DNA from: Sneathiella sedimenti
Lineage (GTDB): Bacteria > Pseudomonadota > Alphaproteobacteria > Sneathiellales > Sneathiellaceae
DNA length: 64,000 nt
Assembly (NCBI RefSeq): GCF_017313765.1
Contig: NZ_JAFLNC010000004.1
Span: 124,001 to 188,000, forward strand
Direction: 5' to 3'
A program made the position numbers and the translations under genes. Of the stretch, positions 1 through 64,000 are shown in pieces; the first letter of the stretch is position 1, and each line of letters opens with the position of its first letter. Under the pieces are notes generated by a model. It searched no databases, was not told the origin of the DNA, and was given only the letters and a program-made list of their open reading frames with translations.

Positions 1-1017
1 GCCTCCGCCATCGCGGATAAATACGGATCCGGCCGGACGCTGTTGGTGTCTGGTATTGTCTATGCGGCGGGCCTTTTCCTGATGTCGCAGACGGGCAGCG
101 CGACCGAGCTGCACCTCTCTGCCGGATTGATGATCGGCCTTGGCCTTTCTGGGACTGGATTCGGTGTTGTCATCGGCTCTGTTGGCCGCGCAGTGCCGGA
201 GGAAAAACGCTCCATGGCGCTCGGGATCGTTGGCGCGTCGGGCAGCCTTGGCCAGTTTCTAATGGTCCCGCTCGGGCAGGCATTCCTGTCCGGTTACGGC
301 TGGTCGATGGCGCTGGTACTGATCGGCTGCTGCGCGTTGTTGATGATCCCGGCCGCTGCCTGGGTGACGGGTCGGGCGGAAGATAGCGCGGCCGCCGGTG
401 CCGCGAACCTCACGGCGGCCATCCGCGAAGCGGCGTACAATGGCAGCTACTGGCTGCTGTTCTTCGGGTTCTTCGTGTGCGGTTTTCATGTCACCTTCGT
501 CGCCGTGCATCTGCCCGCCTATATCGTGGACATGAATGTGGCGCCGGAATATGGCGCGATTGCCCTGTCCGTGGTCGGGCTGTTTAACGTGATCGGGTCG
601 CTGGCGTCCGGATATCTCGGCGGGAAATACTCGAAGAAGTATCTCCTTAGCACGCTTTATTTCCTGCGTGCGGCCCTGTTTGTCGCCTTTATCCTCGTGC
701 CGATCAGCCCGCTGACGATCCTCATTTTTGCCGGCGCGCTCGGTCTTTTATGGCTGTCGACGGTGCCGCTGACCTCCGGGCTGGTGGCGGTGATGTTCGG
801 GCCGAAATATATGACGACCCTGTTCGGCTTCGTCTTCTTCGGCCACCAGATCGGCGCGTTTCTCGGAGCCTGGATCGGCGGTGTCGCCTATGACATGTAC
901 GGGTCCTACGATATTGTCTGGTGGATGAGTGTCGCGCTCGGCATTGTCTCCGGCATCCTGCACTGGCCGATCCGCGAGCGCATGCTTGTCCGACCGGCCC
1001 AGGCGGTCGGCGGCTGA
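1..1017 (+). CDS. MFS transporter, C-terminal part (5' end outside window)
   Basis: The reading frame is open from base 1, so the start lies upstream of the window. The visible 338 residues form repeated hydrophobic segments separated by short basic loops, as in the major facilitator superfamily: inner-membrane secondary transporters. The central loop after about residue 120 has the charged cytoplasmic character expected between the two six-helix halves, so mostly the second half plus the end of the first is present. The pattern resembles oxalate/formate-antiporter-like MFS proteins, but the substrate cannot be read from the sequence. A methyltransferase gene follows 12 bases downstream and may be co-transcribed. 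Confidence 0.85.
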   Translation, partial: ASAIADKYGSGRTLLVSGIVYAAGLFLMSQTGSATELHLSAGLMIGLGLSGTGFGVVIGSVGRAVPEEKRSMALGIVGASGSLGQFLMVPLGQAFLSGYGWSMALVLIGCCALLMIPAAAWVTGRAEDSAAAGAANLTAAIREAAYNGSYWLLFFGFFVCGFHVTFVAVHLPAYIVDMNVAPEYGAIALSVVGLFNVIGSLASGYLGGKYSKKYLLSTLYFLRAALFVAFILVPISPLTILIFAGALGLLWLSTVPLTSGLVAVMFGPKYMTTLFGFVFFGHQIGAFLGAWIGGVAYDMYGSYDIVWWMSVALGIVSGILHWPIRERMLVRPAQAVGG

Positions 1018-1029
1018 CGAGTAGGCAGG

Positions 1030-1803
1030 ATGAATTTTCTAAAGAAGGAACTCTCCCCGGTCTTTGCCGCACTCGCCATTCAGGCGGTGATTTTCGGCGG
1101 TCTTTCCCTGTTGCGACCGGTGATCGCGGAGGCGATCGACATGCCGGTTCCGCTGCTCTGGCTGGCGCTGACGCAGGGGTTGATTGCCGGGATCGTCACA
1201 CGGGGTTTCGGCTTTTCCATCCCCTGGGTGATCGGCCAACTGGTCGCACCGCCGCTGTTGCTGTTCGCGCTCGTCCTCGACCTGCCAAGCTGGATTTTCC
1301 CGGTTATCCTGTTGCTGCTGATCCTGGTGTTCTGGAATGTGGCCGTGGGCCGGGTGCCGCTGTTCCTGACCAACCGCACGACCTCTGTGGCGATCCTGAA
1401 GCTGCTGCCGAAAAAGAAGGGGGTGCAGATGGCCGATCTGGGCAGTGGCCTTGGCGGGACGCTCCGTCACCTTGCGAAACACCGACCGGATGCCCGGTTT
1501 ACCGGCCTTGAAACGGCACCGATTCCCTTCGCGCTGTCCTGGCTGCTTGGTCGGCTAAGCGGCGCGAACAATCTGGCCTTCCGTTTTCAGGATATTTTCA
1601 GGGCGGATCTCGGTGCGTTCGACGTGGTTTATTGCTTTCTCTCGCCGGTCCCGATGCCGGAGCTGTTCAAAAAGGCCAAGGCGGAGATGAAACCCGGCAG
1701 CCTGTTCATCAGCAACAGCTTCGAGGTGGCGGGCCATAAACCGCACAAAATTGTCGAGGTTGACGACCGGCGACGGACGAAGCTTCTGGTCTGGAGGATG
1801 TAG
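1030..1803 (+). CDS. Membrane-anchored class I SAM-dependent methyltransferase
   Basis: This 257-residue protein begins with two or three hydrophobic segments (about residues 10-110). A soluble domain follows, with a glycine-rich SAM-binding motif (ADLGSGLGGTLRHLAKH, about residues 135-151) and an acidic residue at the end of the second strand (GLET). This is the class I methyltransferase fold attached to a membrane anchor. The substrate is unknown. It lies 12 bases after the MFS gene and ends 1 base before the convergent motB stop. An electron-carrier or lipid substrate would fit the membrane location, but that is inference. Confidence 0.75.
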   Translation: MNFLKKELSPVFAALAIQAVIFGGLSLLRPVIAEAIDMPVPLLWLALTQGLIAGIVTRGFGFSIPWVIGQLVAPPLLLFALVLDLPSWIFPVILLLLILVFWNVAVGRVPLFLTNRTTSVAILKLLPKKKGVQMADLGSGLGGTLRHLAKHRPDARFTGLETAPIPFALSWLLGRLSGANNLAFRFQDIFRADLGAFDVVYCFLSPVPMPELFKKAKAEMKPGSLFISNSFEVAGHKPHKIVEVDDRRRTKLLVWRM

Positions 1804-1804
1804 C

Positions 1805-2698
1805 TTATTTAAGATTGGGGGGCAGGACGGGCGTTTCCCGAAGCAGGATTATACTGATCCGGCGGTTCCCGGGGTTCGATGGATCATCGGAAATCAACGG
1901 ATCCGTATCCGCCCGGCCCGCAACTTTTTCAATCCGGTCCGGGGCGAGCCCGGCATCCAACAGGGCGCGGCGGCTGGCATTGGCACGATCAGAGGACAGT
2001 TCCCAGTTCGTGTAGTCGCCGCCATTGAAGGACGAACTGTCCGTATGGCCGCTGATGGACAAGCTGTTGGGCAGTTCCTCAATCGATTTGACGATCATCC
2101 CGACCAGCGCCCGGATGCGCGGGGTGATTTTGGCGCTGCCGCTTTCAAACATGCTTTCGTTAAACTGGTCGACGATCTGGATGCGCAGGCCTTCTGGCGT
2201 CATGTCGATGATCACGTGATCCTTGAGGCCGGAGAGCTCGGGGTCCTTGTTGATTGCCTGGCGAATCTGTTCGCGGGCCTGTTCAAAGCTGGCTTCCTCA
2301 ATCTTCGCCAGCTTTTCAAGGAGTTCCGCTTCCTCCATTTCCCGTGTTTTCTTGGCGTCCTTGGTTTCACCCTTGCTGCCGTTCTCCGGCGGGCTGATGC
2401 TGGAAACGACGGAGGGAACACCAAGGTCGGAAACTCGCGAGCCTTCCGTCTGCATGCTGGTCCCACCAAGCATGCCGCCGGCTCCGGATTGGCTGATGCT
2501 GGCGGTTGTCGGCGCGAAATAGTCGGAGAGCCCCTCTTTTTGCTCGGTTGTCGTCACGTTGAGAAGCCAGAGCAACAGGAAGAACGCCATCATCGCCGTC
2601 ACGAAGTCGGCATAGGCAACCTTCCAGGCACCGCCATGGGCGCCGTGGCCGCCTTTCTTGACTTTCTTGACGATAATCGGGGCGAGATCATCCGCCAT
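1805..2698 (-). CDS. motB: Flagellar motor stator protein MotB
   Basis: MotB couples ion flow to torque and anchors the stator to peptidoglycan. The 297-residue protein has a short cytoplasmic N-terminus, one membrane helix with the ion-binding aspartate (D31 in VAYADFVTAMM), a linker rich in charged residues, and a C-terminal OmpA-like peptidoglycan-binding domain (ISGHTDSSSF and later NRRISIILLR). It follows motA by 29 bases on the same strand and is surely co-transcribed. Length and domain order are normal. The helix does not by itself decide between H+ and Na+ coupling. Confidence 0.96.
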   Translation of the reverse strand: MADDLAPIIVKKVKKGGHGAHGGAWKVAYADFVTAMMAFFLLLWLLNVTTTEQKEGLSDYFAPTTASISQSGAGGMLGGTSMQTEGSRVSDLGVPSVVSSISPPENGSKGETKDAKKTREMEEAELLEKLAKIEEASFEQAREQIRQAINKDPELSGLKDHVIIDMTPEGLRIQIVDQFNESMFESGSAKITPRIRALVGMIVKSIEELPNSLSISGHTDSSSFNGGDYTNWELSSDRANASRRALLDAGLAPDRIEKVAGRADTDPLISDDPSNPGNRRISIILLRETPVLPPNLK

Positions 2699-2727
2699 GG
2701 GACACCCTTACACTGTCAGGAAACATA

Positions 2728-3585
2728 TCAGATGGTCGGCGCTTCATTGCAGGCTTCTTCCAGTTCGATGAAGGAAGGACGTTCATGGTTATAGAGAGTC
2801 TTGCGGGCGAACTCGACCGACACGGCCGGGGCATAACCCTGCAAATGGGCGAGCAATCCCTGCTTGATGCATTCGAAATACTTTCCGTCCGCGTCCGAGA
2901 ACTGCTCGAGATTCTTGCCCATGGGCGAAAAGAGTCCGTAGGCCACGAAAATACCGAAGAAAGTACCGACAAGTGCCGCGGCAATCAGGCCACCCAGCAC
3001 TTCCGGCGGCTCGGCAATGGAGCCCATGGTCACGATCACGCCGAGAACGGCGGCAACAATACCGAAGGCCGGCAGGGCTTCGCCAAGTGCGGTCACCGCG
3101 CCGGAAATGGCATGTCCCTCGTTATGGTGGGTCTCGATATCCTGGTCCATCAGGGCTTCAAGCTCATGCGGATTTTCGGTCCCCATGGTCATCAGCCGGA
3201 GATAGTCGCAGACAAAGTCCACTGCATGGTGATTTTTCGAAAAGCTCGGGAAATGCTGGAACAGCTCACTTTCGTGAGGGTTCTCGATATGCGGTTCCAG
3301 TGCGATCATCCCCTTGGACTTGGAAAGCTTGAACAGGGCGTACAGCAGCGTGAGCAGCTCTGTATAGGCTTTCTTGTCATAGGGGGCGCCTTTCATCAGC
3401 TTGCCGAACGACTTGAGGAATCCGAAGATCACCCATTTCGGGTTGGCCTGCAGGAAGGCGCCGGCCGCTGCCCCCAGAATAATCAGGAATTCAAGCGGTT
3501 GGAACAGCACGGCAAAACTGCCGTGCGGCGCATAACCACCGGCGACGGAGCCGAATGTCACAACGATACCAATAATCCAAAACAT
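2728..3585 (-). CDS. motA: Flagellar motor stator protein MotA
   Basis: MotA forms the ion channel and torque-generating cytoplasmic loop of the flagellar stator with MotB. The 285-residue protein has two N-terminal membrane helices, a long charged cytoplasmic loop (about residues 60-160) and two more helices starting near ALGEALPAFGIVAAVLGVIVTM, typical of the MotA/TolQ/ExbB family. It is the first gene of a motA-motB pair transcribed leftward. A possible CtrA half-site lies 63 bases upstream of the start. No other flagellar genes are in the window. Confidence 0.96.
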   Translation of the reverse strand: MFWIIGIVVTFGSVAGGYAPHGSFAVLFQPLEFLIILGAAAGAFLQANPKWVIFGFLKSFGKLMKGAPYDKKAYTELLTLLYALFKLSKSKGMIALEPHIENPHESELFQHFPSFSKNHHAVDFVCDYLRLMTMGTENPHELEALMDQDIETHHNEGHAISGAVTALGEALPAFGIVAAVLGVIVTMGSIAEPPEVLGGLIAAALVGTFFGIFVAYGLFSPMGKNLEQFSDADGKYFECIKQGLLAHLQGYAPAVSVEFARKTLYNHERPSFIELEEACNEAPTI

Positions 3586-3647
3586 TCTTACACAGAGGTC
3601 CTTACACGATGGCTTCCAAGGATTGAGGGCCTGATTTTGCCCCGAAA

Positions 3648-3655
3648 ATGGTTAA
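3648..3655 (-). promoter_or_regulatory. Possible CtrA half-site upstream of motA
   Basis: The minus strand reads TTAACCAT here, 63 bases before the motA start. In several alphaproteobacteria CtrA controls motility genes through TTAA-containing sites of this kind. An 8-base match is weak evidence and no second perfect TTAA half is seen at the usual spacing. Confidence 0.25.
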
Positions 3656-3827
3656 TAAACCGTGAGTAATTTTAGGAAGTTTTTAAAGATAGCTCTGTTT
3701 GGACAAAGAGTTGGTCGATATTCGCAACTTGCGAGACAATATAAGAAAATGGGTGATTTTGGCGGGCATTTATGGGAAAGTGCCGCCAATTGCCGAGAGA
3801 GCGCGTAAATTAGCATACAGGTACCAG

Positions 3828-4307
3828 ATGCTCATGAGCTTTGACGCCAGAGAATTTAGAAATGCATTGGGTTGCTTCGCCACAGGAATTACGGTTGTTA
3901 CCTCGCGAAGCGCGACGGGGGAACCGCTCGGCGTAACGGTAAACTCCTTCAGTTCCGTGTCCCTCGATCCGCCGCTGGTTCTGTTCAGCCTGGCCCATAT
4001 CGGGGGGCATTGTCAGGAGTTTCTCGCCAGCGGGAAGTTTGCCGTAAACATCCTTTCGCGGGAGCAGCGCCATCTGTCCGATCGCTTCGCCATGACCCGC
4101 GACAACCGGTTTGAGGGGATCGATCATGACCTTGGCGAAAACGGCAGCCCGGTTTTCGGGAATAGCCTCGCTGTCTTCGAGTGTGAGACCTACGCGGTAC
4201 ATGAGGCCGGGGACCATGCGGTTTTCATTTGCCGTGTCACGAATGTCGCTATGGCGGAAAAGGAAGAGGCGCTCCTCTTTCACAAGGGTCAGTACCACAC
4301 TCTCTGA
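3828..4307 (+). CDS. Flavin reductase family (FMN-binding split barrel) protein
   Basis: The 159-residue product matches the short-chain NAD(P)H:flavin reductase family that supplies reduced flavin to two-component monooxygenases. Typical features are the N-terminal FRNALGCFATGITVVTSR, then GVTVNSFSSVSLDPPLVLFS (FMN binding) and FAVNILSREQ. The open frame extends upstream to 3699, but homology begins at residue 5 of this start. The ATG at 3828 has AGG six bases upstream; an ATG at 3834 is an alternative. No partner monooxygenase is adjacent, so the physiological role is open. Confidence 0.85.
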   Translation: MLMSFDAREFRNALGCFATGITVVTSRSATGEPLGVTVNSFSSVSLDPPLVLFSLAHIGGHCQEFLASGKFAVNILSREQRHLSDRFAMTRDNRFEGIDHDLGENGSPVFGNSLAVFECETYAVHEAGDHAVFICRVTNVAMAEKEEALLFHKGQYHTL

Positions 4308-4412
4308 GGCGCTAAATTCCATCAGTTGAAAAATTCCCTGCCGGGTCTTTCAACCTTGGCCGGGACCCGCTACAACTTGATCAGAACAATCTTGATCAGG
4401 AGATGGGTGGTT

Positions 4413-5291
4413 ATGGGAGAGAAAGCAGCATTTATCGGGCTGGGCGTTATGGGGTATCCGATGGCGGGCTTCCTGCAGAAGGCCGGCTACGAGACAACCG
4501 TTTATAACCGCACCGGCGCCAAGGCGGAAAAATGGGTGGCCGAGTATGGGGGTGCCCATGCGGCGACGCCGGCCAAGGCCGCCGAGGGAGCGGATTTCGT
4601 TATGGTCTGCGTCGGCAATGACGACGACCTGCGCAGCGTCGTACTGGGCGAGAACGGCATTCTCGCCACCATGAAGGCGGGATCGATCTTCGTCGATCAC
4701 ACAACCGCGTCCGCGGAAGTCGCGCGGGAACTTGCGGCGGTCGCAAAGGAAAAAGGCGTGGGTTTCGTGGATGCACCGGTTTCCGGTGGCCAGGCAGGCG
4801 CGGAAAACGGTGTACTGACCGTCATGTGCGGTGGCGCGCAAGCGGATTTCGACCGTGCCAGCAAACCGATCGACGCCTATGCGCGGGCCTGCATGCTCAT
4901 GGGGGATGTCGGCGCCGGGCAGCTCACCAAGATGGTCAACCAGATCTGTATCGCGGGTGTTGTTCAGGGGCTGTCGGAGGGAATCCATTTTGCCGAACAG
5001 GCCGGGCTTGACGCGGAAAAGGTGATCGAGGTGATTTCCAAGGGCGCAGCGCAGAGCTGGCAGATGGAAAACCGCTACAAGACGATGATCGCCAATAAGT
5101 TCGATTACGGCTTTGCCGTCGACTGGATGCGCAAGGATCTCGGGATCTGTCTCAAGACTGGCGATCAGATTGGCGCGAGCCTGCCGAATACCGCTCTGGT
5201 CGATCAGTATTATGCCGATGTCCAGAATATGGGTGGCAACCGGTGGGATACGTCGAGCCTGATAACGCGCCTTCGCAAACTGAAAAAATAG
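4413..5291 (+). CDS. NAD(P)-dependent beta-hydroxyacid dehydrogenase (3-hydroxyisobutyrate dehydrogenase-like)
   Basis: The product has 292 residues. The N-terminal Rossmann motif GLGVMGYPMAGFLQKAGY binds NAD(P). FVDAPVSGGQAGAENG is the substrate-binding signature of the family, and GQLTKMVNQI carries the catalytic lysine. Members oxidise 3-hydroxyisobutyrate, tartronate semialdehyde-type acids or related compounds. Genes for the two steps before 3-hydroxyisobutyrate in valine breakdown lie about 4-6 kb downstream, which favours that role, but GLYR-type activity is not excluded. The start at 4413 has CAGGAG about ten bases upstream and begins exactly at the conserved domain. Confidence 0.8.
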   Translation: MGEKAAFIGLGVMGYPMAGFLQKAGYETTVYNRTGAKAEKWVAEYGGAHAATPAKAAEGADFVMVCVGNDDDLRSVVLGENGILATMKAGSIFVDHTTASAEVARELAAVAKEKGVGFVDAPVSGGQAGAENGVLTVMCGGAQADFDRASKPIDAYARACMLMGDVGAGQLTKMVNQICIAGVVQGLSEGIHFAEQAGLDAEKVIEVISKGAAQSWQMENRYKTMIANKFDYGFAVDWMRKDLGICLKTGDQIGASLPNTALVDQYYADVQNMGGNRWDTSSLITRLRKLKK

Positions 5292-5299
5292 GCTTGGCG

Positions 5300-5698
5300 T
5301 CAGAGCGGCGCCGCGAGGGTGAGGGACCAGAAACGCGTGACCTCCGGCGCCTCGGGCTGGGCCGGCGAAATGCCGAGACCGACTTCCGTGACCTGGGCAT
5401 TAAGGATGTTGGCGCGGTGCGGCGGACTGTCCATCCACATTTGCACGACGCCGGCCGCATCCACTGCACCGAGGGCGACATTCTCGGCCGCAGCGGTGAA
5501 TTTGTATCCTGTCGCCAGTATGCGCTGATCAAAGGTCGATCCGCCCGCGCCGGAATGTGATAGCGCTTGTTTTCGGTCCATGAATTCAGCATGCTGCTGG
5601 GCGGTTAGCATCAGCTTGTCGTTCGGGGAGAGGGCGGGCAAGTCGACTTTCTCGCGCTCGGCATTCAGGCAGTCGATGACATCTGTTATCAGGCTCAT
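5300..5698 (-). CDS. CAP (SCP/PR1-like) domain protein
   Basis: The 132-residue protein is a bare CAP domain. Conserved parts are LNAEREKVDLPAL, the histidine in AQQHAEFM, ALSHSG, the glutamate in AAENVALG and SPPHRANIL. Bacterial CAP proteins are usually exported, but no signal peptide is visible before the domain at this start. The open frame continues far upstream on this strand antisense to the next gene, and that extension is not protein-like. Its 3' end faces the dehydrogenase gene 8 bases away. The function of bacterial CAP domains is poorly known. Confidence 0.8.
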   Translation of the reverse strand: MSLITDVIDCLNAEREKVDLPALSPNDKLMLTAQQHAEFMDRKQALSHSGAGGSTFDQRILATGYKFTAAAENVALGAVDAAGVVQMWMDSPPHRANILNAQVTEVGLGISPAQPEAPEVTRFWSLTLAAPL

Positions 5699-5779
5699 GA
5701 AATGCTCCGATATGATTGAAATTGAAACATCGATAGTACTGGAACGCGCCGACCGGCGATTTTGTGAGGAATTTCCGCG

Positions 5780-6937
5780 ATGACGGATAAAAATAAAGCG
5801 ATTACCCCGGAAACCATGCTGGCACAGGCGCTCGGCGCGCTTGATCCCGCCTATAGAAGCGTGATTCCCGGCATTTACCCCGGCACGACCTATGAACGCG
5901 AGGCCGATGGCAGCTATCCAACGGGCCGGGTTTACAGCCGTGACCACAACCCTAACTATGAACAGCCGGAAGAGCTTCTGAGAACATTGGAAGGCGGCGC
6001 GAAGGCCCTGCTTTTTTCGTCGGGCATGTCGGCAGCGCTCGCTGTGGTACAGGCGCTCCGCCCGGGCGATCACATGATCGCGCCCAAGGTAATGTACTGG
6101 AGCTTTCGCAACTGGCTGCTGACCGTGGGGAAGGAATGGGGGCTGGAGATTTCCTTCGTGCCGAATGGCGATATCGCTGCGCTGGAGGCGGCGGTCATCC
6201 CCGGTAAGACCAAGCTGCTCTGGCTTGAAACCCCGGCCAACCCGACCTGGGTCGTGGATGACATTGCCGAATGGGCGCGGGTCGCGAAGGAGGCAGGGGC
6301 GCATCTTGCCGTCGATAACACGGTCGCGACACCGCTGCTGACCAATCCGCTCAAGCTGGGCGCGGATATCGTCATGCATTCGGCGACGAAGTACCTCAAT
6401 GGCCATACGGACGTGCTGGCTGGCGCGCTGATCACCGCCAAAGAAGACGACTTCTGGGCGCGTGTGCGGGTCAACCGGAACGCTGGCGGGGCAATTCCGG
6501 GCCCGTTCGAGGCCTGGCTCCTCCTGCGCGGCATGCGAACCCTGCATCTCCGGGTCGCGCGCGCGTCCGAGAATGCGATGGCGATCGCCCGGCATTTTGA
6601 CGGCGCAAAAGGCATTCGTGCCGTGCTTTATCCGGGTCTCGAATCGCATGAAGGGCATAAGATCGCGGCGCGGCAGATGACCGGTGGCTTTGGCGGCATG
6701 ATGAGCCTTTGTATCGACGGCGGCGCAGAGGCAGCGATGGCTGTCGCGGCGCGCCTTAAGCTGTTCAAGCGGGCGACGTCCCTCGGAGGGATTGAAAGCC
6801 TTGTCGAGCATCGCGCCAGCATCGAGGGGGAGGGCACACCCTGTCCGCCCGATCTATTGCGACTTTCCATCGGCATTGAAAGCGCCGACGATCTGATCAA
6901 TGATATCGATCAGGCTTTGGAAGGGAGAAAAAGCTAA
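5780..6937 (+). CDS. PLP-dependent Cys/Met metabolism enzyme (cystathionine lyase/gamma-synthase family)
   Basis: The product has 385 residues. The PLP-binding lysine lies in HSATKYLNGHTDVLAG. Other family features are YSRDHNPNYEQPEELLRTLE, FSSGMSAALA and the aspartate in LAVDNTVATPLL. The family catalyses beta- or gamma-elimination or replacement on cystathionine, homocysteine or O-acylhomoserine, and the exact reaction cannot be fixed from these motifs. Its stop overlaps the start of the next gene by one base (TAATG), so the two are translationally coupled. Confidence 0.85.
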   Translation: MTDKNKAITPETMLAQALGALDPAYRSVIPGIYPGTTYEREADGSYPTGRVYSRDHNPNYEQPEELLRTLEGGAKALLFSSGMSAALAVVQALRPGDHMIAPKVMYWSFRNWLLTVGKEWGLEISFVPNGDIAALEAAVIPGKTKLLWLETPANPTWVVDDIAEWARVAKEAGAHLAVDNTVATPLLTNPLKLGADIVMHSATKYLNGHTDVLAGALITAKEDDFWARVRVNRNAGGAIPGPFEAWLLLRGMRTLHLRVARASENAMAIARHFDGAKGIRAVLYPGLESHEGHKIAARQMTGGFGGMMSLCIDGGAEAAMAVAARLKLFKRATSLGGIESLVEHRASIEGEGTPCPPDLLRLSIGIESADDLINDIDQALEGRKS

Positions 6938-7683
6938 TGGAGCATTCTGTTATTGTAACCGGCGGCAGCCGGGGGATTGGCCGAGCCATCGCCCTTGGCG
7001 CGGCGACGGCGGGCTATCAGGTCTGTGTGAATTATGCCCACAACGCGAAAGCGGCGGAGGAGGTTGTGTCGGCGATCGAGACGGCAGGCGGCAAGGCCAT
7101 TGCCGTGCAGGCCGATATGACCAAAGAGGCGGATATCCTGCGGATGTTCACCGCCGTGGATAGCGAGCTTGCCCCACTCACAGCGCTGGTCAATAACGCC
7201 GGTATCGTTGATAAGGCGTCAAAAGTTGACGGCATGAGCCTCGACCGGCTGGAACGCATGTTCACCACCAATATCACCGGACCGTTCCTGTGTGCACGGG
7301 AGGCGATCAAGCGTATGTCCACAGCCCATGGCGGCAAGGGTGGGGGGATCGTCAATATTTCCTCCGTTGCCGCGAAGACGGGCGCGCCGAATGAATATGT
7401 CGATTACGCGGCCTCAAAAGGCGCCATTGATGCGATGACCATCGGCCTTGCAAAAGAAGTCGCCGCGGAAGGCATTCGCGTCAATGCGGTGCGCCCCGGC
7501 ATCATCTATACGGATATCCATGCAAGTGGAGGCCAGCCGGACCGGGTTGACCGGTTCAAGTCCGTGGTGCCGATGTTGCGCGGTGGCCAGCCGGAGGAAA
7601 TTGCCGACGCTACCCTCTGGCTTCTCTCGGACCATGCCTCCTACGTTACGGGGGCGCTTCTGGATGTCTCCGGTGGTCGATAG
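6937..7683 (+). CDS. SDR family NAD(P)-dependent oxidoreductase
   Basis: This is a classical short-chain dehydrogenase of 248 residues. It has the cofactor motif TGGSRGIG near the N-terminus, NNAG in the middle, a catalytic serine in VNISSVAAKTG and the YxxxK pair in YAASKGAIDAM. The Gly-rich end ASYVTGALLDVSGG resembles FabG-like and glucose-dehydrogenase-like enzymes. The ATG shares one base with the previous stop, which implies coupled expression with the PLP enzyme. The substrate is unknown. Confidence 0.85.
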   Translation: MEHSVIVTGGSRGIGRAIALGAATAGYQVCVNYAHNAKAAEEVVSAIETAGGKAIAVQADMTKEADILRMFTAVDSELAPLTALVNNAGIVDKASKVDGMSLDRLERMFTTNITGPFLCAREAIKRMSTAHGGKGGGIVNISSVAAKTGAPNEYVDYAASKGAIDAMTIGLAKEVAAEGIRVNAVRPGIIYTDIHASGGQPDRVDRFKSVVPMLRGGQPEEIADATLWLLSDHASYVTGALLDVSGGR

Positions 7684-7695
7684 GCCGCACTACCC

Positions 7696-8751
<1,056 letters not shown>

Positions 8752-8779
8752 CTATGCGCGCCGGGTCGCAAATGTTTAA

Positions 8780-8797
8780 ACCTAACGATCGTTTGGT
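8780..8797. promoter_or_regulatory. 18-bp palindromic operator candidate
   Basis: The sequence ACCTAACGATCGTTTGGT is symmetrical except for one T/T mismatch pair. It lies between divergent hemB (83 bases away) and the acyl-CoA dehydrogenase gene (67 bases away). Its length and centre resemble sites of TetR-family regulators of acyl-CoA catabolism. No such regulator gene is in the window. Confidence 0.5.
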
Positions 8798-8863
8798 AAT
8801 TTATTGACAGCCATCACGCAAGGTCGTATCAACGAGGCAGAGCAGAAAAAGAGGCCGACACCC

Positions 8864-10015
8864 ATGGACTTTAATCTATCGGAAGAACAGGTGGCTTTTC
8901 GCGATATGGCGCGAAGTTTTGCTGCCGAGGTCTTCGCCCCCAACGCTGAAAAATGGGATGAGGAAAGAACATTCCCTGTCATGGAAATGCGGAAAGCTGC
9001 CGAGCTCGGTTTTGCCGGCATCTATGTGGGGGAGGAGCATGGCGGCTCCGCGCTCACCCGTCTCGATGCGGCAATCATCTTTGAGGAACTGGCGGCAGGC
9101 TGTACCTCCACCGCGGCCTTTATCTCGATCCATAATATGGCCAGCTGGATGATCGACCGGTTCGGCTCGGATGCGGTGCGGGAAAAATTCCTGCCCAAGC
9201 TGACCAGCATGGAACATTTCGCGAGCTACTGCCTGACTGAGCCCGGCTCCGGGTCCGATGCGGCTGCGCTCCGGACCAAGGCGGAACGCGACGGCGATCA
9301 TTATGTTCTGAACGGGGGCAAGGCCTTTATCTCCGGTGGCGGCAAGGCGGATGTCTATGTGACCATGGTCCGCACGGGCGAGGATGGCCCGAAAGGGATC
9401 AGCTGTATCGCCGTTCCCGCGGATGCGCCAGGCATCAGCTTTGGTGCGCAGGAACGCAAGATGGGCTGGAACTCGCAGCCGACCGCGCAGGTCCTGTTTG
9501 ATGACTGCCGCGTTCCGGTCGAAAATCTTATCGGCAACGAAGGCGACGGCTTCAAGATCGCGATGATGGGCCTTGATGGCGGGCGACTCAATATCGGGGC
9601 CTGCTCTATCGGCGCCGCACGGGCCTGTCTTGAGCTTGCGCAAAGTTACACCGCCGATCGCAAGCAGTTCGGCAAACCCATCGGCAGCTTTCAGGCACTA
9701 CAATTTAAGCTTGCGGACATGGCGACGGATCTGGAGGCGGCGCGGCTGATGATCCGGCAGGCGGCGGCGAAGCTGGACGCGAAGGACCCGGAAGCAACAC
9801 TCTATTGCGCCATGGCGAAAAGATTCGCGACTGATGTCGGCTTCAATGTCTGTAACGAAGCGCTGCAGCTTCATGGCGGCTATGGTTATCTGCGGGATTT
9901 CCCGCTGGAGCGCTTTGTGCGCGATACGCGGGTGCATCAGATTCTGGAAGGCACCAACGAGATCATGCGCGTCGTAATCTCGCGCAAGCTGGCTGAGGGT
10001 GAGGGGAGAAGCTAG
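8864..10015 (+). CDS. Acyl-CoA dehydrogenase, isobutyryl-CoA dehydrogenase-like
   Basis: This FAD enzyme has 383 residues. Signatures are [18 protein letters not shown], the flavin-contacting [21 protein letters not shown], and the catalytic glutamate in [12 protein letters not shown]. It removes alpha,beta hydrogens from an acyl-CoA and passes electrons to ETF. The downstream 3-hydroxyisobutyryl-CoA hydrolase and an enoyl-CoA hydratase point to isobutyryl-CoA (valine degradation). The open frame begins at 8804, but homology begins at MDFNLSEEQ, so the ATG at 8864 is chosen. The hydrolase ATG follows the stop by 3 bases. Confidence 0.9.
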
Positions 10016-10018
10016 GGT

Positions 10019-11074
10019 ATGAGTGAGGACGCAGAAATCCTGTTCGAGATAAGAGGCGCGATTGGCCTTGTCACGCTGAACCGTCCGAAGGCGCTGAATG
10101 CGCTCACCCACGAGATGTGCCTCGCGTTGGATGCAAAGCTGAAAGAATGGGAAACGGAAGCGGGCGTACAGGCCGTCCTGATCGAGGGGGCAGGTGAGAA
10201 AGCCTTTTGCGCCGGCGGCGATATCGTCAAGCTTTATAACGAGGGCAAGAGCGGCGGTGACTATCCCTATCATTTCTACCGCGATGAATATCTTCTCAAT
10301 ACGCGGATCAAGCATTTCCCGAAGCCTTATATTGCGCTGATCGACGGGATCGTCATGGGCGGCGGCGTTGGCGTTTCGGTCCACGGCAGCCACCGCATCG
10401 CCACCGAACGCACCCTGTTCGCCATGCCCGAAAGCGGCATCGGCCTCTTCCCCGATGTGGGCGGGACCTATTTCCTGCCGCGCCTGGAAGGGGAACTTGG
10501 CATGTATCTCGGCCTTACCGGGGCACGGCTTAGAACAGCGGATTCCGTCTTTGCCGGGATCGCCCAGCGCTATATCCCGTCCGAGAAGCTGCCCGCATTG
10601 AAAGACGCCCTCGCCGCGCATGAGTTTGCGGGCGATACCAGCGCGGAGATTGACGCGCTGATCGAGAAATTTGCCGCCGACTCCGGCGATGCGCCGATTG
10701 CAGACACCTTGCCCGCGATCAACCGCCATTTCGCACGAGGCTCGGTCCCGGCGATTATCGAGAGCCTGCAAGCCGATAGCGACGCGTTCGCGACGAAGAC
10801 AGCTGACAGCCTGCTCACCAAGTCACCGACCAGCATGAAGCTTACCTTTGAGCAGCTCCGACGCGGCGCGAAACTTGATTTTGACGATTGCATGCGGCAG
10901 GAATTCCGCATGGTCAACCGCGTCATCAAGGGGGTTGATTTTTATGAGGGCACCCGCGCCGTTGTCATCGACAAGGACCAGTCCCCGAAATGGAACCCGG
11001 CCCGCCTTGATGAGGTGAGCGACGCGGAGATTGAGGCCTATTTCGAAGCCCTGCCTGACGGAGAGTTGTTCTAG
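10019..11074 (+). CDS. 3-hydroxyisobutyryl-CoA hydrolase (crotonase superfamily)
   Basis: The 351-residue length exceeds simple crotonases and fits the HIBCH subfamily. HIBCH signatures are AFCAGGDIVKLY, GIVMGGGVGVSVHGSHRIAT and MPESGIGLFPDVGGTYFLPR, where the glutamate and aspartate are the hydrolase catalytic pair. The enzyme frees 3-hydroxyisobutyrate from CoA in valine catabolism. It starts 3 bases after the acyl-CoA dehydrogenase stop, so the two form an operon. Its product would be the substrate of a 3-hydroxyisobutyrate dehydrogenase such as the candidate at 4413. Confidence 0.92.
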   Translation: MSEDAEILFEIRGAIGLVTLNRPKALNALTHEMCLALDAKLKEWETEAGVQAVLIEGAGEKAFCAGGDIVKLYNEGKSGGDYPYHFYRDEYLLNTRIKHFPKPYIALIDGIVMGGGVGVSVHGSHRIATERTLFAMPESGIGLFPDVGGTYFLPRLEGELGMYLGLTGARLRTADSVFAGIAQRYIPSEKLPALKDALAAHEFAGDTSAEIDALIEKFAADSGDAPIADTLPAINRHFARGSVPAIIESLQADSDAFATKTADSLLTKSPTSMKLTFEQLRRGAKLDFDDCMRQEFRMVNRVIKGVDFYEGTRAVVIDKDQSPKWNPARLDEVSDAEIEAYFEALPDGELF

Positions 11075-11081
11075 CGTCCGC

Positions 11082-11384
11082 CTACCAGAGCGGTTTGTCG
11101 AGCCCTTCGAGCAGGACGAACTGCCCTTCGGCGGCGTCCTTTCGGGCGTCGCGCGCCTTCCGGTACTCGGGGCTGTCGTAGAACGCCTTCGCCGCCGCCA
11201 TATCCGGATATTCAAGGAGGACCATTCGCCGGGTTTCCGTCGGCCCTTCCAGTGTTTCCATCGCCCCGCCGCGTGTTAAATACCGTCCGCCGTATTTTTT
11301 GATGGCGATCGGCGCAAGGGATTTATAGACTTCATACTGCTCGGGGTCGGTGACATCGATCCGGGCGATCATATAAGCGGGCAT
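11082..11384 (-). CDS. DUF1330 domain protein
   Basis: This small protein of 100 residues has a dimeric ferredoxin-like alpha/beta fold pattern. It begins MPAYMIARIDVTDPEQYEVY and contains KYGGRYLTRGG and the C-terminal YRKARDARKDAAEGQFVLLE, all characteristic of DUF1330. The biochemical role of the family is unknown. Homology begins at this ATG, although the frame extends to 11438. It is convergent with the HIBCH gene and divergent from the enoyl-CoA hydratase gene at 11437. Confidence 0.88.
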   Translation of the reverse strand: MPAYMIARIDVTDPEQYEVYKSLAPIAIKKYGGRYLTRGGAMETLEGPTETRRMVLLEYPDMAAAKAFYDSPEYRKARDARKDAAEGQFVLLEGLDKPLW

Positions 11385-11436
11385 TTTACGGTCCTTTTCT
11401 GCGATCCAATTAATAAAAACAATAAGGGGGAATAGC

Positions 11437-12231
11437 ATGAGCTACAAGTATGTAACAGTCACACGGGAAGGGCGCATCGCCACCGTCCGCTTCGATCGGG
11501 GAACCGATGTCAACGCCATGTCCATCGAGCTGATGGGGGAACTGACGGATGTCGCCCGCTCGTTTGAGGGGGATACGGAACTGAGCGCCATCATCCTCAC
11601 CGGCAACGGGAAAAATTTCACCGTCGGCTATGACCTGAAGGACCCCGCGGTCAAGGCGCGGGTCTCGGCCGGCGTGATGGACCGGCGGGAGATGCTGAAA
11701 GTCGGCCCGAAGATGAGCAAGGCGTGGGAGGATCTGGAGCCCATGACTATCGTCGCCGTGGATGGCTATTGCATCGGCGGGGGCGTGGCCCTCTCTGTTG
11801 CCTGCGATATGCGCGTTGCGTCAAAGGGCGCGACCTTCTGGGTGCCGGAAATCCGCAACGGCATGAACATGAGCTGGCAGTCCGTGCCGCGTATGGTCAA
11901 CCTGATGGGCCCGGCCCGTACCAAGCAGCTCTGCATCATTGCCGACAAGATCAGCGCCGATAAAGCCATGCAATGGGGCCTCATTGAGGAAGTGGCGGAG
12001 GAGGGCGGCGCCTACGCGCTCGCGCTCGAATTCGCAAAGAAAATTGCCGCCATGCCACCGCTCCCCGTCCGCATGATCAAGCAGGGCGCCTCAGTTGCCG
12101 CCAACGCCCTCAACCACGCCGTCAGCTATATGGATATGGACCAATACACCGTCGCCATCACCTCCGAAGACCACGCCGAGGGCATCAAAGCCTTCCTCGA
12201 AAAACGCGACCCGGTGTTTAAGGGGCGGTAG
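11437..12231 (+). CDS. Enoyl-CoA hydratase/isomerase family protein
   Basis: This is a crotonase-fold protein of 264 residues. The oxyanion-hole segments are FTVGYDLKD and GYCIGGGVALSVACDMRVAS. Of the two hydratase glutamates, the first position is alanine (GGGVALS) and the second is kept (WVPEIRNGM). It may therefore be an isomerase or another crotonase activity rather than a typical hydratase. It lies beside HIBCH and an acyl-CoA dehydrogenase. Its end marks the left border of the AT-rich reverse-transcriptase island. Confidence 0.85.
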   Translation: MSYKYVTVTREGRIATVRFDRGTDVNAMSIELMGELTDVARSFEGDTELSAIILTGNGKNFTVGYDLKDPAVKARVSAGVMDRREMLKVGPKMSKAWEDLEPMTIVAVDGYCIGGGVALSVACDMRVASKGATFWVPEIRNGMNMSWQSVPRMVNLMGPARTKQLCIIADKISADKAMQWGLIEEVAEEGGAYALALEFAKKIAAMPPLPVRMIKQGASVAANALNHAVSYMDMDQYTVAITSEDHAEGIKAFLEKRDPVFKGR

Positions 12232-12270
12232 TGGGGGAAAACTTAAATTTTTTTCTATCTTCTATTGAAT

Positions 12271-12298
12271 TTTGCAAACCTCAACACATGTATATGAT
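12271..12298 (+). promoter_or_regulatory. Candidate sigma-70 promoter for the RT leader RNA
   Basis: TTTGCA (12271-12276) and TATGAT (12293-12298) are separated by 16 bases and lie just inside the AT-rich island. Transcription would begin near 12305 and run through the hairpin-rich leader into the reverse transcriptase gene. AT-rich DNA gives such matches by chance, so confidence is modest. Confidence 0.3.
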
Positions 12299-12304
12299 GT
12301 TCGC

Positions 12305-12627
12305 AGGCTTGCCCTGTGTTCTATCCGCTAACAAAGATGAATAATCGGGGGTAGTGGAGTTGTGCTTAGAACTGTCAAGACCTATTGTGAATTCAGTTAT
12401 TGCGATGATTAAGTTCATTGCGATCTCCTCGAAATCGATCTGGTCTTGCGACCATAAGATTAATATCTTCATGGTTACTATATAGCACATGACGTCGAAA
12501 GACATGCAGACCTAGAGCAGATTGGATAAACATGCCTATTCTGCTCGCGTCCAATAGACGGGGTGGAGATGGTTAAGCGGGATGCAACCCGTTATGCTCC
12601 ACCCCTCTCGCATTATTGGGAGGGGGT
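12305..12627 (+). ncRNA. Candidate structured ncRNA/leader upstream of the reverse transcriptase
   Basis: Five hairpins lie one after another. 12450-12476 has GACCAT and AAGAT paired with ATCTT and ATGGTT around the loop TAAT. 12515-12546 has GAGCAGA paired with TCTGCTC and an 18-base loop. 12548-12560 is CGTC/GACG. 12576-12593 is AGCGGG/CCCGTT. 12601-12627 is ACCCCTCTC/GGGAGGGGGT with one bulged G. The octamer ATTGCGAT repeats directly at 12399 and 12417. Defence-associated RT systems such as DRT2 and DRT9 carry an ncRNA directly 5' of the RT gene. The RNA ends given here are estimates. Confidence 0.45.
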
Positions 12628-12628
12628 A

Positions 12629-14095
12629 ATGGACGATCAGATTTTAATGCAAAACGACCTTAAATGGTATCCGCACTTTGACGATGCGATTTCAGTTGAA
12701 GATGCAACTGAATATATCCAATCCCCAGAACTCGTTTCAAAGCACAACTTTTTTCCGTTTTTGAAGTATTCGCAAAGATGGACGAAATACGCAAAAAAGG
12801 GAGAAAAGGGTAAGGTCAAAGAACGCGAAATTAGATACGCGGCAAGAAAAGATGCGTATATCTATATGCATTATAGGCGAATTTTATCTAAATCATATGA
12901 ACAGTGTTTGTTAGCTTCGGGTCTTAATGAAAGTATTCTAGCTTATCGAAAATTGCTTAAGAAGGACGGCGTGTCCGGTAAATGTAATATCGATTTCGCG
13001 AAAGAAGCATTTGATGAAATTAAGCGTCTAGGGGATTGTACCGTAGTTGCTTTGGATATCAGTAGTTACTTTGAGTCGCTGGACCACGAACTTCTATATT
13101 GTTTGTGGTGTCAAATGCTAGAGGTTGAACGCCTTCCAAAAGATCATTTTCATGTTTTCAGGAATATAACATCATACTCAATCGTTGATCTTCAAGATGT
13201 TTATGAAAGGCTTGGTTACTTCGGCAATAAAACCAAGGGTAAAGCTGGTAATGATATTAAGGGCTATCTTGTCTCTAAGCGAGAAATGCCAACTAAACTA
13301 TGTGATGGTAAGACATTTAGACAGAAAATTATTGGTCATGGTGGAAAAGGAAAATCTCTAGTTCGTAAGAATTTCAAGCCTTATGGTATACCACAAGGAG
13401 CGCCGATTTCCGACTTGCTGGCTAACCTCTATTTACTCGAGTTCGATAAATTGGTTAATAGTTGGATGCAAGCAGTTGGCGGTAAATATTTGAGATATTC
13501 AGATGATATTTTGCTCATTTTACCAGGCGGAAAAAAAGAGGGAATCCAATATTTTAGGAAGGTTCAAGAATCCATAAATAAATTTGGGACGAAGTTAAAA
13601 ATATCCGACGCGAAATCTTCGGTTTTTGTTTTTGAAAATAACGGGGAGTTTCAATATTTCTCAGTTGTTTTTGGTGAAAAAGGAAAAAATGGTCTTGAAT
13701 ACCTAGGTTTTAGATATAATGGCAGGGCAGTTTTTATTCGGGATTCAACTTTATCTAACTTGCATCGTAAAATCACGTTTGAAGCTAAGCGGCAGGCATA
13801 CGCTCACGTATTGAGATATCCCGGAAAAAATATTGAGGAACTGAAATCACTATTCAATTATGAACAAGCTATCAAGAGATTTGGTCGGGTTGAGGACTTT
13901 GGGAGTGATGGCTTTCCGTCTGAGAAAAGTGTGTATAAATCATGGACGTTTTGGACTTATATCACAAGAGCAGTCAAAACTTTTCAAGGAACACGAAATA
14001 GATTTTATAGACAGATGAAATGTCATGAGAAAATTGTGAGAGATCGTATTGATGATGGATTGGCCCGCGCATTAAGACGAGTGAATGCCTCTTGA
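12629..14095 (+). CDS. Reverse transcriptase, probable UG/Abi (defence-associated, DRT2-like) type
   Basis: From this ATG the product has 488 residues. RT motifs appear in order: the motif A aspartate in VVALDISSYFESLDH, the QG motif in GIPQGAPISDLLANLYLLEF, the catalytic YSDD in LRYSDDILLIL, and LEYLGFRYNG. There is no intron maturase, endonuclease or retron-type VTG signature, which argues against group II introns. The family impression (KWYPHFD near the start, KEREIRYAARKDAYIY) is of DRT2/UG2-like antiviral RTs, from memory only. The gene is far more AT-rich than its neighbours and sits between two crotonase genes, so it was probably acquired. A GTG at 12563 and an ATG at 12569 are in frame, but 12629 has GGGAGG five bases upstream. 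Confidence 0.85.
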   Translation: MDDQILMQNDLKWYPHFDDAISVEDATEYIQSPELVSKHNFFPFLKYSQRWTKYAKKGEKGKVKEREIRYAARKDAYIYMHYRRILSKSYEQCLLASGLNESILAYRKLLKKDGVSGKCNIDFAKEAFDEIKRLGDCTVVALDISSYFESLDHELLYCLWCQMLEVERLPKDHFHVFRNITSYSIVDLQDVYERLGYFGNKTKGKAGNDIKGYLVSKREMPTKLCDGKTFRQKIIGHGGKGKSLVRKNFKPYGIPQGAPISDLLANLYLLEFDKLVNSWMQAVGGKYLRYSDDILLILPGGKKEGIQYFRKVQESINKFGTKLKISDAKSSVFVFENNGEFQYFSVVFGEKGKNGLEYLGFRYNGRAVFIRDSTLSNLHRKITFEAKRQAYAHVLRYPGKNIEELKSLFNYEQAIKRFGRVEDFGSDGFPSEKSVYKSWTFWTYITRAVKTFQGTRNRFYRQMKCHEKIVRDRIDDGLARALRRVNAS

Positions 14096-14150
14096 TTTTG
14101 CGTTAATGTTTTGGAAAGTGCAATTTAGGTTGTTCACCCACCCAACCCCC

Positions 14151-14175
14151 GCGTGACGGCGGTGTGCCGCCACGC
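14151..14175. repeat. GC-rich hairpin at the right edge of the RT island
   Basis: GCGT...GGCGG tgtg CCGCC ACGC forms a stem with a three-base bulge between the convergent reverse transcriptase and crotonase genes. There is no T-tract, so it may be a weak terminator or an intergenic palindromic unit. Base composition returns to GC-rich here. Confidence 0.4.
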
Positions 14176-14199
14176 CGGGTATAGGCGCTCACTAATCCC

Positions 14200-14976
14200 T
14201 TATGAAAATTTGCCGTGGCGGCCGGTGCCTTTGACGAAGGTTCCGGCGCCGGACTGGAAGGCGTCGCGGAAGGCGTCTTTCGCCCCCTCGATTTCTCGGT
14301 CGATGGCCTCTTCCTCGGGATAATCCCATTGGCGAATGGCTGACTTTCGATCGCAGAGCAGGGCCGATTGCGGGAACGCCGCAAGCTGCCTTGCGAGGTC
14401 AAGTGCCTCCTCCAGCGCCTTGCCCGTCTCCGCCAGCCGGTCGGCGAGCCCGATGCGATAGGCCTCTTCAGCGTCCACGGGCCGTCCCGTCATCAACATG
14501 TCGAGCGCGCGGCTCTCCCCGATGATGCGGGGCAGGCGCACCGTCGCGCCATTTGGCATCGGTCCGCCGAAGCGACGACAGAACACCCCGAAAACGGCGC
14601 TCTTGCTGGCGACGCGCATATCACACCAGACCGCGAGGGCAAGTCCCGCCGCGACCGCATGTCCCTCCACCGCCGCGATCACGGGTTTTTCGAGGCGGCG
14701 GCGGGTCGCGCCCTTGTCGGTGCCGGCCCAGCTAAATCCGATTGCACTGCCGGAGGCAATTTCTTCAAGGTCTGCCCCGGCGCTGAAATAACCGCCAGCA
14801 CCCGTCAGTATGGCGATGCGGGCCGTCTCGTCCTGCTCGAACTCCTGGAACGCGTCATGCAGGGCGCGCACCATTTCCACGGTGCAGGCGTTACGCTGTT
14901 CTGCGCGGTTGATGGTAACGATGGTGACGGGGCCATCCCTGGTCACCTCGATTTTGCCGTCGGCATATGTTTTCAT
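14200..14976 (-). CDS. Crotonase/enoyl-CoA hydratase family protein
   Basis: This crotonase-fold protein has 258 residues. FSAGADLEEIA and GHAVAAGLALAVWCDMRVAS form the acyl-CoA oxyanion hole. Neither hydratase glutamate is kept: the second region reads FGVFCRRFGGPMPNGATVRL. The same CRRFGVP-like variant occurs in a conserved crotonase subgroup of unclear reaction. It faces the reverse transcriptase gene tail to tail across 104 bases and is divergent from an alpha/beta hydrolase gene. Confidence 0.85.
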   Translation of the reverse strand: MKTYADGKIEVTRDGPVTIVTINRAEQRNACTVEMVRALHDAFQEFEQDETARIAILTGAGGYFSAGADLEEIASGSAIGFSWAGTDKGATRRRLEKPVIAAVEGHAVAAGLALAVWCDMRVASKSAVFGVFCRRFGGPMPNGATVRLPRIIGESRALDMLMTGRPVDAEEAYRIGLADRLAETGKALEEALDLARQLAAFPQSALLCDRKSAIRQWDYPEEEAIDREIEGAKDAFRDAFQSGAGTFVKGTGRHGKFS

Positions 14977-15148
14977 GATCTGACCTGTTGTTTTTATAGT
15001 TGGGGGCCGGTTGATCCCTGGCGACGTCCGCCCAAGGAAGTCGCCTTCAGGTTAAGAGAATTTCGCTTGAATTGCCAGTGAAAGAGCGATTAATCTGACG
15101 TTCCGGGCCGGTAGTACCCGTGCCGTAAATTCTATCTGTGAGTGCTGT

Positions 15149-15964
15149 ATGAGCCTGTTTCGAAAGATTATCCTCTCGATTATTGCGCTGGTGATGCTCT
15201 TTGGTGTGATCCCCTTTACGGGGATTTATTTTGCGCAAGGGGCGTTTGTCTTTCCGGTGCCCGATCGCGGGGCAGGGGAGGCCGCTGGCGGGTTCGAGGC
15301 GGTGACGATCACCACCGAAGATGGGGAGCAGCTCAACGCCTTCTATCACCCACCGGGGGAAAAGGCGGCGAGCATCCTCGTCTTTCATGGCAATGCGGAG
15401 ACAGCGGCGAACCAGATGACGCGCGGGCAGGCGCTGGCCACGGCGGGCTATGGCGTGCTGCTCGCGGAATATCGCGGCTATGGTGGCAGCACGGGCAAAC
15501 CGTCGGAGGCGGGGATCATCACCGATGGCCTCGCATCCTATGATTTTCTGGTGGCGAAGACGGAGGGGCCGGTCGGCATTCTCGCCCATTCGCTCGGCAC
15601 CGGGGCGGCGATCCCCGTGGCAGCGGCGCGCGATCCCTTCGCGGTGGTGCTGGAAAGCCCGTTTACGTCCCTGCTGGCCATTGCGCGCTATCGCGTGCGG
15701 TTGATGCCGCCGCTTGATTTCCTGGTGAAATACCCGTTCCGCAATGACGCAGTGATCGGGGAGGTACGCGCGCCGATCCTGATCATTCACGGCACCGAGG
15801 ACAGGGTCATCCCGTTTGAAGAGGGGGAGAAGCTCGCCACCCTCGCGCCGAAGGGCACCGCCTTTATCAAGATCGAGGGCGCCGGCCATAATAACCTCGG
15901 CCAGTATGACGACATAAAAATGGCGACCAGCTTCTTCACGAAAGCACTGGCCGCCAATCCGTAG
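15149..15964 (+). CDS. Alpha/beta hydrolase with N-terminal membrane anchor
   Basis: The 271-residue protein starts with a basic tip and one hydrophobic segment (about residues 8-31), a signal anchor. The hydrolase domain follows: the oxyanion region LVFHGNAETAANQ, the nucleophile serine in GILAHSLGTGAAI, the aspartate in IHGTEDRVIPFEEG and the histidine in EGAGHNNLGQYDD. This arrangement is like the BEM46/YfhR serine hydrolases. The substrate is unknown and probably met at the periplasmic face. Its stop is 16 bases from the convergent SDR gene. Confidence 0.85.
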   Translation: MSLFRKIILSIIALVMLFGVIPFTGIYFAQGAFVFPVPDRGAGEAAGGFEAVTITTEDGEQLNAFYHPPGEKAASILVFHGNAETAANQMTRGQALATAGYGVLLAEYRGYGGSTGKPSEAGIITDGLASYDFLVAKTEGPVGILAHSLGTGAAIPVAAARDPFAVVLESPFTSLLAIARYRVRLMPPLDFLVKYPFRNDAVIGEVRAPILIIHGTEDRVIPFEEGEKLATLAPKGTAFIKIEGAGHNNLGQYDDIKMATSFFTKALAANP

Positions 15965-15980
15965 CGCGAAACGCGCGCTT

Positions 15981-16745
15981 TTACTTCACATAGGCGTCGC
16001 GGAGTTTGCGCATGCCTTTCAGCCAGCGGTCATAGTCCGTTGCCTTGCGCTGGATATATTCGCGGACCTGCGGGTGGGGGAGGATAAGAAACTCTTCCTT
16101 GTCCATGGTCTCGACCACGCAGTCGGCAAGCTCTTCCGGTTCCATCGTGCCATCGACGGAGGCGACACTGCCGAGCCGGTCCTTGGTCATCGCGGTGCGG
16201 ACCTGCTGCGGGCAGAGGACGGAAACGCGTAACCCCTTGTCGCCGTAACGGATGGAGAGAGTTTCCGCAAAGGCGACCGCCGCATGCTTTGTCGTGGCGT
16301 AGGTCGCGCTGTCGACCTGCGAGAGCAGGCCGGCGGCCGAGGCGGTGTTGACCAGATAGCCGCCGCCATTGGCGATCATCTTGTCAACCACGGCGCGGGC
16401 GGCATAGACATGGGCCATCACATGGACATCCCAGTTCAGCTGCCAGATATCATTCGGCGTTTCTTCCCAGCCATAGCGGGCGAGGCCGGCGTTGGAGACA
16501 AAGATATCGATCGGGCCATAGGCCTCCTCCGCCTTGGCGACGAGGTTCTGGATGTCCGATTCTTTGCCGACGTTGGTTGGAACGGCGAGACCATTGACGG
16601 ATTTCGCCACTTCCTGGAGCGGTCCTTCCTGCAGGTCGGCGACGGTGATGCCCTTCGCCCCCTCCGCATGGAAGCGTTCGGCAAGCGCCTTTCCGATGCC
16701 GCTTGCCCCGCCTGTAATCACAACATTCTTGCCCGCTATTTTCAT
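15981..16745 (-). CDS. SDR family oxidoreductase
   Basis: This short-chain dehydrogenase has 254 residues. It has the cofactor motif TGGASGIGKALAERF near the N-terminus, NAGLARYGWEE in the middle, a serine in VNTASAAGLLSQ and the catalytic YATTKHAAVAFAE. The C-terminal third, with PHPQVREYIQRKATDYDRW, resembles SDRs found with acyl-CoA genes. It lies 60 bases downstream of the glutaryl-CoA dehydrogenase gene on the same strand and may be in one transcript with it. The substrate is unknown. Confidence 0.85.
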   Translation of the reverse strand: MKIAGKNVVITGGASGIGKALAERFHAEGAKGITVADLQEGPLQEVAKSVNGLAVPTNVGKESDIQNLVAKAEEAYGPIDIFVSNAGLARYGWEETPNDIWQLNWDVHVMAHVYAARAVVDKMIANGGGYLVNTASAAGLLSQVDSATYATTKHAAVAFAETLSIRYGDKGLRVSVLCPQQVRTAMTKDRLGSVASVDGTMEPEELADCVVETMDKEEFLILPHPQVREYIQRKATDYDRWLKGMRKLRDAYVK

Positions 16746-16805
16746 TTTTTCCTCCCGCAGCTTGAGGCTGCTTTATTGGTTTATGGGGCCGATTGTGGCG
16801 TTATT

Positions 16806-17999
16806 TCACGCGCCGGTAAAGGACTGAATGCCCGTCTGGGCGCGGCCCAGAATCAGCGCGTGCACGTCATGGGTACCCTCATATGTATTGACGGCCTCCA
16901 GGTTCATGACATGGCGGATGACGTGATATTCATCGGAGATACCGTTGCCACCATGCATGTCGCGGGCGGTCCGGGCGATATCGAGGGCTTTGCCGCAGGA
17001 GTTGCGCTTGATCAGCGAGATCATTTCCGGCGCGGCGCGGTTCTCGTCCCGCAGGCGTCCAACACGGAGGCAGCTCTGCAGGCCGATGGAGATTTCCGTC
17101 TGCATATCGGCGAGCTTTTTCTGGATCAGCTGGTTCGCGGCGAGGGGACGGCCGAACTGCTTGCGCTCCATTGTGTAGTTGAGCGCGGCCTGCCAGCAGA
17201 ACTCGGCGGCGCCAAGCGCGCCCCAGGCGATGCCGAAGCGGGCGGAGTTGAGGCATCCGAATGGACCGCCGAGGCCCTTGACACCCGGCAGCAGATTTTC
17301 TTCCGGAACGAAGACATTGTCCATGACGATCTCGCCGGTGATGGAAGCGCGAAGAGAGAATTTCCCTTCGATCTTCGGCGCGGAGAGCCCTTCCATGCCT
17401 TTTTCAAGGATGAAGCCGCGGATGACACCGTCATCGGTTTTCGCCCAGACGACGAACACATCGGCGACAGGGGAGTTGGTGATCCACATCTTCGCGCCGT
17501 TCAGGTTATAGCCGCCATCGACGGATTTCGCGCGCGTAACCATGGAGCCGGGATCTGAGCCGTGATCGGGCTCGGTCAGGCCGAAGCAGCCGATCCATTC
17601 ACCGGTCGCGAGTTTCGGCAGGTATTTCTGTTTCTGCTCCTCGGTGCCGTAGGCATTGATCGGATGCATGACGAGGCTGGACTGCACGCTCATCATTGAG
17701 CGATAGCCGCTGTCGACCCGCTCAACTTCGCGCGCAACAAGGCCGTAGGAGACATAGCCAAGACCGGCGCAGCCATAACCCTCGATCGTGGAGCCGAGAA
17801 GACCCAGTTCCCCCATCTCGGTGAAGATGGCCCGGTCAAAGGTCTCGTGGCGGTTCGCTTCCAGAACCCGGCTCATCAGCTTTTCCTGGCAGTAGTCGCG
17901 GGCGGTATCGCGGACCAGCCGCTCTTCTTCGGTCAGCTGGTCATCCAGCAGAAAGGGATCAACAGGGTCAAAAACGGGTTTGGAAGAGGCGCTGCTCAT
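16806..17999 (-). CDS. Glutaryl-CoA dehydrogenase-like acyl-CoA dehydrogenase
   Basis: This FAD acyl-CoA dehydrogenase has 397 residues, the usual glutaryl-CoA dehydrogenase length. Diagnostic segments are [52 protein letters not shown] and the catalytic glutamate in [16 protein letters not shown]. The enzyme oxidises and decarboxylates glutaryl-CoA to crotonyl-CoA in lysine/tryptophan breakdown. The ATG at 17999 has GGAG eight bases upstream, so the 29-residue extension to 18086 is not translated. The inverted repeat AATATA-N6-TATATT (18013-18030) lies just upstream of the ribosome site. Confidence 0.93.
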
Positions 18000-18156
18000 A
18001 AGGTTATCTCCGAATATATGTTTGTATATTTTGGCCGGGAGGCGGCATATGACCGTCTGTTTAGCCGCTTTGCGCTGCAACATCAATATGCTTCATGCGC
18101 GGGAACGATATATGCTAAGCTCATCCGGCGTCGGGAATTAAGCGGACAGACAGGCA

Positions 18157-18408
18157 ATGTCATCAGAAGAGAAAAGCGAATATATCGTCGAGTTCCAGCA
18201 GCATGGCACGTCCGTGAAAGTGTCGGTGATCGACCCCAGGACAATGCTGGAAGTTTCTATCGTCGGGCCGAGCTCGGCCGGGCAGGAGGAGCTTAAACGC
18301 ACGGCGCTCGCCAAGCTGCAATATGTGATGAACAAGAAGAAGGGGCCGCCGGCCACGGAGAAGACGTCTGCCCCCGATACGCCAAAGAAGCCGGGGATTG
18401 TCGTCTAG
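18157..18408 (+). CDS. DUF6898-like small conserved protein
   Basis: This 83-residue acidic/basic protein has the core VEFQQHGTSVKVSVIDPRT, EVSIVGPSSAGQEELKRTAL and AKLQYVMNKKK. I recognise it, with moderate confidence, as the alphaproteobacterial DUF6898 family, a small domain of unknown function. The C-terminus is a lysine/proline-rich tail. No signal peptide or membrane segment is visible. It is divergent from the glutaryl-CoA dehydrogenase gene and convergent with the phosphoethanolamine transferase gene, 9 bases away. Confidence 0.7.
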   Translation: MSSEEKSEYIVEFQQHGTSVKVSVIDPRTMLEVSIVGPSSAGQEELKRTALAKLQYVMNKKKGPPATEKTSAPDTPKKPGIVV

Positions 18409-18417
18409 CCTGGCGGA

Positions 18418-20034
18418 TTAGTGGAGATTAGGTTCGGGCTTCAGGGGCAGGATGCTCGACCCGCTGGCGATTTTGTTCCGGTCCACGATAACTTCGAAAA
18501 CCTCCAAAAGAAGCTTGCTGAAATCATCGTGGGTCATCGGGTCATTGGTGCGGGCCCGCAACCGGTCCCGATCGATATCCGATGACTCGCTCGCCCAGAT
18601 AATAAAGGGCACATGGGTTTGCGTTTCCGGCGCGACAAGATAGGGCATTCCATGCAGATAGACCCCCATCTCGCCAAGTGATTCTCCATGGTCGCTTAAA
18701 TAGATCAGCGATGTTTCATAGCGATCCTGCTTGCCCTTCAGATACTCTATCGCGGCATCCAGAAAGCTGTCGGTATAGAGAATGCTGTTGTCATAGGCAT
18801 TGACGATCTCGGAGTTGGCGCAGGACCCGAGTTCCTTTGACTGGCAGTCCGGTGTAAAGACCGCGTAGTCATCAGGATAGCGCTTGAAATAGGCGGGTCC
18901 GTGGCTTCCCATCTGGTGCAGGACGATCAGGATATCGCCCTCCTGCCGGGCAATATATTCGTCCAGCCCGTCCAGCATGCCGATATCGCGGCATTCCTCT
19001 ACATCACAGCGGCGGTTTCTTTCCGGCGTGTTGAAAAGTTCATAGGGCATGCGGTTCGCCACCCCCTGCGAGCCGGTATTGTTGTCCCGCCAGAGCACGG
19101 ACACGCCGGCCTTGACCAGTACATCGAGGGTATTCTCCGTGAAGCGCGCCTGATCGATGGCGAATTCCGACCGGTTATCGAGGGAGAACATGCAGGGCAG
19201 GGAGACCGCCGTCGAGGTGCCGCAGGAGCGCATATTGCTAAAGGAGATTATGTCATCCCGGCGGGAAAGTTTCGGTGTCGTTTGCCGCGCATATCCGTTC
19301 AGACCGAAGTGATCGGCGCGGGCCGTCTCGCCAATAACAACGATGACCAGTTCATGCTCTTCATCCTCGGCGGGGATATCCGCTGTTTTAACGCGAGGCC
19401 GGAAGGTCGTATCCATTGTGCCGCCGCCCGTATCAATGGCCAGCTTGATCACGGAATAGATCGGGTGGACTGGATTGGTGAAATACCGGAGCGGCTTGTG
19501 TTCGCGGAAAAGGCTGGCGTATGAATCGCCAAAGGGCGCCATGGTGAGCACCCCGACCAGCAGCGCGATTAGGGCCGCGCCGGCCAAGCGCCGCTGTCGC
19601 GCGAACAGGGGGGCTGGCTTGAGGGGAATCAGGACCATGAAGGCGGAAGGCAGGATGCCCAGCAGCCCGACCCGCATGATAAGCCCCCAGTTGAGCAGGT
19701 CGCCGGCCTCGTTGATATCTGTCGCGAGGACATTCCGGATCGTCTCCTTATCGATGGCGATGCCGAGGCTATCGCTGAAATAGCCGACAGTGGCGCCGGT
19801 TATCAGGAACAGAATGGCCACGAGCCGGACCGGCAAGAAGAAGCTGAAGATCGTCCCGAACAACATGATCGCACAGAGCAGGACAGCGCCCTGGGAGATG
19901 AGAAAAGGGAGGTATTGATCTATCCCGTAGACGGCGACGGTTTGCCTGAAGAACTGGGCATTTGCCGTTACCAGCAAAAACGCGGAAACGATCCACAACA
20001 GGGTGCTGTGGCTAAGAGAGAAACGAGGTTTCAT
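18418..20034 (-). CDS. Lipid A phosphoethanolamine transferase (EptA family)
   Basis: The product has 538 residues. Five N-terminal membrane helices (about residues 10-180) are followed by a periplasmic sulfatase-like domain. The catalytic threonine is in SCGTSTAVSLPCMFS, metal ligands are in VVIGETARADHFG and YLSDHGESLGE, and MPYLVAPETQTHVPFIIW is a late family motif. The enzyme moves phosphoethanolamine from phosphatidylethanolamine to lipid A, usually lowering polycationic-peptide binding. The frame extends to 20118, but the membrane protein begins at the ATG at 20034. No PmrAB-type regulator is adjacent. Confidence 0.92.
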   Translation of the reverse strand: MKPRFSLSHSTLLWIVSAFLLVTANAQFFRQTVAVYGIDQYLPFLISQGAVLLCAIMLFGTIFSFFLPVRLVAILFLITGATVGYFSDSLGIAIDKETIRNVLATDINEAGDLLNWGLIMRVGLLGILPSAFMVLIPLKPAPLFARQRRLAGAALIALLVGVLTMAPFGDSYASLFREHKPLRYFTNPVHPIYSVIKLAIDTGGGTMDTTFRPRVKTADIPAEDEEHELVIVVIGETARADHFGLNGYARQTTPKLSRRDDIISFSNMRSCGTSTAVSLPCMFSLDNRSEFAIDQARFTENTLDVLVKAGVSVLWRDNNTGSQGVANRMPYELFNTPERNRRCDVEECRDIGMLDGLDEYIARQEGDILIVLHQMGSHGPAYFKRYPDDYAVFTPDCQSKELGSCANSEIVNAYDNSILYTDSFLDAAIEYLKGKQDRYETSLIYLSDHGESLGEMGVYLHGMPYLVAPETQTHVPFIIWASESSDIDRDRLRARTNDPMTHDDFSKLLLEVFEVIVDRNKIASGSSILPLKPEPNLH

Positions 20035-20246
20035 AAATCTGGCGCATCCGCGATATGGTTTCCAATGCAAAACGCGCCGACAGAACGGAATCCTGTTGCT
20101 GACCGGTTCGCGGGTCATTGACCCTTAGTCGTCAGTTAATCGGAGAAATGTGGGGGATGCAAGATGTTGGTAAGCGGCATTATGCCGCGCCAGCCAGAAA
20201 CCATTGCGGTTTCCGGCATTGTTGTTCAGGAGAGATCAGGCCGGAG

Positions 20247-20687
20247 TCACGCCGTCTTTTTCTTGCGGCCGAGGCCGAATTCCTTGGCGAATTGCGAGCG
20301 CCGCTTCGCGTAAGCGGGCGCTACCATTGGGTAATCCGGCGGGAGGTTCCATTTGGCACGGTATTCTTCCGGCGTCATGTCATAGTTGGATCGCAGATAG
20401 CGTTTCAGCATTTTCAGCTGCTTGCCATCCTCCAGACAGATGAGATAGTCGTTCTGGATAGAACGCTTGATCGGGACCGCGGGTTTCTGTTCTGTCTGCT
20501 CCGTCTCCGAATCCGCGTCAAGCGACGCCAGAGAGCTGTAAACTGACTTGATAACTTCAACCAACTCGGCATTTTCAACCTGGTTATTGCTCACATAGGC
20601 AGCAGTGATATCGGCCGTCATTCGGAGCAACTCCTCACGCTCAGATTGAGATGAGGGGATACCCTCTTTCGAAAAAGATTGTGTCAT
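20247..20687 (-). CDS. MucR/Ros family transcriptional regulator with altered zinc site
   Basis: This is a 146-residue MucR family member: an N-terminal helical oligomerisation half (LLRMTADITAAYVSNN) and a C-terminal DNA-binding half. The finger region reads YLICLEDGKQLKMLKRYLRS, then YDMTPEEYRAKWNLPPDYPM and AYAKRRSQFAKEFGLGRK. Only one cysteine is present and both usual histidine positions carry other residues, so it probably folds without zinc, as some rhizobial members do. MucR proteins bind AT-rich DNA with TpA steps and repress surface and motility genes. The 750-base AT-rich region upstream is a natural target, possibly for autoregulation. Confidence 0.9.
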   Translation of the reverse strand: MTQSFSKEGIPSSQSEREELLRMTADITAAYVSNNQVENAELVEVIKSVYSSLASLDADSETEQTEQKPAVPIKRSIQNDYLICLEDGKQLKMLKRYLRSNYDMTPEEYRAKWNLPPDYPMVAPAYAKRRSQFAKEFGLGRKKKTA

Positions 20688-21440
20688 TGTGCTTTAGCTT
20701 CGTTCGCTTAATGGGGACTGTTTACTTACTCTACTTGTTACGAATTGTTGTGCAATGTCAATACATCGCAGTACGAATAACAGAAAAAAACTCTGAATAA
20801 CGAATCGGAAGTCCTAATACACGGAGTCGCCAGACTAAAAACCTGTCGATTCCATCTTTAGTTTTTCAATTTTAATCCAGAGGCCTTTCTCGAATATTCG
20901 AAATTACAAAATAACATGTTTAAATACGCCACAATTACCTGAGAATTGTAGTATTATTTGAACGTAACATGAATCCAAGTTGATTTTTTCGCGGGTGCAG
21001 AGTCCGGGCGCGAAGTTCGCGATAATATTCAGACCTCTATACTACTATGGATTCAGCCATAGATATCATCTATTAAACTTATAATTAGATATCTACGAAG
21101 GCAAGCGCTTTTAATTATTTTTAAAATTGAATTGATCACCTCGACTAAGGTCGTTTGTGCTAGCTCAAAGTAAAGGTTATTTGCCGCCGAAAAAAAGAGC
21201 ATTAATGGCAGAGTTTTTCTAGGAAGTCTTTGTCACCTGTGCTATCCATCCGGCGCAGTATTTGCGCGCGCGCGAAATACGACTATTCAGCAACTCTTCC
21301 GCCGGCTATTTTCCGACCGTATGAGGAAAGGCGCAAGACCATCGGGTGAGGGTCCCGCGAGTGCGGACGGAGAGGTGTATTATCTGTTTTGCACGGTTCA
21401 TCCGGGGTGGACTGGGCCGGTCCGAAAAGGAGTTCAACAT
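20688..21440. other. Long AT-rich intergenic region between mucR and glyA
   Basis: There is no credible gene in these 753 bases. The first 550 are markedly AT-rich with many TpA steps, unlike the surrounding genome. Near the glyA side, 21258-21280 is GTATTT-GCGCGCGCGCG-AAATAC, a six-base inverted repeat around an alternating GC tract. The final 100 bases form the GC-rich glyA leader with AAGGAG at 21427-21432. I recognise no known riboswitch. Confidence 0.6.
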
Positions 21441-22736
21441 ATGACGATGCAAAGTGCCGAGCTGGCCAACTTTTTCAAAGCCGATCTCGAACGCAACGAT
21501 CCGGATGTCTTTCGGGCGATCGGACTGGAACTTGGCCGGCAACGGGACCAGATCGAGCTGATCGCCTCTGAGAATATCGTCAGCCCTGCCGTGATGGCGG
21601 CGCAGGGCTCTGTGCTCACCAACAAATATGCCGAAGGGTATCCGGGACGCCGCTATTATGGTGGCTGCGAATATGTGGATATTGTCGAGGAACTGGCGAT
21701 TGAGCGCGCGAAGGAACTGTTCGGTTGCGGATTTGCGAATGTGCAGCCCAACTCCGGCTCGCAGGCCAACCAGGGTGCCTTCATGGCGCTGATCAAGCCC
21801 GGCGATACGATCCTTGGCCTGTCACTTGCGGCCGGTGGCCATCTCACCCATGGCGCGGCACCGAACCAGTCCGGTAAATGGTTTAACGCCGTTCACTACG
21901 GCGTGGACAAGGAAACGCACCAGATTGATTTTGATGAAGTCCGCGCCCTCGCGAAGGAACATCAACCCAAGTTGATTATCGCCGGTGGCTCGGCCTATCC
22001 GCGGCATATCGATTTCGCCACCTTCCGCCAGATCGCCGATGAAGTTGGGGCCTTTCTGATGGTCGACATGGCGCATTTCGCCGGCCTTGTCGCGGCGGGC
22101 GTGCACCCGAGCCCGTTCCCGCATGCGCATATCGCAACCACCACCACCCACAAGACTCTCCGCGGTCCGCGCGGCGGCATGATCCTGACAAATGACGAGG
22201 CGATCGCCAAGAAAGTGAACTCGGCGATCTTCCCGGGGATGCAGGGCGGCCCGCTGATGCATGTAATCGCGGCGAAGGCCGTGGCCTTTGGCGAGGCGTT
22301 GACACCGGCGTTCAAGACTTACGCGGCGCAGGTCGTCAAGAATGCGGAAGTGCTGGCGGCGACGCTTGTCGGGCATGGCTTTGATATCGTCTCCGGTGGC
22401 ACCGATACCCATGTCATGCTGGTCGATCTCCGGCCGAAAAAGCTTACTGGCAACATTGCCGAGCGGGCGCTCGAGAATGCTAATATCACCTGCAACAAGA
22501 ACGGTATCCCGTTTGACCCGGAAAAGCCGATGGTCACGTCGGGCGTGCGTCTGGGGACTCCGGCGGCGACAACGCGGGGCTTCGGCACGGCAGAATTCAC
22601 GAAAGTCGGCGACCTGATTGCCGAAGTCCTTGACGGACTGGCTGCAAATCCGGAGGATAACGGTGCTGTTGAGGAAAAGGTCCGTGCAGATGTGAAGAAA
22701 CTCTGCGACGCTTTCCCTCTTTACCCGGAAATGTAG
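21441..22736 (+). CDS. glyA: Serine hydroxymethyltransferase
   Basis: GlyA interconverts serine and glycine with tetrahydrofolate and supplies one-carbon units. The 431-residue product shows [57 protein letters not shown] and the PLP lysine in [16 protein letters not shown]. The ATG at 21441 follows AAGGAG by eight bases. The frame extends to 21321, but that part is leader. It heads the alphaproteobacterial order glyA-nrdR-rib genes-nusB-thiL. Confidence 0.98.
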
Positions 22737-22793
22737 GCGGAATGACCAACAAAGGGGCAGCGGGAGAAGATATGACAGGAAGGGAACGATCGG

Positions 22794-23255
22794 ATGCGCT
22801 GTCCATTTTGTAGCAGTGACGAAACGCAGGTTAAGGATAGTCGGCCGACAGAGGATAATACCGCAATCCGGCGACGGCGGGCCTGTGCAACCTGCGGCGC
22901 CCGCTTCACCACCTTTGAGCGAGTGCAGCTGCGCGAATTGACAGTGGTCAAGAAAGACGGACAGCGGACGCCGTTCGAGCGCGAGAAGCTGGAACGGTCC
23001 GTCAGCATCGCCACCCGCAAGCGCCCCGTGGATCCGGACCGGATCGATCGCATGATAAATGGCATTGTCCGTCAGCTTGAAAGCAGCGGTGATCAGGAAA
23101 TTCCGTCCGACAAGATCGGCGAATTGGTGATGGAGGGGCTGGCCGCGCTCGACAGCGTGTCCTATGTGCGCTTCGCCTCCGTCTACAAGGATTTCCGGGA
23201 AGCCAAGGATTTCGAAGAATTCATCGGCGAGCTCAGCACCAACGTCACGAGCTGA
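22794..23255 (+). CDS. nrdR: Transcriptional repressor NrdR
   Basis: This 153-residue protein has an N-terminal zinc ribbon ([20 protein letters not shown] and [19 protein letters not shown], with four cysteines) followed by an ATP-cone domain. NrdR binds ATP/dATP and represses ribonucleotide reductase genes through NrdR boxes. The length is standard. It lies 57 bases after glyA and 34 before ribD, probably in the same transcript. Confidence 0.98.
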
Positions 23256-23289
23256 GTGCTGAAACCCGCCCCCAGATATACCGGTACCC

Positions 23290-24405
23290 ATGACTGCCTC
23301 TGATACCCAACGGGACGAATTCCATATGCAGGCCGCCTTGCGCCTTGCCGCGCGCGGTCTCGGCCGGGTGGCGCCCAACCCGGCGGTTGGCTGCGTAATC
23401 GTGCAGAATGGGAATGTCATCGGGCGCGGCTGGACGCAGGACGGCGGACGGCCCCATGCGGAGACCATGGCGCTCGAGATGGCAGGCCCGCGGGCAGAGG
23501 GCGCGACTGTTTATGTCACACTTGAGCCGTGCGCCCATCACGGTAAGACACCGCCCTGTGTGGAGGCCCTCGTCGCGGCCGGGGTTGCCCGTGTCGTGGT
23601 TGCGTTGCGCGATCCGGATGAACGGGTCAATGGCGCCGGTATCGAGATTTTGCAAAAGTCCGGGATCGAGGTTGTCGAGGGTCTGCTTGCCAACGAGGCA
23701 TCGGAGCTGAACGCGGGCTTTATCACCACCCGGCTGCACGGACGGCCGCTGGTCACCCTTAAAATGGCGACTAGTCTCGACGGACGGATCGCGACGGCGA
23801 CCGGCGACAGCAAATGGATCACAGGCGTTGCTGCGAGACGTTATGGACATATGCTGCGGGCACAGAATGACGCGATCATGATCGGTGTCGGCACGGCGTT
23901 GGTCGATAACCCGGACCTGACCTGCCGCATTGACGGCCTCGAACAGTATTCCCCGATCCGCATCGTTGCGGATTCGCGGTTGCGCCTGCCGCTAACATCG
24001 AACCTGGTGGCGAAGGCGCGGGAGGTGCCGCTCTGGATTGTCACCGTGCTTGGCAACGATAAGGACCGGTTGCAGGCTCTGGAAGATCTGGGAGCCCAGG
24101 TGATCGAGGTGCCGGCCAATGAATCGGGGCTGCCCGACATGGGGCTCGGTCTCGAGGCTCTCGCGAAACGCGGAATAACGCGAATACTTGTCGAGGGTGG
24201 TTCCCATCTTCTGGCAACGCTGATAAAAGATGAGTTGGCGGATCGCCTGATGTGGTTTCGCGCCGGTCGGATTATCGGCGGGGACGGCATTCCGGCCCTT
24301 GAGTCCATCGGGCTGGAACGGATAAGCGAGGCGCCAGAACTTCACCTGATCGAGGAACGTCGGTTGGGTGATGATTTATTGGAAAGTTATTTTCTTCGGA
24401 ATTGA
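23290..24405 (+). CDS. ribD: Bifunctional riboflavin deaminase/reductase RibD
   Basis: RibD performs the second and third steps of riboflavin synthesis. The N-terminal deaminase (about residues 8-145) has HAETMALEMAG and the zinc cysteines in TLEPCAHHGKTPPCVEALV. The C-terminal reductase has TLKMATSLDGRIATATGDSK and ILVEGGSHLLATLI. At 371 residues it is full length with both active sites visible. Its TGA lies 5 bases before the ribE ATG. Confidence 0.98.
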   Translation: MTASDTQRDEFHMQAALRLAARGLGRVAPNPAVGCVIVQNGNVIGRGWTQDGGRPHAETMALEMAGPRAEGATVYVTLEPCAHHGKTPPCVEALVAAGVARVVVALRDPDERVNGAGIEILQKSGIEVVEGLLANEASELNAGFITTRLHGRPLVTLKMATSLDGRIATATGDSKWITGVAARRYGHMLRAQNDAIMIGVGTALVDNPDLTCRIDGLEQYSPIRIVADSRLRLPLTSNLVAKAREVPLWIVTVLGNDKDRLQALEDLGAQVIEVPANESGLPDMGLGLEALAKRGITRILVEGGSHLLATLIKDELADRLMWFRAGRIIGGDGIPALESIGLERISEAPELHLIEERRLGDDLLESYFLRN

Positions 24406-24410
24406 GTGGA

Positions 24411-25007
24411 ATGTTTACAGGCATAATTACTGATGTCGGACGGGTTCGCGCCATAGAGAAACTGGGCGATACCCGATATGAGATTGAAACCTCCTACGAC
24501 ACCGACACGATCGATATCGGCGCCTCCATCGCCTGTTCGGGCCCGTGCCTGACAGTGATTGAGAAGGGGGAGGGGTGGTTTGCCGTTGAGGCATCGGACG
24601 AGACGCTTTCCTGCACCAACCTTGGCGACTGGCAAGAGGGCACCGCAGTCAATCTGGAGCGAGCGCTGAAAATCGGCGATGAGCTTGGCGGCCATGTGGT
24701 CACCGGACATGTCGATGCGGTGGTCTCGCTGCTCCAGATGGAAACCATCGGTGACTCGACAAAGCTTGTCTTTTCGCTGCCGGCGAAGTTCGCCGGGCTG
24801 GTTGCAGCAAAGGGATCGATCTGTCTCGACGGTGTATCCCTGACGGTGAATGAGGTCGGGGACGATCATTTCACTGTGAATATCATTCCGCATACGCAGG
24901 AACATACCACCTTCGGTACGTTGACCGTCGGTCGGCGCATTAACTTTGAAATCGATGTACTGGCGCGTTATGTCGCCCGCATGACAGAGGTAAGTAAGAA
25001 AAAATGA
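24411..25007 (+). CDS. ribE: Riboflavin synthase alpha subunit
   Basis: RibE dismutates two lumazine molecules to riboflavin. The 198-residue protein contains two lumazine-binding barrels; the first begins MFTGIITDVGRVRAIE and the second has LGGHVVTGHVDAV. SIACSGPCLTVIE and GSICLDGVSLTVNEVGDD are the paired ligand motifs. The start at 24411 matches the family's MFTGI start. The last four bases overlap the ribBA start. Confidence 0.97.
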   Translation: MFTGIITDVGRVRAIEKLGDTRYEIETSYDTDTIDIGASIACSGPCLTVIEKGEGWFAVEASDETLSCTNLGDWQEGTAVNLERALKIGDELGGHVVTGHVDAVVSLLQMETIGDSTKLVFSLPAKFAGLVAAKGSICLDGVSLTVNEVGDDHFTVNIIPHTQEHTTFGTLTVGRRINFEIDVLARYVARMTEVSKKK

Positions 25008-26116
25008 GCTATAAAGAATACCTCTCCTCGACAGAGGAAATCATTGATGATGCCCGCAATGGCAAGATGTTCGTGCTTGTCGATGCGGAAGACCGGGAAA
25101 ACGAAGGGGACCTGGTGATCCCGGCACAGATGGCGACCCCGGATGTGATCAATTTCATGGCGAAATTCGGCCGCGGGCTGATCTGCCTGTCGATGTCGGA
25201 AGAACGGGTCAACCATCTCGGGCTGCCGTTGATGGCGCAGGATAACGCCTCGCGCCTGACGACGAATTTCACTGTCTCGATCGAGGCGCGCGAGGGCGTC
25301 ACCACCGGCATTTCTGCCGCCGACCGCGCCCATACCATTGCCGTCGCCATCGACCCGACAAAGAACGCACAGGATATTGTCTCGCCGGGCCATGTATTTC
25401 CGCTGGTCGCCCGAGAAGGCGGTGTGCTGCGCCGCGCCGGCCATACGGAGGCAGCGGTTGATATCGCCCGCCTTGCCGGGCTGATGCCGGCGGGGGTGAT
25501 CTGCGAGATCATGAATGATGACGGGACCATGGCGCGCCTGCCGGACCTCGTGAAATTCGCCCAGTTCCATGGCCTGAAAGTCGGCACGATTGCGGACCTG
25601 ATTGCCTATCGCCGTCGCCACGACAGCCTGATCACACGGGAGGTCGAGGCCGATATTTCCAGCAAGTATGGCGGCGACTGGAAGATGATCGTCTTCTCCA
25701 ACCGGCCCGAATATGCGGAGCATGTGGCGCTGGTCAAGGGCGATGTTGCCGGAGAGGAGCCTGTTCTGGTCCGTATGCATGCGCTCAATCTGCTGGGCGA
25801 TGTCCTCGGGGAGCTGGATGAAAATCCGGATACCCTGCATGATGCGATGAAGCAAATCGACAAGGCGGGCAAGGGCGTGGTGGTCCTGATCCGCGAACCT
25901 CGGGCGATGGCTCTCTCCGACCGGGTGCGTCGCAAGCTTGGCGAACCGCTCAAAGAATCCCATGAGCTGCGTGATTATGGTATCGGGGCGCAGATCCTCC
26001 TTGATCTTGGTATCAAGAACATGATCCTGCTCTCCAATCATACGCGGACCGTGGTCGGCCTCGACGGCTACGGGCTGGCGATTACGGAAACCCGCCTTAT
26101 CGAAACGAAAGGGTGA
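25004..26116 (+). CDS. ribB: DHBP synthase RibB with a degenerate GTP cyclohydrolase II domain
   Basis: The N-terminal half (about residues 10-205) is a complete 3,4-dihydroxy-2-butanone 4-phosphate synthase: DAEDRENEGDLVIPAQM, GITGISAADR-like TTGISAADRAHTI, and HTEAAVDIARLAGL. The C-terminal half has the GTP cyclohydrolase II fold, but the zinc cysteines are absent: the expected SECLTGDVFGSLRCDCG region reads MHALNLLGDVLGELDENPDT. Only the RibB activity is predicted, and GTP cyclohydrolase II should be encoded elsewhere. The gene overlaps ribE by four bases and precedes ribH by 3 bases. Confidence 0.92.
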   Translation: MSYKEYLSSTEEIIDDARNGKMFVLVDAEDRENEGDLVIPAQMATPDVINFMAKFGRGLICLSMSEERVNHLGLPLMAQDNASRLTTNFTVSIEAREGVTTGISAADRAHTIAVAIDPTKNAQDIVSPGHVFPLVAREGGVLRRAGHTEAAVDIARLAGLMPAGVICEIMNDDGTMARLPDLVKFAQFHGLKVGTIADLIAYRRRHDSLITREVEADISSKYGGDWKMIVFSNRPEYAEHVALVKGDVAGEEPVLVRMHALNLLGDVLGELDENPDTLHDAMKQIDKAGKGVVVLIREPRAMALSDRVRRKLGEPLKESHELRDYGIGAQILLDLGIKNMILLSNHTRTVVGLDGYGLAITETRLIETKG

Positions 26117-26119
26117 GCC

Positions 26120-26584
26120 ATGAGCAATGACCTACATCTGCTGATTGTCGAGGCGGATTTTTACCGCGATATCTCCGATGCCCTGCTCGACGGCGCGAAA
26201 GAGGTGCTGGATGCGGCGGGCGCGAGCTATGAGATCGTGCAGGTGCCGGGCTGTCTTGAAATTCCAGCGGCGATCCGCTTCGCCATCAAGTCAATGGAGT
26301 TCATGGGCGGTCGGCGACGTTTTGATGCCTATGTCGCCCTCGGCTGCGTGATCCGCGGCGAAACCTCCCACTATGATACGGTGTCGGAGGAAAGTGCGCG
26401 GGCGCTGATGGATATCTCGACGGAATACTGTATTGCGGTTGGCAATGGCATTATCACCTGCGAAAATGACGAGCAGGCCTGGGCCCGTGCCCGCAAAACT
26501 GAAAAGAACAAGGGCGGGGGCGCGGCAGATGCGGCGCTCAAGATGCTCAAGCTCAAGGAAAAATTTGGAATGTTCCCGCGATGA
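26120..26584 (+). CDS. ribH: 6,7-dimethyl-8-ribityllumazine synthase
   Basis: RibH condenses the RibB product with the RibD product to lumazine. In 154 residues it shows [37 protein letters not shown] (the catalytic histidine follows the RGET segment) and [17 protein letters not shown]. The length fits the icosahedral/decameric family. It overlaps nusB by four bases, within a tight rib operon. Confidence 0.97.
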
Positions 26585-27060
26585 ATGCGCGTAACGAAAA
26601 ACGGGGCGATAAGCACAGCCGGCGCACGCTCGCCCGGCTGAACGCCGTGCAGGCCCTCTACCAGATGGAGCATGACAACAAACCGCCGCAGGAGGTGGTG
26701 GAGGAATTCCTGCTGCATCGTGTCGGCAAGGAGCTTGATGGCGACCAGTTCAAGGACAGCGACAAGCCGCTGTTCGAGGATATTGTCCTCAACACCAAGG
26801 CCCGTCAGGAGGAGATCGACAAGCTGATCGGCGACCGCCTTGAAAAGGACCGGACGACAGAACGGCTGGAAGTGGTTTTGCTCTGTCTGTTGCGGGCCGC
26901 GACATATGAATTCCTCGCCCGCGTGGATATGCCGGCGAAAGTGCTGATCAAAGAGTATATCGGCCTCGCCCGGACCTTCTTCACCGGCAAGGAACCGGCG
27001 CTGGTCAACGGGGTGCTGGACAAGATCGCGAAAGAGTTACGCACAGGTGAATTTGACTGA
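26581..27060 (+). CDS. nusB: Transcription antitermination factor NusB
   Basis: NusB binds boxA RNA with NusE (S10) in rRNA antitermination. The all-helical 159-residue protein starts with a basic region ([20 protein letters not shown]) and has the conserved C-terminal [20 protein letters not shown] and [14 protein letters not shown]. It overlaps ribH by four bases. thiL begins 1 base after its stop. Confidence 0.97.
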
Positions 27061-27061
27061 C

Positions 27062-28060
27062 ATGGCCGGGACCGGGCGAAATACCAACGAAGGTGAATTC
27101 GCGCTGATCGACAGGGTCCTGAAGCCGCTCGCGGCGGATACGCCTGCCGCGCTTGGCCTCACCGACGATGCGGCGGTCCTCACACCGCCCAAGGGAAAAG
27201 ACCTCGTCCTGACCAAGGACGCCATGGTGGCGGGTGTGCATTTCCGTGAGGCGGACCTGCCCGGCGATATTGCGCGCAAGCTGCTGCGGGTCAATCTCTC
27301 CGACCTTGCGGCGATGGGTGCGACGCCTGTCGGCTATCTCCTTGCGACGTTCTGGCCGGAAGATCTCCCGCATGCCTGGATAACGGAGTTTGCCGAAGGG
27401 CTTGCAGAGGATCAGGAAGAATTCGGCGTCGGCCTTCTGGGCGGGGATACGGTGCGCACGTCCGGTCCGCTGTCATTATCGCTTACCGCAATCGGGAGCG
27501 TTGCGGAAGGCAAGGCGCTCCGGCGGAATGGGGCAGGCGACGGCGACCTGATTGTGGTGTCCGGTACAATCGGCGACGGAGCACTGGGTCTCCGGGCCCT
27601 CAACGGACAACTGCCGGACCTCGACCCGACCTCTGAAGAATATCTCGAGGACCGCTACCAGTTGCCGGAGCCGAGGATGGCCCTTGGCCGCGCACTTGTC
27701 GGCAAGGCGACGAGCTGCATCGATATTTCGGACGGACTGATCGCCGATATCGGCCATATCACGGAGGAATCCGGTCTCGGCGCGGTGATCGAGTGGGAGA
27801 AAGTGCCGCTCTCGGAGGCGGCGCAGGCAGCCGTGCAATCGGAACCGGACCTGATCGCGACAGTGCTGACCGGCGGTGACGACTACGAGCTTGCCTTCAC
27901 CCTGCCAGCCGAGCGACGGGACGATCTCGTGAAGCTGGCGAAGGAAGGTGGCGTCCCGCTCACCATCATCGGGGAGATGATCGCGGGCGAGGGCGTTCGG
28001 GTGCGTCAGGCGGACGGCAATGACATGCCGCTGTCTGTCCGCGGATGGCAGCATTTTTGA
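27062..28060 (+). CDS. thiL: Thiamine-monophosphate kinase
   Basis: ThiL phosphorylates thiamine monophosphate to thiamine diphosphate. The 332-residue product has the AIR-synthase-related fold: GEFALIDRVLKPLA, GLTDDAAVLTPPKGKDLVLT, LRVNLSDLAAMGATPVGYLL, GVGLLGGDTVRT and TGGDDYELAFTLP. The ATG at 27062 follows the nusB stop; the longer frame from a GTG at 27047 inside nusB is less likely. It is the last gene of the glyA-thiL cluster. Confidence 0.96.
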   Translation: MAGTGRNTNEGEFALIDRVLKPLAADTPAALGLTDDAAVLTPPKGKDLVLTKDAMVAGVHFREADLPGDIARKLLRVNLSDLAAMGATPVGYLLATFWPEDLPHAWITEFAEGLAEDQEEFGVGLLGGDTVRTSGPLSLSLTAIGSVAEGKALRRNGAGDGDLIVVSGTIGDGALGLRALNGQLPDLDPTSEEYLEDRYQLPEPRMALGRALVGKATSCIDISDGLIADIGHITEESGLGAVIEWEKVPLSEAAQAAVQSEPDLIATVLTGGDDYELAFTLPAERRDDLVKLAKEGGVPLTIIGEMIAGEGVRVRQADGNDMPLSVRGWQHF

Positions 28061-28074
28061 ACTGTTTTGCGATT

Positions 28075-28093
28075 ATGCATATTAGCTATGCAT
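28075..28093. promoter_or_regulatory. 7-5-7 inverted repeat upstream of the DUF4865 gene
   Basis: ATGCATA-TTAGC-TATGCAT is a perfect dyad 73 bases upstream of the DUF4865 gene and 15 bases after thiL. It fits the T-N11-A pattern of LysR-type operators. The two genes it precedes (DUF4865 and MFS) could form one regulated unit. No regulator gene is adjacent. Confidence 0.4.
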
Positions 28094-28165
28094 TTGTGTG
28101 GGTTGTGTTTTCGTCATATTCTTGACATATTCCACGCGATTTTTATGTACTTCTGGGAGAGATGT

Positions 28166-28726
28166 ATGCTGGCGATGCAATATTCGGTGCGCTTGCCACA
28201 AGATTTCGACGATAAGCAAATACATAAGCATGTGGCAGCCAGAAGCCGATTATTTGTCGGTTGTCCGGGTTTGCGCCACAAGTTCTATCTGTATGACTCC
28301 GAAGAGCATATCTATGCTCCTTTTTATATTTGGGAGAACGCGCAGTTCGCCCAGGAATTTCTTCTCAATAACCTGTTCAATGGCGTGACCGAAAACTTCG
28401 GCCGTCCGCGCGTGCGCAGCTGGCAGATCATTGCGTTTGATTATGGCCCGGCCAAGGAAAACCCGACCTATATGTGCAGCGCCGTGGACAAGGTGCCTGT
28501 CGGCCGTCCGGTCGGCGACCTGATGCAGGAGGAAAAAGAGCGCCATGAAGCTCTTTTGAAGACACCGGGACTTTATGCGCATATGGTTCTGCTTGATCCG
28601 GACCGCTGGGAAACGGGCCTGTACAGTCTTTGGCAAACACGGGAGCAGGCGGCGCCGGTCAAGGCCGATTGCGTCAGCGACTATAAGGTCCTGGAAAGCT
28701 ATCAACAAATGCAGGGCGCGGAGTAG
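28166..28726 (+). CDS. DUF4865 family protein
   Basis: The 186-residue product has the DUF4865 pattern: MLAMQYSVRLPQDFDD at the start, LFVGCPGLRHKFYLYD, YAPFYIWENAQFAQEFLLNN and FGRPRVRSWQ. The fold is probably ferredoxin-like, related to monooxygenase-like small proteins; the function is unknown. The ATG at 28166 starts at the domain and has GGGAGAG upstream; the frame upstream to 28067 is not protein-like. An inverted repeat lies in the promoter region and an MFS gene follows 47 bases downstream. Confidence 0.85.
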   Translation: MLAMQYSVRLPQDFDDKQIHKHVAARSRLFVGCPGLRHKFYLYDSEEHIYAPFYIWENAQFAQEFLLNNLFNGVTENFGRPRVRSWQIIAFDYGPAKENPTYMCSAVDKVPVGRPVGDLMQEEKERHEALLKTPGLYAHMVLLDPDRWETGLYSLWQTREQAAPVKADCVSDYKVLESYQQMQGAE

Positions 28727-28773
28727 TCAACGCCTGTCACCTCATGTAACAACAAGAAGAAGGACGGGGCAAA

Positions 28774-29964
28774 ATGGACCGCCGGACCAAGCTAAGCATT
28801 TTATTGATGTCCGGTTGTCAGGCGCTGATGAACAGCACGACGTCCATCATGATTTCCTCGGCGGCGCTGGCCAGCCTGGTCCTGCTGGGGGAGGACAAGT
28901 CGCTGGCAACCGTTCCAGTGACGGCCGTTGTGACGGGAACCGCGATTGCCACTATTCCCGCGTCCTTCTTCATGCGGCAGGTCGGCCGGAAGCTGGGTTT
29001 TCTTTTCGGGGTGCTGATCGGCATAACCGGCGCGGCTATCTGTAGCTACGGCATCTGGATCAGCAGTTTCTGGCTATTCGCCTTCGGTGCGATCTTTGTC
29101 GGTATGTCCACGGCCTTCGGGAACTATTACCGTTTCGCCGCCATCGATATCGCGGGCAACAAGAACCGAAGCAAGGCGGTCTCCTATGTCTTGGCGGGCG
29201 GGGTGATCGCCGGTTTTCTGGGCCCCCAGATCGCCAGCCATAGCAAGGACCTCTTCGCGCCCTTCATGTATCTCGGGTCTTATCTCTCGATCATCATCCT
29301 GGGTCTCCTCGCGCTCGTTTTCCTGAGCTTCGTCAGGATCCCGCGGATGGTCATCCCGGAGCATGAATCGGGTCAACGCCCCTTATCCGAGATTATCAGG
29401 CAGCCAACCTTCATTGTCGCCGTATTGAGTGCCATGATCGGCTATGGCGTGATGAGCCTTGTGATGACGGCAACCCCGCTGGCCATGGTCGGCTGCGGCC
29501 ATCAGCCGAGCGATTCCTTCAACGTCATCAGCTGGCATGTGGTCGCGATGTTCGCCCCGAGCTTTTTTACCGGCTCGCTGATTTCGCGTTACGGGGAATA
29601 CAAGATCATTATCCTCGGCGCCCTGCTGGGGCTTGCGAGTGTAACGGTCTCCCTCATGGGGCTGGAGCTTGCGAACTTCTATATCGCGCTGGTGCTGCTC
29701 GGCCTGTCTTGGAACTTCATGTTCATCGGCGGAACGACGCTCGTCTCGACGACCTACCGGCCGTCCGAGACTGCCAAGGTGCAGGGCCTGAATGATTTTC
29801 TGGTGTTTGGTACGGTGGCGACCGCGTCATTGATGAGCGGTCAGCTGCAGGAACGGTTCGGCTGGGATGTTGTTAATTTCGGTGCGCTGCCGTTGCTGGC
29901 ATTCGTGATCCTGCTCTCGCTCTGGAGCATGCGCGCCAACCGTCGTCGACTTGCAACGGGGTAA
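28774..29964 (+). CDS. MFS transporter
   Basis: This 396-residue membrane protein has about twelve hydrophobic segments and an MFS loop-2/3 motif, MRQVGRKLGFLFG. A charged central loop (RIPRMVIPEHESGQRPLSEI) separates the halves. The ligand is unknown. The preceding DUF4865 gene is likely co-transcribed. A GC-rich hairpin follows the stop, before the convergent pyrophosphatase gene. Confidence 0.9.
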   Translation: MDRRTKLSILLMSGCQALMNSTTSIMISSAALASLVLLGEDKSLATVPVTAVVTGTAIATIPASFFMRQVGRKLGFLFGVLIGITGAAICSYGIWISSFWLFAFGAIFVGMSTAFGNYYRFAAIDIAGNKNRSKAVSYVLAGGVIAGFLGPQIASHSKDLFAPFMYLGSYLSIIILGLLALVFLSFVRIPRMVIPEHESGQRPLSEIIRQPTFIVAVLSAMIGYGVMSLVMTATPLAMVGCGHQPSDSFNVISWHVVAMFAPSFFTGSLISRYGEYKIIILGALLGLASVTVSLMGLELANFYIALVLLGLSWNFMFIGGTTLVSTTYRPSETAKVQGLNDFLVFGTVATASLMSGQLQERFGWDVVNFGALPLLAFVILLSLWSMRANRRRLATG

Positions 29965-29976
29965 CCGGCGGCAGGA

Positions 29977-30008
29977 GCGGTAGGCGGGCCGGAACCCGCC
30001 TCAACCGC
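29977..30008. terminator. Bidirectional hairpin between MFS and ppa
   Basis: GCGGT-AGGCGGG pairs with CCCGCCT and ACCGC, with a 2-base bulge and a 6-base loop. That gives 12 base pairs between two convergent genes. No long T-tract follows on either strand, so its efficiency is uncertain. Confidence 0.5.
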
Positions 30009-30018
30009 AGCTATTCCG

Positions 30019-30534
30019 TCAGACCAGGGATTTGCGGATCATTTCCGCGGCTTCCTCGGCATCGCCCCAGCGGACGATACGGACCCATTTGTCTTCTTCC
30101 AGATCCTTGTAATGCTCAAAGAAGTGGGAGATCTGGTCGAGCAGGATGCCGCGCAGATCGGTATAGTTGCTGATATTCGAATAATAGGGGTGCAGGTCGT
30201 CCACCGGCACGCTCAGGATTTTCTCGTCCTGGCCGGCCTCGTCCTCCATGATCAGCACGCCAACAGGGCGGGCACGGATCACGGCGCCGGGAATAACCGG
30301 AATGGGGCCGGCAACCAGAACATCCACCGGATCGCCATCGTCGGCGAGGGTCTGCGGAATGAAACCGTAGTTGCAGGGATAGAACATTGCCGTGTGCAGG
30401 AACCGGTCGACAAACATCGCACCGCTTTCCTTTTCCACCTCATATTTGACGGGGACGCCGCCAAGGGGAATTTCAATCACGACATTGACGTCCCACGGCA
30501 CATCTTTGCCCGCAGGAATTTTTGAAAGATCCAT
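30019..30534 (-). CDS. ppa: Soluble inorganic pyrophosphatase (family I)
   Basis: Ppa hydrolyses pyrophosphate in the cytoplasm. The 171-residue product has the family I signature: VIEIPLGGVPVKYEVEKESG, FYPCNYGFIPQTLADDGDPVDVLV (metal-binding DxDPxD aspartates) and a late HFFEHYKDLE. The length is typical for bacteria. It is divergent from the membrane pyrophosphatase gene 294 bases away, so two enzymes for one substrate share an intergenic region. Confidence 0.97.
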   Translation of the reverse strand: MDLSKIPAGKDVPWDVNVVIEIPLGGVPVKYEVEKESGAMFVDRFLHTAMFYPCNYGFIPQTLADDGDPVDVLVAGPIPVIPGAVIRARPVGVLIMEDEAGQDEKILSVPVDDLHPYYSNISNYTDLRGILLDQISHFFEHYKDLEEDKWVRIVRWGDAEEAAEMIRKSLV

Positions 30535-30827
30535 GACTCATTGTCTCCAGGAAAATACTGGCGCTGCGATAGCATGTTCCAGAAGATTTTGCCACCGGCT
30601 ATTCAAAAAAAATCCTTCTAAATTCATATGATAAAACGCTTGGAAAGGCAGTGCTAATTTAGGCATTTCCAATCCTTGCGCAATATAGGGTAATCTGGCA
30701 TTCTACTGTTCGACCGGTGCTTGAGAGAGTTCGGTTCCACAGTTAAGGGGGAAAACTTCGCACGATAATTAACAAAAAACGTATGGCCCGCTAACGGCCA
30801 ACTTGTAACATTAATGGGGATGAAAGA

Positions 30828-32933
<2,106 letters not shown>

Positions 32934-32955
32934 ACCACGACGGCAGATCCAACAG

Positions 32956-32985
32956 AAAACCCCCGGTTTCGGCCGGGGGTTTTTT
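32956..32985 (+). terminator. Intrinsic terminator after hppA
   Basis: An 11-bp stem (AAAACCCCCGG paired with CCGGGGGTTTT) with a 6-base loop is followed by a run of T. It lies 22 bases after the hppA stop. This is one of the clearest rho-independent terminators in the window. Confidence 0.92.
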
Positions 32986-33197
32986 CATGACAGGTCGGGA
33001 TCGGCCTGATCTGGTGACGAGGGTCACAATCAGGGCGGAAGTTCTGAAAACCGCTGTTCCGCGCCTCAATTAACCTTATAGTTTAAGCTATATGTTTAGT
33101 CCGGGTTAGACCGGGGTGCCTGCCAACACTGAAATAAGGCACCTGTCCAAGAGAGCAATACCATACTCAGAATTGTCACCGATTCAGGAGCATAAGA

Positions 33198-33725
33198 ATG
33201 GTATCTATTTCATCCATCCTCTCTCACACACCAGTCTGGGTCTGGGCGCTCTTCGCCTTTCTTGTCCTCAGCGGACTCTCCGCGCTTCGTCCGCGCAAAT
33301 CGCGGCCGGTGACCATGTTGTTGCTTCCCGTATTCTTCTTCGTCTGGGGTCTTTATTCTGTGTTCATGGAATTGCCCCGCTGGACGATTGCGCTCGGGGT
33401 CTTTGCGGTGATGATAGCGATCGGGTTCGGGATAGGCTGGCTGCTGGCGAGTCGGTATCCGGCGTCAACCTACGACCGAAAGGCGAAGCGGGTGATGCGT
33501 CCGGGGACCCCGTTGACCCTGATTTTCATCATGATCGGGTTCGTCGCGAAATATGTGCTGTCGGTTGTGATGGCCATTAATCCGGACCTGAGTGGGACGA
33601 TCGGATTCTCCCTTGTATATGGCACCACGTCGGGCCTGATAAGCGGTGCCTTTTGGGGTATCATGGGCCTTCAGCTTCTGCAGGCCTTCAATTATATTGG
33701 GCAGGGCAACCGCCTAACGGGTTAG
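33198..33725 (+). CDS. Small integral membrane protein (DUF6622-like)
   Basis: This 175-residue protein has about five hydrophobic helices (residues 10-30, 40-58, 62-83, 105-125 and 140-165). It has a family-like start (SSILSHTPVWVWALFAFLV) and RPGTPLTLIFIMIGFVAKY. I place it tentatively in DUF6622; the function is unknown. AGGAGC lies about seven bases upstream of the ATG. It is convergent with bamE and not obviously part of an operon. Confidence 0.7.
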   Translation: MVSISSILSHTPVWVWALFAFLVLSGLSALRPRKSRPVTMLLLPVFFFVWGLYSVFMELPRWTIALGVFAVMIAIGFGIGWLLASRYPASTYDRKAKRVMRPGTPLTLIFIMIGFVAKYVLSVVMAINPDLSGTIGFSLVYGTTSGLISGAFWGIMGLQLLQAFNYIGQGNRLTG

Positions 33726-33763
33726 GCAGATTTACCTGGCACCAAACTTAGGCTGAAAAATTA

Positions 33764-34216
33764 CTAGTTGTCCTGGGCGGCGCTGTTGAATCGGCCAAGG
33801 TTGCCGAAAAGCTGCTCCAGCAGGCCAAGCTTGCGACCGCCGGTCGGGGTTTCCCGCTCGACAATCTCGATTTCCCGGCCGTCTTCCTTACTGAGGTCTT
33901 TCACCTCTGCCACCACGTCATTGATGTCGAACTTGACGATCACGATATCGCGCTCGGTGACCTCCTTCGCCAGGAAGGCCAGATGTTCCGTCTTGCTGCT
34001 GATATAGTACCAGGCATCACCCTCGGTCTGGAAGGTCGCAATGCTGGAAGGGGAGCCCATGATTGCCTGCACCGTATCCTTGTTGGTGACGCCCGCTTCG
34101 ATCTGGGCGAGCTGTTCCGGATCCAGGCGATAGCCCTGGTTCGTCTTGATCGGCTCACAGGCGGTGAGCGCGAGGCCGAGAACGGCGATGGAAAGCCCAG
34201 TCTTCAGTAGTTTCAT
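33764..34216 (-). CDS. bamE: Outer membrane protein assembly factor BamE (lipoprotein)
   Basis: This 150-residue lipoprotein has a signal peptide ending in LALTAC (C20). The BamE/SmpA domain follows: IEAGVTNKDTVQAIMGSPSS and AWYYISSKTEHLAFL, then a strand-rich tail. BamE supports BAM-complex insertion of outer membrane beta-barrels. It lies back to back with the bc1-chaperone gene, an arrangement I recall from other alphaproteobacteria. The C-terminal 40 residues are a low-conservation extension. Confidence 0.92.
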   Translation of the reverse strand: MKLLKTGLSIAVLGLALTACEPIKTNQGYRLDPEQLAQIEAGVTNKDTVQAIMGSPSSIATFQTEGDAWYYISSKTEHLAFLAKEVTERDIVIVKFDINDVVAEVKDLSKEDGREIEIVERETPTGGRKLGLLEQLFGNLGRFNSAAQDN

Positions 34217-34379
34217 GGTTCCTTGCTCCGGCGCGTCTTTCAGTTGACTAAACGCCGTGAAATGCGTAACTCAGGGATAATAAATGGCTTGCCGCTCGGC
34301 AAATGTCAAATTTTCTTAAGGGCGCGACGCCGATGATGCTGAAAAATCGAATATGCGCCGGATCAGCGGGAGGAACCGC

Positions 34380-34925
34380 GTGGGCCTAGCAAATTTCTTT
34401 CGCCGTAATCCGATGGAACGTCCGGCGGCGGATCTCTATGCAGAAATCGTGCGTCAGTCGCGCAATCCTGCCTTTTATACGGCCGCGGCGGTCCCTGATA
34501 CCGTCGATGGCCGGTTCGAGATGATTTCCCTTCATGCGTTCCTGATCATGCGTCAGCTCCGGGGGAAGGGCAAGCGCGCGCAGAAGCTGTCGCAGACGCT
34601 GTTTGATGAAATGTTCGCGGATATGGACCAGAGTTTGCGCGAAATCGGCATCGGCGACCTCAGCATTGGCAAGCATATCAAGAAGATGGCCAAGGCCTTT
34701 TACGGCCGTGTTGCCGCCTACGACTCGGCCCTCGATGGAGAGGGGGAGGAAACGCTGGAAGAATCCTTGTTACGCAATCATTACGGCACGGTTGATGAGG
34801 TGCCGGCGGAGGCTGTGGCGAAACTGGCCCGCTATGTGCGGGCGGCGGATCAGCATCTTTCGGGGCAGGATCTCGAGGCGCTGATGAAGGGAAGCGCGGA
34901 TTTCGGGCCCTTTCAGGCCGACTGA
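34380..34925 (+). CDS. Ubiquinol-cytochrome c chaperone family protein (CBP3-like)
   Basis: The 181-residue product contains RNPAFYTAAAVPDTVDGRFE, MISLHAFLIMRQL and LFDEMFADMDQSLREIGIGD, the hallmarks of the UQCC/CBP3 family that helps assemble cytochrome bc1. The GTG at 34380 has GGGAGGA six to seven bases upstream and gives the usual short N-terminus, so it is preferred to the ATG at 34353. It is followed by the DUF177 gene. Confidence 0.9.
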   Translation: MGLANFFRRNPMERPAADLYAEIVRQSRNPAFYTAAAVPDTVDGRFEMISLHAFLIMRQLRGKGKRAQKLSQTLFDEMFADMDQSLREIGIGDLSIGKHIKKMAKAFYGRVAAYDSALDGEGEETLEESLLRNHYGTVDEVPAEAVAKLARYVRAADQHLSGQDLEALMKGSADFGPFQAD

Positions 34926-35107
34926 GCGAGTTGAGTCCGGGTAAAGTTTTTCCTTGTAAGGCGGGCAGAAAATCGCCATTTTCGGGAAATGACAAAATCC
35001 GTTGACCGCACGCATCGAAACCAGTATTTTCGCGCCTTCGAATCGCGTGCCCGGCAGAATGACGCCGGTCGGTTGTGCTTGAGCTGGTTTTAGAAGGAAA
35101 GATCGCC

Positions 35108-35665
35108 ATGAAAGATGCCGGGGGTGGAATCGCTCGGTTGATCAATGTCGAGCGTCTCGGGCGGGAGCCCATGAATTTCGATATAAAGGCGACCGCGGAA
35201 GAATGCGAGGCGCTGGCGAAGTCGCTGGATATCCTCGGTCTGTCCGACGTGGAGGCGAGAGGATCGCTGGTCCGTCGCAGTTCAAACGGCCAGATCGCGG
35301 CGTCAGGGCGGGTGCGTGCGGAAGCGGTGCAGGCTTGTGTCGTCTCGCTGCAACCGGTGGCGCAGGCGATTGACGAAGAATTTACGGTGTTCTACACCTT
35401 TGATCCGGAAGACCTCAAGGTTGAGGATCTGGAGAAGGTTGTGGGGTTGGATGAGCCGGATCCGCCGGAGTTGATTGTTGGGGGCAGGATTGACCTGTTG
35501 TCCATGATATCCGAGCAGATCGCGTTGGCGCTGGATCCGTATCCGCGGCGGGACGACCTGCCGGAGGCGGAGATGGAAGAAGAGTTGGACCTTGATCAGG
35601 TGAAGAAGGAGCAGGGGACACATCAGCCCTTTGCAAATTTGAGGGACTTGATGAGTAAGAAGTGA
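35108..35665 (+). CDS. DUF177 (YceD-like) protein
   Basis: This 185-residue acidic protein has the YceD/DUF177 signature: IKATAEECEALAKSLDI, ASGRVRAEAVQACVVSLQP and VDLLSMISEQIALALDPYPR-like segments (here RIDLLSMISEQIALALDPYP). DUF177 proteins almost always precede rpmF, as here, and are linked to 23S rRNA maturation or ribosome assembly. The ATG at 35108 has AAGGAAAG upstream; the longer frame from 35075 is unlikely. Confidence 0.9.
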   Translation: MKDAGGGIARLINVERLGREPMNFDIKATAEECEALAKSLDILGLSDVEARGSLVRRSSNGQIAASGRVRAEAVQACVVSLQPVAQAIDEEFTVFYTFDPEDLKVEDLEKVVGLDEPDPPELIVGGRIDLLSMISEQIALALDPYPRRDDLPEAEMEEELDLDQVKKEQGTHQPFANLRDLMSKK

Positions 35666-35748
35666 TATGAAGGCATAACGCTATCTCATATCGATTTATT
35701 TATATTGTCGCCCTGGCTCAAGGGCATCTGAAGTGAGAGACTGGAAAA

Positions 35749-35934
35749 ATGGCAGTACCAAAGAGAAAAACCACCAAATCCAAGCGCAACATGCGCCGGG
35801 CCCATGACGCGCTTGTCGGCACGCAGGCGCAGGAATGCCCGAATTGCGGTGAGATGAAGCGGTCTCATCATATTTGTGGTGCATGCGGTCATTACGGTGA
35901 TCGTGAAATCCTGGAAACGGGTGACATCCTCTAA
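35749..35934 (+). CDS. rpmF: 50S ribosomal protein L32
   Basis: L32 is a small zinc-ribbon protein of the large subunit. The 61-residue product begins [20 protein letters not shown] and has two cysteine pairs (CPNCGEM and CGACGH) that bind zinc. It sits between DUF177 and plsX, the widespread bacterial order linking ribosome and lipid synthesis. Confidence 0.98.
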
Positions 35935-35976
35935 TCGGCATACTGCTGATTAGGATGGCCGGAACCGGACAAAAGT

Positions 35977-37122
35977 ATGCCTGAGAATATTGTCATTGCT
36001 CTTGATGCGATGGGGGGAGATGATGCTCCTGACATCGTCATTAAGGGCATCGACATTATCCGCATACAGTTCCCCGAGGCCCGTTTCCTCCTGTTCGGGA
36101 ACGAGGCACGGCTGGAACCGCTGTTAAAAGCACATCCCGGTGTACGCGCCGTGTGCGAGTTGCGTCACACGGATGAGGCCGTCAAATCCGAAGACAAGCC
36201 GAGCCACGCGCTCCGCAAGGGCCGCAAGAGCAGTATGCGTCTTGCGATCGATTCCGTGCGCGATGGCGATGCCGGGGCAATTGTCTCGGCGGGCAATACC
36301 GGCGCGCTGATGGCGATGGCGAAATTCTCGCTGCGAATGATGACCGGCATCGACCGCCCGGCCATTGCCTCCGTTCTGCCCTCTCCGCGAGGGGAGACGG
36401 TGATGCTTGATCTCGGTGCCAATGTCGAATGCGACGCCGATAACCTGGTGCAATTCGCCTTTATGGGGGCTGAATTCGCCCGTGCCGTGCTGGGGCGGGT
36501 GCCGCCGCGCGTCGCACTGTTGAATGTCGGGAGCGAGGAACTCAAGGGCCACGATACCATCAAGGAGGCCGGGGATCGCCTCCGCTCGATCGAGAATGCG
36601 CCGTTCGAGTACCAGGGCTTTGTTGAGGGCGATGATATTACCCGCGGCGTTGTTGATGTGATTGTTACCGATGGCTTTACCGGCAATGTGGCGCTGAAAA
36701 CCGCCGAAGGGGTGGTGCGGCTCTTTACCGACTTCCTGCGTGCCGGTTATAAAAGTTCGCTGATTGCCCGAATTGGGTATGTCTTCTCCCGTGGCGGCCT
36801 GAATATCCTGAAGGAGCGGCTGGATCCGCGGGTCTATAACGGCGGCGTTCTCCTCGGGTTGAACGGCCTTTGCGTGAAAAGTCACGGCGGCACCGATGCC
36901 ATGGGCTTTGCCAATGCCATCGGCGTTGCCATCCAGATGGTGTCCGACGACATGATCGATAAAATGCGCACAAATTTCGAGACCTTTGATATGGCCGCGA
37001 AAATGAGTAATAATGTCGCCACGCCTAACGGGGACGAGGAAAAGCAGCCGGCTGCCGCCTCGACATCCCGGCCCATCAAGACTAAAGATAAAGCTTCCAG
37101 CACCGTTGAGGATGCCGGATAG
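35977..37122 (+). CDS. plsX: Phosphate acyltransferase PlsX
   Basis: PlsX makes acyl-phosphate from acyl-ACP for phospholipid synthesis. The 381-residue protein begins IVIALDAMGGDDAPDIVIKG and has AIVSAGNTGALMAMA, MLDLGANVECDADNLVQFA and VTDGFTGNVALKTAEG. The last 35 residues are a Lys/Ser/Ala-rich tail beyond the usual domain. It lies 12 bases before fabH, and the two are clearly co-transcribed. Confidence 0.97.
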   Translation: MPENIVIALDAMGGDDAPDIVIKGIDIIRIQFPEARFLLFGNEARLEPLLKAHPGVRAVCELRHTDEAVKSEDKPSHALRKGRKSSMRLAIDSVRDGDAGAIVSAGNTGALMAMAKFSLRMMTGIDRPAIASVLPSPRGETVMLDLGANVECDADNLVQFAFMGAEFARAVLGRVPPRVALLNVGSEELKGHDTIKEAGDRLRSIENAPFEYQGFVEGDDITRGVVDVIVTDGFTGNVALKTAEGVVRLFTDFLRAGYKSSLIARIGYVFSRGGLNILKERLDPRVYNGGVLLGLNGLCVKSHGGTDAMGFANAIGVAIQMVSDDMIDKMRTNFETFDMAAKMSNNVATPNGDEEKQPAAASTSRPIKTKDKASSTVEDAG

Positions 37123-37134
37123 AACAGGAAGTAC

Positions 37135-38106
37135 ATGCGTCGCTCAGTTATTACCGCCACCGGATCCTATCTCCCCAAACGCATTCTGACGAATGACGAG
37201 CTGTCCCAGATGGTCGACACCACGGATGAATGGATCGTTGCGCGTTCCGGCATCAAGCAGCGCCATATCGCGGCGGACGGCGAGCTGACCTCTGATCTCG
37301 CGACCCATGCGGCAAAGGCGGCGCTGGAGATGGCGGGGCTGAAAGCCGATGATATCGACCTGATCGTTCTTGCCACAGCAACCCCGGACGAGACATTTCC
37401 CGCGACCGCGACCGTGGTGCAGAAGAATCTCGGCATGACCGGCGGCTTCGCATTTGACATCCAGGCTGTCTGTACAGGTTTTCTCTACGCGCTGGCGACG
37501 GCGGATAATTTCGTGAAGTCCGGCCAGGCGAACCGCGCGCTGGTTATCGGCGCGGAAACCTTCTCGCGCATTCTCGACTGGGAGGACCGGACGACCTGCG
37601 TTCTCTTCGCCGACGGCGCTGGCGCCATTGTCCTTGAGGCGGAGGACGGTGCGGGCACCTCCGACGATCGCGGCATTCTCACAAGCCATCTGCATTCGGA
37701 CGGCGACAAGCATGATCTGCTCTATGTCGATGGCGGCCCGTCCTCGACCCAGACGACCGGTTACCTCCGGATGGAGGGGCGGGAGGTTTTCCGCCACGCG
37801 GTCAATAACCTCGCCAGCGTAGTGCATGAGGCGCTCGACGCGACGGGCCTGACCACCGACGATATCGACTGGCTGGTGCCGCATCAGGCGAACAAGCGGA
37901 TCATCGACGGCACGGGAAGAAAACTTAAACTCGATCCAGAGAAAGTTGTCCTAACTGTCGATAAACACGGCAATACTTCCGCTGCATCCGTGCCGCTTGC
38001 GCTGGATGAGGCGGTTCGGGACGGACGCGTCAAGCGGGGCGATTTGCTGCTGCTGGAGGCCATGGGCGGCGGCTTTACCTGGGGATCTGCGCTGGTTCGC
38101 TGGTAG
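37135..38106 (+). CDS. fabH: Beta-ketoacyl-ACP synthase III
   Basis: FabH starts fatty acid synthesis by condensing acetyl-CoA with malonyl-ACP. The 323-residue protein has the catalytic triad: cysteine in [13 protein letters not shown], histidine in [13 protein letters not shown] and asparagine in [15 protein letters not shown]. The N-terminal [14 protein letters not shown] and [12 protein letters not shown] are typical. It follows plsX directly and precedes ihfA by 185 bases. Confidence 0.97.
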
Positions 38107-38291
38107 TTTCGCGAATCTCTTTTTCTGAGATAATGCCTATACGTCGTCAAATCCCCGATCAATTTCAATCAGTTATCGCGTCTTTTTGTCTAAAAACCGA
38201 CTTTTACGGCGCTAACAGACGGGAATCGCGTCTTTATGATTGACGAGACCTGTCGCTTTGATAATCCTGTAAGGTCTAATGGGGTGATATC

Positions 38292-38597
38292 ATGACAAAA
38301 AATACTTTAACCAGAGCAAATTTGGCAGAAGCTGTTTATCAGGAAGTCGGCTTGTCGCGAAACGAATCCGCGGATCATGTCGAGGCGGTTCTGTCAGAAA
38401 TTGCGGACCGGCTGGTGGCCGGCGAGACAGTAAAGATTTCCTCCTTCGGCAGTCTTCAGGTACGGCAGAAGTCCGGCCGTGTCGGCCGCAACCCGAAAAC
38501 CGGGGAAGAAGTGCCGATCAATCCGCGCCGTGTTCTCGTCTTTCGCGCGTCCCATGTTCTGAAGGACAAGATCAACAAGGGCAACGGTGGCGCATAA
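38292..38597 (+). CDS. ihfA: Integration host factor subunit alpha
   Basis: IHF bends DNA at specific sites as a heterodimer. The 101-residue protein has [38 protein letters not shown] and the DNA-intercalating arm [16 protein letters not shown]. The alpha-type sequence and the following merR gene match the usual alphaproteobacterial order. Its last 11 bases overlap the merR frame. Confidence 0.95.
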
Positions 38598-39039
38598 GGT
38601 GGCGAGAGAAGCACAGAAACTGCAAAAATCGCCTGACGCGTTCCGCACCATCAGCGAAGTCTCGACGGAGCTGGAAGTGCCGCAGCATGTCCTGCGTTTC
38701 TGGGAGACGAAGTTCAAGGTCGTCAAGCCCCTGAAGCGCGGCGGCGGGCGGCGCTATTACCGTCCTTCCGATGTGGAGCTGATCCGCGGCATCCGCGATC
38801 TTCTCTACAAGCATGGCTTCACGATTCGCGGCGCGCAGAAACTTCTGAAGGAGCAGGGCGGCCGCATCGACAATGTCGACGCCATGGTCTCCGCCGCCCG
38901 GGCGGAGGGGAACCCGGCGCTCTCTCCGACGGAAAGCAACGGCGGTAACGGCGGGAGCGATCCTCTTTCCGGGGAGGCAAAGGTGCAGCTGCGACGCGTC
39001 CTGAGCGACCTGAAAGAGCTGAAAGAGATGCTCGCCTGA
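38587..39039 (+). CDS. MerR family transcriptional regulator
   Basis: This 150-residue regulator has an N-terminal winged helix ([20 protein letters not shown], then WETKF and [18 protein letters not shown]) followed by a short helical tail. It lacks the long effector domain and metal cysteines of classical MerR proteins. The GTG start at 38587 has AAGG seven bases upstream and overlaps ihfA, so the two are coupled. This ihfA-merR pair is conserved in alphaproteobacteria; targets are unknown. Confidence 0.9.
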
Positions 39040-39172
39040 GCGGGCGGACAGGGATTATTTGCAGGCGGAAAAAAAGTGAGTTTTGCGCCATAACGGGCGT
39101 TGCCATCGCGCGCCGGTCTCAGTATAGTGCGCCAGCCTTGGGCGCGGATGCGCCCGGTCACCAGGGACCTGG

Positions 39173-39249
39173 CGGGCAGTAGCGCAGCCTGGTAGCGCAC
39201 TTCACTGGGGGTGAAGGGGTCGTCGGTTCAAATCCGGCCTGCCCGACCA
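39173..39249 (+). tRNA. tRNA-Pro (anticodon GGG)
   Basis: The 77-base sequence folds as a cloverleaf. The acceptor stem is CGGGCAG/CTGCCCG with an encoded CCA end (39247-39249). The anticodon stem CTTCA/TGAAG encloses the loop CTGGGGG with GGG as anticodon. The T arm is GGTTCAAATCC. The C at position 1 is typical of tRNA-Pro. A strong terminator follows four bases later. Confidence 0.95.
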
Positions 39250-39252
39250 ATT

Positions 39253-39288
39253 AAAAGCCTCGAAGCCAAACGGTTTCGGGGCTTTTTT
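39253..39288 (+). terminator. Intrinsic terminator after tRNA-Pro
   Basis: A 15-bp stem (AAAAGCCTCGAAGCC paired with GGTTTCGGGGCTTTT, two G-U pairs) with loop AAAC is followed by T residues, directly behind the tRNA gene. Confidence 0.92.
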
Positions 39289-39540
39289 AGTGGGAAAATA
39301 TTTTTTAGTACCACATCTTGTATGTCGAACTGATACTTCCCATATATTCTATAGTCCCAATTTGTTGGGGTAGAAAGTGAGGACTTCCATGTCCGAATTT
39401 TTGACTAACCCGATCTCATTTTTCACGGCGCAAAACGTGAAGTAAGGCAGACTAAACGGGTTGGGGAGAAGATCAAACACCGCGCCACGTCGATTTTGCG
39501 GTTGAGGTGGTCCATAGGTGCTGTTACGAGAGCCCCTTGT

Positions 39541-39720
39541 AAGAGGTGCTAACTCGCTTGATGCTTTTTTGAAGCACAATTTCCACAGCCCCAGATGGAT
39601 AAGATCCGGAGTCGTAGTTTGTCACGGAACCTTTGAGAAATCCTCAAGGCCATGTCGGATTTGAGAGCGCTCCCCCCACTTAATACGCCGGTACCAGTTA
39701 ATTGGTGCAGGCGTATTTTC
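39541..39720 (-). pseudogene. Possible remnant of a HigA-type antitoxin gene
   Basis: The minus strand encodes SALKSDMALRIS in one frame. After a shift the next frame gives SKVP-stop-QTTTPDL followed by HLGLWKLCFKKASSELA. Together this resembles the ADMALRLSKAFGTTPELWLNLQ core of HigA/VapI-like HTH antitoxins, with a frameshift and a stop. The N-terminal HTH part and any toxin gene are missing. The match is short and was judged by eye, so this is tentative. Confidence 0.35.
39682..39717. repeat. Inverted repeat with T-rich tail
   Basis: AATACGCC (39682-39689) pairs perfectly with GGCGTATT (39710-39717), with an inner ACCA/TGGT pairing. TTTC follows on the plus strand. It could be a weak terminator or the end of a lost element. 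Confidence 0.45.
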
Positions 39721-39842
39721 CTTAGGCATTCTCGCTTTATCACAGATTCCCTGCCTACTTGAAAAGTGGAAATAAATAGTGATCAGGTGACCCGATCGCG
39801 GATCAGATCATTGATGGTGGTGCCGAGCGTGGCGGGGAGGGG

Positions 39843-40238
39843 TTAATTGTTGCTCATCAGCCGGGATAGCTTGTCGCGGGCGGCTTCGGCCAGAAAACCG
39901 GACCGGTTATCGGCAACGGCGTCGATCTCGGCCAGCAAATGCTCGTCAAGCGTGATCTGCACCCGTTGCGCCTTGCCGGGTAATCTTGCGCCAATCAAGA
40001 CAAGGGCCAATACGTCGTCAGTCATAACATCCGCAAGCGGTGTTGCCGCCGGAATGGGGTCCTTGTCCTCAATGATGCCTTCAATATGAAGCTGCAGGGC
40101 TTCATGGGCGCTTCTGATGGCCTGTTCAATGGTTCCCCCGGCGCTAACACATCCGGCAAAATCGGGAAAAGAGATGTCATAATCGCTGTCCTGATCTTTA
40201 CTTACCAAAGCAGGGTAGAATACCTGTTTCATCGCCAT
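39843..40238 (-). CDS. HicB-type antitoxin without an adjacent HicA
   Basis: This 131-residue protein has the HicB partial RNase H fold (FYPALVSKDQDSDYDISFPD, FAGCVSAGGTIEQAIRSAHE) and a C-terminal ribbon-helix-helix region (VQITLDEHLLAEIDAVADN). HicB normally neutralises the HicA mRNA interferase encoded beside it. No HicA-like frame lies within 150 bases upstream, and the downstream side is the decayed stretch. It is therefore an orphan antitoxin or a stand-alone HicB-like regulator. Confidence 0.85.
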   Translation of the reverse strand: MAMKQVFYPALVSKDQDSDYDISFPDFAGCVSAGGTIEQAIRSAHEALQLHIEGIIEDKDPIPAATPLADVMTDDVLALVLIGARLPGKAQRVQITLDEHLLAEIDAVADNRSGFLAEAARDKLSRLMSNN

Positions 40239-40399
40239 CTTTCCTCTAACTCATCAGGGCACGTAAAAGGAGAAGTCTAGGCGAATCAAATCGCAAGTCA
40301 ATCAATCCCGCAGACGGCCGGGCCGTCCCCTGCGACGGAGTGCCGCAAGGGCCCTCTCGCTATATTGCTTTTGGGCGGAATTGGGCTATGTTGCGGGCC

Positions 40400-41479
40400 A
40401 TGACAACGGATATTGAGAGCGGCGCAGGCGCGCCCGCAGGCGAAGGCCGTAAACTGGTGATCACCTGGCTCACGCTGGTGGCGGTGCTGGTGTTCGCGAT
40501 GATCGTGCTGGGCGGGGTCACACGCCTCACCAATTCGGGCCTGTCCATGACCGACTGGAAGCCGGTGACGGGCTGGCTGCCCCCCTTGAGCCACGAGGCC
40601 TGGATGGCGGAGTTCGAGCGCTACAAGGCGTTCCCCGAATACCAGAAAATCAACAAGGGCATGAGCCTGTCCGAGTTTCAGGGCATCTACGCCTTCGAGT
40701 TTGCCCATCGGGTGCTGGGGCGCATTATCGGCCTCGCGTTCTTTGTGCCTTTCGTCCTGTTGCTGATCTTCCGGAAGCTCCCGCGGAGCATGGCGCCCCG
40801 GCTCACGCTGCTGTTCCTGCTCGGCGCGGCGCAGGGCGGCATGGGCTGGTTCATGGTGAAAAGCGGCCTCGTCGATCACCCGGACGTCAGCCATTACCGC
40901 CTGACCGCGCATCTCGCACTTGCCAGCCTGATTTTCGCCGTTCTCCTGTGGACGATCTTTGATCTTGTCCGCCCGGCGGGGGAGAGGCCCGCGCCCGCGC
41001 CCGCCATGGTGCGACGGACGGGTTATGGGCTGCTTTTCCTGATTGCGGTGCAGATTATTATCGGCGGCTTCGTTGCCGGGCTCAATGCGGGCTTTGTCTA
41101 TACGGACTGGCCGTTGATGGGCGGGCGGTTTGTGCCCGAGGATTTCCTCTATATGCAGCCGCTCTATCACAACTTCCTTGAAAACCCGGGGACGGTGCAG
41201 TTTGTTCATCGCATGGTCGGGTACGCCATCGCGCTCACCGCCATCTGGCTGTACCTGACGAGCCGGAGCGGGGGATTGACCACGCGCCTCCGTCTTGGGA
41301 TCTCGGCGCTGGTCAGCCTCGTCTTCCTGCAGATATTTCTCGGCATCGCGACGCTGCTCTATGTGGTGCCGGTCGCCCTCGGCGCGGCGCATCAGGCGGG
41401 CGGGATGCTGGTACTGGCCGCCGCCCTGTATGTGACCCATGAGCTATGGTTTAGCGGAAAAAAACCGGCCAGCGGGTGA
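40400..41479 (+). CDS. ctaA: Heme A synthase (COX15/CtaA family)
   Basis: CtaA converts heme O to heme A for cytochrome c oxidase. The 359-residue protein has eight predicted membrane helices. Conserved heme-ligand regions include VLGGVTRLTNSGLSMTDWKP, FEFAHRVLGR, FVHRMVGYAIALTAIWLY and AAHQAGGMLVLAAALY, each with a key histidine. The start could be the ATG at 40388 or 40400; the latter is chosen because it begins the usual polar N-terminus. The gene stands alone, transcribed away from hicB. Confidence 0.94.
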   Translation: MTTDIESGAGAPAGEGRKLVITWLTLVAVLVFAMIVLGGVTRLTNSGLSMTDWKPVTGWLPPLSHEAWMAEFERYKAFPEYQKINKGMSLSEFQGIYAFEFAHRVLGRIIGLAFFVPFVLLLIFRKLPRSMAPRLTLLFLLGAAQGGMGWFMVKSGLVDHPDVSHYRLTAHLALASLIFAVLLWTIFDLVRPAGERPAPAPAMVRRTGYGLLFLIAVQIIIGGFVAGLNAGFVYTDWPLMGGRFVPEDFLYMQPLYHNFLENPGTVQFVHRMVGYAIALTAIWLYLTSRSGGLTTRLRLGISALVSLVFLQIFLGIATLLYVVPVALGAAHQAGGMLVLAAALYVTHELWFSGKKPASG

Positions 41480-41521
41480 GCTGACCGGCAAAGAGGGACG
41501 GCTTAAAGGCGCCGGGCGGGG

Positions 41522-42073
41522 TTATTTCTCCCAGATGTCCGGGGAGGAGTGGATCGCGCCGACGGTGACAATCACCCCGGCGACGGAGGCCTGGTTCTGT
41601 ACAGGTGCGCGGTAGTAGTCATTATCCAGATCGGGCCCGCCCGCATCGATGAGGGACTGGATGATATCCGTCAGACCATCCTCCGAAATCGTGAGCCTTG
41701 GCTGCTCAAGTTGCGTATAGGCGCCGATCGCCGTATTGGCAACGCTGGATCCCGTATAGGTCAGGCTTCCCTTGGCATCGGCAGGAAAACCGGTGAAGTA
41801 TGGCGCATCGAAATGCGGAAACAGGACCGTCTGCGGTGCCACCGTTGCCCCGATATTGTTGGACCCGAAGTTGGAGGCATAGCGGCCCTGAATGGTGATG
41901 GTGCCGGTGGTGTCGCCAACCGTCACATTGGTTTTGCTGATGCCGACGCTGACATCGTTTGTCACGTTTGCCGGTGCGCCCGGTCCGCCCGGTCCACCCG
42001 GACCGGTATATTTAGCGAGGGCGGGGCTGGCGGAAAGTGCCAGCAGGAGGGTGCCCATAATAAGTTTTTTCAT
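41522..42073 (-). CDS. Secreted protein with collagen-like GPGGPGGPGAP segment, in a CsgG/HfaB-like cluster
   Basis: The 183-residue product has a clear signal peptide (KKLIMGTLLLALSASPALA), then a glycine/proline stretch (GPGGPGGPGAP), then a strand-rich domain (SVGISKTNVTVGDTTGTITI, ASNFGSNNIGATVAPQ). I recognise no family. It is the last gene of a leftward three-gene set whose middle gene is a CsgG/HfaB-like exporter, so it may be a translocated surface protein. The ATG at 42073 has AAAGGAA seven bases upstream; a longer frame to 42115 lacks such support. Confidence 0.75.
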   Translation of the reverse strand: MKKLIMGTLLLALSASPALAKYTGPGGPGGPGAPANVTNDVSVGISKTNVTVGDTTGTITIQGRYASNFGSNNIGATVAPQTVLFPHFDAPYFTGFPADAKGSLTYTGSSVANTAIGAYTQLEQPRLTISEDGLTDIIQSLIDAGGPDLDNDYYRAPVQNQASVAGVIVTVGAIHSSPDIWEK

Positions 42074-42139
42074 CCTAAATTCCTTTGCTGAAAATGAAGT
42101 TGGGAAATGACGCATCCCTGATTAATGCGATTGTTTTGA

Positions 42140-42931
42140 TTATGACGGAGAGGGGGCGTTGTCCTCGACCCCCTCAATGGTATCGACGATCGTCTGGCAA
42201 TTGGACCGAAGATCGGGATTGAGCTGGGAGAGCATTTCATAGAGCCCGAACTGCAGCATGGAGCGGAGCGAGAGCTGGAGCGGTTCGCGGTTCTGGCCGC
42301 TGATATCGAGATCGACCAGCGTATCCCCGAAGAAGCGCCCGATGCCGAAGCCGGCCTCATCGGCGAAAATCTGTTTCGAGATATTGACCGCCGCCAAAAC
42401 CTCGGATGTCCGCGCGTCGGTCAGGTGCAGATCAAGCCCGACAAGGGCGCGGTTCTGGCGGTAACGCGGACCGATCCCGGCGATGGTCAGCTCCGCCGCC
42501 GCGCCGGGAATGAAGTCGAGCGTATTGACCGAGCCCGAGATATAATAATCCATCAAGAGGAACTGCTTGGCGTCGCGGATGCCGAGCTGGATCTCGGTTA
42601 TGACCGGGCGGGGATCGCGCCGGTTGACGACGGATTCCGCCCTGGCCCGGAGCAGGGTCGTCTGCATCATGTCGCCGGCGCCCTGGCTCACATACTTGCC
42701 GGTCCCCGCATACTCGCCGCTGAACTTGCCGGTGGCATCGACGATCTCACCGACCGCCCAGACGCCATGCAGTCTGGCGTTGGTCGCGACGCAGGCGATC
42801 AGGCGGTCATAGGGCGTGCTGACTGTCTGCACCGGCGGCCCCTTGGGCAGCGCGATATTCTCCTGGCTAGTCGCGACGCAACCCGTCAGGAGCAGGAGTG
42901 CAATGGGCAGGCCTTTAAGGATTGGTCGCAT
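42140..42931 (-). CDS. CsgG/HfaB family outer-membrane secretion lipoprotein
   Basis: This 263-residue lipoprotein (lipobox LTGC, C18) has a CsgG-family core: ACVATNARLHGVWAVGEIVD, KFSGEYAGTGKYVSQGAGDM, a YISGSVNTLDF strand and NISKQIFADEAGFGIGRFFG. The ending EPLQLSLRSMLQFGLYEML closely resembles the holdfast-anchor protein HfaB of Caulobacter. CsgG-type proteins form outer-membrane pores that export curli-like subunits. It overlaps the upstream small secreted protein by 17 bases. No csgA, csgB, csgE or csgF homologue is recognisable. The window gives no direct evidence of holdfast. Confidence 0.82.
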   Translation of the reverse strand: MRPILKGLPIALLLLTGCVATSQENIALPKGPPVQTVSTPYDRLIACVATNARLHGVWAVGEIVDATGKFSGEYAGTGKYVSQGAGDMMQTTLLRARAESVVNRRDPRPVITEIQLGIRDAKQFLLMDYYISGSVNTLDFIPGAAAELTIAGIGPRYRQNRALVGLDLHLTDARTSEVLAAVNISKQIFADEAGFGIGRFFGDTLVDLDISGQNREPLQLSLRSMLQFGLYEMLSQLNPDLRSNCQTIVDTIEGVEDNAPSPS

Positions 42932-43313
42932 TTTTCGTCCCCACGATGCAGGCGACGTCGCCCGCCGAAATATCATTTGTCCCACTTGTGTTGATGGGCT
43001 GCTGCGCGACTGAATGACCGCAATGGGTGGAGGTGACATTCAACCCGCCCACATCGCCCGTGGTAATGTTCGTCTGCGTGTCGATCGAGCTGTTGGTGAT
43101 GAAGAAATTATATTGTTGCCACTGGTCGTAGAACCCGCCGTTTTGCCGTTCGATCGCTTCGGAGGTGGTCAATTTTACCAACCTGTCATAGGATGTCTGG
43201 AAACCCGCGCTGTTGTTCCAGCCTTCCGCGGCAGTAACCGTGCCGTCCTTGGCGGCGGCGATCATGGGTAAAGTAAATAATAATATTGAGGTAACAATGA
43301 ATGAATATTTCAT
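42915..43313 (-). CDS. Small secreted protein, possible HfaA-like substrate
   Basis: This 132-residue protein begins with a signal peptide (MKYSFIVTSILLFTLPMIAAA). The mature part is Asn/Thr/Gln-rich (WNNSAGFQTSYDRLV, NSSIDTQTNITTGDVGGLNV), with two cysteines near the C-terminus. Asn/Gln/Thr-rich short proteins are typical exported subunits of CsgG-type systems, and HfaA of Caulobacter has a similar make-up; this is inference. The ATG at 43313 has AAGGA six bases upstream, so it is preferred to 43319. It is the first gene of the three-gene set, behind an AT-rich promoter region. Confidence 0.72.
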   Translation of the reverse strand: MKYSFIVTSILLFTLPMIAAAKDGTVTAAEGWNNSAGFQTSYDRLVKLTTSEAIERQNGGFYDQWQQYNFFITNSSIDTQTNITTGDVGGLNVTSTHCGHSVAQQPINTSGTNDISAGDVACIVGTKNATNP

Positions 43314-43402
43314 GACCATTCCTTAATAAATAAATTATTTACTTAACTGGTAATAAATAAATTCGTTTCAATGTAAATATTACTTAAAAATAGAAATAAA
43401 CA

Positions 43403-43783
43403 ATGATTAAAAATCTGGATCATCTTGTTCTTACTGTCACAGATATTGAACGTACCAAAGCGTTTTACTGTGAAATATTAGGAATGATTTATGAGGAATT
43501 TGGTGAGGGGCGGCGGGCGCTGATCTTCGGGCCATCGAAAATCAACCTGCATCTGGCCGGGCACGAATTCGAGCCGAAGGCGCATCTGGCGAAACCCGGC
43601 ACCGCGGATCTCTGTTTTATCATCGAGGGGGAGTTGGCGGAGATGCAGGCCCGGCTTGTTGCGGCCGGGATTGCCATTCTCGAGGGGCCGGTGGCCCGGA
43701 CGGGGGCGAGGGGGTCGATCACGTCAATTTACGTGCGCGACCCCGATCTCAACCTGATAGAGCTATCCGTTTACGACGGATAG
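43403..43783 (+). CDS. VOC family protein (glyoxalase/bleomycin-resistance fold)
   Basis: This 126-residue single-domain VOC protein begins MIKNLDHLVLTVTDIERTKA, with FYCEILGM, then INLHLAGHEFEPKA and a C-terminal YVRDPDLNLIELSVY. The histidines and glutamate in those strands are the usual metal ligands. Members act as glyoxalases, dioxygenases or binding proteins; the substrate is not evident. It is transcribed away from the secretion cluster. Confidence 0.88.
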   Translation: MIKNLDHLVLTVTDIERTKAFYCEILGMIYEEFGEGRRALIFGPSKINLHLAGHEFEPKAHLAKPGTADLCFIIEGELAEMQARLVAAGIAILEGPVARTGARGSITSIYVRDPDLNLIELSVYDG

Positions 43784-43786
43784 GCG

Positions 43787-45064
43787 TTAGCTGGCGCTGA
43801 TGGCCTGTTCCAGATCGGCGATGATGTCCTCGACATTCTCGATCCCGATGGAAAGACGGACAACGTCCGGCCCGGCGCCCGCCGCGACCTGTTGTTCCTC
43901 GCTGAGCTGGCGATGGGTGGTCGAGCTTGGGTGGATGATCAGGCTCCGGGTATCGCCGATATTGGCGAGATGGGAGAACAGCTCAACCGTTTCCACGACC
44001 TTGACGCCGGCATCATAGCCACCCTTGATCCCGAAGGTGAGGACCGCGCCGGCACCGCCGTTCAGGTATTTCTGGCCCAGCTCATAATAGGGATCGCCTT
44101 TAAGACCGGCGTAGGAAACCCAGCTGACCTTGTCATGGTTCTTCAGATACTCGGCGACCTTGAGGGCATTCTCGCTGTGCCGTTCCATGCGAAGGGGCAG
44201 GGTCTCGATCCCGGTCAGGATCATAAAGGCATTGAACGGGGAGAGGGCGGGGCCCAAATCGCGCAGGCCCAGGGCGCGGCAAGCGATGCCGAAACCAAGC
44301 TGGCCGAAAGTCTCATGGAATTTGAGGCCGTGATAGGACTCGTTCGGCTGACTCAGGGTCGGGAACTTGTCGGACGCGCTCCAGTCAAAAGTGCCGGAAT
44401 CGACGATCATGCCGCCCATGGAGTTGCCATGGCCGCAGAGAAATTTCGTCGCCGAATGCACAACAATGTCGGCGCCCCACTCGATCGGGCGGCAATGATA
44501 TGGCGTGGCCAGCGTGTTATCGACGATGAGCGGGATGCCCGCCTCATGGGCAATCTTGGCAATCGCCTCGATATCGGTCATCACGCCGCCGGGGTTGGCA
44601 AGGCTCTCGATAAAGATGGCCTTGCATTTCGGTGTCAGGGCTTTCTTGAAATCTTCTGGGTTCTTCGGGTCAACAAAGATTGCGTTCCAGTCGAACTTCT
44701 TGAAGGACTGGCTGAACTGGGTGATCGATCCGCCATAAAGCCGGGTGGAGGCAAGGAACTCATCGCCGGGTTGCATCAGGGTGTGAAAGACGATCAGCTG
44801 CGCCGCATGACCGGAGGAGACCGCAAGGCCGGTCGCACCGCCTTCAAGTGTCGCTACCCGTTCTTCCAGCACCGCGTTGGTCGGGTTGGTCAGGCGCGAG
44901 TAGATATTGCCGAAGGCCTGCAGGTTGAACAGTTCCGCCGCGTGGTCCGCATCATCAAAGACATAGCCGGATGTCTGGTAGATCGGGGTGACGCGGGCGC
45001 CGGTGGTCGGGTCCGGTGCGGCACCGGCATGGACAGAGAGGGTTTCGAATTTTGGGGAGCTCAT
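43787..45064 (-). CDS. metY: O-acetylhomoserine aminocarboxypropyltransferase (sulfhydrylase)
   Basis: This PLP enzyme of 425 residues makes homocysteine from O-acetylhomoserine and sulfide. The PLP lysine is in HSATKFLCGHGNSMGG. Early family segments are LSVHAGAAPDPTTGARVTPI and YSRLTNPTNAVLEERVA. The length fits the OAH sulfhydrylase group rather than shorter cystathionine enzymes. It starts 1 base after the CoA-binding-protein stop. Confidence 0.92.
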   Translation of the reverse strand: MSSPKFETLSVHAGAAPDPTTGARVTPIYQTSGYVFDDADHAAELFNLQAFGNIYSRLTNPTNAVLEERVATLEGGATGLAVSSGHAAQLIVFHTLMQPGDEFLASTRLYGGSITQFSQSFKKFDWNAIFVDPKNPEDFKKALTPKCKAIFIESLANPGGVMTDIEAIAKIAHEAGIPLIVDNTLATPYHCRPIEWGADIVVHSATKFLCGHGNSMGGMIVDSGTFDWSASDKFPTLSQPNESYHGLKFHETFGQLGFGIACRALGLRDLGPALSPFNAFMILTGIETLPLRMERHSENALKVAEYLKNHDKVSWVSYAGLKGDPYYELGQKYLNGGAGAVLTFGIKGGYDAGVKVVETVELFSHLANIGDTRSLIIHPSSTTHRQLSEEQQVAAGAGPDVVRLSIGIENVEDIIADLEQAISAS

Positions 45065-45065
45065 A

Positions 45066-45557
45066 TTATTTTTTCCTTACTAGTTTTGAACGTTTTGAAG
45101 AAATGACATCGGACCGGCCGCCCATAAAGGCAATTTCACCGGACAGACGCCCGAATTCGATTTTGGGGCAGCGGTTCATGACCACTTTCAGGCCCGCCGC
45201 CTCGGCCGTGGCCGCCGCCTCGTCATCGCGCACACCAAGCTGCATCCAGATAACCTTTGCGCCGATCTTGATGGCCTCGTCCATAATGGGGGGAATCGCG
45301 TCGCTTGCCCGAAAGCAATCGACCATATCGACCGGCTCCGGAATATCCAGCAGGGAGGCATAGACCGTCTCACCCAGCAATTCCTGTCCCGCGAGACCGG
45401 GATTGACCGGGATCATCCGGTAGCCCTTCCGCTTCATGTATTTCATGACATAATAGCTCGGTCGTGCCGGATTGCTGCTCGCGCCGACCACAGCGATCGT
45501 CTTCACCTCATTGAGGATGTCGCCGATATAGTCATCGGCGTAAACGTCGTGGATCAT
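45066..45557 (-). CDS. CoA-binding domain protein
   Basis: This 163-residue Rossmann-type protein has AVVGASSNPARPSYYVMKYM near the start, YRMIPVNPGLAGQELLGE and IWMQLGVRDDEAAATAEAAG, the YccU/CoA_binding_2 pattern. Its function is unknown; related domains occur in succinyl-CoA ligases. GAGGGGAA precedes the ATG at 45557. The gene lies between a crotonase gene (4-base gap) and metY (1-base gap) in a tight operon, an arrangement I recall from other alphaproteobacteria. Confidence 0.88.
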   Translation of the reverse strand: MIHDVYADDYIGDILNEVKTIAVVGASSNPARPSYYVMKYMKRKGYRMIPVNPGLAGQELLGETVYASLLDIPEPVDMVDCFRASDAIPPIMDEAIKIGAKVIWMQLGVRDDEAAATAEAAGLKVVMNRCPKIEFGRLSGEIAFMGGRSDVISSKRSKLVRKK

Positions 45558-45561
45558 CCGC

Positions 45562-46368
45562 TTATTCCCCTCGCCATTCGGGGTCGCGCTTTTCAAAAAA
45601 GGCGGTGAGGCCCTCCTTGGCGTCGCGGGTCTCCATATTCTCGCACATCACGCCGGAAGTGTATTTGTAGGCGTCCTCCAGCGACATCGGCAACTGCTTG
45701 TAAAAGGCGGCCTTGCCCATCTTTATCACCACCGGCGATTTCGACGCGATGTTGCGGGCCATTGCGAGGATGTGGCTATCGAGCGTGTCGGCGGGGAGGG
45801 CGGCGTTGATCAGCCCAATCTCCATCGCGCGGTCCGCCTTGATAAAGTCACCGGAGAGCAGCATCTCCATCGCCTGCTTCGGCTGGACATTGCGGCCGAG
45901 GGCCACGCCGGGTGTTGTGCAGAAAAGACCGAAATTGATGCCCGAGGTCGCAAACTTCGAGTCTTCAGATGCATAGGCGAGATCGCAGGAGGCGACGAGC
46001 TGCGTTCCGGCGGCGGTGACGGCGCCGTCAATGCGGGCGATGACCGGCTGCGGCAGGGTGACAACGCTCTGCATCAGGGTGCTGCATTGATCGAAGAGAT
46101 CGGAAAGGGTGCCGTCGTCCGACATGGCAAGCACTTCGCGAAGATTATGACCGGAGGAAAAGACCGGCCCCTCGGCACGGAGGATCACCACATGGATGTC
46201 TTTATCCGCGGCGATGTCGTCCAGCGTCTCCTGTAGCTGCGCCATCATCTCGCGCGACAGGGAGTTCCGGCTCGACGGATCGTTGAGCGTCAGGGTCGCA
46301 ATATGGTTTTCGACGGCAAGGCTGGTGACCTTGCGGTTGTCTTTGGTGGTGACTTCCCTCGCGGACAT
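45562..46368 (-). CDS. Crotonase family protein (ECHDC3-like)
   Basis: This crotonase-fold protein has 268 residues. FSSGHNLREV and GAVTAAGTQLVASCDLAYAS form the acyl-CoA site, and SGINFGLFCTTPGVALGRNV replaces the region with the second hydratase glutamate. This is the pattern of the ECHDC3-like subgroup, whose reaction is not established. The ATG at 46368 begins the domain; the frame to 46413 is probably untranslated. It is the first gene of the crotonase-CoA-binding-metY operon. Confidence 0.87.
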   Translation of the reverse strand: MSAREVTTKDNRKVTSLAVENHIATLTLNDPSSRNSLSREMMAQLQETLDDIAADKDIHVVILRAEGPVFSSGHNLREVLAMSDDGTLSDLFDQCSTLMQSVVTLPQPVIARIDGAVTAAGTQLVASCDLAYASEDSKFATSGINFGLFCTTPGVALGRNVQPKQAMEMLLSGDFIKADRAMEIGLINAALPADTLDSHILAMARNIASKSPVVIKMGKAAFYKQLPMSLEDAYKYTSGVMCENMETRDAKEGLTAFFEKRDPEWRGE

Positions 46369-46535
46369 GTAATGCTTTCCTTGTTGGCTCCCCCGCCAAC
46401 TGACCGATACCATAACGCTTTCTCAGGGCGGATCAATGCCCTGACCGGAATTTTTCTTCTCGTGAGGGACGGCCTTGCGGGACTGTTGCCAAGCTTATAT
46501 TCTGTGACGCTTGATAACAAGAGGAGAAACCGCCC

Positions 46536-46955
46536 GTGCCCGTGATGACCGCCGAGATGCTGGAAGCTTTCAACCGGGAGCAATTCCCCCAGGTTGATCA
46601 TTTGGGACTGAAAGTGGATCATGTGGACGATCACTCCATTATTGTCCGCATGACAACAACGGAGCGGCATTTGCGCCCGGGCGGCACGGTCTCCGGCCCG
46701 ACGATGATGGAACTGGCCGACGCGGCGATGTATCTGCTGCTGCTGGCGCAAATCGGTCCGGTCGCGCTCGCGGTGACCACCAGCCTCAATATCAACTTCC
46801 TGCGCAAGCCGGAACCGGGGGAGATGATCGCGAAAGGGCGGATTCTCAAGCTCGGAAAGACCCTTGCGACCGGGGAGTTCAGCCTGTTCGCGGGCGATCC
46901 GGACGCCCCCGTTGCCCATGTCACCGCAACCTATGCCATTCCGCCGAAAAGGTAA
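46536..46955 (+). CDS. PaaI family hotdog thioesterase
   Basis: This 139-residue hotdog-fold protein has LRPGGTVSGPTMMELADAAM (the conserved catalytic region of PaaI-type acyl-CoA thioesterases), then TSLNINFLRKPEPGEMIAKG. It probably hydrolyses an acyl-CoA, perhaps an aromatic or medium-chain one. The GTG at 46536 has GAGGAG nine bases upstream and is preferred to the ATG at 46545. It is divergent from the crotonase operon. Confidence 0.88.
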   Translation: MPVMTAEMLEAFNREQFPQVDHLGLKVDHVDDHSIIVRMTTTERHLRPGGTVSGPTMMELADAAMYLLLLAQIGPVALAVTTSLNINFLRKPEPGEMIAKGRILKLGKTLATGEFSLFAGDPDAPVAHVTATYAIPPKR

Positions 46956-46992
46956 TTTAGCGAAAGGGCGGCATAAGGCGGCCCATTTTTGC

Positions 46993-47006
46993 GGTATTAT
47001 AATACC
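46993..47006. promoter_or_regulatory. Perfect 14-bp palindrome upstream of rplM
   Basis: GGTATTATAATACC lies between the thioesterase gene and the rplM promoter, 38 bases before the -35 box. It may be an operator, but no regulator can be named. Confidence 0.35.
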
Positions 47007-47043
47007 ACAATCATAAATTAATGAAAATACACCGCTATTTCGG

Positions 47044-47072
47044 TTGACTTGCCCCTAAAGTGAGATTATACC
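47044..47072 (+). promoter_or_regulatory. Sigma-70 type promoter for rplM-rpsI
   Basis: TTGACT (47044-47049) and TATACC (47067-47072) are 17 bases apart, about 75 bases before the rplM start. The -35 match and spacing are near ideal, as expected for a highly expressed ribosomal operon. Confidence 0.6.
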
Positions 47073-47145
47073 CGCCATCAGATCGGGGAGCCCATTGCTC
47101 CCTTTATTTTGTTGTGGCACGCGTTAAGCGAAGGCTGAGTTAAAA

Positions 47146-47610
47146 ATGAAAACCTATTCTGCGAAACCCTCCGAGGTGGAAAAGAAATGGCTGCTGATCG
47201 ATGCTGAAGGGCTCGTTCTCGGTCGTCTCGCCTCGATCATTGCGACCCGCCTGCGCGGCAAGCATAAACCCATGTACACGCCCCATATCGATTGCGGCGA
47301 CAACGTCATTGTCATCAATGCGGAAAAAGTGGCCCTTACCGGCAAGAAGCTGACGGACAAGGTGTTCTACTGGCACACCGGCCATCCGGGCGGTATCAAG
47401 AGCCGGACAGCGGAAAAGACGCTGGGCAGTGCCCATCCGGAACGCCTGATCATGAAGGCAGTTGAGCGGATGATCCCGCGCGGCGCCCTTGGTCGTCAGC
47501 AGTTCAGCAACCTGCGTGTCTACGCCGGGCCTGAGCATCCGCATGCGGCGCAGAACCCCGAAGTGGTCGATGTTGCGTCGATGAACGCCAAGAACGTAAG
47601 GAGTGCCTGA
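47146..47610 (+). CDS. rplM: 50S ribosomal protein L13
   Basis: This 154-residue L13 protein starts [20 protein letters not shown]. It has [39 protein letters not shown] and [20 protein letters not shown]. It lies 2 bases before rpsI, in the universal rplM-rpsI order. Confidence 0.98.
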
Positions 47611-47612
47611 GT

Positions 47613-48146
47613 ATGGCTGATGAAGCAAACTCCCTTGAGGATTTGAAAGACCTGACCGAAGGCGCCGCCAAAGACGCCCCGGCAGCAGATGCCGGTGCCG
47701 AAGTTATCGAGGCTGCCGAAGTCATCGAAGTTGCCCATGTTGATCCGGTGATCGACAGCCTGGGTCGCTCCTACGCGACGGGCAAGCGGAAAAACGCCAT
47801 CGCCCGCGTCTGGATCAAGCCCGGTTCCGGCAAGGTGACCGTCAACGGACGTGACCAGGAAGTCTATTTTGCGCGCCCCGTGCTCCGCATGATCCTGCTG
47901 CAGCCATTCGAGGTAACCGACCGCGTCGGCCAGTTCGACGTGATCTGCACGGTAAAGGGCGGGGGACTCTCCGGCCAGGCCGGTGCGGTTCGTCACGGTA
48001 TCTCGAAGGCCCTGATGGCCTATGAGCCGGCATTGCGCCCGGCGCTGAAGGCCGAAGGCTTTATCACCCGCGACAGCCGCGTTGTGGAACGGAAAAAATA
48101 CGGCCGCGCGAAAGCCCGCCGCAGCTTCCAGTTCTCCAAGCGTTAA
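47613..48146 (+). CDS. rpsI: 30S ribosomal protein S9 with acidic N-terminal extension
   Basis: The C-terminal 130 residues are standard S9: [39 protein letters not shown] and the terminal [17 protein letters not shown], whose arginine contacts P-site tRNA. A preceding stretch of about 47 residues rich in Asp, Glu and Ala is an extension seen in many alphaproteobacteria. It follows rplM by 2 bases and ends before a strong terminator. Confidence 0.97.
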
Positions 48147-48170
48147 TCGCGAGAGCTACATACGACACGG

Positions 48171-48201
48171 AAAAGGGCTCGCTTCGGCGGGCCCTTTTTT
48201 T
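48171..48201 (+). terminator. Intrinsic terminator after rpsI
   Basis: A 12-bp stem (AAAAGGGCTCGC with GCGGGCCCTTTT, one G-U pair) with loop TTCG is followed by a T run, 25 bases after the rpsI stop. Confidence 0.93.
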
Positions 48202-48276
48202 GTTGGAAAATTTAAAGAAGTGTTCTCAGTTGAATGAGGTTGACTTTTACTGTTCAGGGTTAGACAGTGTCTTCTT

Positions 48277-49011
48277 ATGCCGGTTGAACCAATTGTTATT
48301 AAAAACACCCAATGCGACTATTCTATTTTTTCCGATGAAAGCCATACCGACGGCAATCACTCTTTTATGGTAATTGGCGGTATTCTTTGCAGATCTGCAG
48401 AGGCCCACTTAATCGCCAAGCGAATATCCAGCATACAGCAAAACTCAAAATTTAAAGAATCTCTTCAATGGAAGTCGATTAGTCGCAGGAAAATTATACT
48501 TTACAAACAAGTAATAGATGAAGTTCTTCGTTTGCAAGCGGAACATATTATTGACTTTTCCTGCGTGGTTTTTGAGAAAGGGAAAATCAATCATGCTCGT
48601 TACAACGAAAACGACCCAGAGACAGGATTCTTTAAATTCCTTTATCAACATCATTTAAAATCTCAAAGGCAATATGGGCGCCACTGTAAAATGCGAGGCT
48701 TTCATGGAAACATGGAAACGAGGTATGATTTAAACGAACTAAAACGATGTTTAAATGCTAGCGTAAAAGGGCCTCATACACCGTGGAAGCAAGTGGAGTT
48801 CAAAAATGTTTGTGAAACACATTGCTTACAGATTGCAGATGTGATGATTGGTGCGGTAGGATATTGTATAAACGGAAAATATGAGAGAAATCCAAATTCT
48901 CCGAAATCGATAGTAGCAAAATACTTAGAAGCAAATTCTCCAGTCGACAGCCTTAGCCTACAATCTAGTTGGCCTGATAAAGGATTTAGTATTTGGAGGT
49001 TTGAATTATAG
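48277..49011 (+). CDS. DUF3800 domain protein in an AT-rich island
   Basis: The 244-residue product has the DUF3800 layout: an N-terminal acidic motif (IFSDESHTDGNHSFMVIGGI) and a C-terminal HCLQIADVMIGAVGYCI, acidic positions typical of an RNase H-like nuclease fold. The gene is strikingly AT-rich compared with rpsI and the kinase on either side, which suggests transfer. DUF3800 genes are often found in mobile or defence regions, and their biochemical role is unproven. A 9-bp inverted repeat begins at its last base. No partner gene is present. Confidence 0.85.
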   Translation: MPVEPIVIKNTQCDYSIFSDESHTDGNHSFMVIGGILCRSAEAHLIAKRISSIQQNSKFKESLQWKSISRRKIILYKQVIDEVLRLQAEHIIDFSCVVFEKGKINHARYNENDPETGFFKFLYQHHLKSQRQYGRHCKMRGFHGNMETRYDLNELKRCLNASVKGPHTPWKQVEFKNVCETHCLQIADVMIGAVGYCINGKYERNPNSPKSIVAKYLEANSPVDSLSLQSSWPDKGFSIWRFEL

Positions 49012-49070
49012 TGTAGGTGGCTAGCCAGTTGGACTCTGGGCCATACATGACCCCATTCGCACACCTACAC
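49011..49070. repeat. Stem-loop structure 3' of the DUF3800 gene
   Basis: GTGTAGGTG (49011-49019) pairs perfectly with CACCTACAC (49062-49070). Inside are the palindrome TGGCTAGCCA (49018-49027) and a TGGG/CCCA stem. It superficially recalls a tRNA acceptor stem followed by CA, but no D, anticodon or T arms can be built. No T-tract follows. Confidence 0.55.
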
Positions 49071-49145
49071 CATATAGTTTTGTTATATAAAATTTTCTTT
49101 CAGTAATCAATTGCAGGATGGTTGGGCGAGCTCAAAAAAAAGCCC

Positions 49146-49164
49146 AAAATGCCGCATTTCAATG
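49146..49164 (+). repeat. 19-bp direct repeat, copy 1 (downstream of kinase gene)
   Basis: AAAATGCCGCATTTCAATG matches copy 2 at 50580-50598 in 18 of 19 positions. The two copies flank the PAS histidine kinase gene, and AAAAGCCC lies just before both. Confidence 0.6.
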
Positions 49165-49220
49165 GGGAGGGCAGCTTTCCGCGGCACTGAAGCAGGGCAG
49201 ATCGGGGCGGGGATCCCGCG

Positions 49221-50441
49221 TTAGAACTGCGCCTTGAAATTCGCGGCGGGCCAGCTTGCTTCGACGAAGGTGCCGCCTTCTTCGCGGTTGCCGATTGTCA
49301 GCTCTCCGCCGCGGGCCTCGACATAGCGCTTGCAGATATAGAGGCCGAGCCCGAAGCCCTTGTGCTTTTCCGACGCGAGGAAGGCATCGCGCGCGAGGAA
49401 TTGCTCACCGAAACTTTGCAGCACATGTTCCGGATATTTTTCGCCCTCGTCCTCAACCCGGCATTTCAGGGTCTCCTGATTGACGGAATACCAGCGAATG
49501 GTGACAATGCCGTTTTCGCCCGTATGCCGCAGCGCGTCGGAAATAATACTGCTTTGCATCACATTGCCGACCCCCCGGTCCCCGGTGACGAGTTTCGGCG
49601 CCGTCGCGTCGCGGATCAGCATTACCTGCTTCCCGTCACGTCGCGGGGTGTCCGCGAACATCTTGACAATTTCCGCCGTATGTTCGATCGGGTCATAGAC
49701 CTCGCCGGTAATCTTTATACCGTCAATTTCGAGCTTACGCGCCAGCAGAATTTCATCGACCATCTCGAGCAATTGATCGGCGCTGTTCAGGATATTCAGG
49801 ACATAATCCTTGTAGCGCTGGTTCGCGAGGTCGCCAAAAACCGAATTATGCATCAGCTGGGAAAAGCCGATGATGGCATTGAGCGGCGTGCGCAGCTCAT
49901 GGCTCATGGCCGCGAGAAAGTTGTCCTTTGCCTGAACGGCGGCCGTCGCCTCGGCGAGGGTTTCTTCCAGCTTGGCGGCGGTTTCATTGGCGGCGGTTAT
50001 GTCGAGGATGATGCCAAAAAAATAGGATTTGTCCTTATGCGTGTAAAATTGAAGATGCACCTCCACATCATAGGTGGAGCCGTCTTTTCGCCGATGCATC
50101 GTCTGGAAGGTTAGTTTTTCTTCCGCCCCCTCTTTCAGCTGCTGGACCATTTCCTTGAGCTGGGCGAGGGAGAATGTAGGCGCAATGTTAATTGGCGTCA
50201 TCTGCCTGAGCTCATCCTGGCTATAGCCCAGATTTTGGAGCGCGCCCCGATTAACAAACAGGAATTTCAGCGTCTCGCCATCGCAGAGATAGATTTCGTT
50301 TAATGAGTCCTGAATGATTTTCTTCAGCAGATCTGGCGCGAAATCCAGTTGTGTGTCCGGCGTCATGGTAAAGGTACTTTGGGTAATATTTTGTACTAAT
50401 GCTTTTAATTTAATGGGCGCATTATGGCTGAGTTGGCTCAT
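49221..50441 (-). CDS. PAS domain histidine kinase with degenerate ATP-binding boxes
   Basis: This soluble 406-residue protein has a PAS domain (about residues 41-150, with LNEIYLCDGETLKFLFVNRG), a coiled linker, and a HisKA domain with H181 in AAMSHELRTPLNAIIGFSQL. Its HATPase domain is unusual: the N-box reads SSIISDALRHT (297-307) without the normal asparagines, and G1 reads VEDEGEKYPEHV without DxGxG. The G2 box KGFGLGLYICKRYVEARGG is intact. It may be a weak kinase, a phosphatase or a pseudokinase. No response regulator is adjacent. Neither the ATG at 50441 nor M26 (50366) has a clear ribosome site. Confidence 0.85.
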   Translation of the reverse strand: MSQLSHNAPIKLKALVQNITQSTFTMTPDTQLDFAPDLLKKIIQDSLNEIYLCDGETLKFLFVNRGALQNLGYSQDELRQMTPINIAPTFSLAQLKEMVQQLKEGAEEKLTFQTMHRRKDGSTYDVEVHLQFYTHKDKSYFFGIILDITAANETAAKLEETLAEATAAVQAKDNFLAAMSHELRTPLNAIIGFSQLMHNSVFGDLANQRYKDYVLNILNSADQLLEMVDEILLARKLEIDGIKITGEVYDPIEHTAEIVKMFADTPRRDGKQVMLIRDATAPKLVTGDRGVGNVMQSSIISDALRHTGENGIVTIRWYSVNQETLKCRVEDEGEKYPEHVLQSFGEQFLARDAFLASEKHKGFGLGLYICKRYVEARGGELTIGNREEGGTFVEASWPAANFKAQF

Positions 50442-50579
50442 TTTACAACACGGCGATCAAATTTATTTGGCCGATGGCTTGAATGTTGTTTTTTCAGGGA
50501 ATATCAGCTTCCCATGCGGTCATCGCGGCGGGGTATGATATCTCAAAAGCCCGCCCTTGCGGGGCTTATTACTGCGCCG

Positions 50580-50598
50580 AAAATGTCGCATTTCAATG
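50580..50598 (+). repeat. 19-bp direct repeat, copy 2 (upstream of kinase gene)
   Basis: AAAATGTCGCATTTCAATG differs from copy 1 (49146-49164) at one base. Just before it, at about 50554-50567, is a hairpin of AAGCCCGC with GCGGGGCTT. Confidence 0.6.
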
Positions 50599-50625
50599 TG
50601 CTGCTTTCTGCCGTAAACTCTCGCC

Positions 50626-51522
50626 ATGGAAAGCCGTGATTTTATAAAGTCACTGACACGCGGGCAGCGGGAGATATTAACGCGCCGCTCGGATGTGAAG
50701 GGACTCATGCATCTCGCCGGGCATGGTGGCCTCATCCTGCTGATCGGGGCGCTGATCGCGCTTGCTGGTCCGGGCTGGCCGCTATTGATGCTGCCGCAGG
50801 GCATTCTCATCATCTTCCTCTTTACCGCCCTGCATGAGAGCGTGCACCGCACAGCGTTTCGCAGCCTCTGGCTCAACAAATGGGTGGCGAGGGTTTGCGG
50901 CCTGCTGGTCGTGCTGCCGCCGGAGTGGTTCCGCTATTTTCATATCGAGCATCACCGCTTCACCCAGGACCCGCTGCGCGACCCGGAGCTTTTTACCCCG
51001 AAGCCAGAGACCCTGCCGCAGTACATCTGGCATGTTTCGGGCATCCCGATCTGGATTTCCCATTTCAAGACGCTTTTCAGGAATGCGGCGGGGCGCTGTG
51101 ACGACCCGTTCGTGCCGGCGCATGGACGGGCGAGCGTGACCAGGGAGGCGCAGGCGATGCTGCTCGCCTACGCGGCGCTGCTGGTGTTCTCCCTTGCGGC
51201 GGGGTCCGCTCTTCTGCTCTATGTTTGGATTGTTCCGGCGCTGCTCGGCCAGCCCTTCCTGCGGCTCTACCTGCTGGCCGAGCATGGACTCTGCCCGGAG
51301 GAGGAGGGGGATATTTTCACCAATACCCGCACGACGCTCACCAACCCGCTAATGCGCAAGCTCGCCTGGAGCATGCCCTTTCATGCGGAGCATCACGCCT
51401 TTCCGGCGGTGCCCTTTCACGCGCTCGAGAATTTACATAGCCTTGTCCGGCCGCATTTGCAGGAGACCGAGAGGGGCTACATCGCCTTCCATCGGGACTA
51501 TATCCGGCAGCTCCGCGGCTAG
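50626..51522 (+). CDS. Fatty acid desaturase family protein
   Basis: This 298-residue membrane protein carries the three histidine boxes that bind the di-iron centre: HESVHRT (about 90-96), HIEHH (about 107-111) and HAEHH (about 250-254). Hydrophobic helices flank them. It probably introduces a double bond or hydroxyl group into a lipid or carotenoid-like chain; the substrate is not clear. It is divergent from the kinase gene. A Fur-like box lies between its end and the next gene. Confidence 0.88.
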   Translation: MESRDFIKSLTRGQREILTRRSDVKGLMHLAGHGGLILLIGALIALAGPGWPLLMLPQGILIIFLFTALHESVHRTAFRSLWLNKWVARVCGLLVVLPPEWFRYFHIEHHRFTQDPLRDPELFTPKPETLPQYIWHVSGIPIWISHFKTLFRNAAGRCDDPFVPAHGRASVTREAQAMLLAYAALLVFSLAAGSALLLYVWIVPALLGQPFLRLYLLAEHGLCPEEEGDIFTNTRTTLTNPLMRKLAWSMPFHAEHHAFPAVPFHALENLHSLVRPHLQETERGYIAFHRDYIRQLRG

Positions 51523-51595
51523 GCGCGGGCCAGCCGCCGATCGGCCGCCTACGCAGCCTTTTTCGCAAATCCCAAGAAAACGATTGATTAATGCG

Positions 51596-51614
51596 AATGA
51601 TTATCATTATCATT
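51596..51614. promoter_or_regulatory. Fur box
   Basis: AATGATTATCATTATCATT reads AATGATAATGATAATCATT on the other strand, a close match to the 19-bp Fur consensus GATAATGATAATCATTATC built of GATAAT units. It lies 39 bases before the start codon at 51653, a position that suits repression. Confidence 0.75.
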
Positions 51615-51652
51615 AGCTATGCAACGGTTTTACTTTTGAATGAGCAGAGAGC

Positions 51653-52177
51653 ATGGCATATCCCAACCCCGCCCCGAACAAGTTTAGCGATCTCAGTTTC
51701 CCCGAGCAGCTAACGCTATGGAGCCTGCGATTCTGGTCGGACGGGTTTCGCCAGAATTATTCACCCTATGAAACGCTGAGAGAGGCCTATACGCGGGCCA
51801 AATGCCCCGCGGGTTTGATGTCGCTGGATAATTTTCTGTCGCTCGTCATTGCCGGCCACCGCCGCGTTGTCGATTTCCGCTGCCCCTGTTGTGGCGGCAT
51901 TTCAGAGGATGAATGGCGGTTGCTGCAATCGCTGGCGCTGGTGCAATCGGGGGGCGGGGCGCGGATCGCGGACCTCCTGTCTCATTTTCTCGAACCCGCC
52001 ACCGCGCGCATCGCCCGGACGGTCATTTATGACTGGGCCGAGGAACTCAAGGAAAGCGGCCTCATCCTGCCGTTGCGCGACAGCGTCCTCGCGGCAATAC
52101 CTGTGGCGCAGGCGGTGACCGGTACAGGGTCGGTGCTCCGGGTCTATTCCAGCCGGGGCAACATGGGGCTGCATTGA
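51653..52177 (+). CDS. Conserved protein of unknown function with a CPCC motif, Fur-box controlled
   Basis: This 174-residue soluble protein belongs to no family I can name. The N-terminus (FPEQLTLWSLRFWSDGFRQN) is aromatic-rich and helical. The centre has VDFRCPCCGGISEDEWRLLQ, a CxCC cluster suited to metal binding. The C-terminal part is helical, like a small adaptor. The Fur box 39 bases upstream indicates expression under iron limitation. A role in iron homeostasis or iron-sparing is inferred from that site only. Confidence 0.7.
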   Translation: MAYPNPAPNKFSDLSFPEQLTLWSLRFWSDGFRQNYSPYETLREAYTRAKCPAGLMSLDNFLSLVIAGHRRVVDFRCPCCGGISEDEWRLLQSLALVQSGGGARIADLLSHFLEPATARIARTVIYDWAEELKESGLILPLRDSVLAAIPVAQAVTGTGSVLRVYSSRGNMGLH

Positions 52178-52195
52178 CGGTCGTGACCTTTCGCC

Positions 52196-53176
52196 TCATG
52201 AGGCGGCTTTGAGCGACCTTGTTTCGCCGATTTGGAAGATCAGCGCATTCTCCGCCCCGAAATCCTGGTCGATGGCGGCCTGGCGGAAGCGGGTAGGGGG
52301 CTCGAACGGATCCTCCGGGGTGAGCATGATCGTGCCCCAATGCATGCCAAGGGCCCGTTTGGCGTCGATGGCCCGGGCGATTTTAATGGCTTCCTCCGGG
52401 GTGGCGTGGACCGACTTCATGATTTCGCGCGGTTCATAGGCACCGATGCCGACAAGGGCAAGGTCAAACGGGCCGTGGCGCTTGCCGATCTCCTTGAAAA
52501 TCTCCCCATGTGCCGTATCACCGGAGAACCAGATATTCTCTTCCGCCGTCCTGATGCCGAAGCTCGCCCAGAGGGTCTTCTTCTGGTCATGCAGGCCACG
52601 ACCCGAGGAATGCACAGCGGGCAGCGCAGTAATGGTAAGACCGTCTTCCGACCAGCTCTGCCACCAGTCTAGTTCGACCACCCGCGTGAAGCCGCGCCGG
52701 GTGAAGAAGCGGTGCAGGCCAAGCGGGACGATGACCTGCGTCTCCTCCTTATAGGGATAGGCGGCAAGGGCGCGCGCATCCAGATGGTCATAATGGTTAT
52801 GGCTGACGACCATCACGTCGGCCTTCGGCAGTTCATCGGCTTTCAGGGCGGCGGGAACATAGCGCTTCGGGCCCATCTGGGCGGGGCCGGCAATGTCGGT
52901 GAGATAGGGATCGGTCAGGATCACCTTGCCGCAGGAACGCAGGATAAAGGCCGCATGGCCGAGCCAGGTCACGCTCGGGTTGCCGCCCGCGATAATCCCG
53001 GCCTCGACGTCGGCACGGTCCAGCACGTGACCCTCCGGTATATCGGGCACGACCCTCGATCGTAGCTGCCGCGAGATGAAGCGGAACAGGCCGCGCTTGC
53101 TGATGCGACGGTTGGGGCTACCCTCAGGGTTGCGAAAGCCGCCGTTCGGGTCATGGTGATAGGGTTTTGCCGTCAT
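52196..53176 (-). CDS. MBL-fold metal-dependent hydrolase (NAPE-PLD-like)
   Basis: This 326-residue metallo-beta-lactamase-fold protein has the metal site VVSHNHYDHLDARALAAYP (HxHxDH), with further ligands in WFSGDTAHGEIFKEIG and LGMHWGTIMLTPEDP. The sequence WLGHAAFILRSCGKVILTDP and the late FEPPTRFRQAA segment resemble the N-acyl-phosphatidylethanolamine phospholipase D/RomA group. The substrate may be a phospholipid, but this is not shown. An FNR-like site lies 117 bases upstream of its start. Confidence 0.88.
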   Translation of the reverse strand: MTAKPYHHDPNGGFRNPEGSPNRRISKRGLFRFISRQLRSRVVPDIPEGHVLDRADVEAGIIAGGNPSVTWLGHAAFILRSCGKVILTDPYLTDIAGPAQMGPKRYVPAALKADELPKADVMVVSHNHYDHLDARALAAYPYKEETQVIVPLGLHRFFTRRGFTRVVELDWWQSWSEDGLTITALPAVHSSGRGLHDQKKTLWASFGIRTAEENIWFSGDTAHGEIFKEIGKRHGPFDLALVGIGAYEPREIMKSVHATPEEAIKIARAIDAKRALGMHWGTIMLTPEDPFEPPTRFRQAAIDQDFGAENALIFQIGETRSLKAAS

Positions 53177-53292
53177 CGTCAGGTCTCGCCAGTGTCAGGG
53201 GTATCCCTATTAGATTGCGCCCGAGGCCGATATTTCAATAGCGGCGACGTCAGGCCGACCGCGCCGGAACGTTCCATTTCCGGTTTGCGTTA

Positions 53293-53306
53293 TTGATCTG
53301 GATCAT
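53293..53306. promoter_or_regulatory. FNR/FixK-type box
   Basis: TTGATCTGGATCAT matches TTGAT-N4-ATCAA in nine of ten positions. It lies 167 bases upstream of the DUF169 gene and 117 bases upstream of the divergent MBL gene, so either could be oxygen-regulated. Confidence 0.45.
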
Positions 53307-53472
53307 TTGCCACCATGCCGGTATTGTAGTCGCCATAGAACCGGGCAGGTGCCAAAACAGTTAGAAAAAGAACGAGGGCGCCGATCGGAGCTTCATTTCC
53401 GCATAAGACGGGCAGGATGACAGGAGCTGGATTTCTTGTCACGCTCTATAAAAATACAAAGGGGGAAGAATA

Positions 53473-54258
53473 TTGACAAAACTTGAAGAATTCTACGACT
53501 GGGACGCGATCCTGGACGGACTCAACAAATATCTCCGGATCCGGGCGACTCCGATCGGCATGAAGCTGTTCGAGACGAAAGAGGAGATGGAAGCGGTCGA
53601 GAAAATTCGCCGTCCGAATTCAATTCATACGGCGGACCAGATCGTTGCCCAGGCCGCCCGTCTTGGCTGGACAGTCGGCGTGACCGCGGAGGATTTCGTC
53701 GGCGCCCAATGCGGCGCGGTGATGGGGCTGCACCCGCAGGATGCGGAATGGCAGGAAGGCGCACGCTATGCCGGCGTCTGGTATGAAACCCCGGAAGATG
53801 CCCGCAAGCATCAGGCGGCCATGACCGTCGTGCCGTCCGGGCAGTTCACGGCAATGGCGGTTTCGCCTCTGGCCTCGAAGCGCCTCAATCCGCCGGATAT
53901 CTGCCTGATCTATGCGACCCCGGCGCAGATGATCATCTTTATCAACGGCCTGCAATGGGCGGGCTACAAGAAGCTGGATTTCTCGGTCGTCGGGGAATCC
54001 TCCTGCGCCGATAGCTGGGGGCGCGCCCTGTCTACGGGGGAGCCGAGCCTGTCGCTGCCCTGCTTTGCCGAACGGCGTTACGGCGGCGTGCTGGAAGATG
54101 AACTGCTGATGGCCATTCCGCCGGCCTATCTCCCCAAGGTAGTGGAAGGATTGGCGGCGCTGTCGAAAAACGGCCTCAGATATCCCATCCCGCAATATGG
54201 CATCCAGAATGATGTGCGGGCCGGCATGGGGGTGAGCTACAGCAGTAAATCCAAATAA
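53473..54258 (+). CDS. DUF169 domain protein (TTG start)
   Basis: This 261-residue DUF169 protein has LRIRATPIGMKLFETKEEME near the N-terminus, CGAVMGLHP, RLNPPDICLIYATPAQMIIF and SVVGESSCADSW, plus PCFAERRYGG. Cysteines in those motifs may bind metal or a cofactor; the function is unknown, and some members accompany anaerobic metabolism genes. The TTG codon at 53473 is preceded by GGGGGAAG, a strong ribosome site, and the protein begins at the conserved domain. A terminator follows. Confidence 0.87.
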   Translation: MTKLEEFYDWDAILDGLNKYLRIRATPIGMKLFETKEEMEAVEKIRRPNSIHTADQIVAQAARLGWTVGVTAEDFVGAQCGAVMGLHPQDAEWQEGARYAGVWYETPEDARKHQAAMTVVPSGQFTAMAVSPLASKRLNPPDICLIYATPAQMIIFINGLQWAGYKKLDFSVVGESSCADSWGRALSTGEPSLSLPCFAERRYGGVLEDELLMAIPPAYLPKVVEGLAALSKNGLRYPIPQYGIQNDVRAGMGVSYSSKSK

Positions 54259-54265
54259 ATACCAG

Positions 54266-54295
54266 ATAAAAGACGGATTTATTTCCGTCTTTTAT
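54266..54295 (+). terminator. Terminator after the DUF169 gene
   Basis: A perfect 11-bp stem (ATAAAAGACGG with CCGTCTTTTAT) with an 8-base AT loop lies 7 bases after the stop, with a T-rich descending arm. Confidence 0.8.
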
Positions 54296-54460
54296 TATGC
54301 TTCCCTAAAGCTCGTAGAACGTGAAGAATGAGTATTGGCATGCACTAAATAAATGAGTATATTCCCCGCCGCTTATAAATAGGGTATGTAGGTATGAAGG
54401 CTCATTCTGCTGGAGCCGGTCATGTTGCAATATTCGGGGCAAACAGGGAATTGTTGACGC

Positions 54461-54994
54461 ATGGATTATGAGAAATTCGATGACATTGACTGGGTAACGC
54501 CCGATGCGAAGGAATTCGCGTATTACTGGCGCAGTCTGGATCGAGATCGTGTAGTCCCCCGACGAAGCAGTTTTGACCCGACCCGGATTTCGCCGTTGCT
54601 GCCTGGCATCGCGATATATGAGGTCAAATCCCGGGATGAGATTATCTACAGGCTGGCGGGCACCGCCGTGGTCGATCATTTCGGGATGGAAGTGACGGGC
54701 ATGAATTTCCTGGATTTCTGGGAAGGGGACAGGCGCCAATTGGCAGCTGACTCCATGTTCAAATGTATTTCGACGCCTTGCGGCATGTTCACGCGACTGA
54801 TCGGTGTTTCACGGAACGGGCGGGTGGAAACGAGTGTGGCCGTCGGCTTCCCGCTGCTTGACCAGGAGGAAGTCTGCAATCGGCTGGTGTTTTATTCCAC
54901 CGGTTTCAATAACGCGGAGTATCGGGCCCCGGGGGAAGACCAGATCAAGACCCTGCGGGCGGACCAAACCGTCTTTATTCAGCTCGACGACTGA
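54461..54994 (+). CDS. PAS_5-type PAS domain protein
   Basis: This 177-residue protein is a single PAS-like domain of the type frequent in Rhodospirillales. Features are YYWRSLDRDRVVPRRSSFDP, ISPLLPGIAIYEVKSRDEII and YRLAGTAVVDHFGMEVTGMN. It has no output domain. Such proteins may sense a ligand or redox state for partner proteins, which is inference. Its 3' end overlaps the convergent CAT-like gene by 16 bases. Confidence 0.82.
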   Translation: MDYEKFDDIDWVTPDAKEFAYYWRSLDRDRVVPRRSSFDPTRISPLLPGIAIYEVKSRDEIIYRLAGTAVVDHFGMEVTGMNFLDFWEGDRRQLAADSMFKCISTPCGMFTRLIGVSRNGRVETSVAVGFPLLDQEEVCNRLVFYSTGFNNAEYRAPGEDQIKTLRADQTVFIQLDD

Positions 54995-55620
54995 AACTCC
55001 TCGACATTTTTCTGCAACGCCTCAAAGAAGCGGGCCCCGTGCAGGCCATCCATGACCGCGTGATGCGCCTGTAGATTGACGGAAACCCGCGCGCGGCCCT
55101 CCTCCTCGACGATCTTGCCCCAGGCGATGCGCGGAATGCAGTCATCCTTGTTGGCCAGCGGATGGGTCGTTGCCGTGAAGTCGAGCCAGGGAAGGCAGCT
55201 GAGATAAATCCACTGATCCTCCCCCTCGATGTCATTTTCCAGTGTGGTTTGCCGCGTCGCCGCTTCAACCGCCGTCCGGCAGGCCGTATCGAAGGACGGC
55301 CAGTCTTCCCGATAGGGTGTCTGACAGAAGGCGAAACGGTCTCCCTCGATCGGCACAGTGAAGGACGGATGAACGATGTCATGCATCACCACGGTCTCGC
55401 CGCGAAAGCGGGTACGGAATTCGGGGATTCTGTTGGCGGCGCTGATGATGCAGAACAGCATCGCGTTAAAGACCGAGAGTTTCTCCCGCCGGGCGGTGGC
55501 CAGCAAGTTGGTGACAATGATCGGGGCGGTGAACCCGAAATGCGGCATCTCGCTTCGACGGTACATCTCGTAATGCGCGCGTCGTTCCCACCTCGTCAGA
55601 TCGATCACCGTCTCGCCCAT
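54979..55620 (-). CDS. CatA-like (chloramphenicol acetyltransferase family) O-acetyltransferase
   Basis: The 213-residue product has the type A CAT layout: WERRAHYEMYRRSEMPHFGF at the N-terminus and the catalytic HHxxxDG motif in LQAHHAVMDGLHGARFFE. CAT-family enzymes move acetyl groups from acetyl-CoA to hydroxyl groups. Chromosomal CAT-like proteins in proteobacteria often have other substrates, so chloramphenicol resistance should not be assumed. It is the last gene of a leftward pair with the SixA-like gene (2-base gap). Confidence 0.85.
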   Translation of the reverse strand: MGETVIDLTRWERRAHYEMYRRSEMPHFGFTAPIIVTNLLATARREKLSVFNAMLFCIISAANRIPEFRTRFRGETVVMHDIVHPSFTVPIEGDRFAFCQTPYREDWPSFDTACRTAVEAATRQTTLENDIEGEDQWIYLSCLPWLDFTATTHPLANKDDCIPRIAWGKIVEEEGRARVSVNLQAHHAVMDGLHGARFFEALQKNVEEFQSSS

Positions 55621-55622
55621 GA

Positions 55623-56162
55623 TTACTCCTCATCCTCGTCCGTCGATCCCGGCAGCATCTTCGGCGTGACGAAATGGACGAGCTGACCCCGGCCGCCAAG
55701 GTCGCGCCAGTCATCGATATCGAACCGGATCTGCGTCAGCGCCCCGGTGGGGTATTTCTTCTCGATCAAATGGTAGCCGTTATCCGGCGTCCGTTCGGCA
55801 AGATCAAGCGCCATCTGCTGCATCGTCGGGTTATGACCGATGATCATCACATGGACCTCCTCGATCGCCGAGCTCTTGAGGTAGGAGATCAGCCCGCTGC
55901 CATTGCCCGCGGAGTAAATGGAGGGTTCAACCTTCACCTCGGTCCCGTCAGGCAGGAAGGGGTCGATCTGGGCCAGGGTCTCGCGGGTGCGGCGGGAGGG
56001 GGAACAAAGGATGAGGTCGGGGAAGATCTTGTTCTGTTCAATATAAGTGCCGATTTTCAACGCCCCGCGCCGTCCGCGGGACGTAAGCGGACGGTCAATA
56101 TCGGCATTGGCCCGATCGGACCAGCTGGATTTGGCGTGGCGAAGCAACGTCAGTTTGCGCAT
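55623..56162 (-). CDS. SixA-like histidine phosphatase
   Basis: This 179-residue member of the histidine phosphatase superfamily has the catalytic LLRHAKSSWSD at its N-terminus, CSPSRRTRETLAQIDPFLPD and the second histidine in VMIIGHNPTMQQMALDLAER. The short form is like SixA, which dephosphorylates phosphohistidine on phosphorelay proteins; other small-molecule phosphatases share the motif. It lies 2 bases before the CAT-like gene. Confidence 0.9.
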   Translation of the reverse strand: MRKLTLLRHAKSSWSDRANADIDRPLTSRGRRGALKIGTYIEQNKIFPDLILCSPSRRTRETLAQIDPFLPDGTEVKVEPSIYSAGNGSGLISYLKSSAIEEVHVMIIGHNPTMQQMALDLAERTPDNGYHLIEKKYPTGALTQIRFDIDDWRDLGGRGQLVHFVTPKMLPGSTDEDEE

Positions 56163-56248
56163 AAAATCAATAGTCCTATTGGCTTTAAAAAACGCGATTT
56201 AACAGGTCCGCATGGAAATAATATGACAGGAATCTGGCCCAGTTGCGG

Positions 56249-56725
56249 CTAACTTTCAAGGCCGAGTCGCTGGTGCCATCCGGCGATCGATTCCTCCGGA
56301 TACGCGTCAAATACCTTATCGTTCGGCCCGGCGTCCACCGGCACCCATGCCTTCTTCGACCCGACCATGAGGAAGGTCCGCTCAGGGGCGGCGGGCAGGT
56401 CCGTATCGATGGCGGAGGCGAAGGGGTGGATCAGCTCCGGCCAGCGGGGATCATGAACCCAGAGCGCGCTGCCGCAATTTTTACAGAAATGCCGCTGTGC
56501 CGGGCTCAGTCCCTGGTCCCCTTCCAACTGCGCCTGGTAGACAGAAATATTTTCCTCACCCTCGACCTTCAGGCTATCGGCGTCGCCGCCGAGGTTAATC
56601 GCGAAGCCGCCGCCGCCCTGGGTCTTGCGACAGATCGAACAGAAGCAGACGTTGAAGGGGTAGGGGTGGGCGGAATTGAGCGAGAACCGCACCGCGCCGC
56701 AATGGCAGGAACCCAGTAATTTCAT
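56249..56725 (-). CDS. GFA family zinc protein (first of two)
   Basis: This 158-residue GFA-fold protein has zinc cysteines in GSCHCGAVRFSLNSAHP, CFCSICRKTQGGGGFAINLG and FCKNCGSALWVHD. The family includes glutathione-dependent formaldehyde-activating enzyme, but most members have unknown function. ATG codons occur at 56731 and 56725; the second has GAGGAG eight bases upstream and is chosen. It lies just downstream of a second GFA gene on the same strand. Confidence 0.87.
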   Translation of the reverse strand: MKLLGSCHCGAVRFSLNSAHPYPFNVCFCSICRKTQGGGGFAINLGGDADSLKVEGEENISVYQAQLEGDQGLSPAQRHFCKNCGSALWVHDPRWPELIHPFASAIDTDLPAAPERTFLMVGSKKAWVPVDAGPNDKVFDAYPEESIAGWHQRLGLES

Positions 56726-56737
56726 CTGCATGTCTCC

Positions 56738-57157
56738 TCAGTTGCTGTCGGGGTCGTCGGGATAGCTGTCATATTGCGGCAGGCCGTCCGTAATCTCGTA
56801 ATAGTCCTTCTTGTCGGCAACGAATATATGGCGGCTGGTTTTAAGGCCCGTGTCCCCCTCAAAACTCCCGGCGAGGATGCTGACCTGATCGCTATCCTTC
56901 CTCCGCCAGAACAGGTTGGCGCCGCACTCCCCGCAAAAGCCGCGTTCCGCCCAGTTGGAGGAGCGGTACCATTTCAGGCCGCGATCCTCGGTCAGGCGGA
57001 AATTCTCCAGCGTCGCGGCGGTGGCCGCAAAATAATGGCCGCTGGACTTCTGGCACTGGCCGCAATGGCAGGAAATAACGTCCCGCAGCGGTCCGGTGAC
57101 ATCATAGCGGACCGCGCCGCAAAGGCAGCTTCCCTGTCTGGTTGCCTTCTCTGTCAT
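56738..57157 (-). CDS. GFA family zinc protein (second of two)
   Basis: This 139-residue GFA-fold protein has GSCLCGAVRYDVTGPLRDVI, SCHCGQCQKSSGHYFAATAA and GFCGECGANLFWRR, giving all the structural and catalytic zinc cysteines. The ATG at 57157 has GGGAGG about nine bases upstream, so the 26-residue extension to 57235 is rejected. It differs strongly from its neighbour at 56249, so the pair is not a recent duplication. Confidence 0.87.
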   Translation of the reverse strand: MTEKATRQGSCLCGAVRYDVTGPLRDVISCHCGQCQKSSGHYFAATAATLENFRLTEDRGLKWYRSSNWAERGFCGECGANLFWRRKDSDQVSILAGSFEGDTGLKTSRHIFVADKKDYYEITDGLPQYDSYPDDPDSN

Positions 57158-57570
57158 CGTCGATATCCTCCCTGTGCCCCGGATATGTCGCGCAAGGATA
57201 TCCTGACTCGGTCGTTCCGTCAGCCTCAAAAGCACACACTGGGAACGGGAATTTTATATCCGGGTCATGATAGGAGACCTGCGCGTAAAAATGGCGGGAA
57301 GGCGCGCTGACCCTCAAATTTGCCTATAAAATATGCGACCTGCCTAACAGTGTTGCATCGTTCCGCAAGAAGAGTAACAAAAAATTGATTTTGCTGAAAT
57401 CTTTCTTGCAAAAACGCTCATTATCTATTACGCGAGTCGTCGGGAGTCCTTGTTTTTCGGTTGTTATACGGCAGGAAACAGGGCTTCCAAGGTTGATCTG
57501 TCGCTGCTATTTGGGCACTTCGACAGCGCTATCGACCTGATATATAGAATGAGTGTCCAGGAGACTAAAC
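57158..57570. other. Intergenic region with the cold-shock gene leader
   Basis: There is no credible gene in these 413 bases. The left part is the promoter side of the GFA pair. The right part, AT-rich near 57360-57430, holds the promoter and a leader before the cold-shock gene, with CAGGAG just before the ATG. Long leaders are normal for csp genes; no defined cold-box was recognised. Confidence 0.45.
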
Positions 57571-57780
57571 ATGGCAAAAGGTACAGTAAAGTGGTTTAAC
57601 CCGACCAAGGGATACGGTTTCATCGCTCCAGATGAGGGCGGGTCAGACGCTTTCGTGCATATTTCGGCTGTTGAACGAGCCGGCTTGACGACCCTTCAGG
57701 AAAACGCAAAAGTTCAATATGAACTTGTTGAAGGGCGTAACGGCAAAACATCTGCTGAAGAACTCGTGCTGCTGGACTGA
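57571..57780 (+). CDS. Cold-shock protein (CspA family)
   Basis: This 69-residue OB-fold nucleic-acid-binding protein begins MAKGTVKWFNPTKGYGFIAP, with the RNP1 motif KGYGFI and the RNP2-like DAFVHISAVE. It acts as an RNA chaperone. Homology starts at 57571 with CAGGAG upstream; an in-frame GTG at 57553 is not needed. A strong terminator follows. Confidence 0.96.
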   Translation: MAKGTVKWFNPTKGYGFIAPDEGGSDAFVHISAVERAGLTTLQENAKVQYELVEGRNGKTSAEELVLLD

Positions 57781-57805
57781 GATAAAAGGTTCCGATACGA
57801 AAGAG

Positions 57806-57832
57806 AAAAGGCGGCGTTTGCCGCCTTTTTTT
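57806..57832 (+). terminator. Intrinsic terminator after the cold-shock gene
   Basis: A 10-bp stem (AAAAGGCGGC with GCCGCCTTTT) and GTTT loop is followed by T residues. Confidence 0.93.
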
Positions 57833-57936
57833 GTGGGGAAAACGATAGTGCCGGGATGAGAACCTTTGCCATCAGAGGATTTTCATGTAAATAAACCGGC
57901 AGGAACGCGCCACGGCTGGCGCCAAGGTTTAAGTGA

Positions 57937-58269
57937 ATGAACTACCCAATTAAAAACGCGGACGATATCGATATTGAAACGCTTGGCATTCCTCTCGATG
58001 CGGAGGGCGGCTTCACGATCCAGGTGAAGGACCATGTCCATCGGCTCACTGGGGAAGAACTCGCGGCGGAAATGCGCGACCAGCTCGATATCCGCAGTTC
58101 GTTACGCGGCGCGCTCTTAAGAAAGGCGAACAAGGATATTCTGGCCGGCCTGAAAAAAGGCCGACTCCGACTAAGCGAGGAAGCCCGCGAGGCTTTTGAT
58201 CTGAATATTTTGATCTGGTTTGCAGACAAGGCCCTGAAGGGCGAGCACAAGCCTTATCTGAAGACATAA
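57937..58269 (+). CDS. Hypothetical protein, 110 residues
   Basis: I recognise no family. The product is soluble and mixed-charge, with an N-terminal acidic stretch (NADDIDIETLGIPLDAEGGF), a central basic helical part (SSLRGALLRKANKDILAGLK) and an aromatic C-terminal helix. GC content and codon use look like the host genome. It sits 39 bases upstream of argC on the same strand and could be co-transcribed. No signal peptide is present. Confidence 0.6.
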   Translation: MNYPIKNADDIDIETLGIPLDAEGGFTIQVKDHVHRLTGEELAAEMRDQLDIRSSLRGALLRKANKDILAGLKKGRLRLSEEAREAFDLNILIWFADKALKGEHKPYLKT

Positions 58270-58308
58270 TTTGCTTTTTTAGGAGTCCGGCGCGATCCTT
58301 GCCGGTAT

Positions 58309-59376
58309 ATGGACATGACGAATACAACAACGAAAATCAAAGCGGGCATTCTCGGCGCGAGCGGCTATACGGGGGCGGAGGCAATGCGGCTGCTGCTCCG
58401 GCATCCGAATGTCGAAATGACGCTGCTGACAGCGGACCGGAAAGCCGGCCAGCCAGTGGAGGAGGTTTATCCCCATCTTGGCGGCTATGGCCTGCCAGAC
58501 ATGATCGCGGTGGAGGATGCGGACTGGGCGACGGTCGATGTGGTCTTCTGCGGCCTGCCTCACGGTACGACGCAGGAAATCATCGCGACACTGCCGGCAA
58601 CCGTGAAGGTGGTCGATCTCTCCGCCGATTTCCGGATCGAGGATCCGGACACCTACGCCGAATGGTACGGCCATGAACATCGGGCGATGGATCTGCAGAA
58701 GGACGCGGTCTACGGCCTGACGGAGCTGTATCGGGAGAAGATCAAGTCGGCGCGGCTGGTGGCCTGTCCCGGCTGCTACCCGACGGCGGTGCTCCTTTCG
58801 CTGGTCCCGCTGGTCGCTGCCGGACTGATTGACGCGGATGACCTGGTGATCGATGCAAAGTCGGGCATTACCGGCGCGGGCCGGGGATTGAAGCAGAACA
58901 CCCTGTTCAGCGAGGCGGGAGAGGGGCTCAGTCCCTACAGCATCGCCGCGCATCGGCACGCCCCGGAAATCGAGCAGGAAGTCGCCAAGGCCATCGGCCG
59001 GGCGCCCGCCGACATGCGGGTCAATTTCGTGCCGCACCTGATCCCGATGAGCCGGGGGGAGCTGATTACGTCCCATGTCCGGCTCGCCAAGGGCAAGACG
59101 GCCGCAGACTTGCGCGCCGAAATCGCGAAAGTCTATGAGGGCGAGCCCTTCGTCCGGCTGCTGAAAGAGGGCGCGATCCCGCAGACGCAGATGGTGCGGG
59201 GCTCCAACAACTGCGTGATCAATGTATTCGAGGACCGGATCAAGGGCCGGGCGATCGTCATCGCGGCCATCGACAATCTGGTCAAGGGATCGAGCGGGCA
59301 GGCAGTTCAGAACATGAACCTGATGTTCGGGCTTGAGGAAACCCTCGGCCTGGAACAGGCGCCGCTATTCCCGTAA
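58309..59376 (+). CDS. argC: N-acetyl-gamma-glutamyl-phosphate reductase
   Basis: ArgC performs the third step of arginine synthesis. The 355-residue protein has the NADP motif GILGASGYTGAEAMRLLLRH, the catalytic cysteine in LVACPGCYPTAVLLSLVPL, SGITGAGRGLKQNTLFSE and the histidine in NFVPHLIPMSRGELIT. The length and GASGYTG form fit the long ArgC type. A gamma carbonic anhydrase gene follows 28 bases later. Confidence 0.96.
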   Translation: MDMTNTTTKIKAGILGASGYTGAEAMRLLLRHPNVEMTLLTADRKAGQPVEEVYPHLGGYGLPDMIAVEDADWATVDVVFCGLPHGTTQEIIATLPATVKVVDLSADFRIEDPDTYAEWYGHEHRAMDLQKDAVYGLTELYREKIKSARLVACPGCYPTAVLLSLVPLVAAGLIDADDLVIDAKSGITGAGRGLKQNTLFSEAGEGLSPYSIAAHRHAPEIEQEVAKAIGRAPADMRVNFVPHLIPMSRGELITSHVRLAKGKTAADLRAEIAKVYEGEPFVRLLKEGAIPQTQMVRGSNNCVINVFEDRIKGRAIVIAAIDNLVKGSSGQAVQNMNLMFGLEETLGLEQAPLFP

Positions 59377-59404
59377 AAGAAATAACAAGAAGAGATTATT
59401 ACGC

Positions 59405-59929
59405 ATGAGCAAGAATATCATTCCCTTCAAGGGCGTCATGCCCGAGATCGCCGAGGATGCCTTTATCGCGCCGTCGGCGGACGTGATCGGCGACGTGGTA
59501 ATCGGCGAGAAATCCAGCATCTGGTTTAACTGCGTCGTGCGCGGGGACGTCCACTCGATCCGTATCGGCAAGCGCAGCAATATCCAGGACGGTACGGTCA
59601 TTCATGTGTCCGGCGGCACCCATTCGACAACGATCGGCGATGATGTGCTGGTCGGGCATAACTGCCTGATCCATGGCTGCACGCTGGAGAATGGCAGCTT
59701 CGTCGGCATGGGCGCGGTGATACTGGACGGCGTCGTTGTCGAAAGCGGTGCGATGGTCGCTGCCGGGGCGCTGGTCACCCCGGGCAAGCGCGTGCCCAGC
59801 GGCGAACTCTGGGGCGGCTCCCCCGCCAAATGCCTGCGCCAATTGACCGCAGAGCAAAAAGCCAACCTCACCAACGGCGCCAAGCATTATGCGGAACTCG
59901 GCCAGACCTACCGCGCGGAACTGGGTTAG
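59405..59929 (+). CDS. Gamma carbonic anhydrase family protein
   Basis: This left-handed beta-helix protein has 174 residues with hexapeptide repeats. Zinc histidines lie in VIHVSGGTHSTTIGDDVLVG and GHNCLIHGCTLENGSFVGMG; the NIQDGTVIH segment is typical. Members hydrate CO2 or act as structural or ligand-binding proteins. The ATG at 59405 begins the domain; the frame back to 59333 overlaps argC and is rejected. Confidence 0.92.
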   Translation: MSKNIIPFKGVMPEIAEDAFIAPSADVIGDVVIGEKSSIWFNCVVRGDVHSIRIGKRSNIQDGTVIHVSGGTHSTTIGDDVLVGHNCLIHGCTLENGSFVGMGAVILDGVVVESGAMVAAGALVTPGKRVPSGELWGGSPAKCLRQLTAEQKANLTNGAKHYAELGQTYRAELG

Positions 59930-60066
59930 TCGGGCACAACCGTCCGATTCCTTATCCCTGACATCCTCGCGCGTTATTCACCCCATCGTGATGAGAGTTG
60001 AGATTATTTCTCGCGGCCATCGACATATGCTCCTCCCAAAGCATTCAAAAACGAGGAGAAAAGTAT

Positions 60067-61056
60067 ATGTCCGCACTAAATTCGAAACTTCTGTCATCCA
60101 CCTTCGTGGCAGCCCTGATCGGTGTGGGCGGCGTTGTCGCTGTCGCGGCGGTGGCTGTGCCGATCACTGCCATGACGGTCAAACCAGCGGCAGCGGCCTG
60201 TAACCCCTGCGCCGCGAAGAAGCCCGCCAACGCCTGCAACCCTTGCGCTGCGAAGAAGCCAGCCAACGCTTGCAATCCTTGCAACCCATGTGCAGCGAAG
60301 AAGCCGGCTAATGCCTGCAACCCCTGCAATCCGTGCGGGGCGAAAGCCGCCACATCAGAATGCGTTGTGCCCTCCGTACAAAAGGCTGCCCTTTGTAATC
60401 CTTGCGCCGCGAAGAAAGCCTGCAATCCGTGTAATCCATGTGCGGCCAAGAAAGCCTGTAACCCCTGTAATCCCTGTGCCGCGAAAAATCCGTGTGCCGC
60501 CAGCAACCCCTGCAACCCGTGCAATCCCTGTGGTGCTGCTGTCGCGATTTCAGATGTGGAACTGGAACCTGCTGAGGCCACAGCCGCCTATAACTGCCTG
60601 AACGCGGACATGACGGCGGCCTATGCCAGTTCCGGCTTGCCGGTGGCAGCGCAGTATCTCGACTGGAAAGCCTTCTCAATCGCGCCATATGCGTCTGCCA
60701 CCCATGGCGGGCGGCATGTCATGAACTATGCCAACAGTGTCGCTGAGGAAGCCTATGGCCGTTATGAGGAAGTCGGCCGGATGCCGGTAGGCTCTGTCCT
60801 GGCAAAGGACAGCTTCGTCGTCCAGACCGATGGTTATGCCACCGTCGGGCCGCTTTTCCTGATGGAGAAGATGGCCGCCGGCTTCAACAAGGCGAGCGGC
60901 GACTGGAAATACACCATGATCATGCCTGACGGCTCCGTGGCCGGTGTCACCAACGGCAAGGGATCGGACATGATGAAATTCTGCTATGAATGCCACATGG
61001 CGATGGAGGATACGGACAGTCTCTTCTTCCTGCCTGAAGACCTCCGGGTTAACTAA
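60067..61056 (+). CDS. Secreted Cys-Asn-Pro-Cys repeat protein with a cytochrome P460-like heme domain
   Basis: This 329-residue protein has a hydrophobic export segment (about residues 10-42). Residues 45-156 consist of CNPC units, often overlapped as CNPCNPC and spaced by AAKKPANA or AAKKA, with 23 cysteines in about 112 residues. The C-terminal part (about 160-329) resembles cytochrome P460: [54 protein letters not shown] and a c-type heme site [10 protein letters not shown] (C306, C309, H310). The repeat may bind metal (copper or iron) or form disulfides; that is inference. AGGAGAAAAG precedes the ATG at 60067. It appears to be a single-gene unit. Confidence 0.85.
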
Positions 61057-61082
61057 CCCCCCTGGATGACGGCGGTGGCCAG

Positions 61083-62921
61083 CTACTTGCTGCCGCCGCC
61101 GTTGTCTTCACTATAGGGCTTGGCCTTGACCTTCACATAGCTGCCCGGCGCATCCTCGATCGGCTTCAGCTTGCCCTTCGCCGGATCGCGCGCCGGTACT
61201 TTCGGGCCTGATTTCTTCGACAGCCACTTGTCCCAGTACGGCCACCAGGAGCCGGGATGCTCCGTCGCGTCGGCGAACCACTCCTCCGCCGTGTCGTATT
61301 TCTTCTTCTTTGTGTTGGTCCAGTGCTGGTACTTCTTCGCATCCGGGTGATTGATAACCCCGGCGATATGCCCGGAGCCCGCCAGCATCAGCTCCGTCGG
61401 GCCGCTGAACATCTTGGTATTCTTGAACACCGATTTGAACGGCGCAATATGGTCTTCCTTGCTCGCCTGGATAAAGATCGGCGTCTTGATCTTCGACAGG
61501 TCGATGGGCTGGCCGCCAAGGGTGAGGGCGCCCGGCTGCTGCAGCAGGTTCTTCTGGTACATATTGCGCAGATAGAAGCTGTGCATCTTTTGCGGCATGT
61601 TGGTCGCGTCGGTGTTCCAGTACAGCAGGTCGAACGGGAAGGGCGACTTGCCGAGCAGGTAGTTATTGATCACGAAGGACCAGATCAGGTCGTTGGAGCG
61701 CAGCAGGTTGAAGGTGTTGGCCATCTCCTTGCCCTCCAGATAGCCACCCTTCATCTTGCTTTCGACCAGCTTGATATGATCCTCGTCGGTGAAGACGAGC
61801 AGGTCGCCCGCTTCCTCGAAGTCGAGCTGGGCGGCAAAGAAGGTGGTCGCCTTGATCCGGTCTTGCTCCCCGATAGCGGCGAGATAAGCCATCGTCGACG
61901 CCATCAGCGTCCCGCCAATGCAATAGCCTATGGTGGTGACTTCCCGCTCACCGATAGAAGCCTCGATCGCGTCGAGCGCGGCAAGAACGCCTTCGGACAT
62001 GTAACTCTCGAACGTCTTGTCCACATGCCGCTCGTCCGGGTTGACCCAGGAGATGACAAAGACCGTGTAGCCCTGCTCGGTGCACCATTTGATGAAGGAG
62101 TTCTCTGCCTTCAGGTCGAGAATATAGAATTTATTGATCCAGGGCGGCGTGATCAGCAGCGGCCGCTTATACACCTCTTTCGTGGTCGGCGCATACTGGA
62201 GGAGCTGCATCAGGTCGTTCTCGAAAATCACCTTGCCGGGCGTCACCGCGATATTGCGCCCGACCTCGAAGGCGGATTCGTCCGTCATCTTCGGGATCAG
62301 CTGCCCTTTCGTGCGCTTGAGATCGTCGAGCATGTTCTCCAGCCCGTGCACCAGGTTCTCGCCCTTGCTTTCCACGGTTTTCTTCAGGACATCCGGGTTG
62401 GACCAGAAGAAGTTCGACGGTGACATCGCGTCCGTATAGAGCTTGGTATAAAACTCCGCCTTCTGCTTTGTCTGCTTGTCCAGCCCATCGACATCGGCAA
62501 CCGTTTCCTGGATCCAGTTGGCGGTCATCAGGTAGGACTGCTTGATATAGTCAAAAATCTGGTTCTGGCTCCATTCCTCGGACTTGAAGCGTTTGTCACC
62601 CGATTCCGGCGTCACCAGTGGCCCTGCTTCTTGCCCGCTGGCCCGCAACGCGGCACTCTGCCAGAGATCCATGTAGTTCTTCCACAGCGCGGCCTGCGCC
62701 TCGATGATCTTGCCCGGATCGGCCATCATCTTGTTCATCAGCTCCATGAAGGTCTTGCCGACGGTTCCCGGGTCGGGATCGATATGGGTTTTTTGCTGGT
62801 TGTTCAGAAATTCGGTGACGAGCTCCTGGCTCTGCGCGGCAATTTTTGCGAAATTCTCTGCGAATTCCTTGGACGCCTCTAAGGCTTCCTGGCTGCTTTC
62901 GAGCGGCTCCTTGTTCGACAT
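61083..62921 (-). CDS. phaC: Class I poly(3-hydroxyalkanoate) synthase
   Basis: PhaC polymerises hydroxyacyl-CoA into storage polyester at granules. The 612-residue protein has the long helical N-terminal region and the alpha/beta hydrolase core. The catalytic cysteine is in the lipase-like box GYCIGGTLMASTMA; ITPPWINKFYILDLKAENS is a strong family motif. The aspartate and histidine are in SKEDHIAPFKSV and GSGHIAGVINHP. No phaA, phaB, phasin or depolymerase gene is in the window. Confidence 0.96.
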   Translation of the reverse strand: MSNKEPLESSQEALEASKEFAENFAKIAAQSQELVTEFLNNQQKTHIDPDPGTVGKTFMELMNKMMADPGKIIEAQAALWKNYMDLWQSAALRASGQEAGPLVTPESGDKRFKSEEWSQNQIFDYIKQSYLMTANWIQETVADVDGLDKQTKQKAEFYTKLYTDAMSPSNFFWSNPDVLKKTVESKGENLVHGLENMLDDLKRTKGQLIPKMTDESAFEVGRNIAVTPGKVIFENDLMQLLQYAPTTKEVYKRPLLITPPWINKFYILDLKAENSFIKWCTEQGYTVFVISWVNPDERHVDKTFESYMSEGVLAALDAIEASIGEREVTTIGYCIGGTLMASTMAYLAAIGEQDRIKATTFFAAQLDFEEAGDLLVFTDEDHIKLVESKMKGGYLEGKEMANTFNLLRSNDLIWSFVINNYLLGKSPFPFDLLYWNTDATNMPQKMHSFYLRNMYQKNLLQQPGALTLGGQPIDLSKIKTPIFIQASKEDHIAPFKSVFKNTKMFSGPTELMLAGSGHIAGVINHPDAKKYQHWTNTKKKKYDTAEEWFADATEHPGSWWPYWDKWLSKKSGPKVPARDPAKGKLKPIEDAPGSYVKVKAKPYSEDNGGGSK

Positions 62922-63137
62922 GCTGACATATTCTCCCTGAGTTGCTCTCGTCTGTGATGACCGACAGATTTCAGGCTGAATAAAATTCCCCGATAGCCCT
63001 GAAATCGTCAGAAAACATTGCGAATTTCTCCCTCTTATGTTTAATGATAGCGTTGTTTTTTTAAGAGTATATCAAAAACTTGCCAATCTCAATGCGGGCC
63101 TCGGGTCAAAGCGGGGACAGGCAGGACGGACATCTTG

Positions 63138-64000
63138 ATGACCATGACGCCACACGTATTCGAAAATCGCCTTTTACGCGCCTCTCGCCTCTTGCTGTGC
63201 GGGGTCCTTCTGCTGGGCTTGTTGGCAGGGACCGCCTGTTCCACCGACAATACCGACGAGCAGGAGGCGGCGGAATATCCGAACCTGAACAAGGTACCGG
63301 AGAAGCCGGAAACGGTTGCCTCGCTGGCGGAGGCCAAGGAGATCGAGGAAGGGCTGCGCGCCGATCGCGACAAGGCCCGCTATACCGATGAGACCCTCCG
63401 TGCCGATACGTCGTTGCAGCCGCCGCTGGCGGCGCCCCCAAAACCGGTGGTCGAGGAAGTAAAGACGGAAACCGTCACCGAGGTGACCGAAACGGTGAAA
63501 GCGGACGGTTCTGAAACAGTGACCGAGACCGTAACCGAGGTTGTCGAGGACAAAACCACCGAAGCGGCGGCCCCTGCCGTTGCCGCCGTGGCCCAGGAAA
63601 AAGTGACGGAAACACCGCTGCCCGCACCCGAAGTTGCAGCGGCCGCAACCGACGAGACCCCGACGGCAGCGCCCATGCGCGACCAGGTGATTAGCGGCGA
63701 GACCACGCCAAAGCCGGCCGTCGCCAGTGTCTATGAGCAGCAGCTTGCGGCCCAGAACGCAACCCGCCTGCCGGATACCATAAGCGCGAGCGGCGCCTCC
63801 AATACGGCGTCAACGGCGTCAACCGAGGCATCGGCCCCGGCAGCAACGGCCGCGTCCTCTTCCTCCTCTTCCGGCAATTCGCTGACCCTTAATCCGCCGG
63901 CCAATGAGGGCGGGCGCGTCATCCAGAATTATGCCGCCTCCGACGGGTCAAGGCCGATCGAAACCATTTACTTCGCGCAAGGCTCTCACCGCATCAGCGC
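63138..64000 (+). CDS. Lipoprotein with low-complexity linker, probably OmpA-like C-terminus (3' end outside window)
   Basis: The frame is open from the ATG at 63138 to the window end (287 codons). It has a basic N-terminus, a hydrophobic segment and a lipobox-like LLAGTAC, so it is probably a lipoprotein. The next 200 residues are low complexity, rich in Ala, Thr, Glu and Val with repeated VTETV units and a Ser/Ala stretch. The last visible residues (PIETIYFAQGSHRIS) look like the first strand of an OmpA-type peptidoglycan-binding domain. GGACGGA lies upstream of the ATG. Confidence 0.7.
   Translation, partial: MTMTPHVFENRLLRASRLLLCGVLLLGLLAGTACSTDNTDEQEAAEYPNLNKVPEKPETVASLAEAKEIEEGLRADRDKARYTDETLRADTSLQPPLAAPPKPVVEEVKTETVTEVTETVKADGSETVTETVTEVVEDKTTEAAAPAVAAVAQEKVTETPLPAPEVAAAATDETPTAAPMRDQVISGETTPKPAVASVYEQQLAAQNATRLPDTISASGASNTASTASTEASAPAATAASSSSSSGNSLTLNPPANEGGRVIQNYAASDGSRPIETIYFAQGSHRIS

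Follow-up and report, generated by a model that had tools for sequence, protein, structure and literature searches.

The closest described relatives of the locus presented here are the DRT2 systems, best known from Klebsiella pneumoniae (Kp). According to the available portions of two reports (PMC12039810, PMC11100668), a 280-nt ncRNA contains a 120-nt template that is copied again and again, and at each cDNA junction an antisense promoter arises together with a stop-free frame, termed neo. Lengths derived from the text of these portions place the ACA repeats of Kp DRT2 6 nt before the complement of the -35 box and 11 nt after the complement of the -10 box (PMC12039810, PMC11100668). For divergent clades, the available part of the DRT2 preprint describes the ncRNA as predictable and the annotation of Neo as 'more challenging', suggesting other mechanisms (PMC11100668). 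DRT9 (UG28) is likewise a class 2 UG RT with an ncRNA and, as far as the accessible part of its description goes, uses a poly-uridine tract as template for deoxyadenylate homopolymers (PMC12632851).

The window, i.e. the whole analysed stretch of 64,000 nucleotides from Sneathiella sedimenti, contains a locus that we regard, with a probability of roughly 0.84, as a DRT2-type antiphage system with two parts, in which a concatemeric cDNA would create a toxic neo gene (Table 1). This reading builds on the identity of the RT, the covarying RNA, the permuted promoter halves, the triplet-length constraint, the single open frame and the start site as they can be read from the sequence; the antiviral function is what we infer. 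The neo gene and the absence of the Klebsiella ACA repeats go beyond what the original prediction, made from the letters of the window, had seen.

The RT gene is the single ORF of an AT-rich island, and its frame is intact, with the catalytic motif YSDD at residues 290-293 and QG at residues 256-257. In 500-base segments, the GC content is 0.36-0.44 across 12250-14249 and 0.53-0.67 in the remaining segments of 8000-20000, with one boundary segment at 0.49. We take both flanking genes to be crotonase-like. The island with its one RT gene and intact motifs thus stands as predicted. The possible promoter that had also been proposed is situated directly upstream of the conserved RNA, and by itself it is no better than chance (five sites versus 4.5 expected in a consensus scan of 12200-14250); a terminator-like site was not found in the same range. 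An Rfam search of 12000-14300 gave two chance matches far under the gathering scores and no intron or retron family.

Table 1 Features of the locus, in positions of the window
Feature	Position	Strand	Remarks
Flanking gene	11437-12231	+	from ORF listing
Flanking gene	14200-14976	-	from ORF listing
Candidate promoter of the ncRNA-RT transcript	12271..12298	+	TTTGCA-16-TATGAT, 9/12 consensus matches
Structured ncRNA	12300..12612	+	~310 nt with approximate ends; consists of 5' handle, template and 3' scaffold; alignment A1, 27 loci
5' handle	12302..12358	+	two predicted hairpins ahead of template; from fold
SL2 left half TGTGCT	12361..12366	+	pairs with 12484-12489; 6 bp in window
Template, predicted single neo repeat unit	12365..12493	-	129 nt / 43 codons; minus strand VMCYIVTMKILILWSQDQIDFEEIAMNLIIAITEFTIGLDSS(K/N), stop-free
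Alternative unit bounds	12366-12494		if junction takes right-hand base
Left-hand counterpart CTT of junction site	12365-12367	
Right-hand junction site GTC	12494..12496	+	
Putative neo -35 TTGACA	12373..12378	-	near unit end in sense direction
Putative neo -10 TATATA (4/6)	12479..12484	-	near unit beginning; 17 bp from -35 only once joined head-to-tail
Putative neo Shine-Dalgarno GAGGAG	12425..12430	-	
Putative neo start codon ATG	12416..12418	-	in frame; 60 nt past -10
SL2 right half AGCACA	12484..12489	+	pairs with 12361-12366
Candidate pseudoknot TGCA/TGCA	12505-12508 / 12583-12586	+	weak in window itself
Scaffold hairpin GAGCAGA/TCTGCTC, buttress-like	12515..12546	+	from fold
Scaffold hairpin GGGGTGGAG/CTCCACCCC, tower-like	12560..12605	+	from fold
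RT gene	12629..14095	+	ATG 12629, final codon 14090-14092, stop 14093-14095; 488 aa

By sequence as well as by fold, the RT is of the DRT2 type. In a profile search, the PADLOC Drt2 models PDLC03757 (4.9e-132) and PDLC02173 (3.7e-94) were followed by the next other family at 1.1e-19, and the Drt9 model scored the RT at 9.7e-12 only. The NCBIfam Drt2 model (NF041746) was the top match of its collection with 6.9e-107 and 358.2 bits, a score that lies below the equivalog cutoff of 390 bits. Among PDB sequences, the best chain was 9c0i, the Klebsiella DRT2 RT (8.5e-57; best non-DRT2 chain 5.2e-08), and the same structure ranked first in a Foldseek search with an AF2 model built on 14 sequences (mean pLDDT 83.2; 6.2e-35, TM 0.73/0.83), followed by a group II intron RT at 1.5e-11. 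Group II intron and retron RTs share the RT fold, and both were rejected as candidates, with 67.3 bits for TIGR04416 (cutoff 300) and 44.1 bits for the best retron model (cutoff 235), in keeping with the lack of intron or retron signs in the original prediction. That prediction had proposed a defence RT of the UG/Abi class and named DRT2 and DRT9; the HMM search against the DRT/UG families, set beforehand, returned Drt2/UG2 as best rather than a group II intron or retron family, so that the class assignment and DRT2 hold and DRT9 drops out as not the nearest family. Since the RT stays under the cutoff that NCBI sets for Drt2 and the ACA repeats are missing as well, we classify the system as a divergent variant of the DRT2 type rather than as the canonical equivalog.

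A pattern scan of species genomes revealed 55 loci encoding relatives of the RT. The 22 closest (L002-L022 and L024), with best segments that are 42-48% identical, are mostly alphaproteobacterial and include two gammaproteobacterial MAGs (L017, L021). Premature stops occur in four RT genes of the clade (L002, L007, L014, L022), and the tree was calculated without such genes. Among its 49 rows, a 100/100 branch divides the clade of the window (28 rows) from five Klebsiella-type and 16 other DRT2 RTs; three long rows (L066, L023, L076) are unsure in their placement. Within the order, the RT is present in one of 25 genomes, and since this is the window's own genome, there is no close copy of the locus among them. 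Larger genome samples gave RT matches in 4/385 (class), 5/297 and 6/394 genomes, the centre genomes counted. A phage collection yielded three records when the Klebsiella RT part was the sole query.

The template analysis is based on 37 loci with upstream sequence, reduced to 36 by dropping L017 for want of clear anchors. Left out were L001, L070 and L071 (copies of the window, L005 and L012, respectively), L067, whose upstream region reads N, and L062, which is the second half of the gene of L061. Near-copies are included, namely L063 and L068 (near L002), L069 (L008), L072 (L014) and L051 (L012). Counts are also given for 22 clusters formed at 80% unit identity; having a common ancestry, these are not completely independent of one another. 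Anchors were set automatically in 28 of the 36 loci and by hand in eight (L003, L021, L059, L060, L061, L064, L065, L066).

The alignments indicate that the RNA upstream of the RT gene is conserved and that its 3' scaffold covaries. The region 12300-12622 is predicted to be more stable than shuffled sequences (z -3.81, 0/100 as stable), as are the pieces 12361-12489 (z -4.66) and 12490-12612 (z -3.85), for each of which none of 200 shuffles was as stable; the 5' piece 12300-12365 alone has no excess stability (z -1.10). The conserved 3' motif CTCTCG lies at 12605-12610. The five consecutive hairpins of the original prediction were a fair first reading; in the homologues, the RNA is organised into a 5' handle, a stem that encloses the template (SL2) and a 3' scaffold. 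Across the 22 clusters, the SL2 halves pair better with their own partners (270.5) than with permuted ones (217.3, sd 11.4; 0/5000 as good). Compared with the commonest form, CGTGT/ACACG, SL2 of the window is changed at four paired positions in the same register, and the pairing is kept.

In the scaffold, covariation can be followed both in the subgroup of the window and in its sister group. For the subgroup of seven sequences (alignment A6), double changes are found in 12 of 15 pairs overall: in 9/10 pairs of the tower-like hairpin, where a pair is broken in 0-2 sequences, and in 3/5 pairs of the buttress-like hairpin, where a pair is broken in up to three of the seven. The candidate pseudoknot pairs equally well in 27 of 5040 permutations in the window's group. 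For the sister group of 16 loci, tower and pseudoknot are 98.0% paired, with a covariation score of 0.404 versus 0.229 (0/500 shuffles) and 29 double-change cells versus 9.8 in shuffles. The covariation predicted for homologues is hence found, and so is an ncRNA immediately upstream of the RT gene, which besides being conserved and covarying appears to carry a template with a permuted promoter and a stop-free frame.

In most loci of the clade, the variable region of the plus strand has CTGTCAAG towards its left end and A(G/A)TATA..GTCG towards its right end. Read on the minus strand, these motifs are TTGACA and a -10 box, whose order is the reverse of that in a promoter. TTGACA is exact in 26 of 29 listed loci, and the -35 box is poor in L003 and L021. 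Judged from these motifs, the template carries a putative neo promoter in two permuted halves, which would be joined in the cDNA. With automatic anchors, the distances in 22 loci are 121, 124, 130, 133 or 142, all 1 mod 3, and a rule that sets the promoter spacer to 17 bp gives units of 120-150 nt, multiples of three in 36/36 loci. As a control, the scaffold lengths, determined for 21 of the 22 clusters, are spread over every class mod 3.

When the unit is closed, the antisense frame is stop-free in all 22 loci with automatic anchors, the window included. In the whole set, the same single antisense frame is open and has an in-frame start codon in 36/36 loci; the remaining two frames are closed, which the conserved boxes themselves explain in part (TTGACA contains TGA). 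Shuffles leave such a frame open at a rate of 0.036-0.279 per cluster (0.046 for the 129-nt frame of the window), and the log10 product is -21.6 over the 22 related clusters. In a scan that presupposes no anchors, the full pattern emerges in 17/22 clusters versus 0.23 expected, with five clusters failing, and in 11 of 37 loci of other DRT2 systems versus 0.40 expected. By pattern, an SD-like stretch lies no more than 16 nt from an in-frame ATG or GTG in 36/36 loci; by eye the count is 35, since in L065 it abuts the ATG. As controls, the E. coli DRT2 locus L087 gave a unit of 117 nt with ACA/ACA and one open frame, in agreement with its publication, and L074 gave 111 nt with one open frame, a junction of ACA versus ATA and an exact repeat AGAT at position 4. 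A third control, L075, fails the rule, with 145 nt and no open frame.

The unit boundary of the window is predicted from the 17-bp spacer and the homologues. The spacer decides, since an open frame alone fits units of 126, 129 and 132 equally; 126 and 132 were rejected because they would set TATATA at a spacing of 14 or 20. A unit of 120 bounded by a direct repeat GTC/GTC, with a spacer of 8, was rejected because it leaves no promoter and because the repeat is lost in L003, L021, L060, L064, L065 and L066.

From these features the following course of events can be proposed. A single transcript would yield both the structured ncRNA and the RT, which would bind the ncRNA as the KpDRT2 structures suggest and copy the template from right to left. 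Arriving at the left end beside the SL2 stem, the RT might jump back to the right end and start another round, so that the product would be a tandem-repeat cDNA with a unit of 129 nt and a predicted junction TTGACAGTTCTAA(C/G)..TATATA. Second-strand synthesis, presumably triggered by phage, would make this cDNA double-stranded, and every repeat junction would then set TTGACA and TATATA 17 bp apart, giving a promoter opposite to the ncRNA strand. Its transcript would contain one Shine-Dalgarno sequence and one ATG per repeat and one stop-free frame, encoding Neo, a hydrophobic protein of 43-residue repeats that might halt the growth of the infected cell by its toxicity.

The predicted Neo repeat of the window is VMCYIVTMKILILWSQDQIDFEEIAMNLIIAITEFTIGLDSSK. 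With the right-hand base at the junction, the repeat would end in N, a residue shared by 26 of 28 other aligned units (the exceptions being Y in L021 and K in L064). Mean hydrophobicity of Neo is high (GRAVY 0.68 versus -0.27 in composition-matched sequences; 21/22 clusters). As proof of the neo frame this is only moderate: one plus-strand frame is hydrophobic too (0.40) and is the top one of the six in 9/22 clusters, the neo frame in 12/22. Purifying selection at the amino-acid level was not detected, with a pN/pS of 0.93 for the neo frame (91 pairs) versus 0.59 for another frame. This lack of constraint would suit a templated cDNA with a non-coding role, for instance as structural or titrating DNA, in which case the open frame would be a vestige or a side effect of constraints on promoter and RNA; the promoter boxes alone already fix some residues (Y, LD). 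Such a role is nevertheless improbable in view of the very small combined shuffle probability of the open frame, of the start codon that remains in frame and of the hydrophobicity, which is still 0.66 on average without the six end residues on each side of the unit.

Even less probable is an ordinary small antisense gene, in which the minus-strand SD and ATG drive a short peptide or leader ending beyond the template and reverse transcription plays no part. In its favour are 6/22 clusters, in which the neo frame stops one codon past the left end of the unit, so that a linear mini-ORF exists there. In the window, however, the linear frame continues for 27 codons past the left end, and in 36/36 loci the frame is open also upstream of the ATG through the -10 box, which a mini-ORF does not need. 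Moreover, the triplet constraint spans the whole unit and the promoter halves are wrongly ordered for linear transcription.

The junction is the part in which the clade departs from the Klebsiella pattern. ACA-1/ACA-2 direct repeats bordering the template are absent from the clade; a typical locus has TTA versus CGA at the 6/11 position, and the Kp geometry (ACA at 6/11) does not fit. Instead, the first two junction bases agree on both sides in 35/36 loci, 8 and 9 nt from the promoter boxes (34 with GT/GT and L064 with CT/CT). Since the right-hand GT is built into the automatic anchor, only the left-hand GT (27/28 automatic loci) is free evidence. The exception is the window itself, where CTT stands against GTC and the T alone matches. 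Further support for the 8/9 geometry is suggested by five Lachnospiraceae-type DRT2 loci from the other side of the tree (unit 135, spacer 17), with direct repeats located at the GT position 8 nt from the -35 complement or one base ahead of it; these read GTATT (L044, L048), GTA (L049) and CGTATT (L050, L053). Other unit lengths pass the scan in these loci too, nearly all of them without a repeat. The window is the weakest case for this geometry, and together with the RT genes of the clade that have premature stops its junction might point to a decaying copy, in which RT and RNA persist and the jump is broken by loss of the left junction dinucleotide, but this is the least likely of the explanations considered, as the RT frame is intact with its catalytic motifs, SL2 has kept its pairing through the four changes and the 129-nt frame is open against the odds of the shuffles.

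Taken together, a neo-type DRT2 system in the window resembles that of K. pneumoniae (Tang et al. PMC11100668; Wilkinson et al. PMC12039810) in RT family and fold, in an ncRNA immediately upstream of the RT gene whose template is abutted by a stem and whose 3' scaffold contains a long hairpin and a pseudoknot, and in a permuted TTGACA/-10 pair with 17-bp spacing once joined, a triplet unit and one open antisense frame. The predicted hydrophobicity of Neo also fits the bias reported for Kp Neo. The differences are a junction with GT at 8/9 instead of ACA at 6/11, units of 120-150 nt in the clade versus the 111-129 nt given in the available portions of the Kp reports, and an RT of 488 aa with YSDD versus 425 aa with YCDD, separated by the 100/100 branch from the five Kp-like RTs. 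The RT also has an extra loop at about residues 200-250. In the E. coli control, the scan places the start codon 24 nt past the -10 box, compared with 60 nt in the window.

A deep, mostly alphaproteobacterial clade thus appears to carry a readable neo gene whose junction differs and whose ribosome site lies elsewhere. Among the listed titles and abstract openings of the DRT2, UG2 and neo literature, no description of neo in this clade was found. The RT may jump at GT-GT, and the 17-bp rule for the neo promoter may be general. We lean slightly towards the view that tandem reverse transcription already created genes in the ancestor of the whole DRT2 family and that this needs no ACA repeats, with a 17-bp neo promoter across a short junction as the general rule (GT at 8/9 here and in the Lachnospiraceae-type, ACA at 6/11 in the Klebsiella-type). 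If this rule is true, genome sequences alone would suffice to read off neo genes on either side of the deepest division of the tree. Genes that are invisible to annotation might be found in this way, by looking for permuted promoters and antisense frames of triplet length upstream of RTs.

A separate observation concerns the insertion site. In a genome of the same genus, the same flanking pair (DNA 80-82% identical) encloses another AT-rich gene, which encodes an Abi_alpha protein (PF14337 2.7e-52; PADLOC PDC-S47 3.7e-58). As the same flanks enclose the RT gene here and Abi_alpha in the congener, different defence-type genes have been acquired at this spot in at least two genomes.

Across a 100/100 tree branch from the mostly alphaproteobacterial DRT2 clade that includes the window, five Lachnospiraceae-type DRT2 loci (L044, L048, L049, L050 and L053) carry a permuted TTGACA/TATAAT-like promoter 5' of the RT gene, as is the case in the clade itself. 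In all five the template unit, which lies 5' of the RT gene, is 135 nt long, which is one of several unit lengths that pass the scan in this group. An SD-ATG follows in frame 45 nt past the -10 element, and a direct repeat of 3-6 nt is found at the inferred junction. The RT frame of L044 is broken early.

Within the clade, the RT genes of L002, L007, L014, L022, L068, L072 and L061/L062 are likewise interrupted by a premature stop or split, and at these loci the upstream template frame is still open with its triplet length kept. Another clade member, L063 (IMGVR_UViG_2576861823_000003), lies on a contig from a viral collection, which is either a prophage or mis-called host DNA; its template unit and that of L002 share an identity of 0.99.

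The two genes flanking the window's RT gene also enclose, in a same-genus genome, a different AT-rich gene of defence type, the Abi_alpha gene of L078, at the equivalent site. This site is possibly a small defence hot spot.

Genes noted at two comparison loci
Locus	Position	Source	Product	Support or placement
L078	2446-3378	G011, C7	Abi_alpha	PF14337 2.7e-52; PADLOC PDC-S47 3.7e-58
L086	2744-3640	E. coli strain mip270_05	RipA family octameric membrane protein (annotation)	directly 3' of drt2
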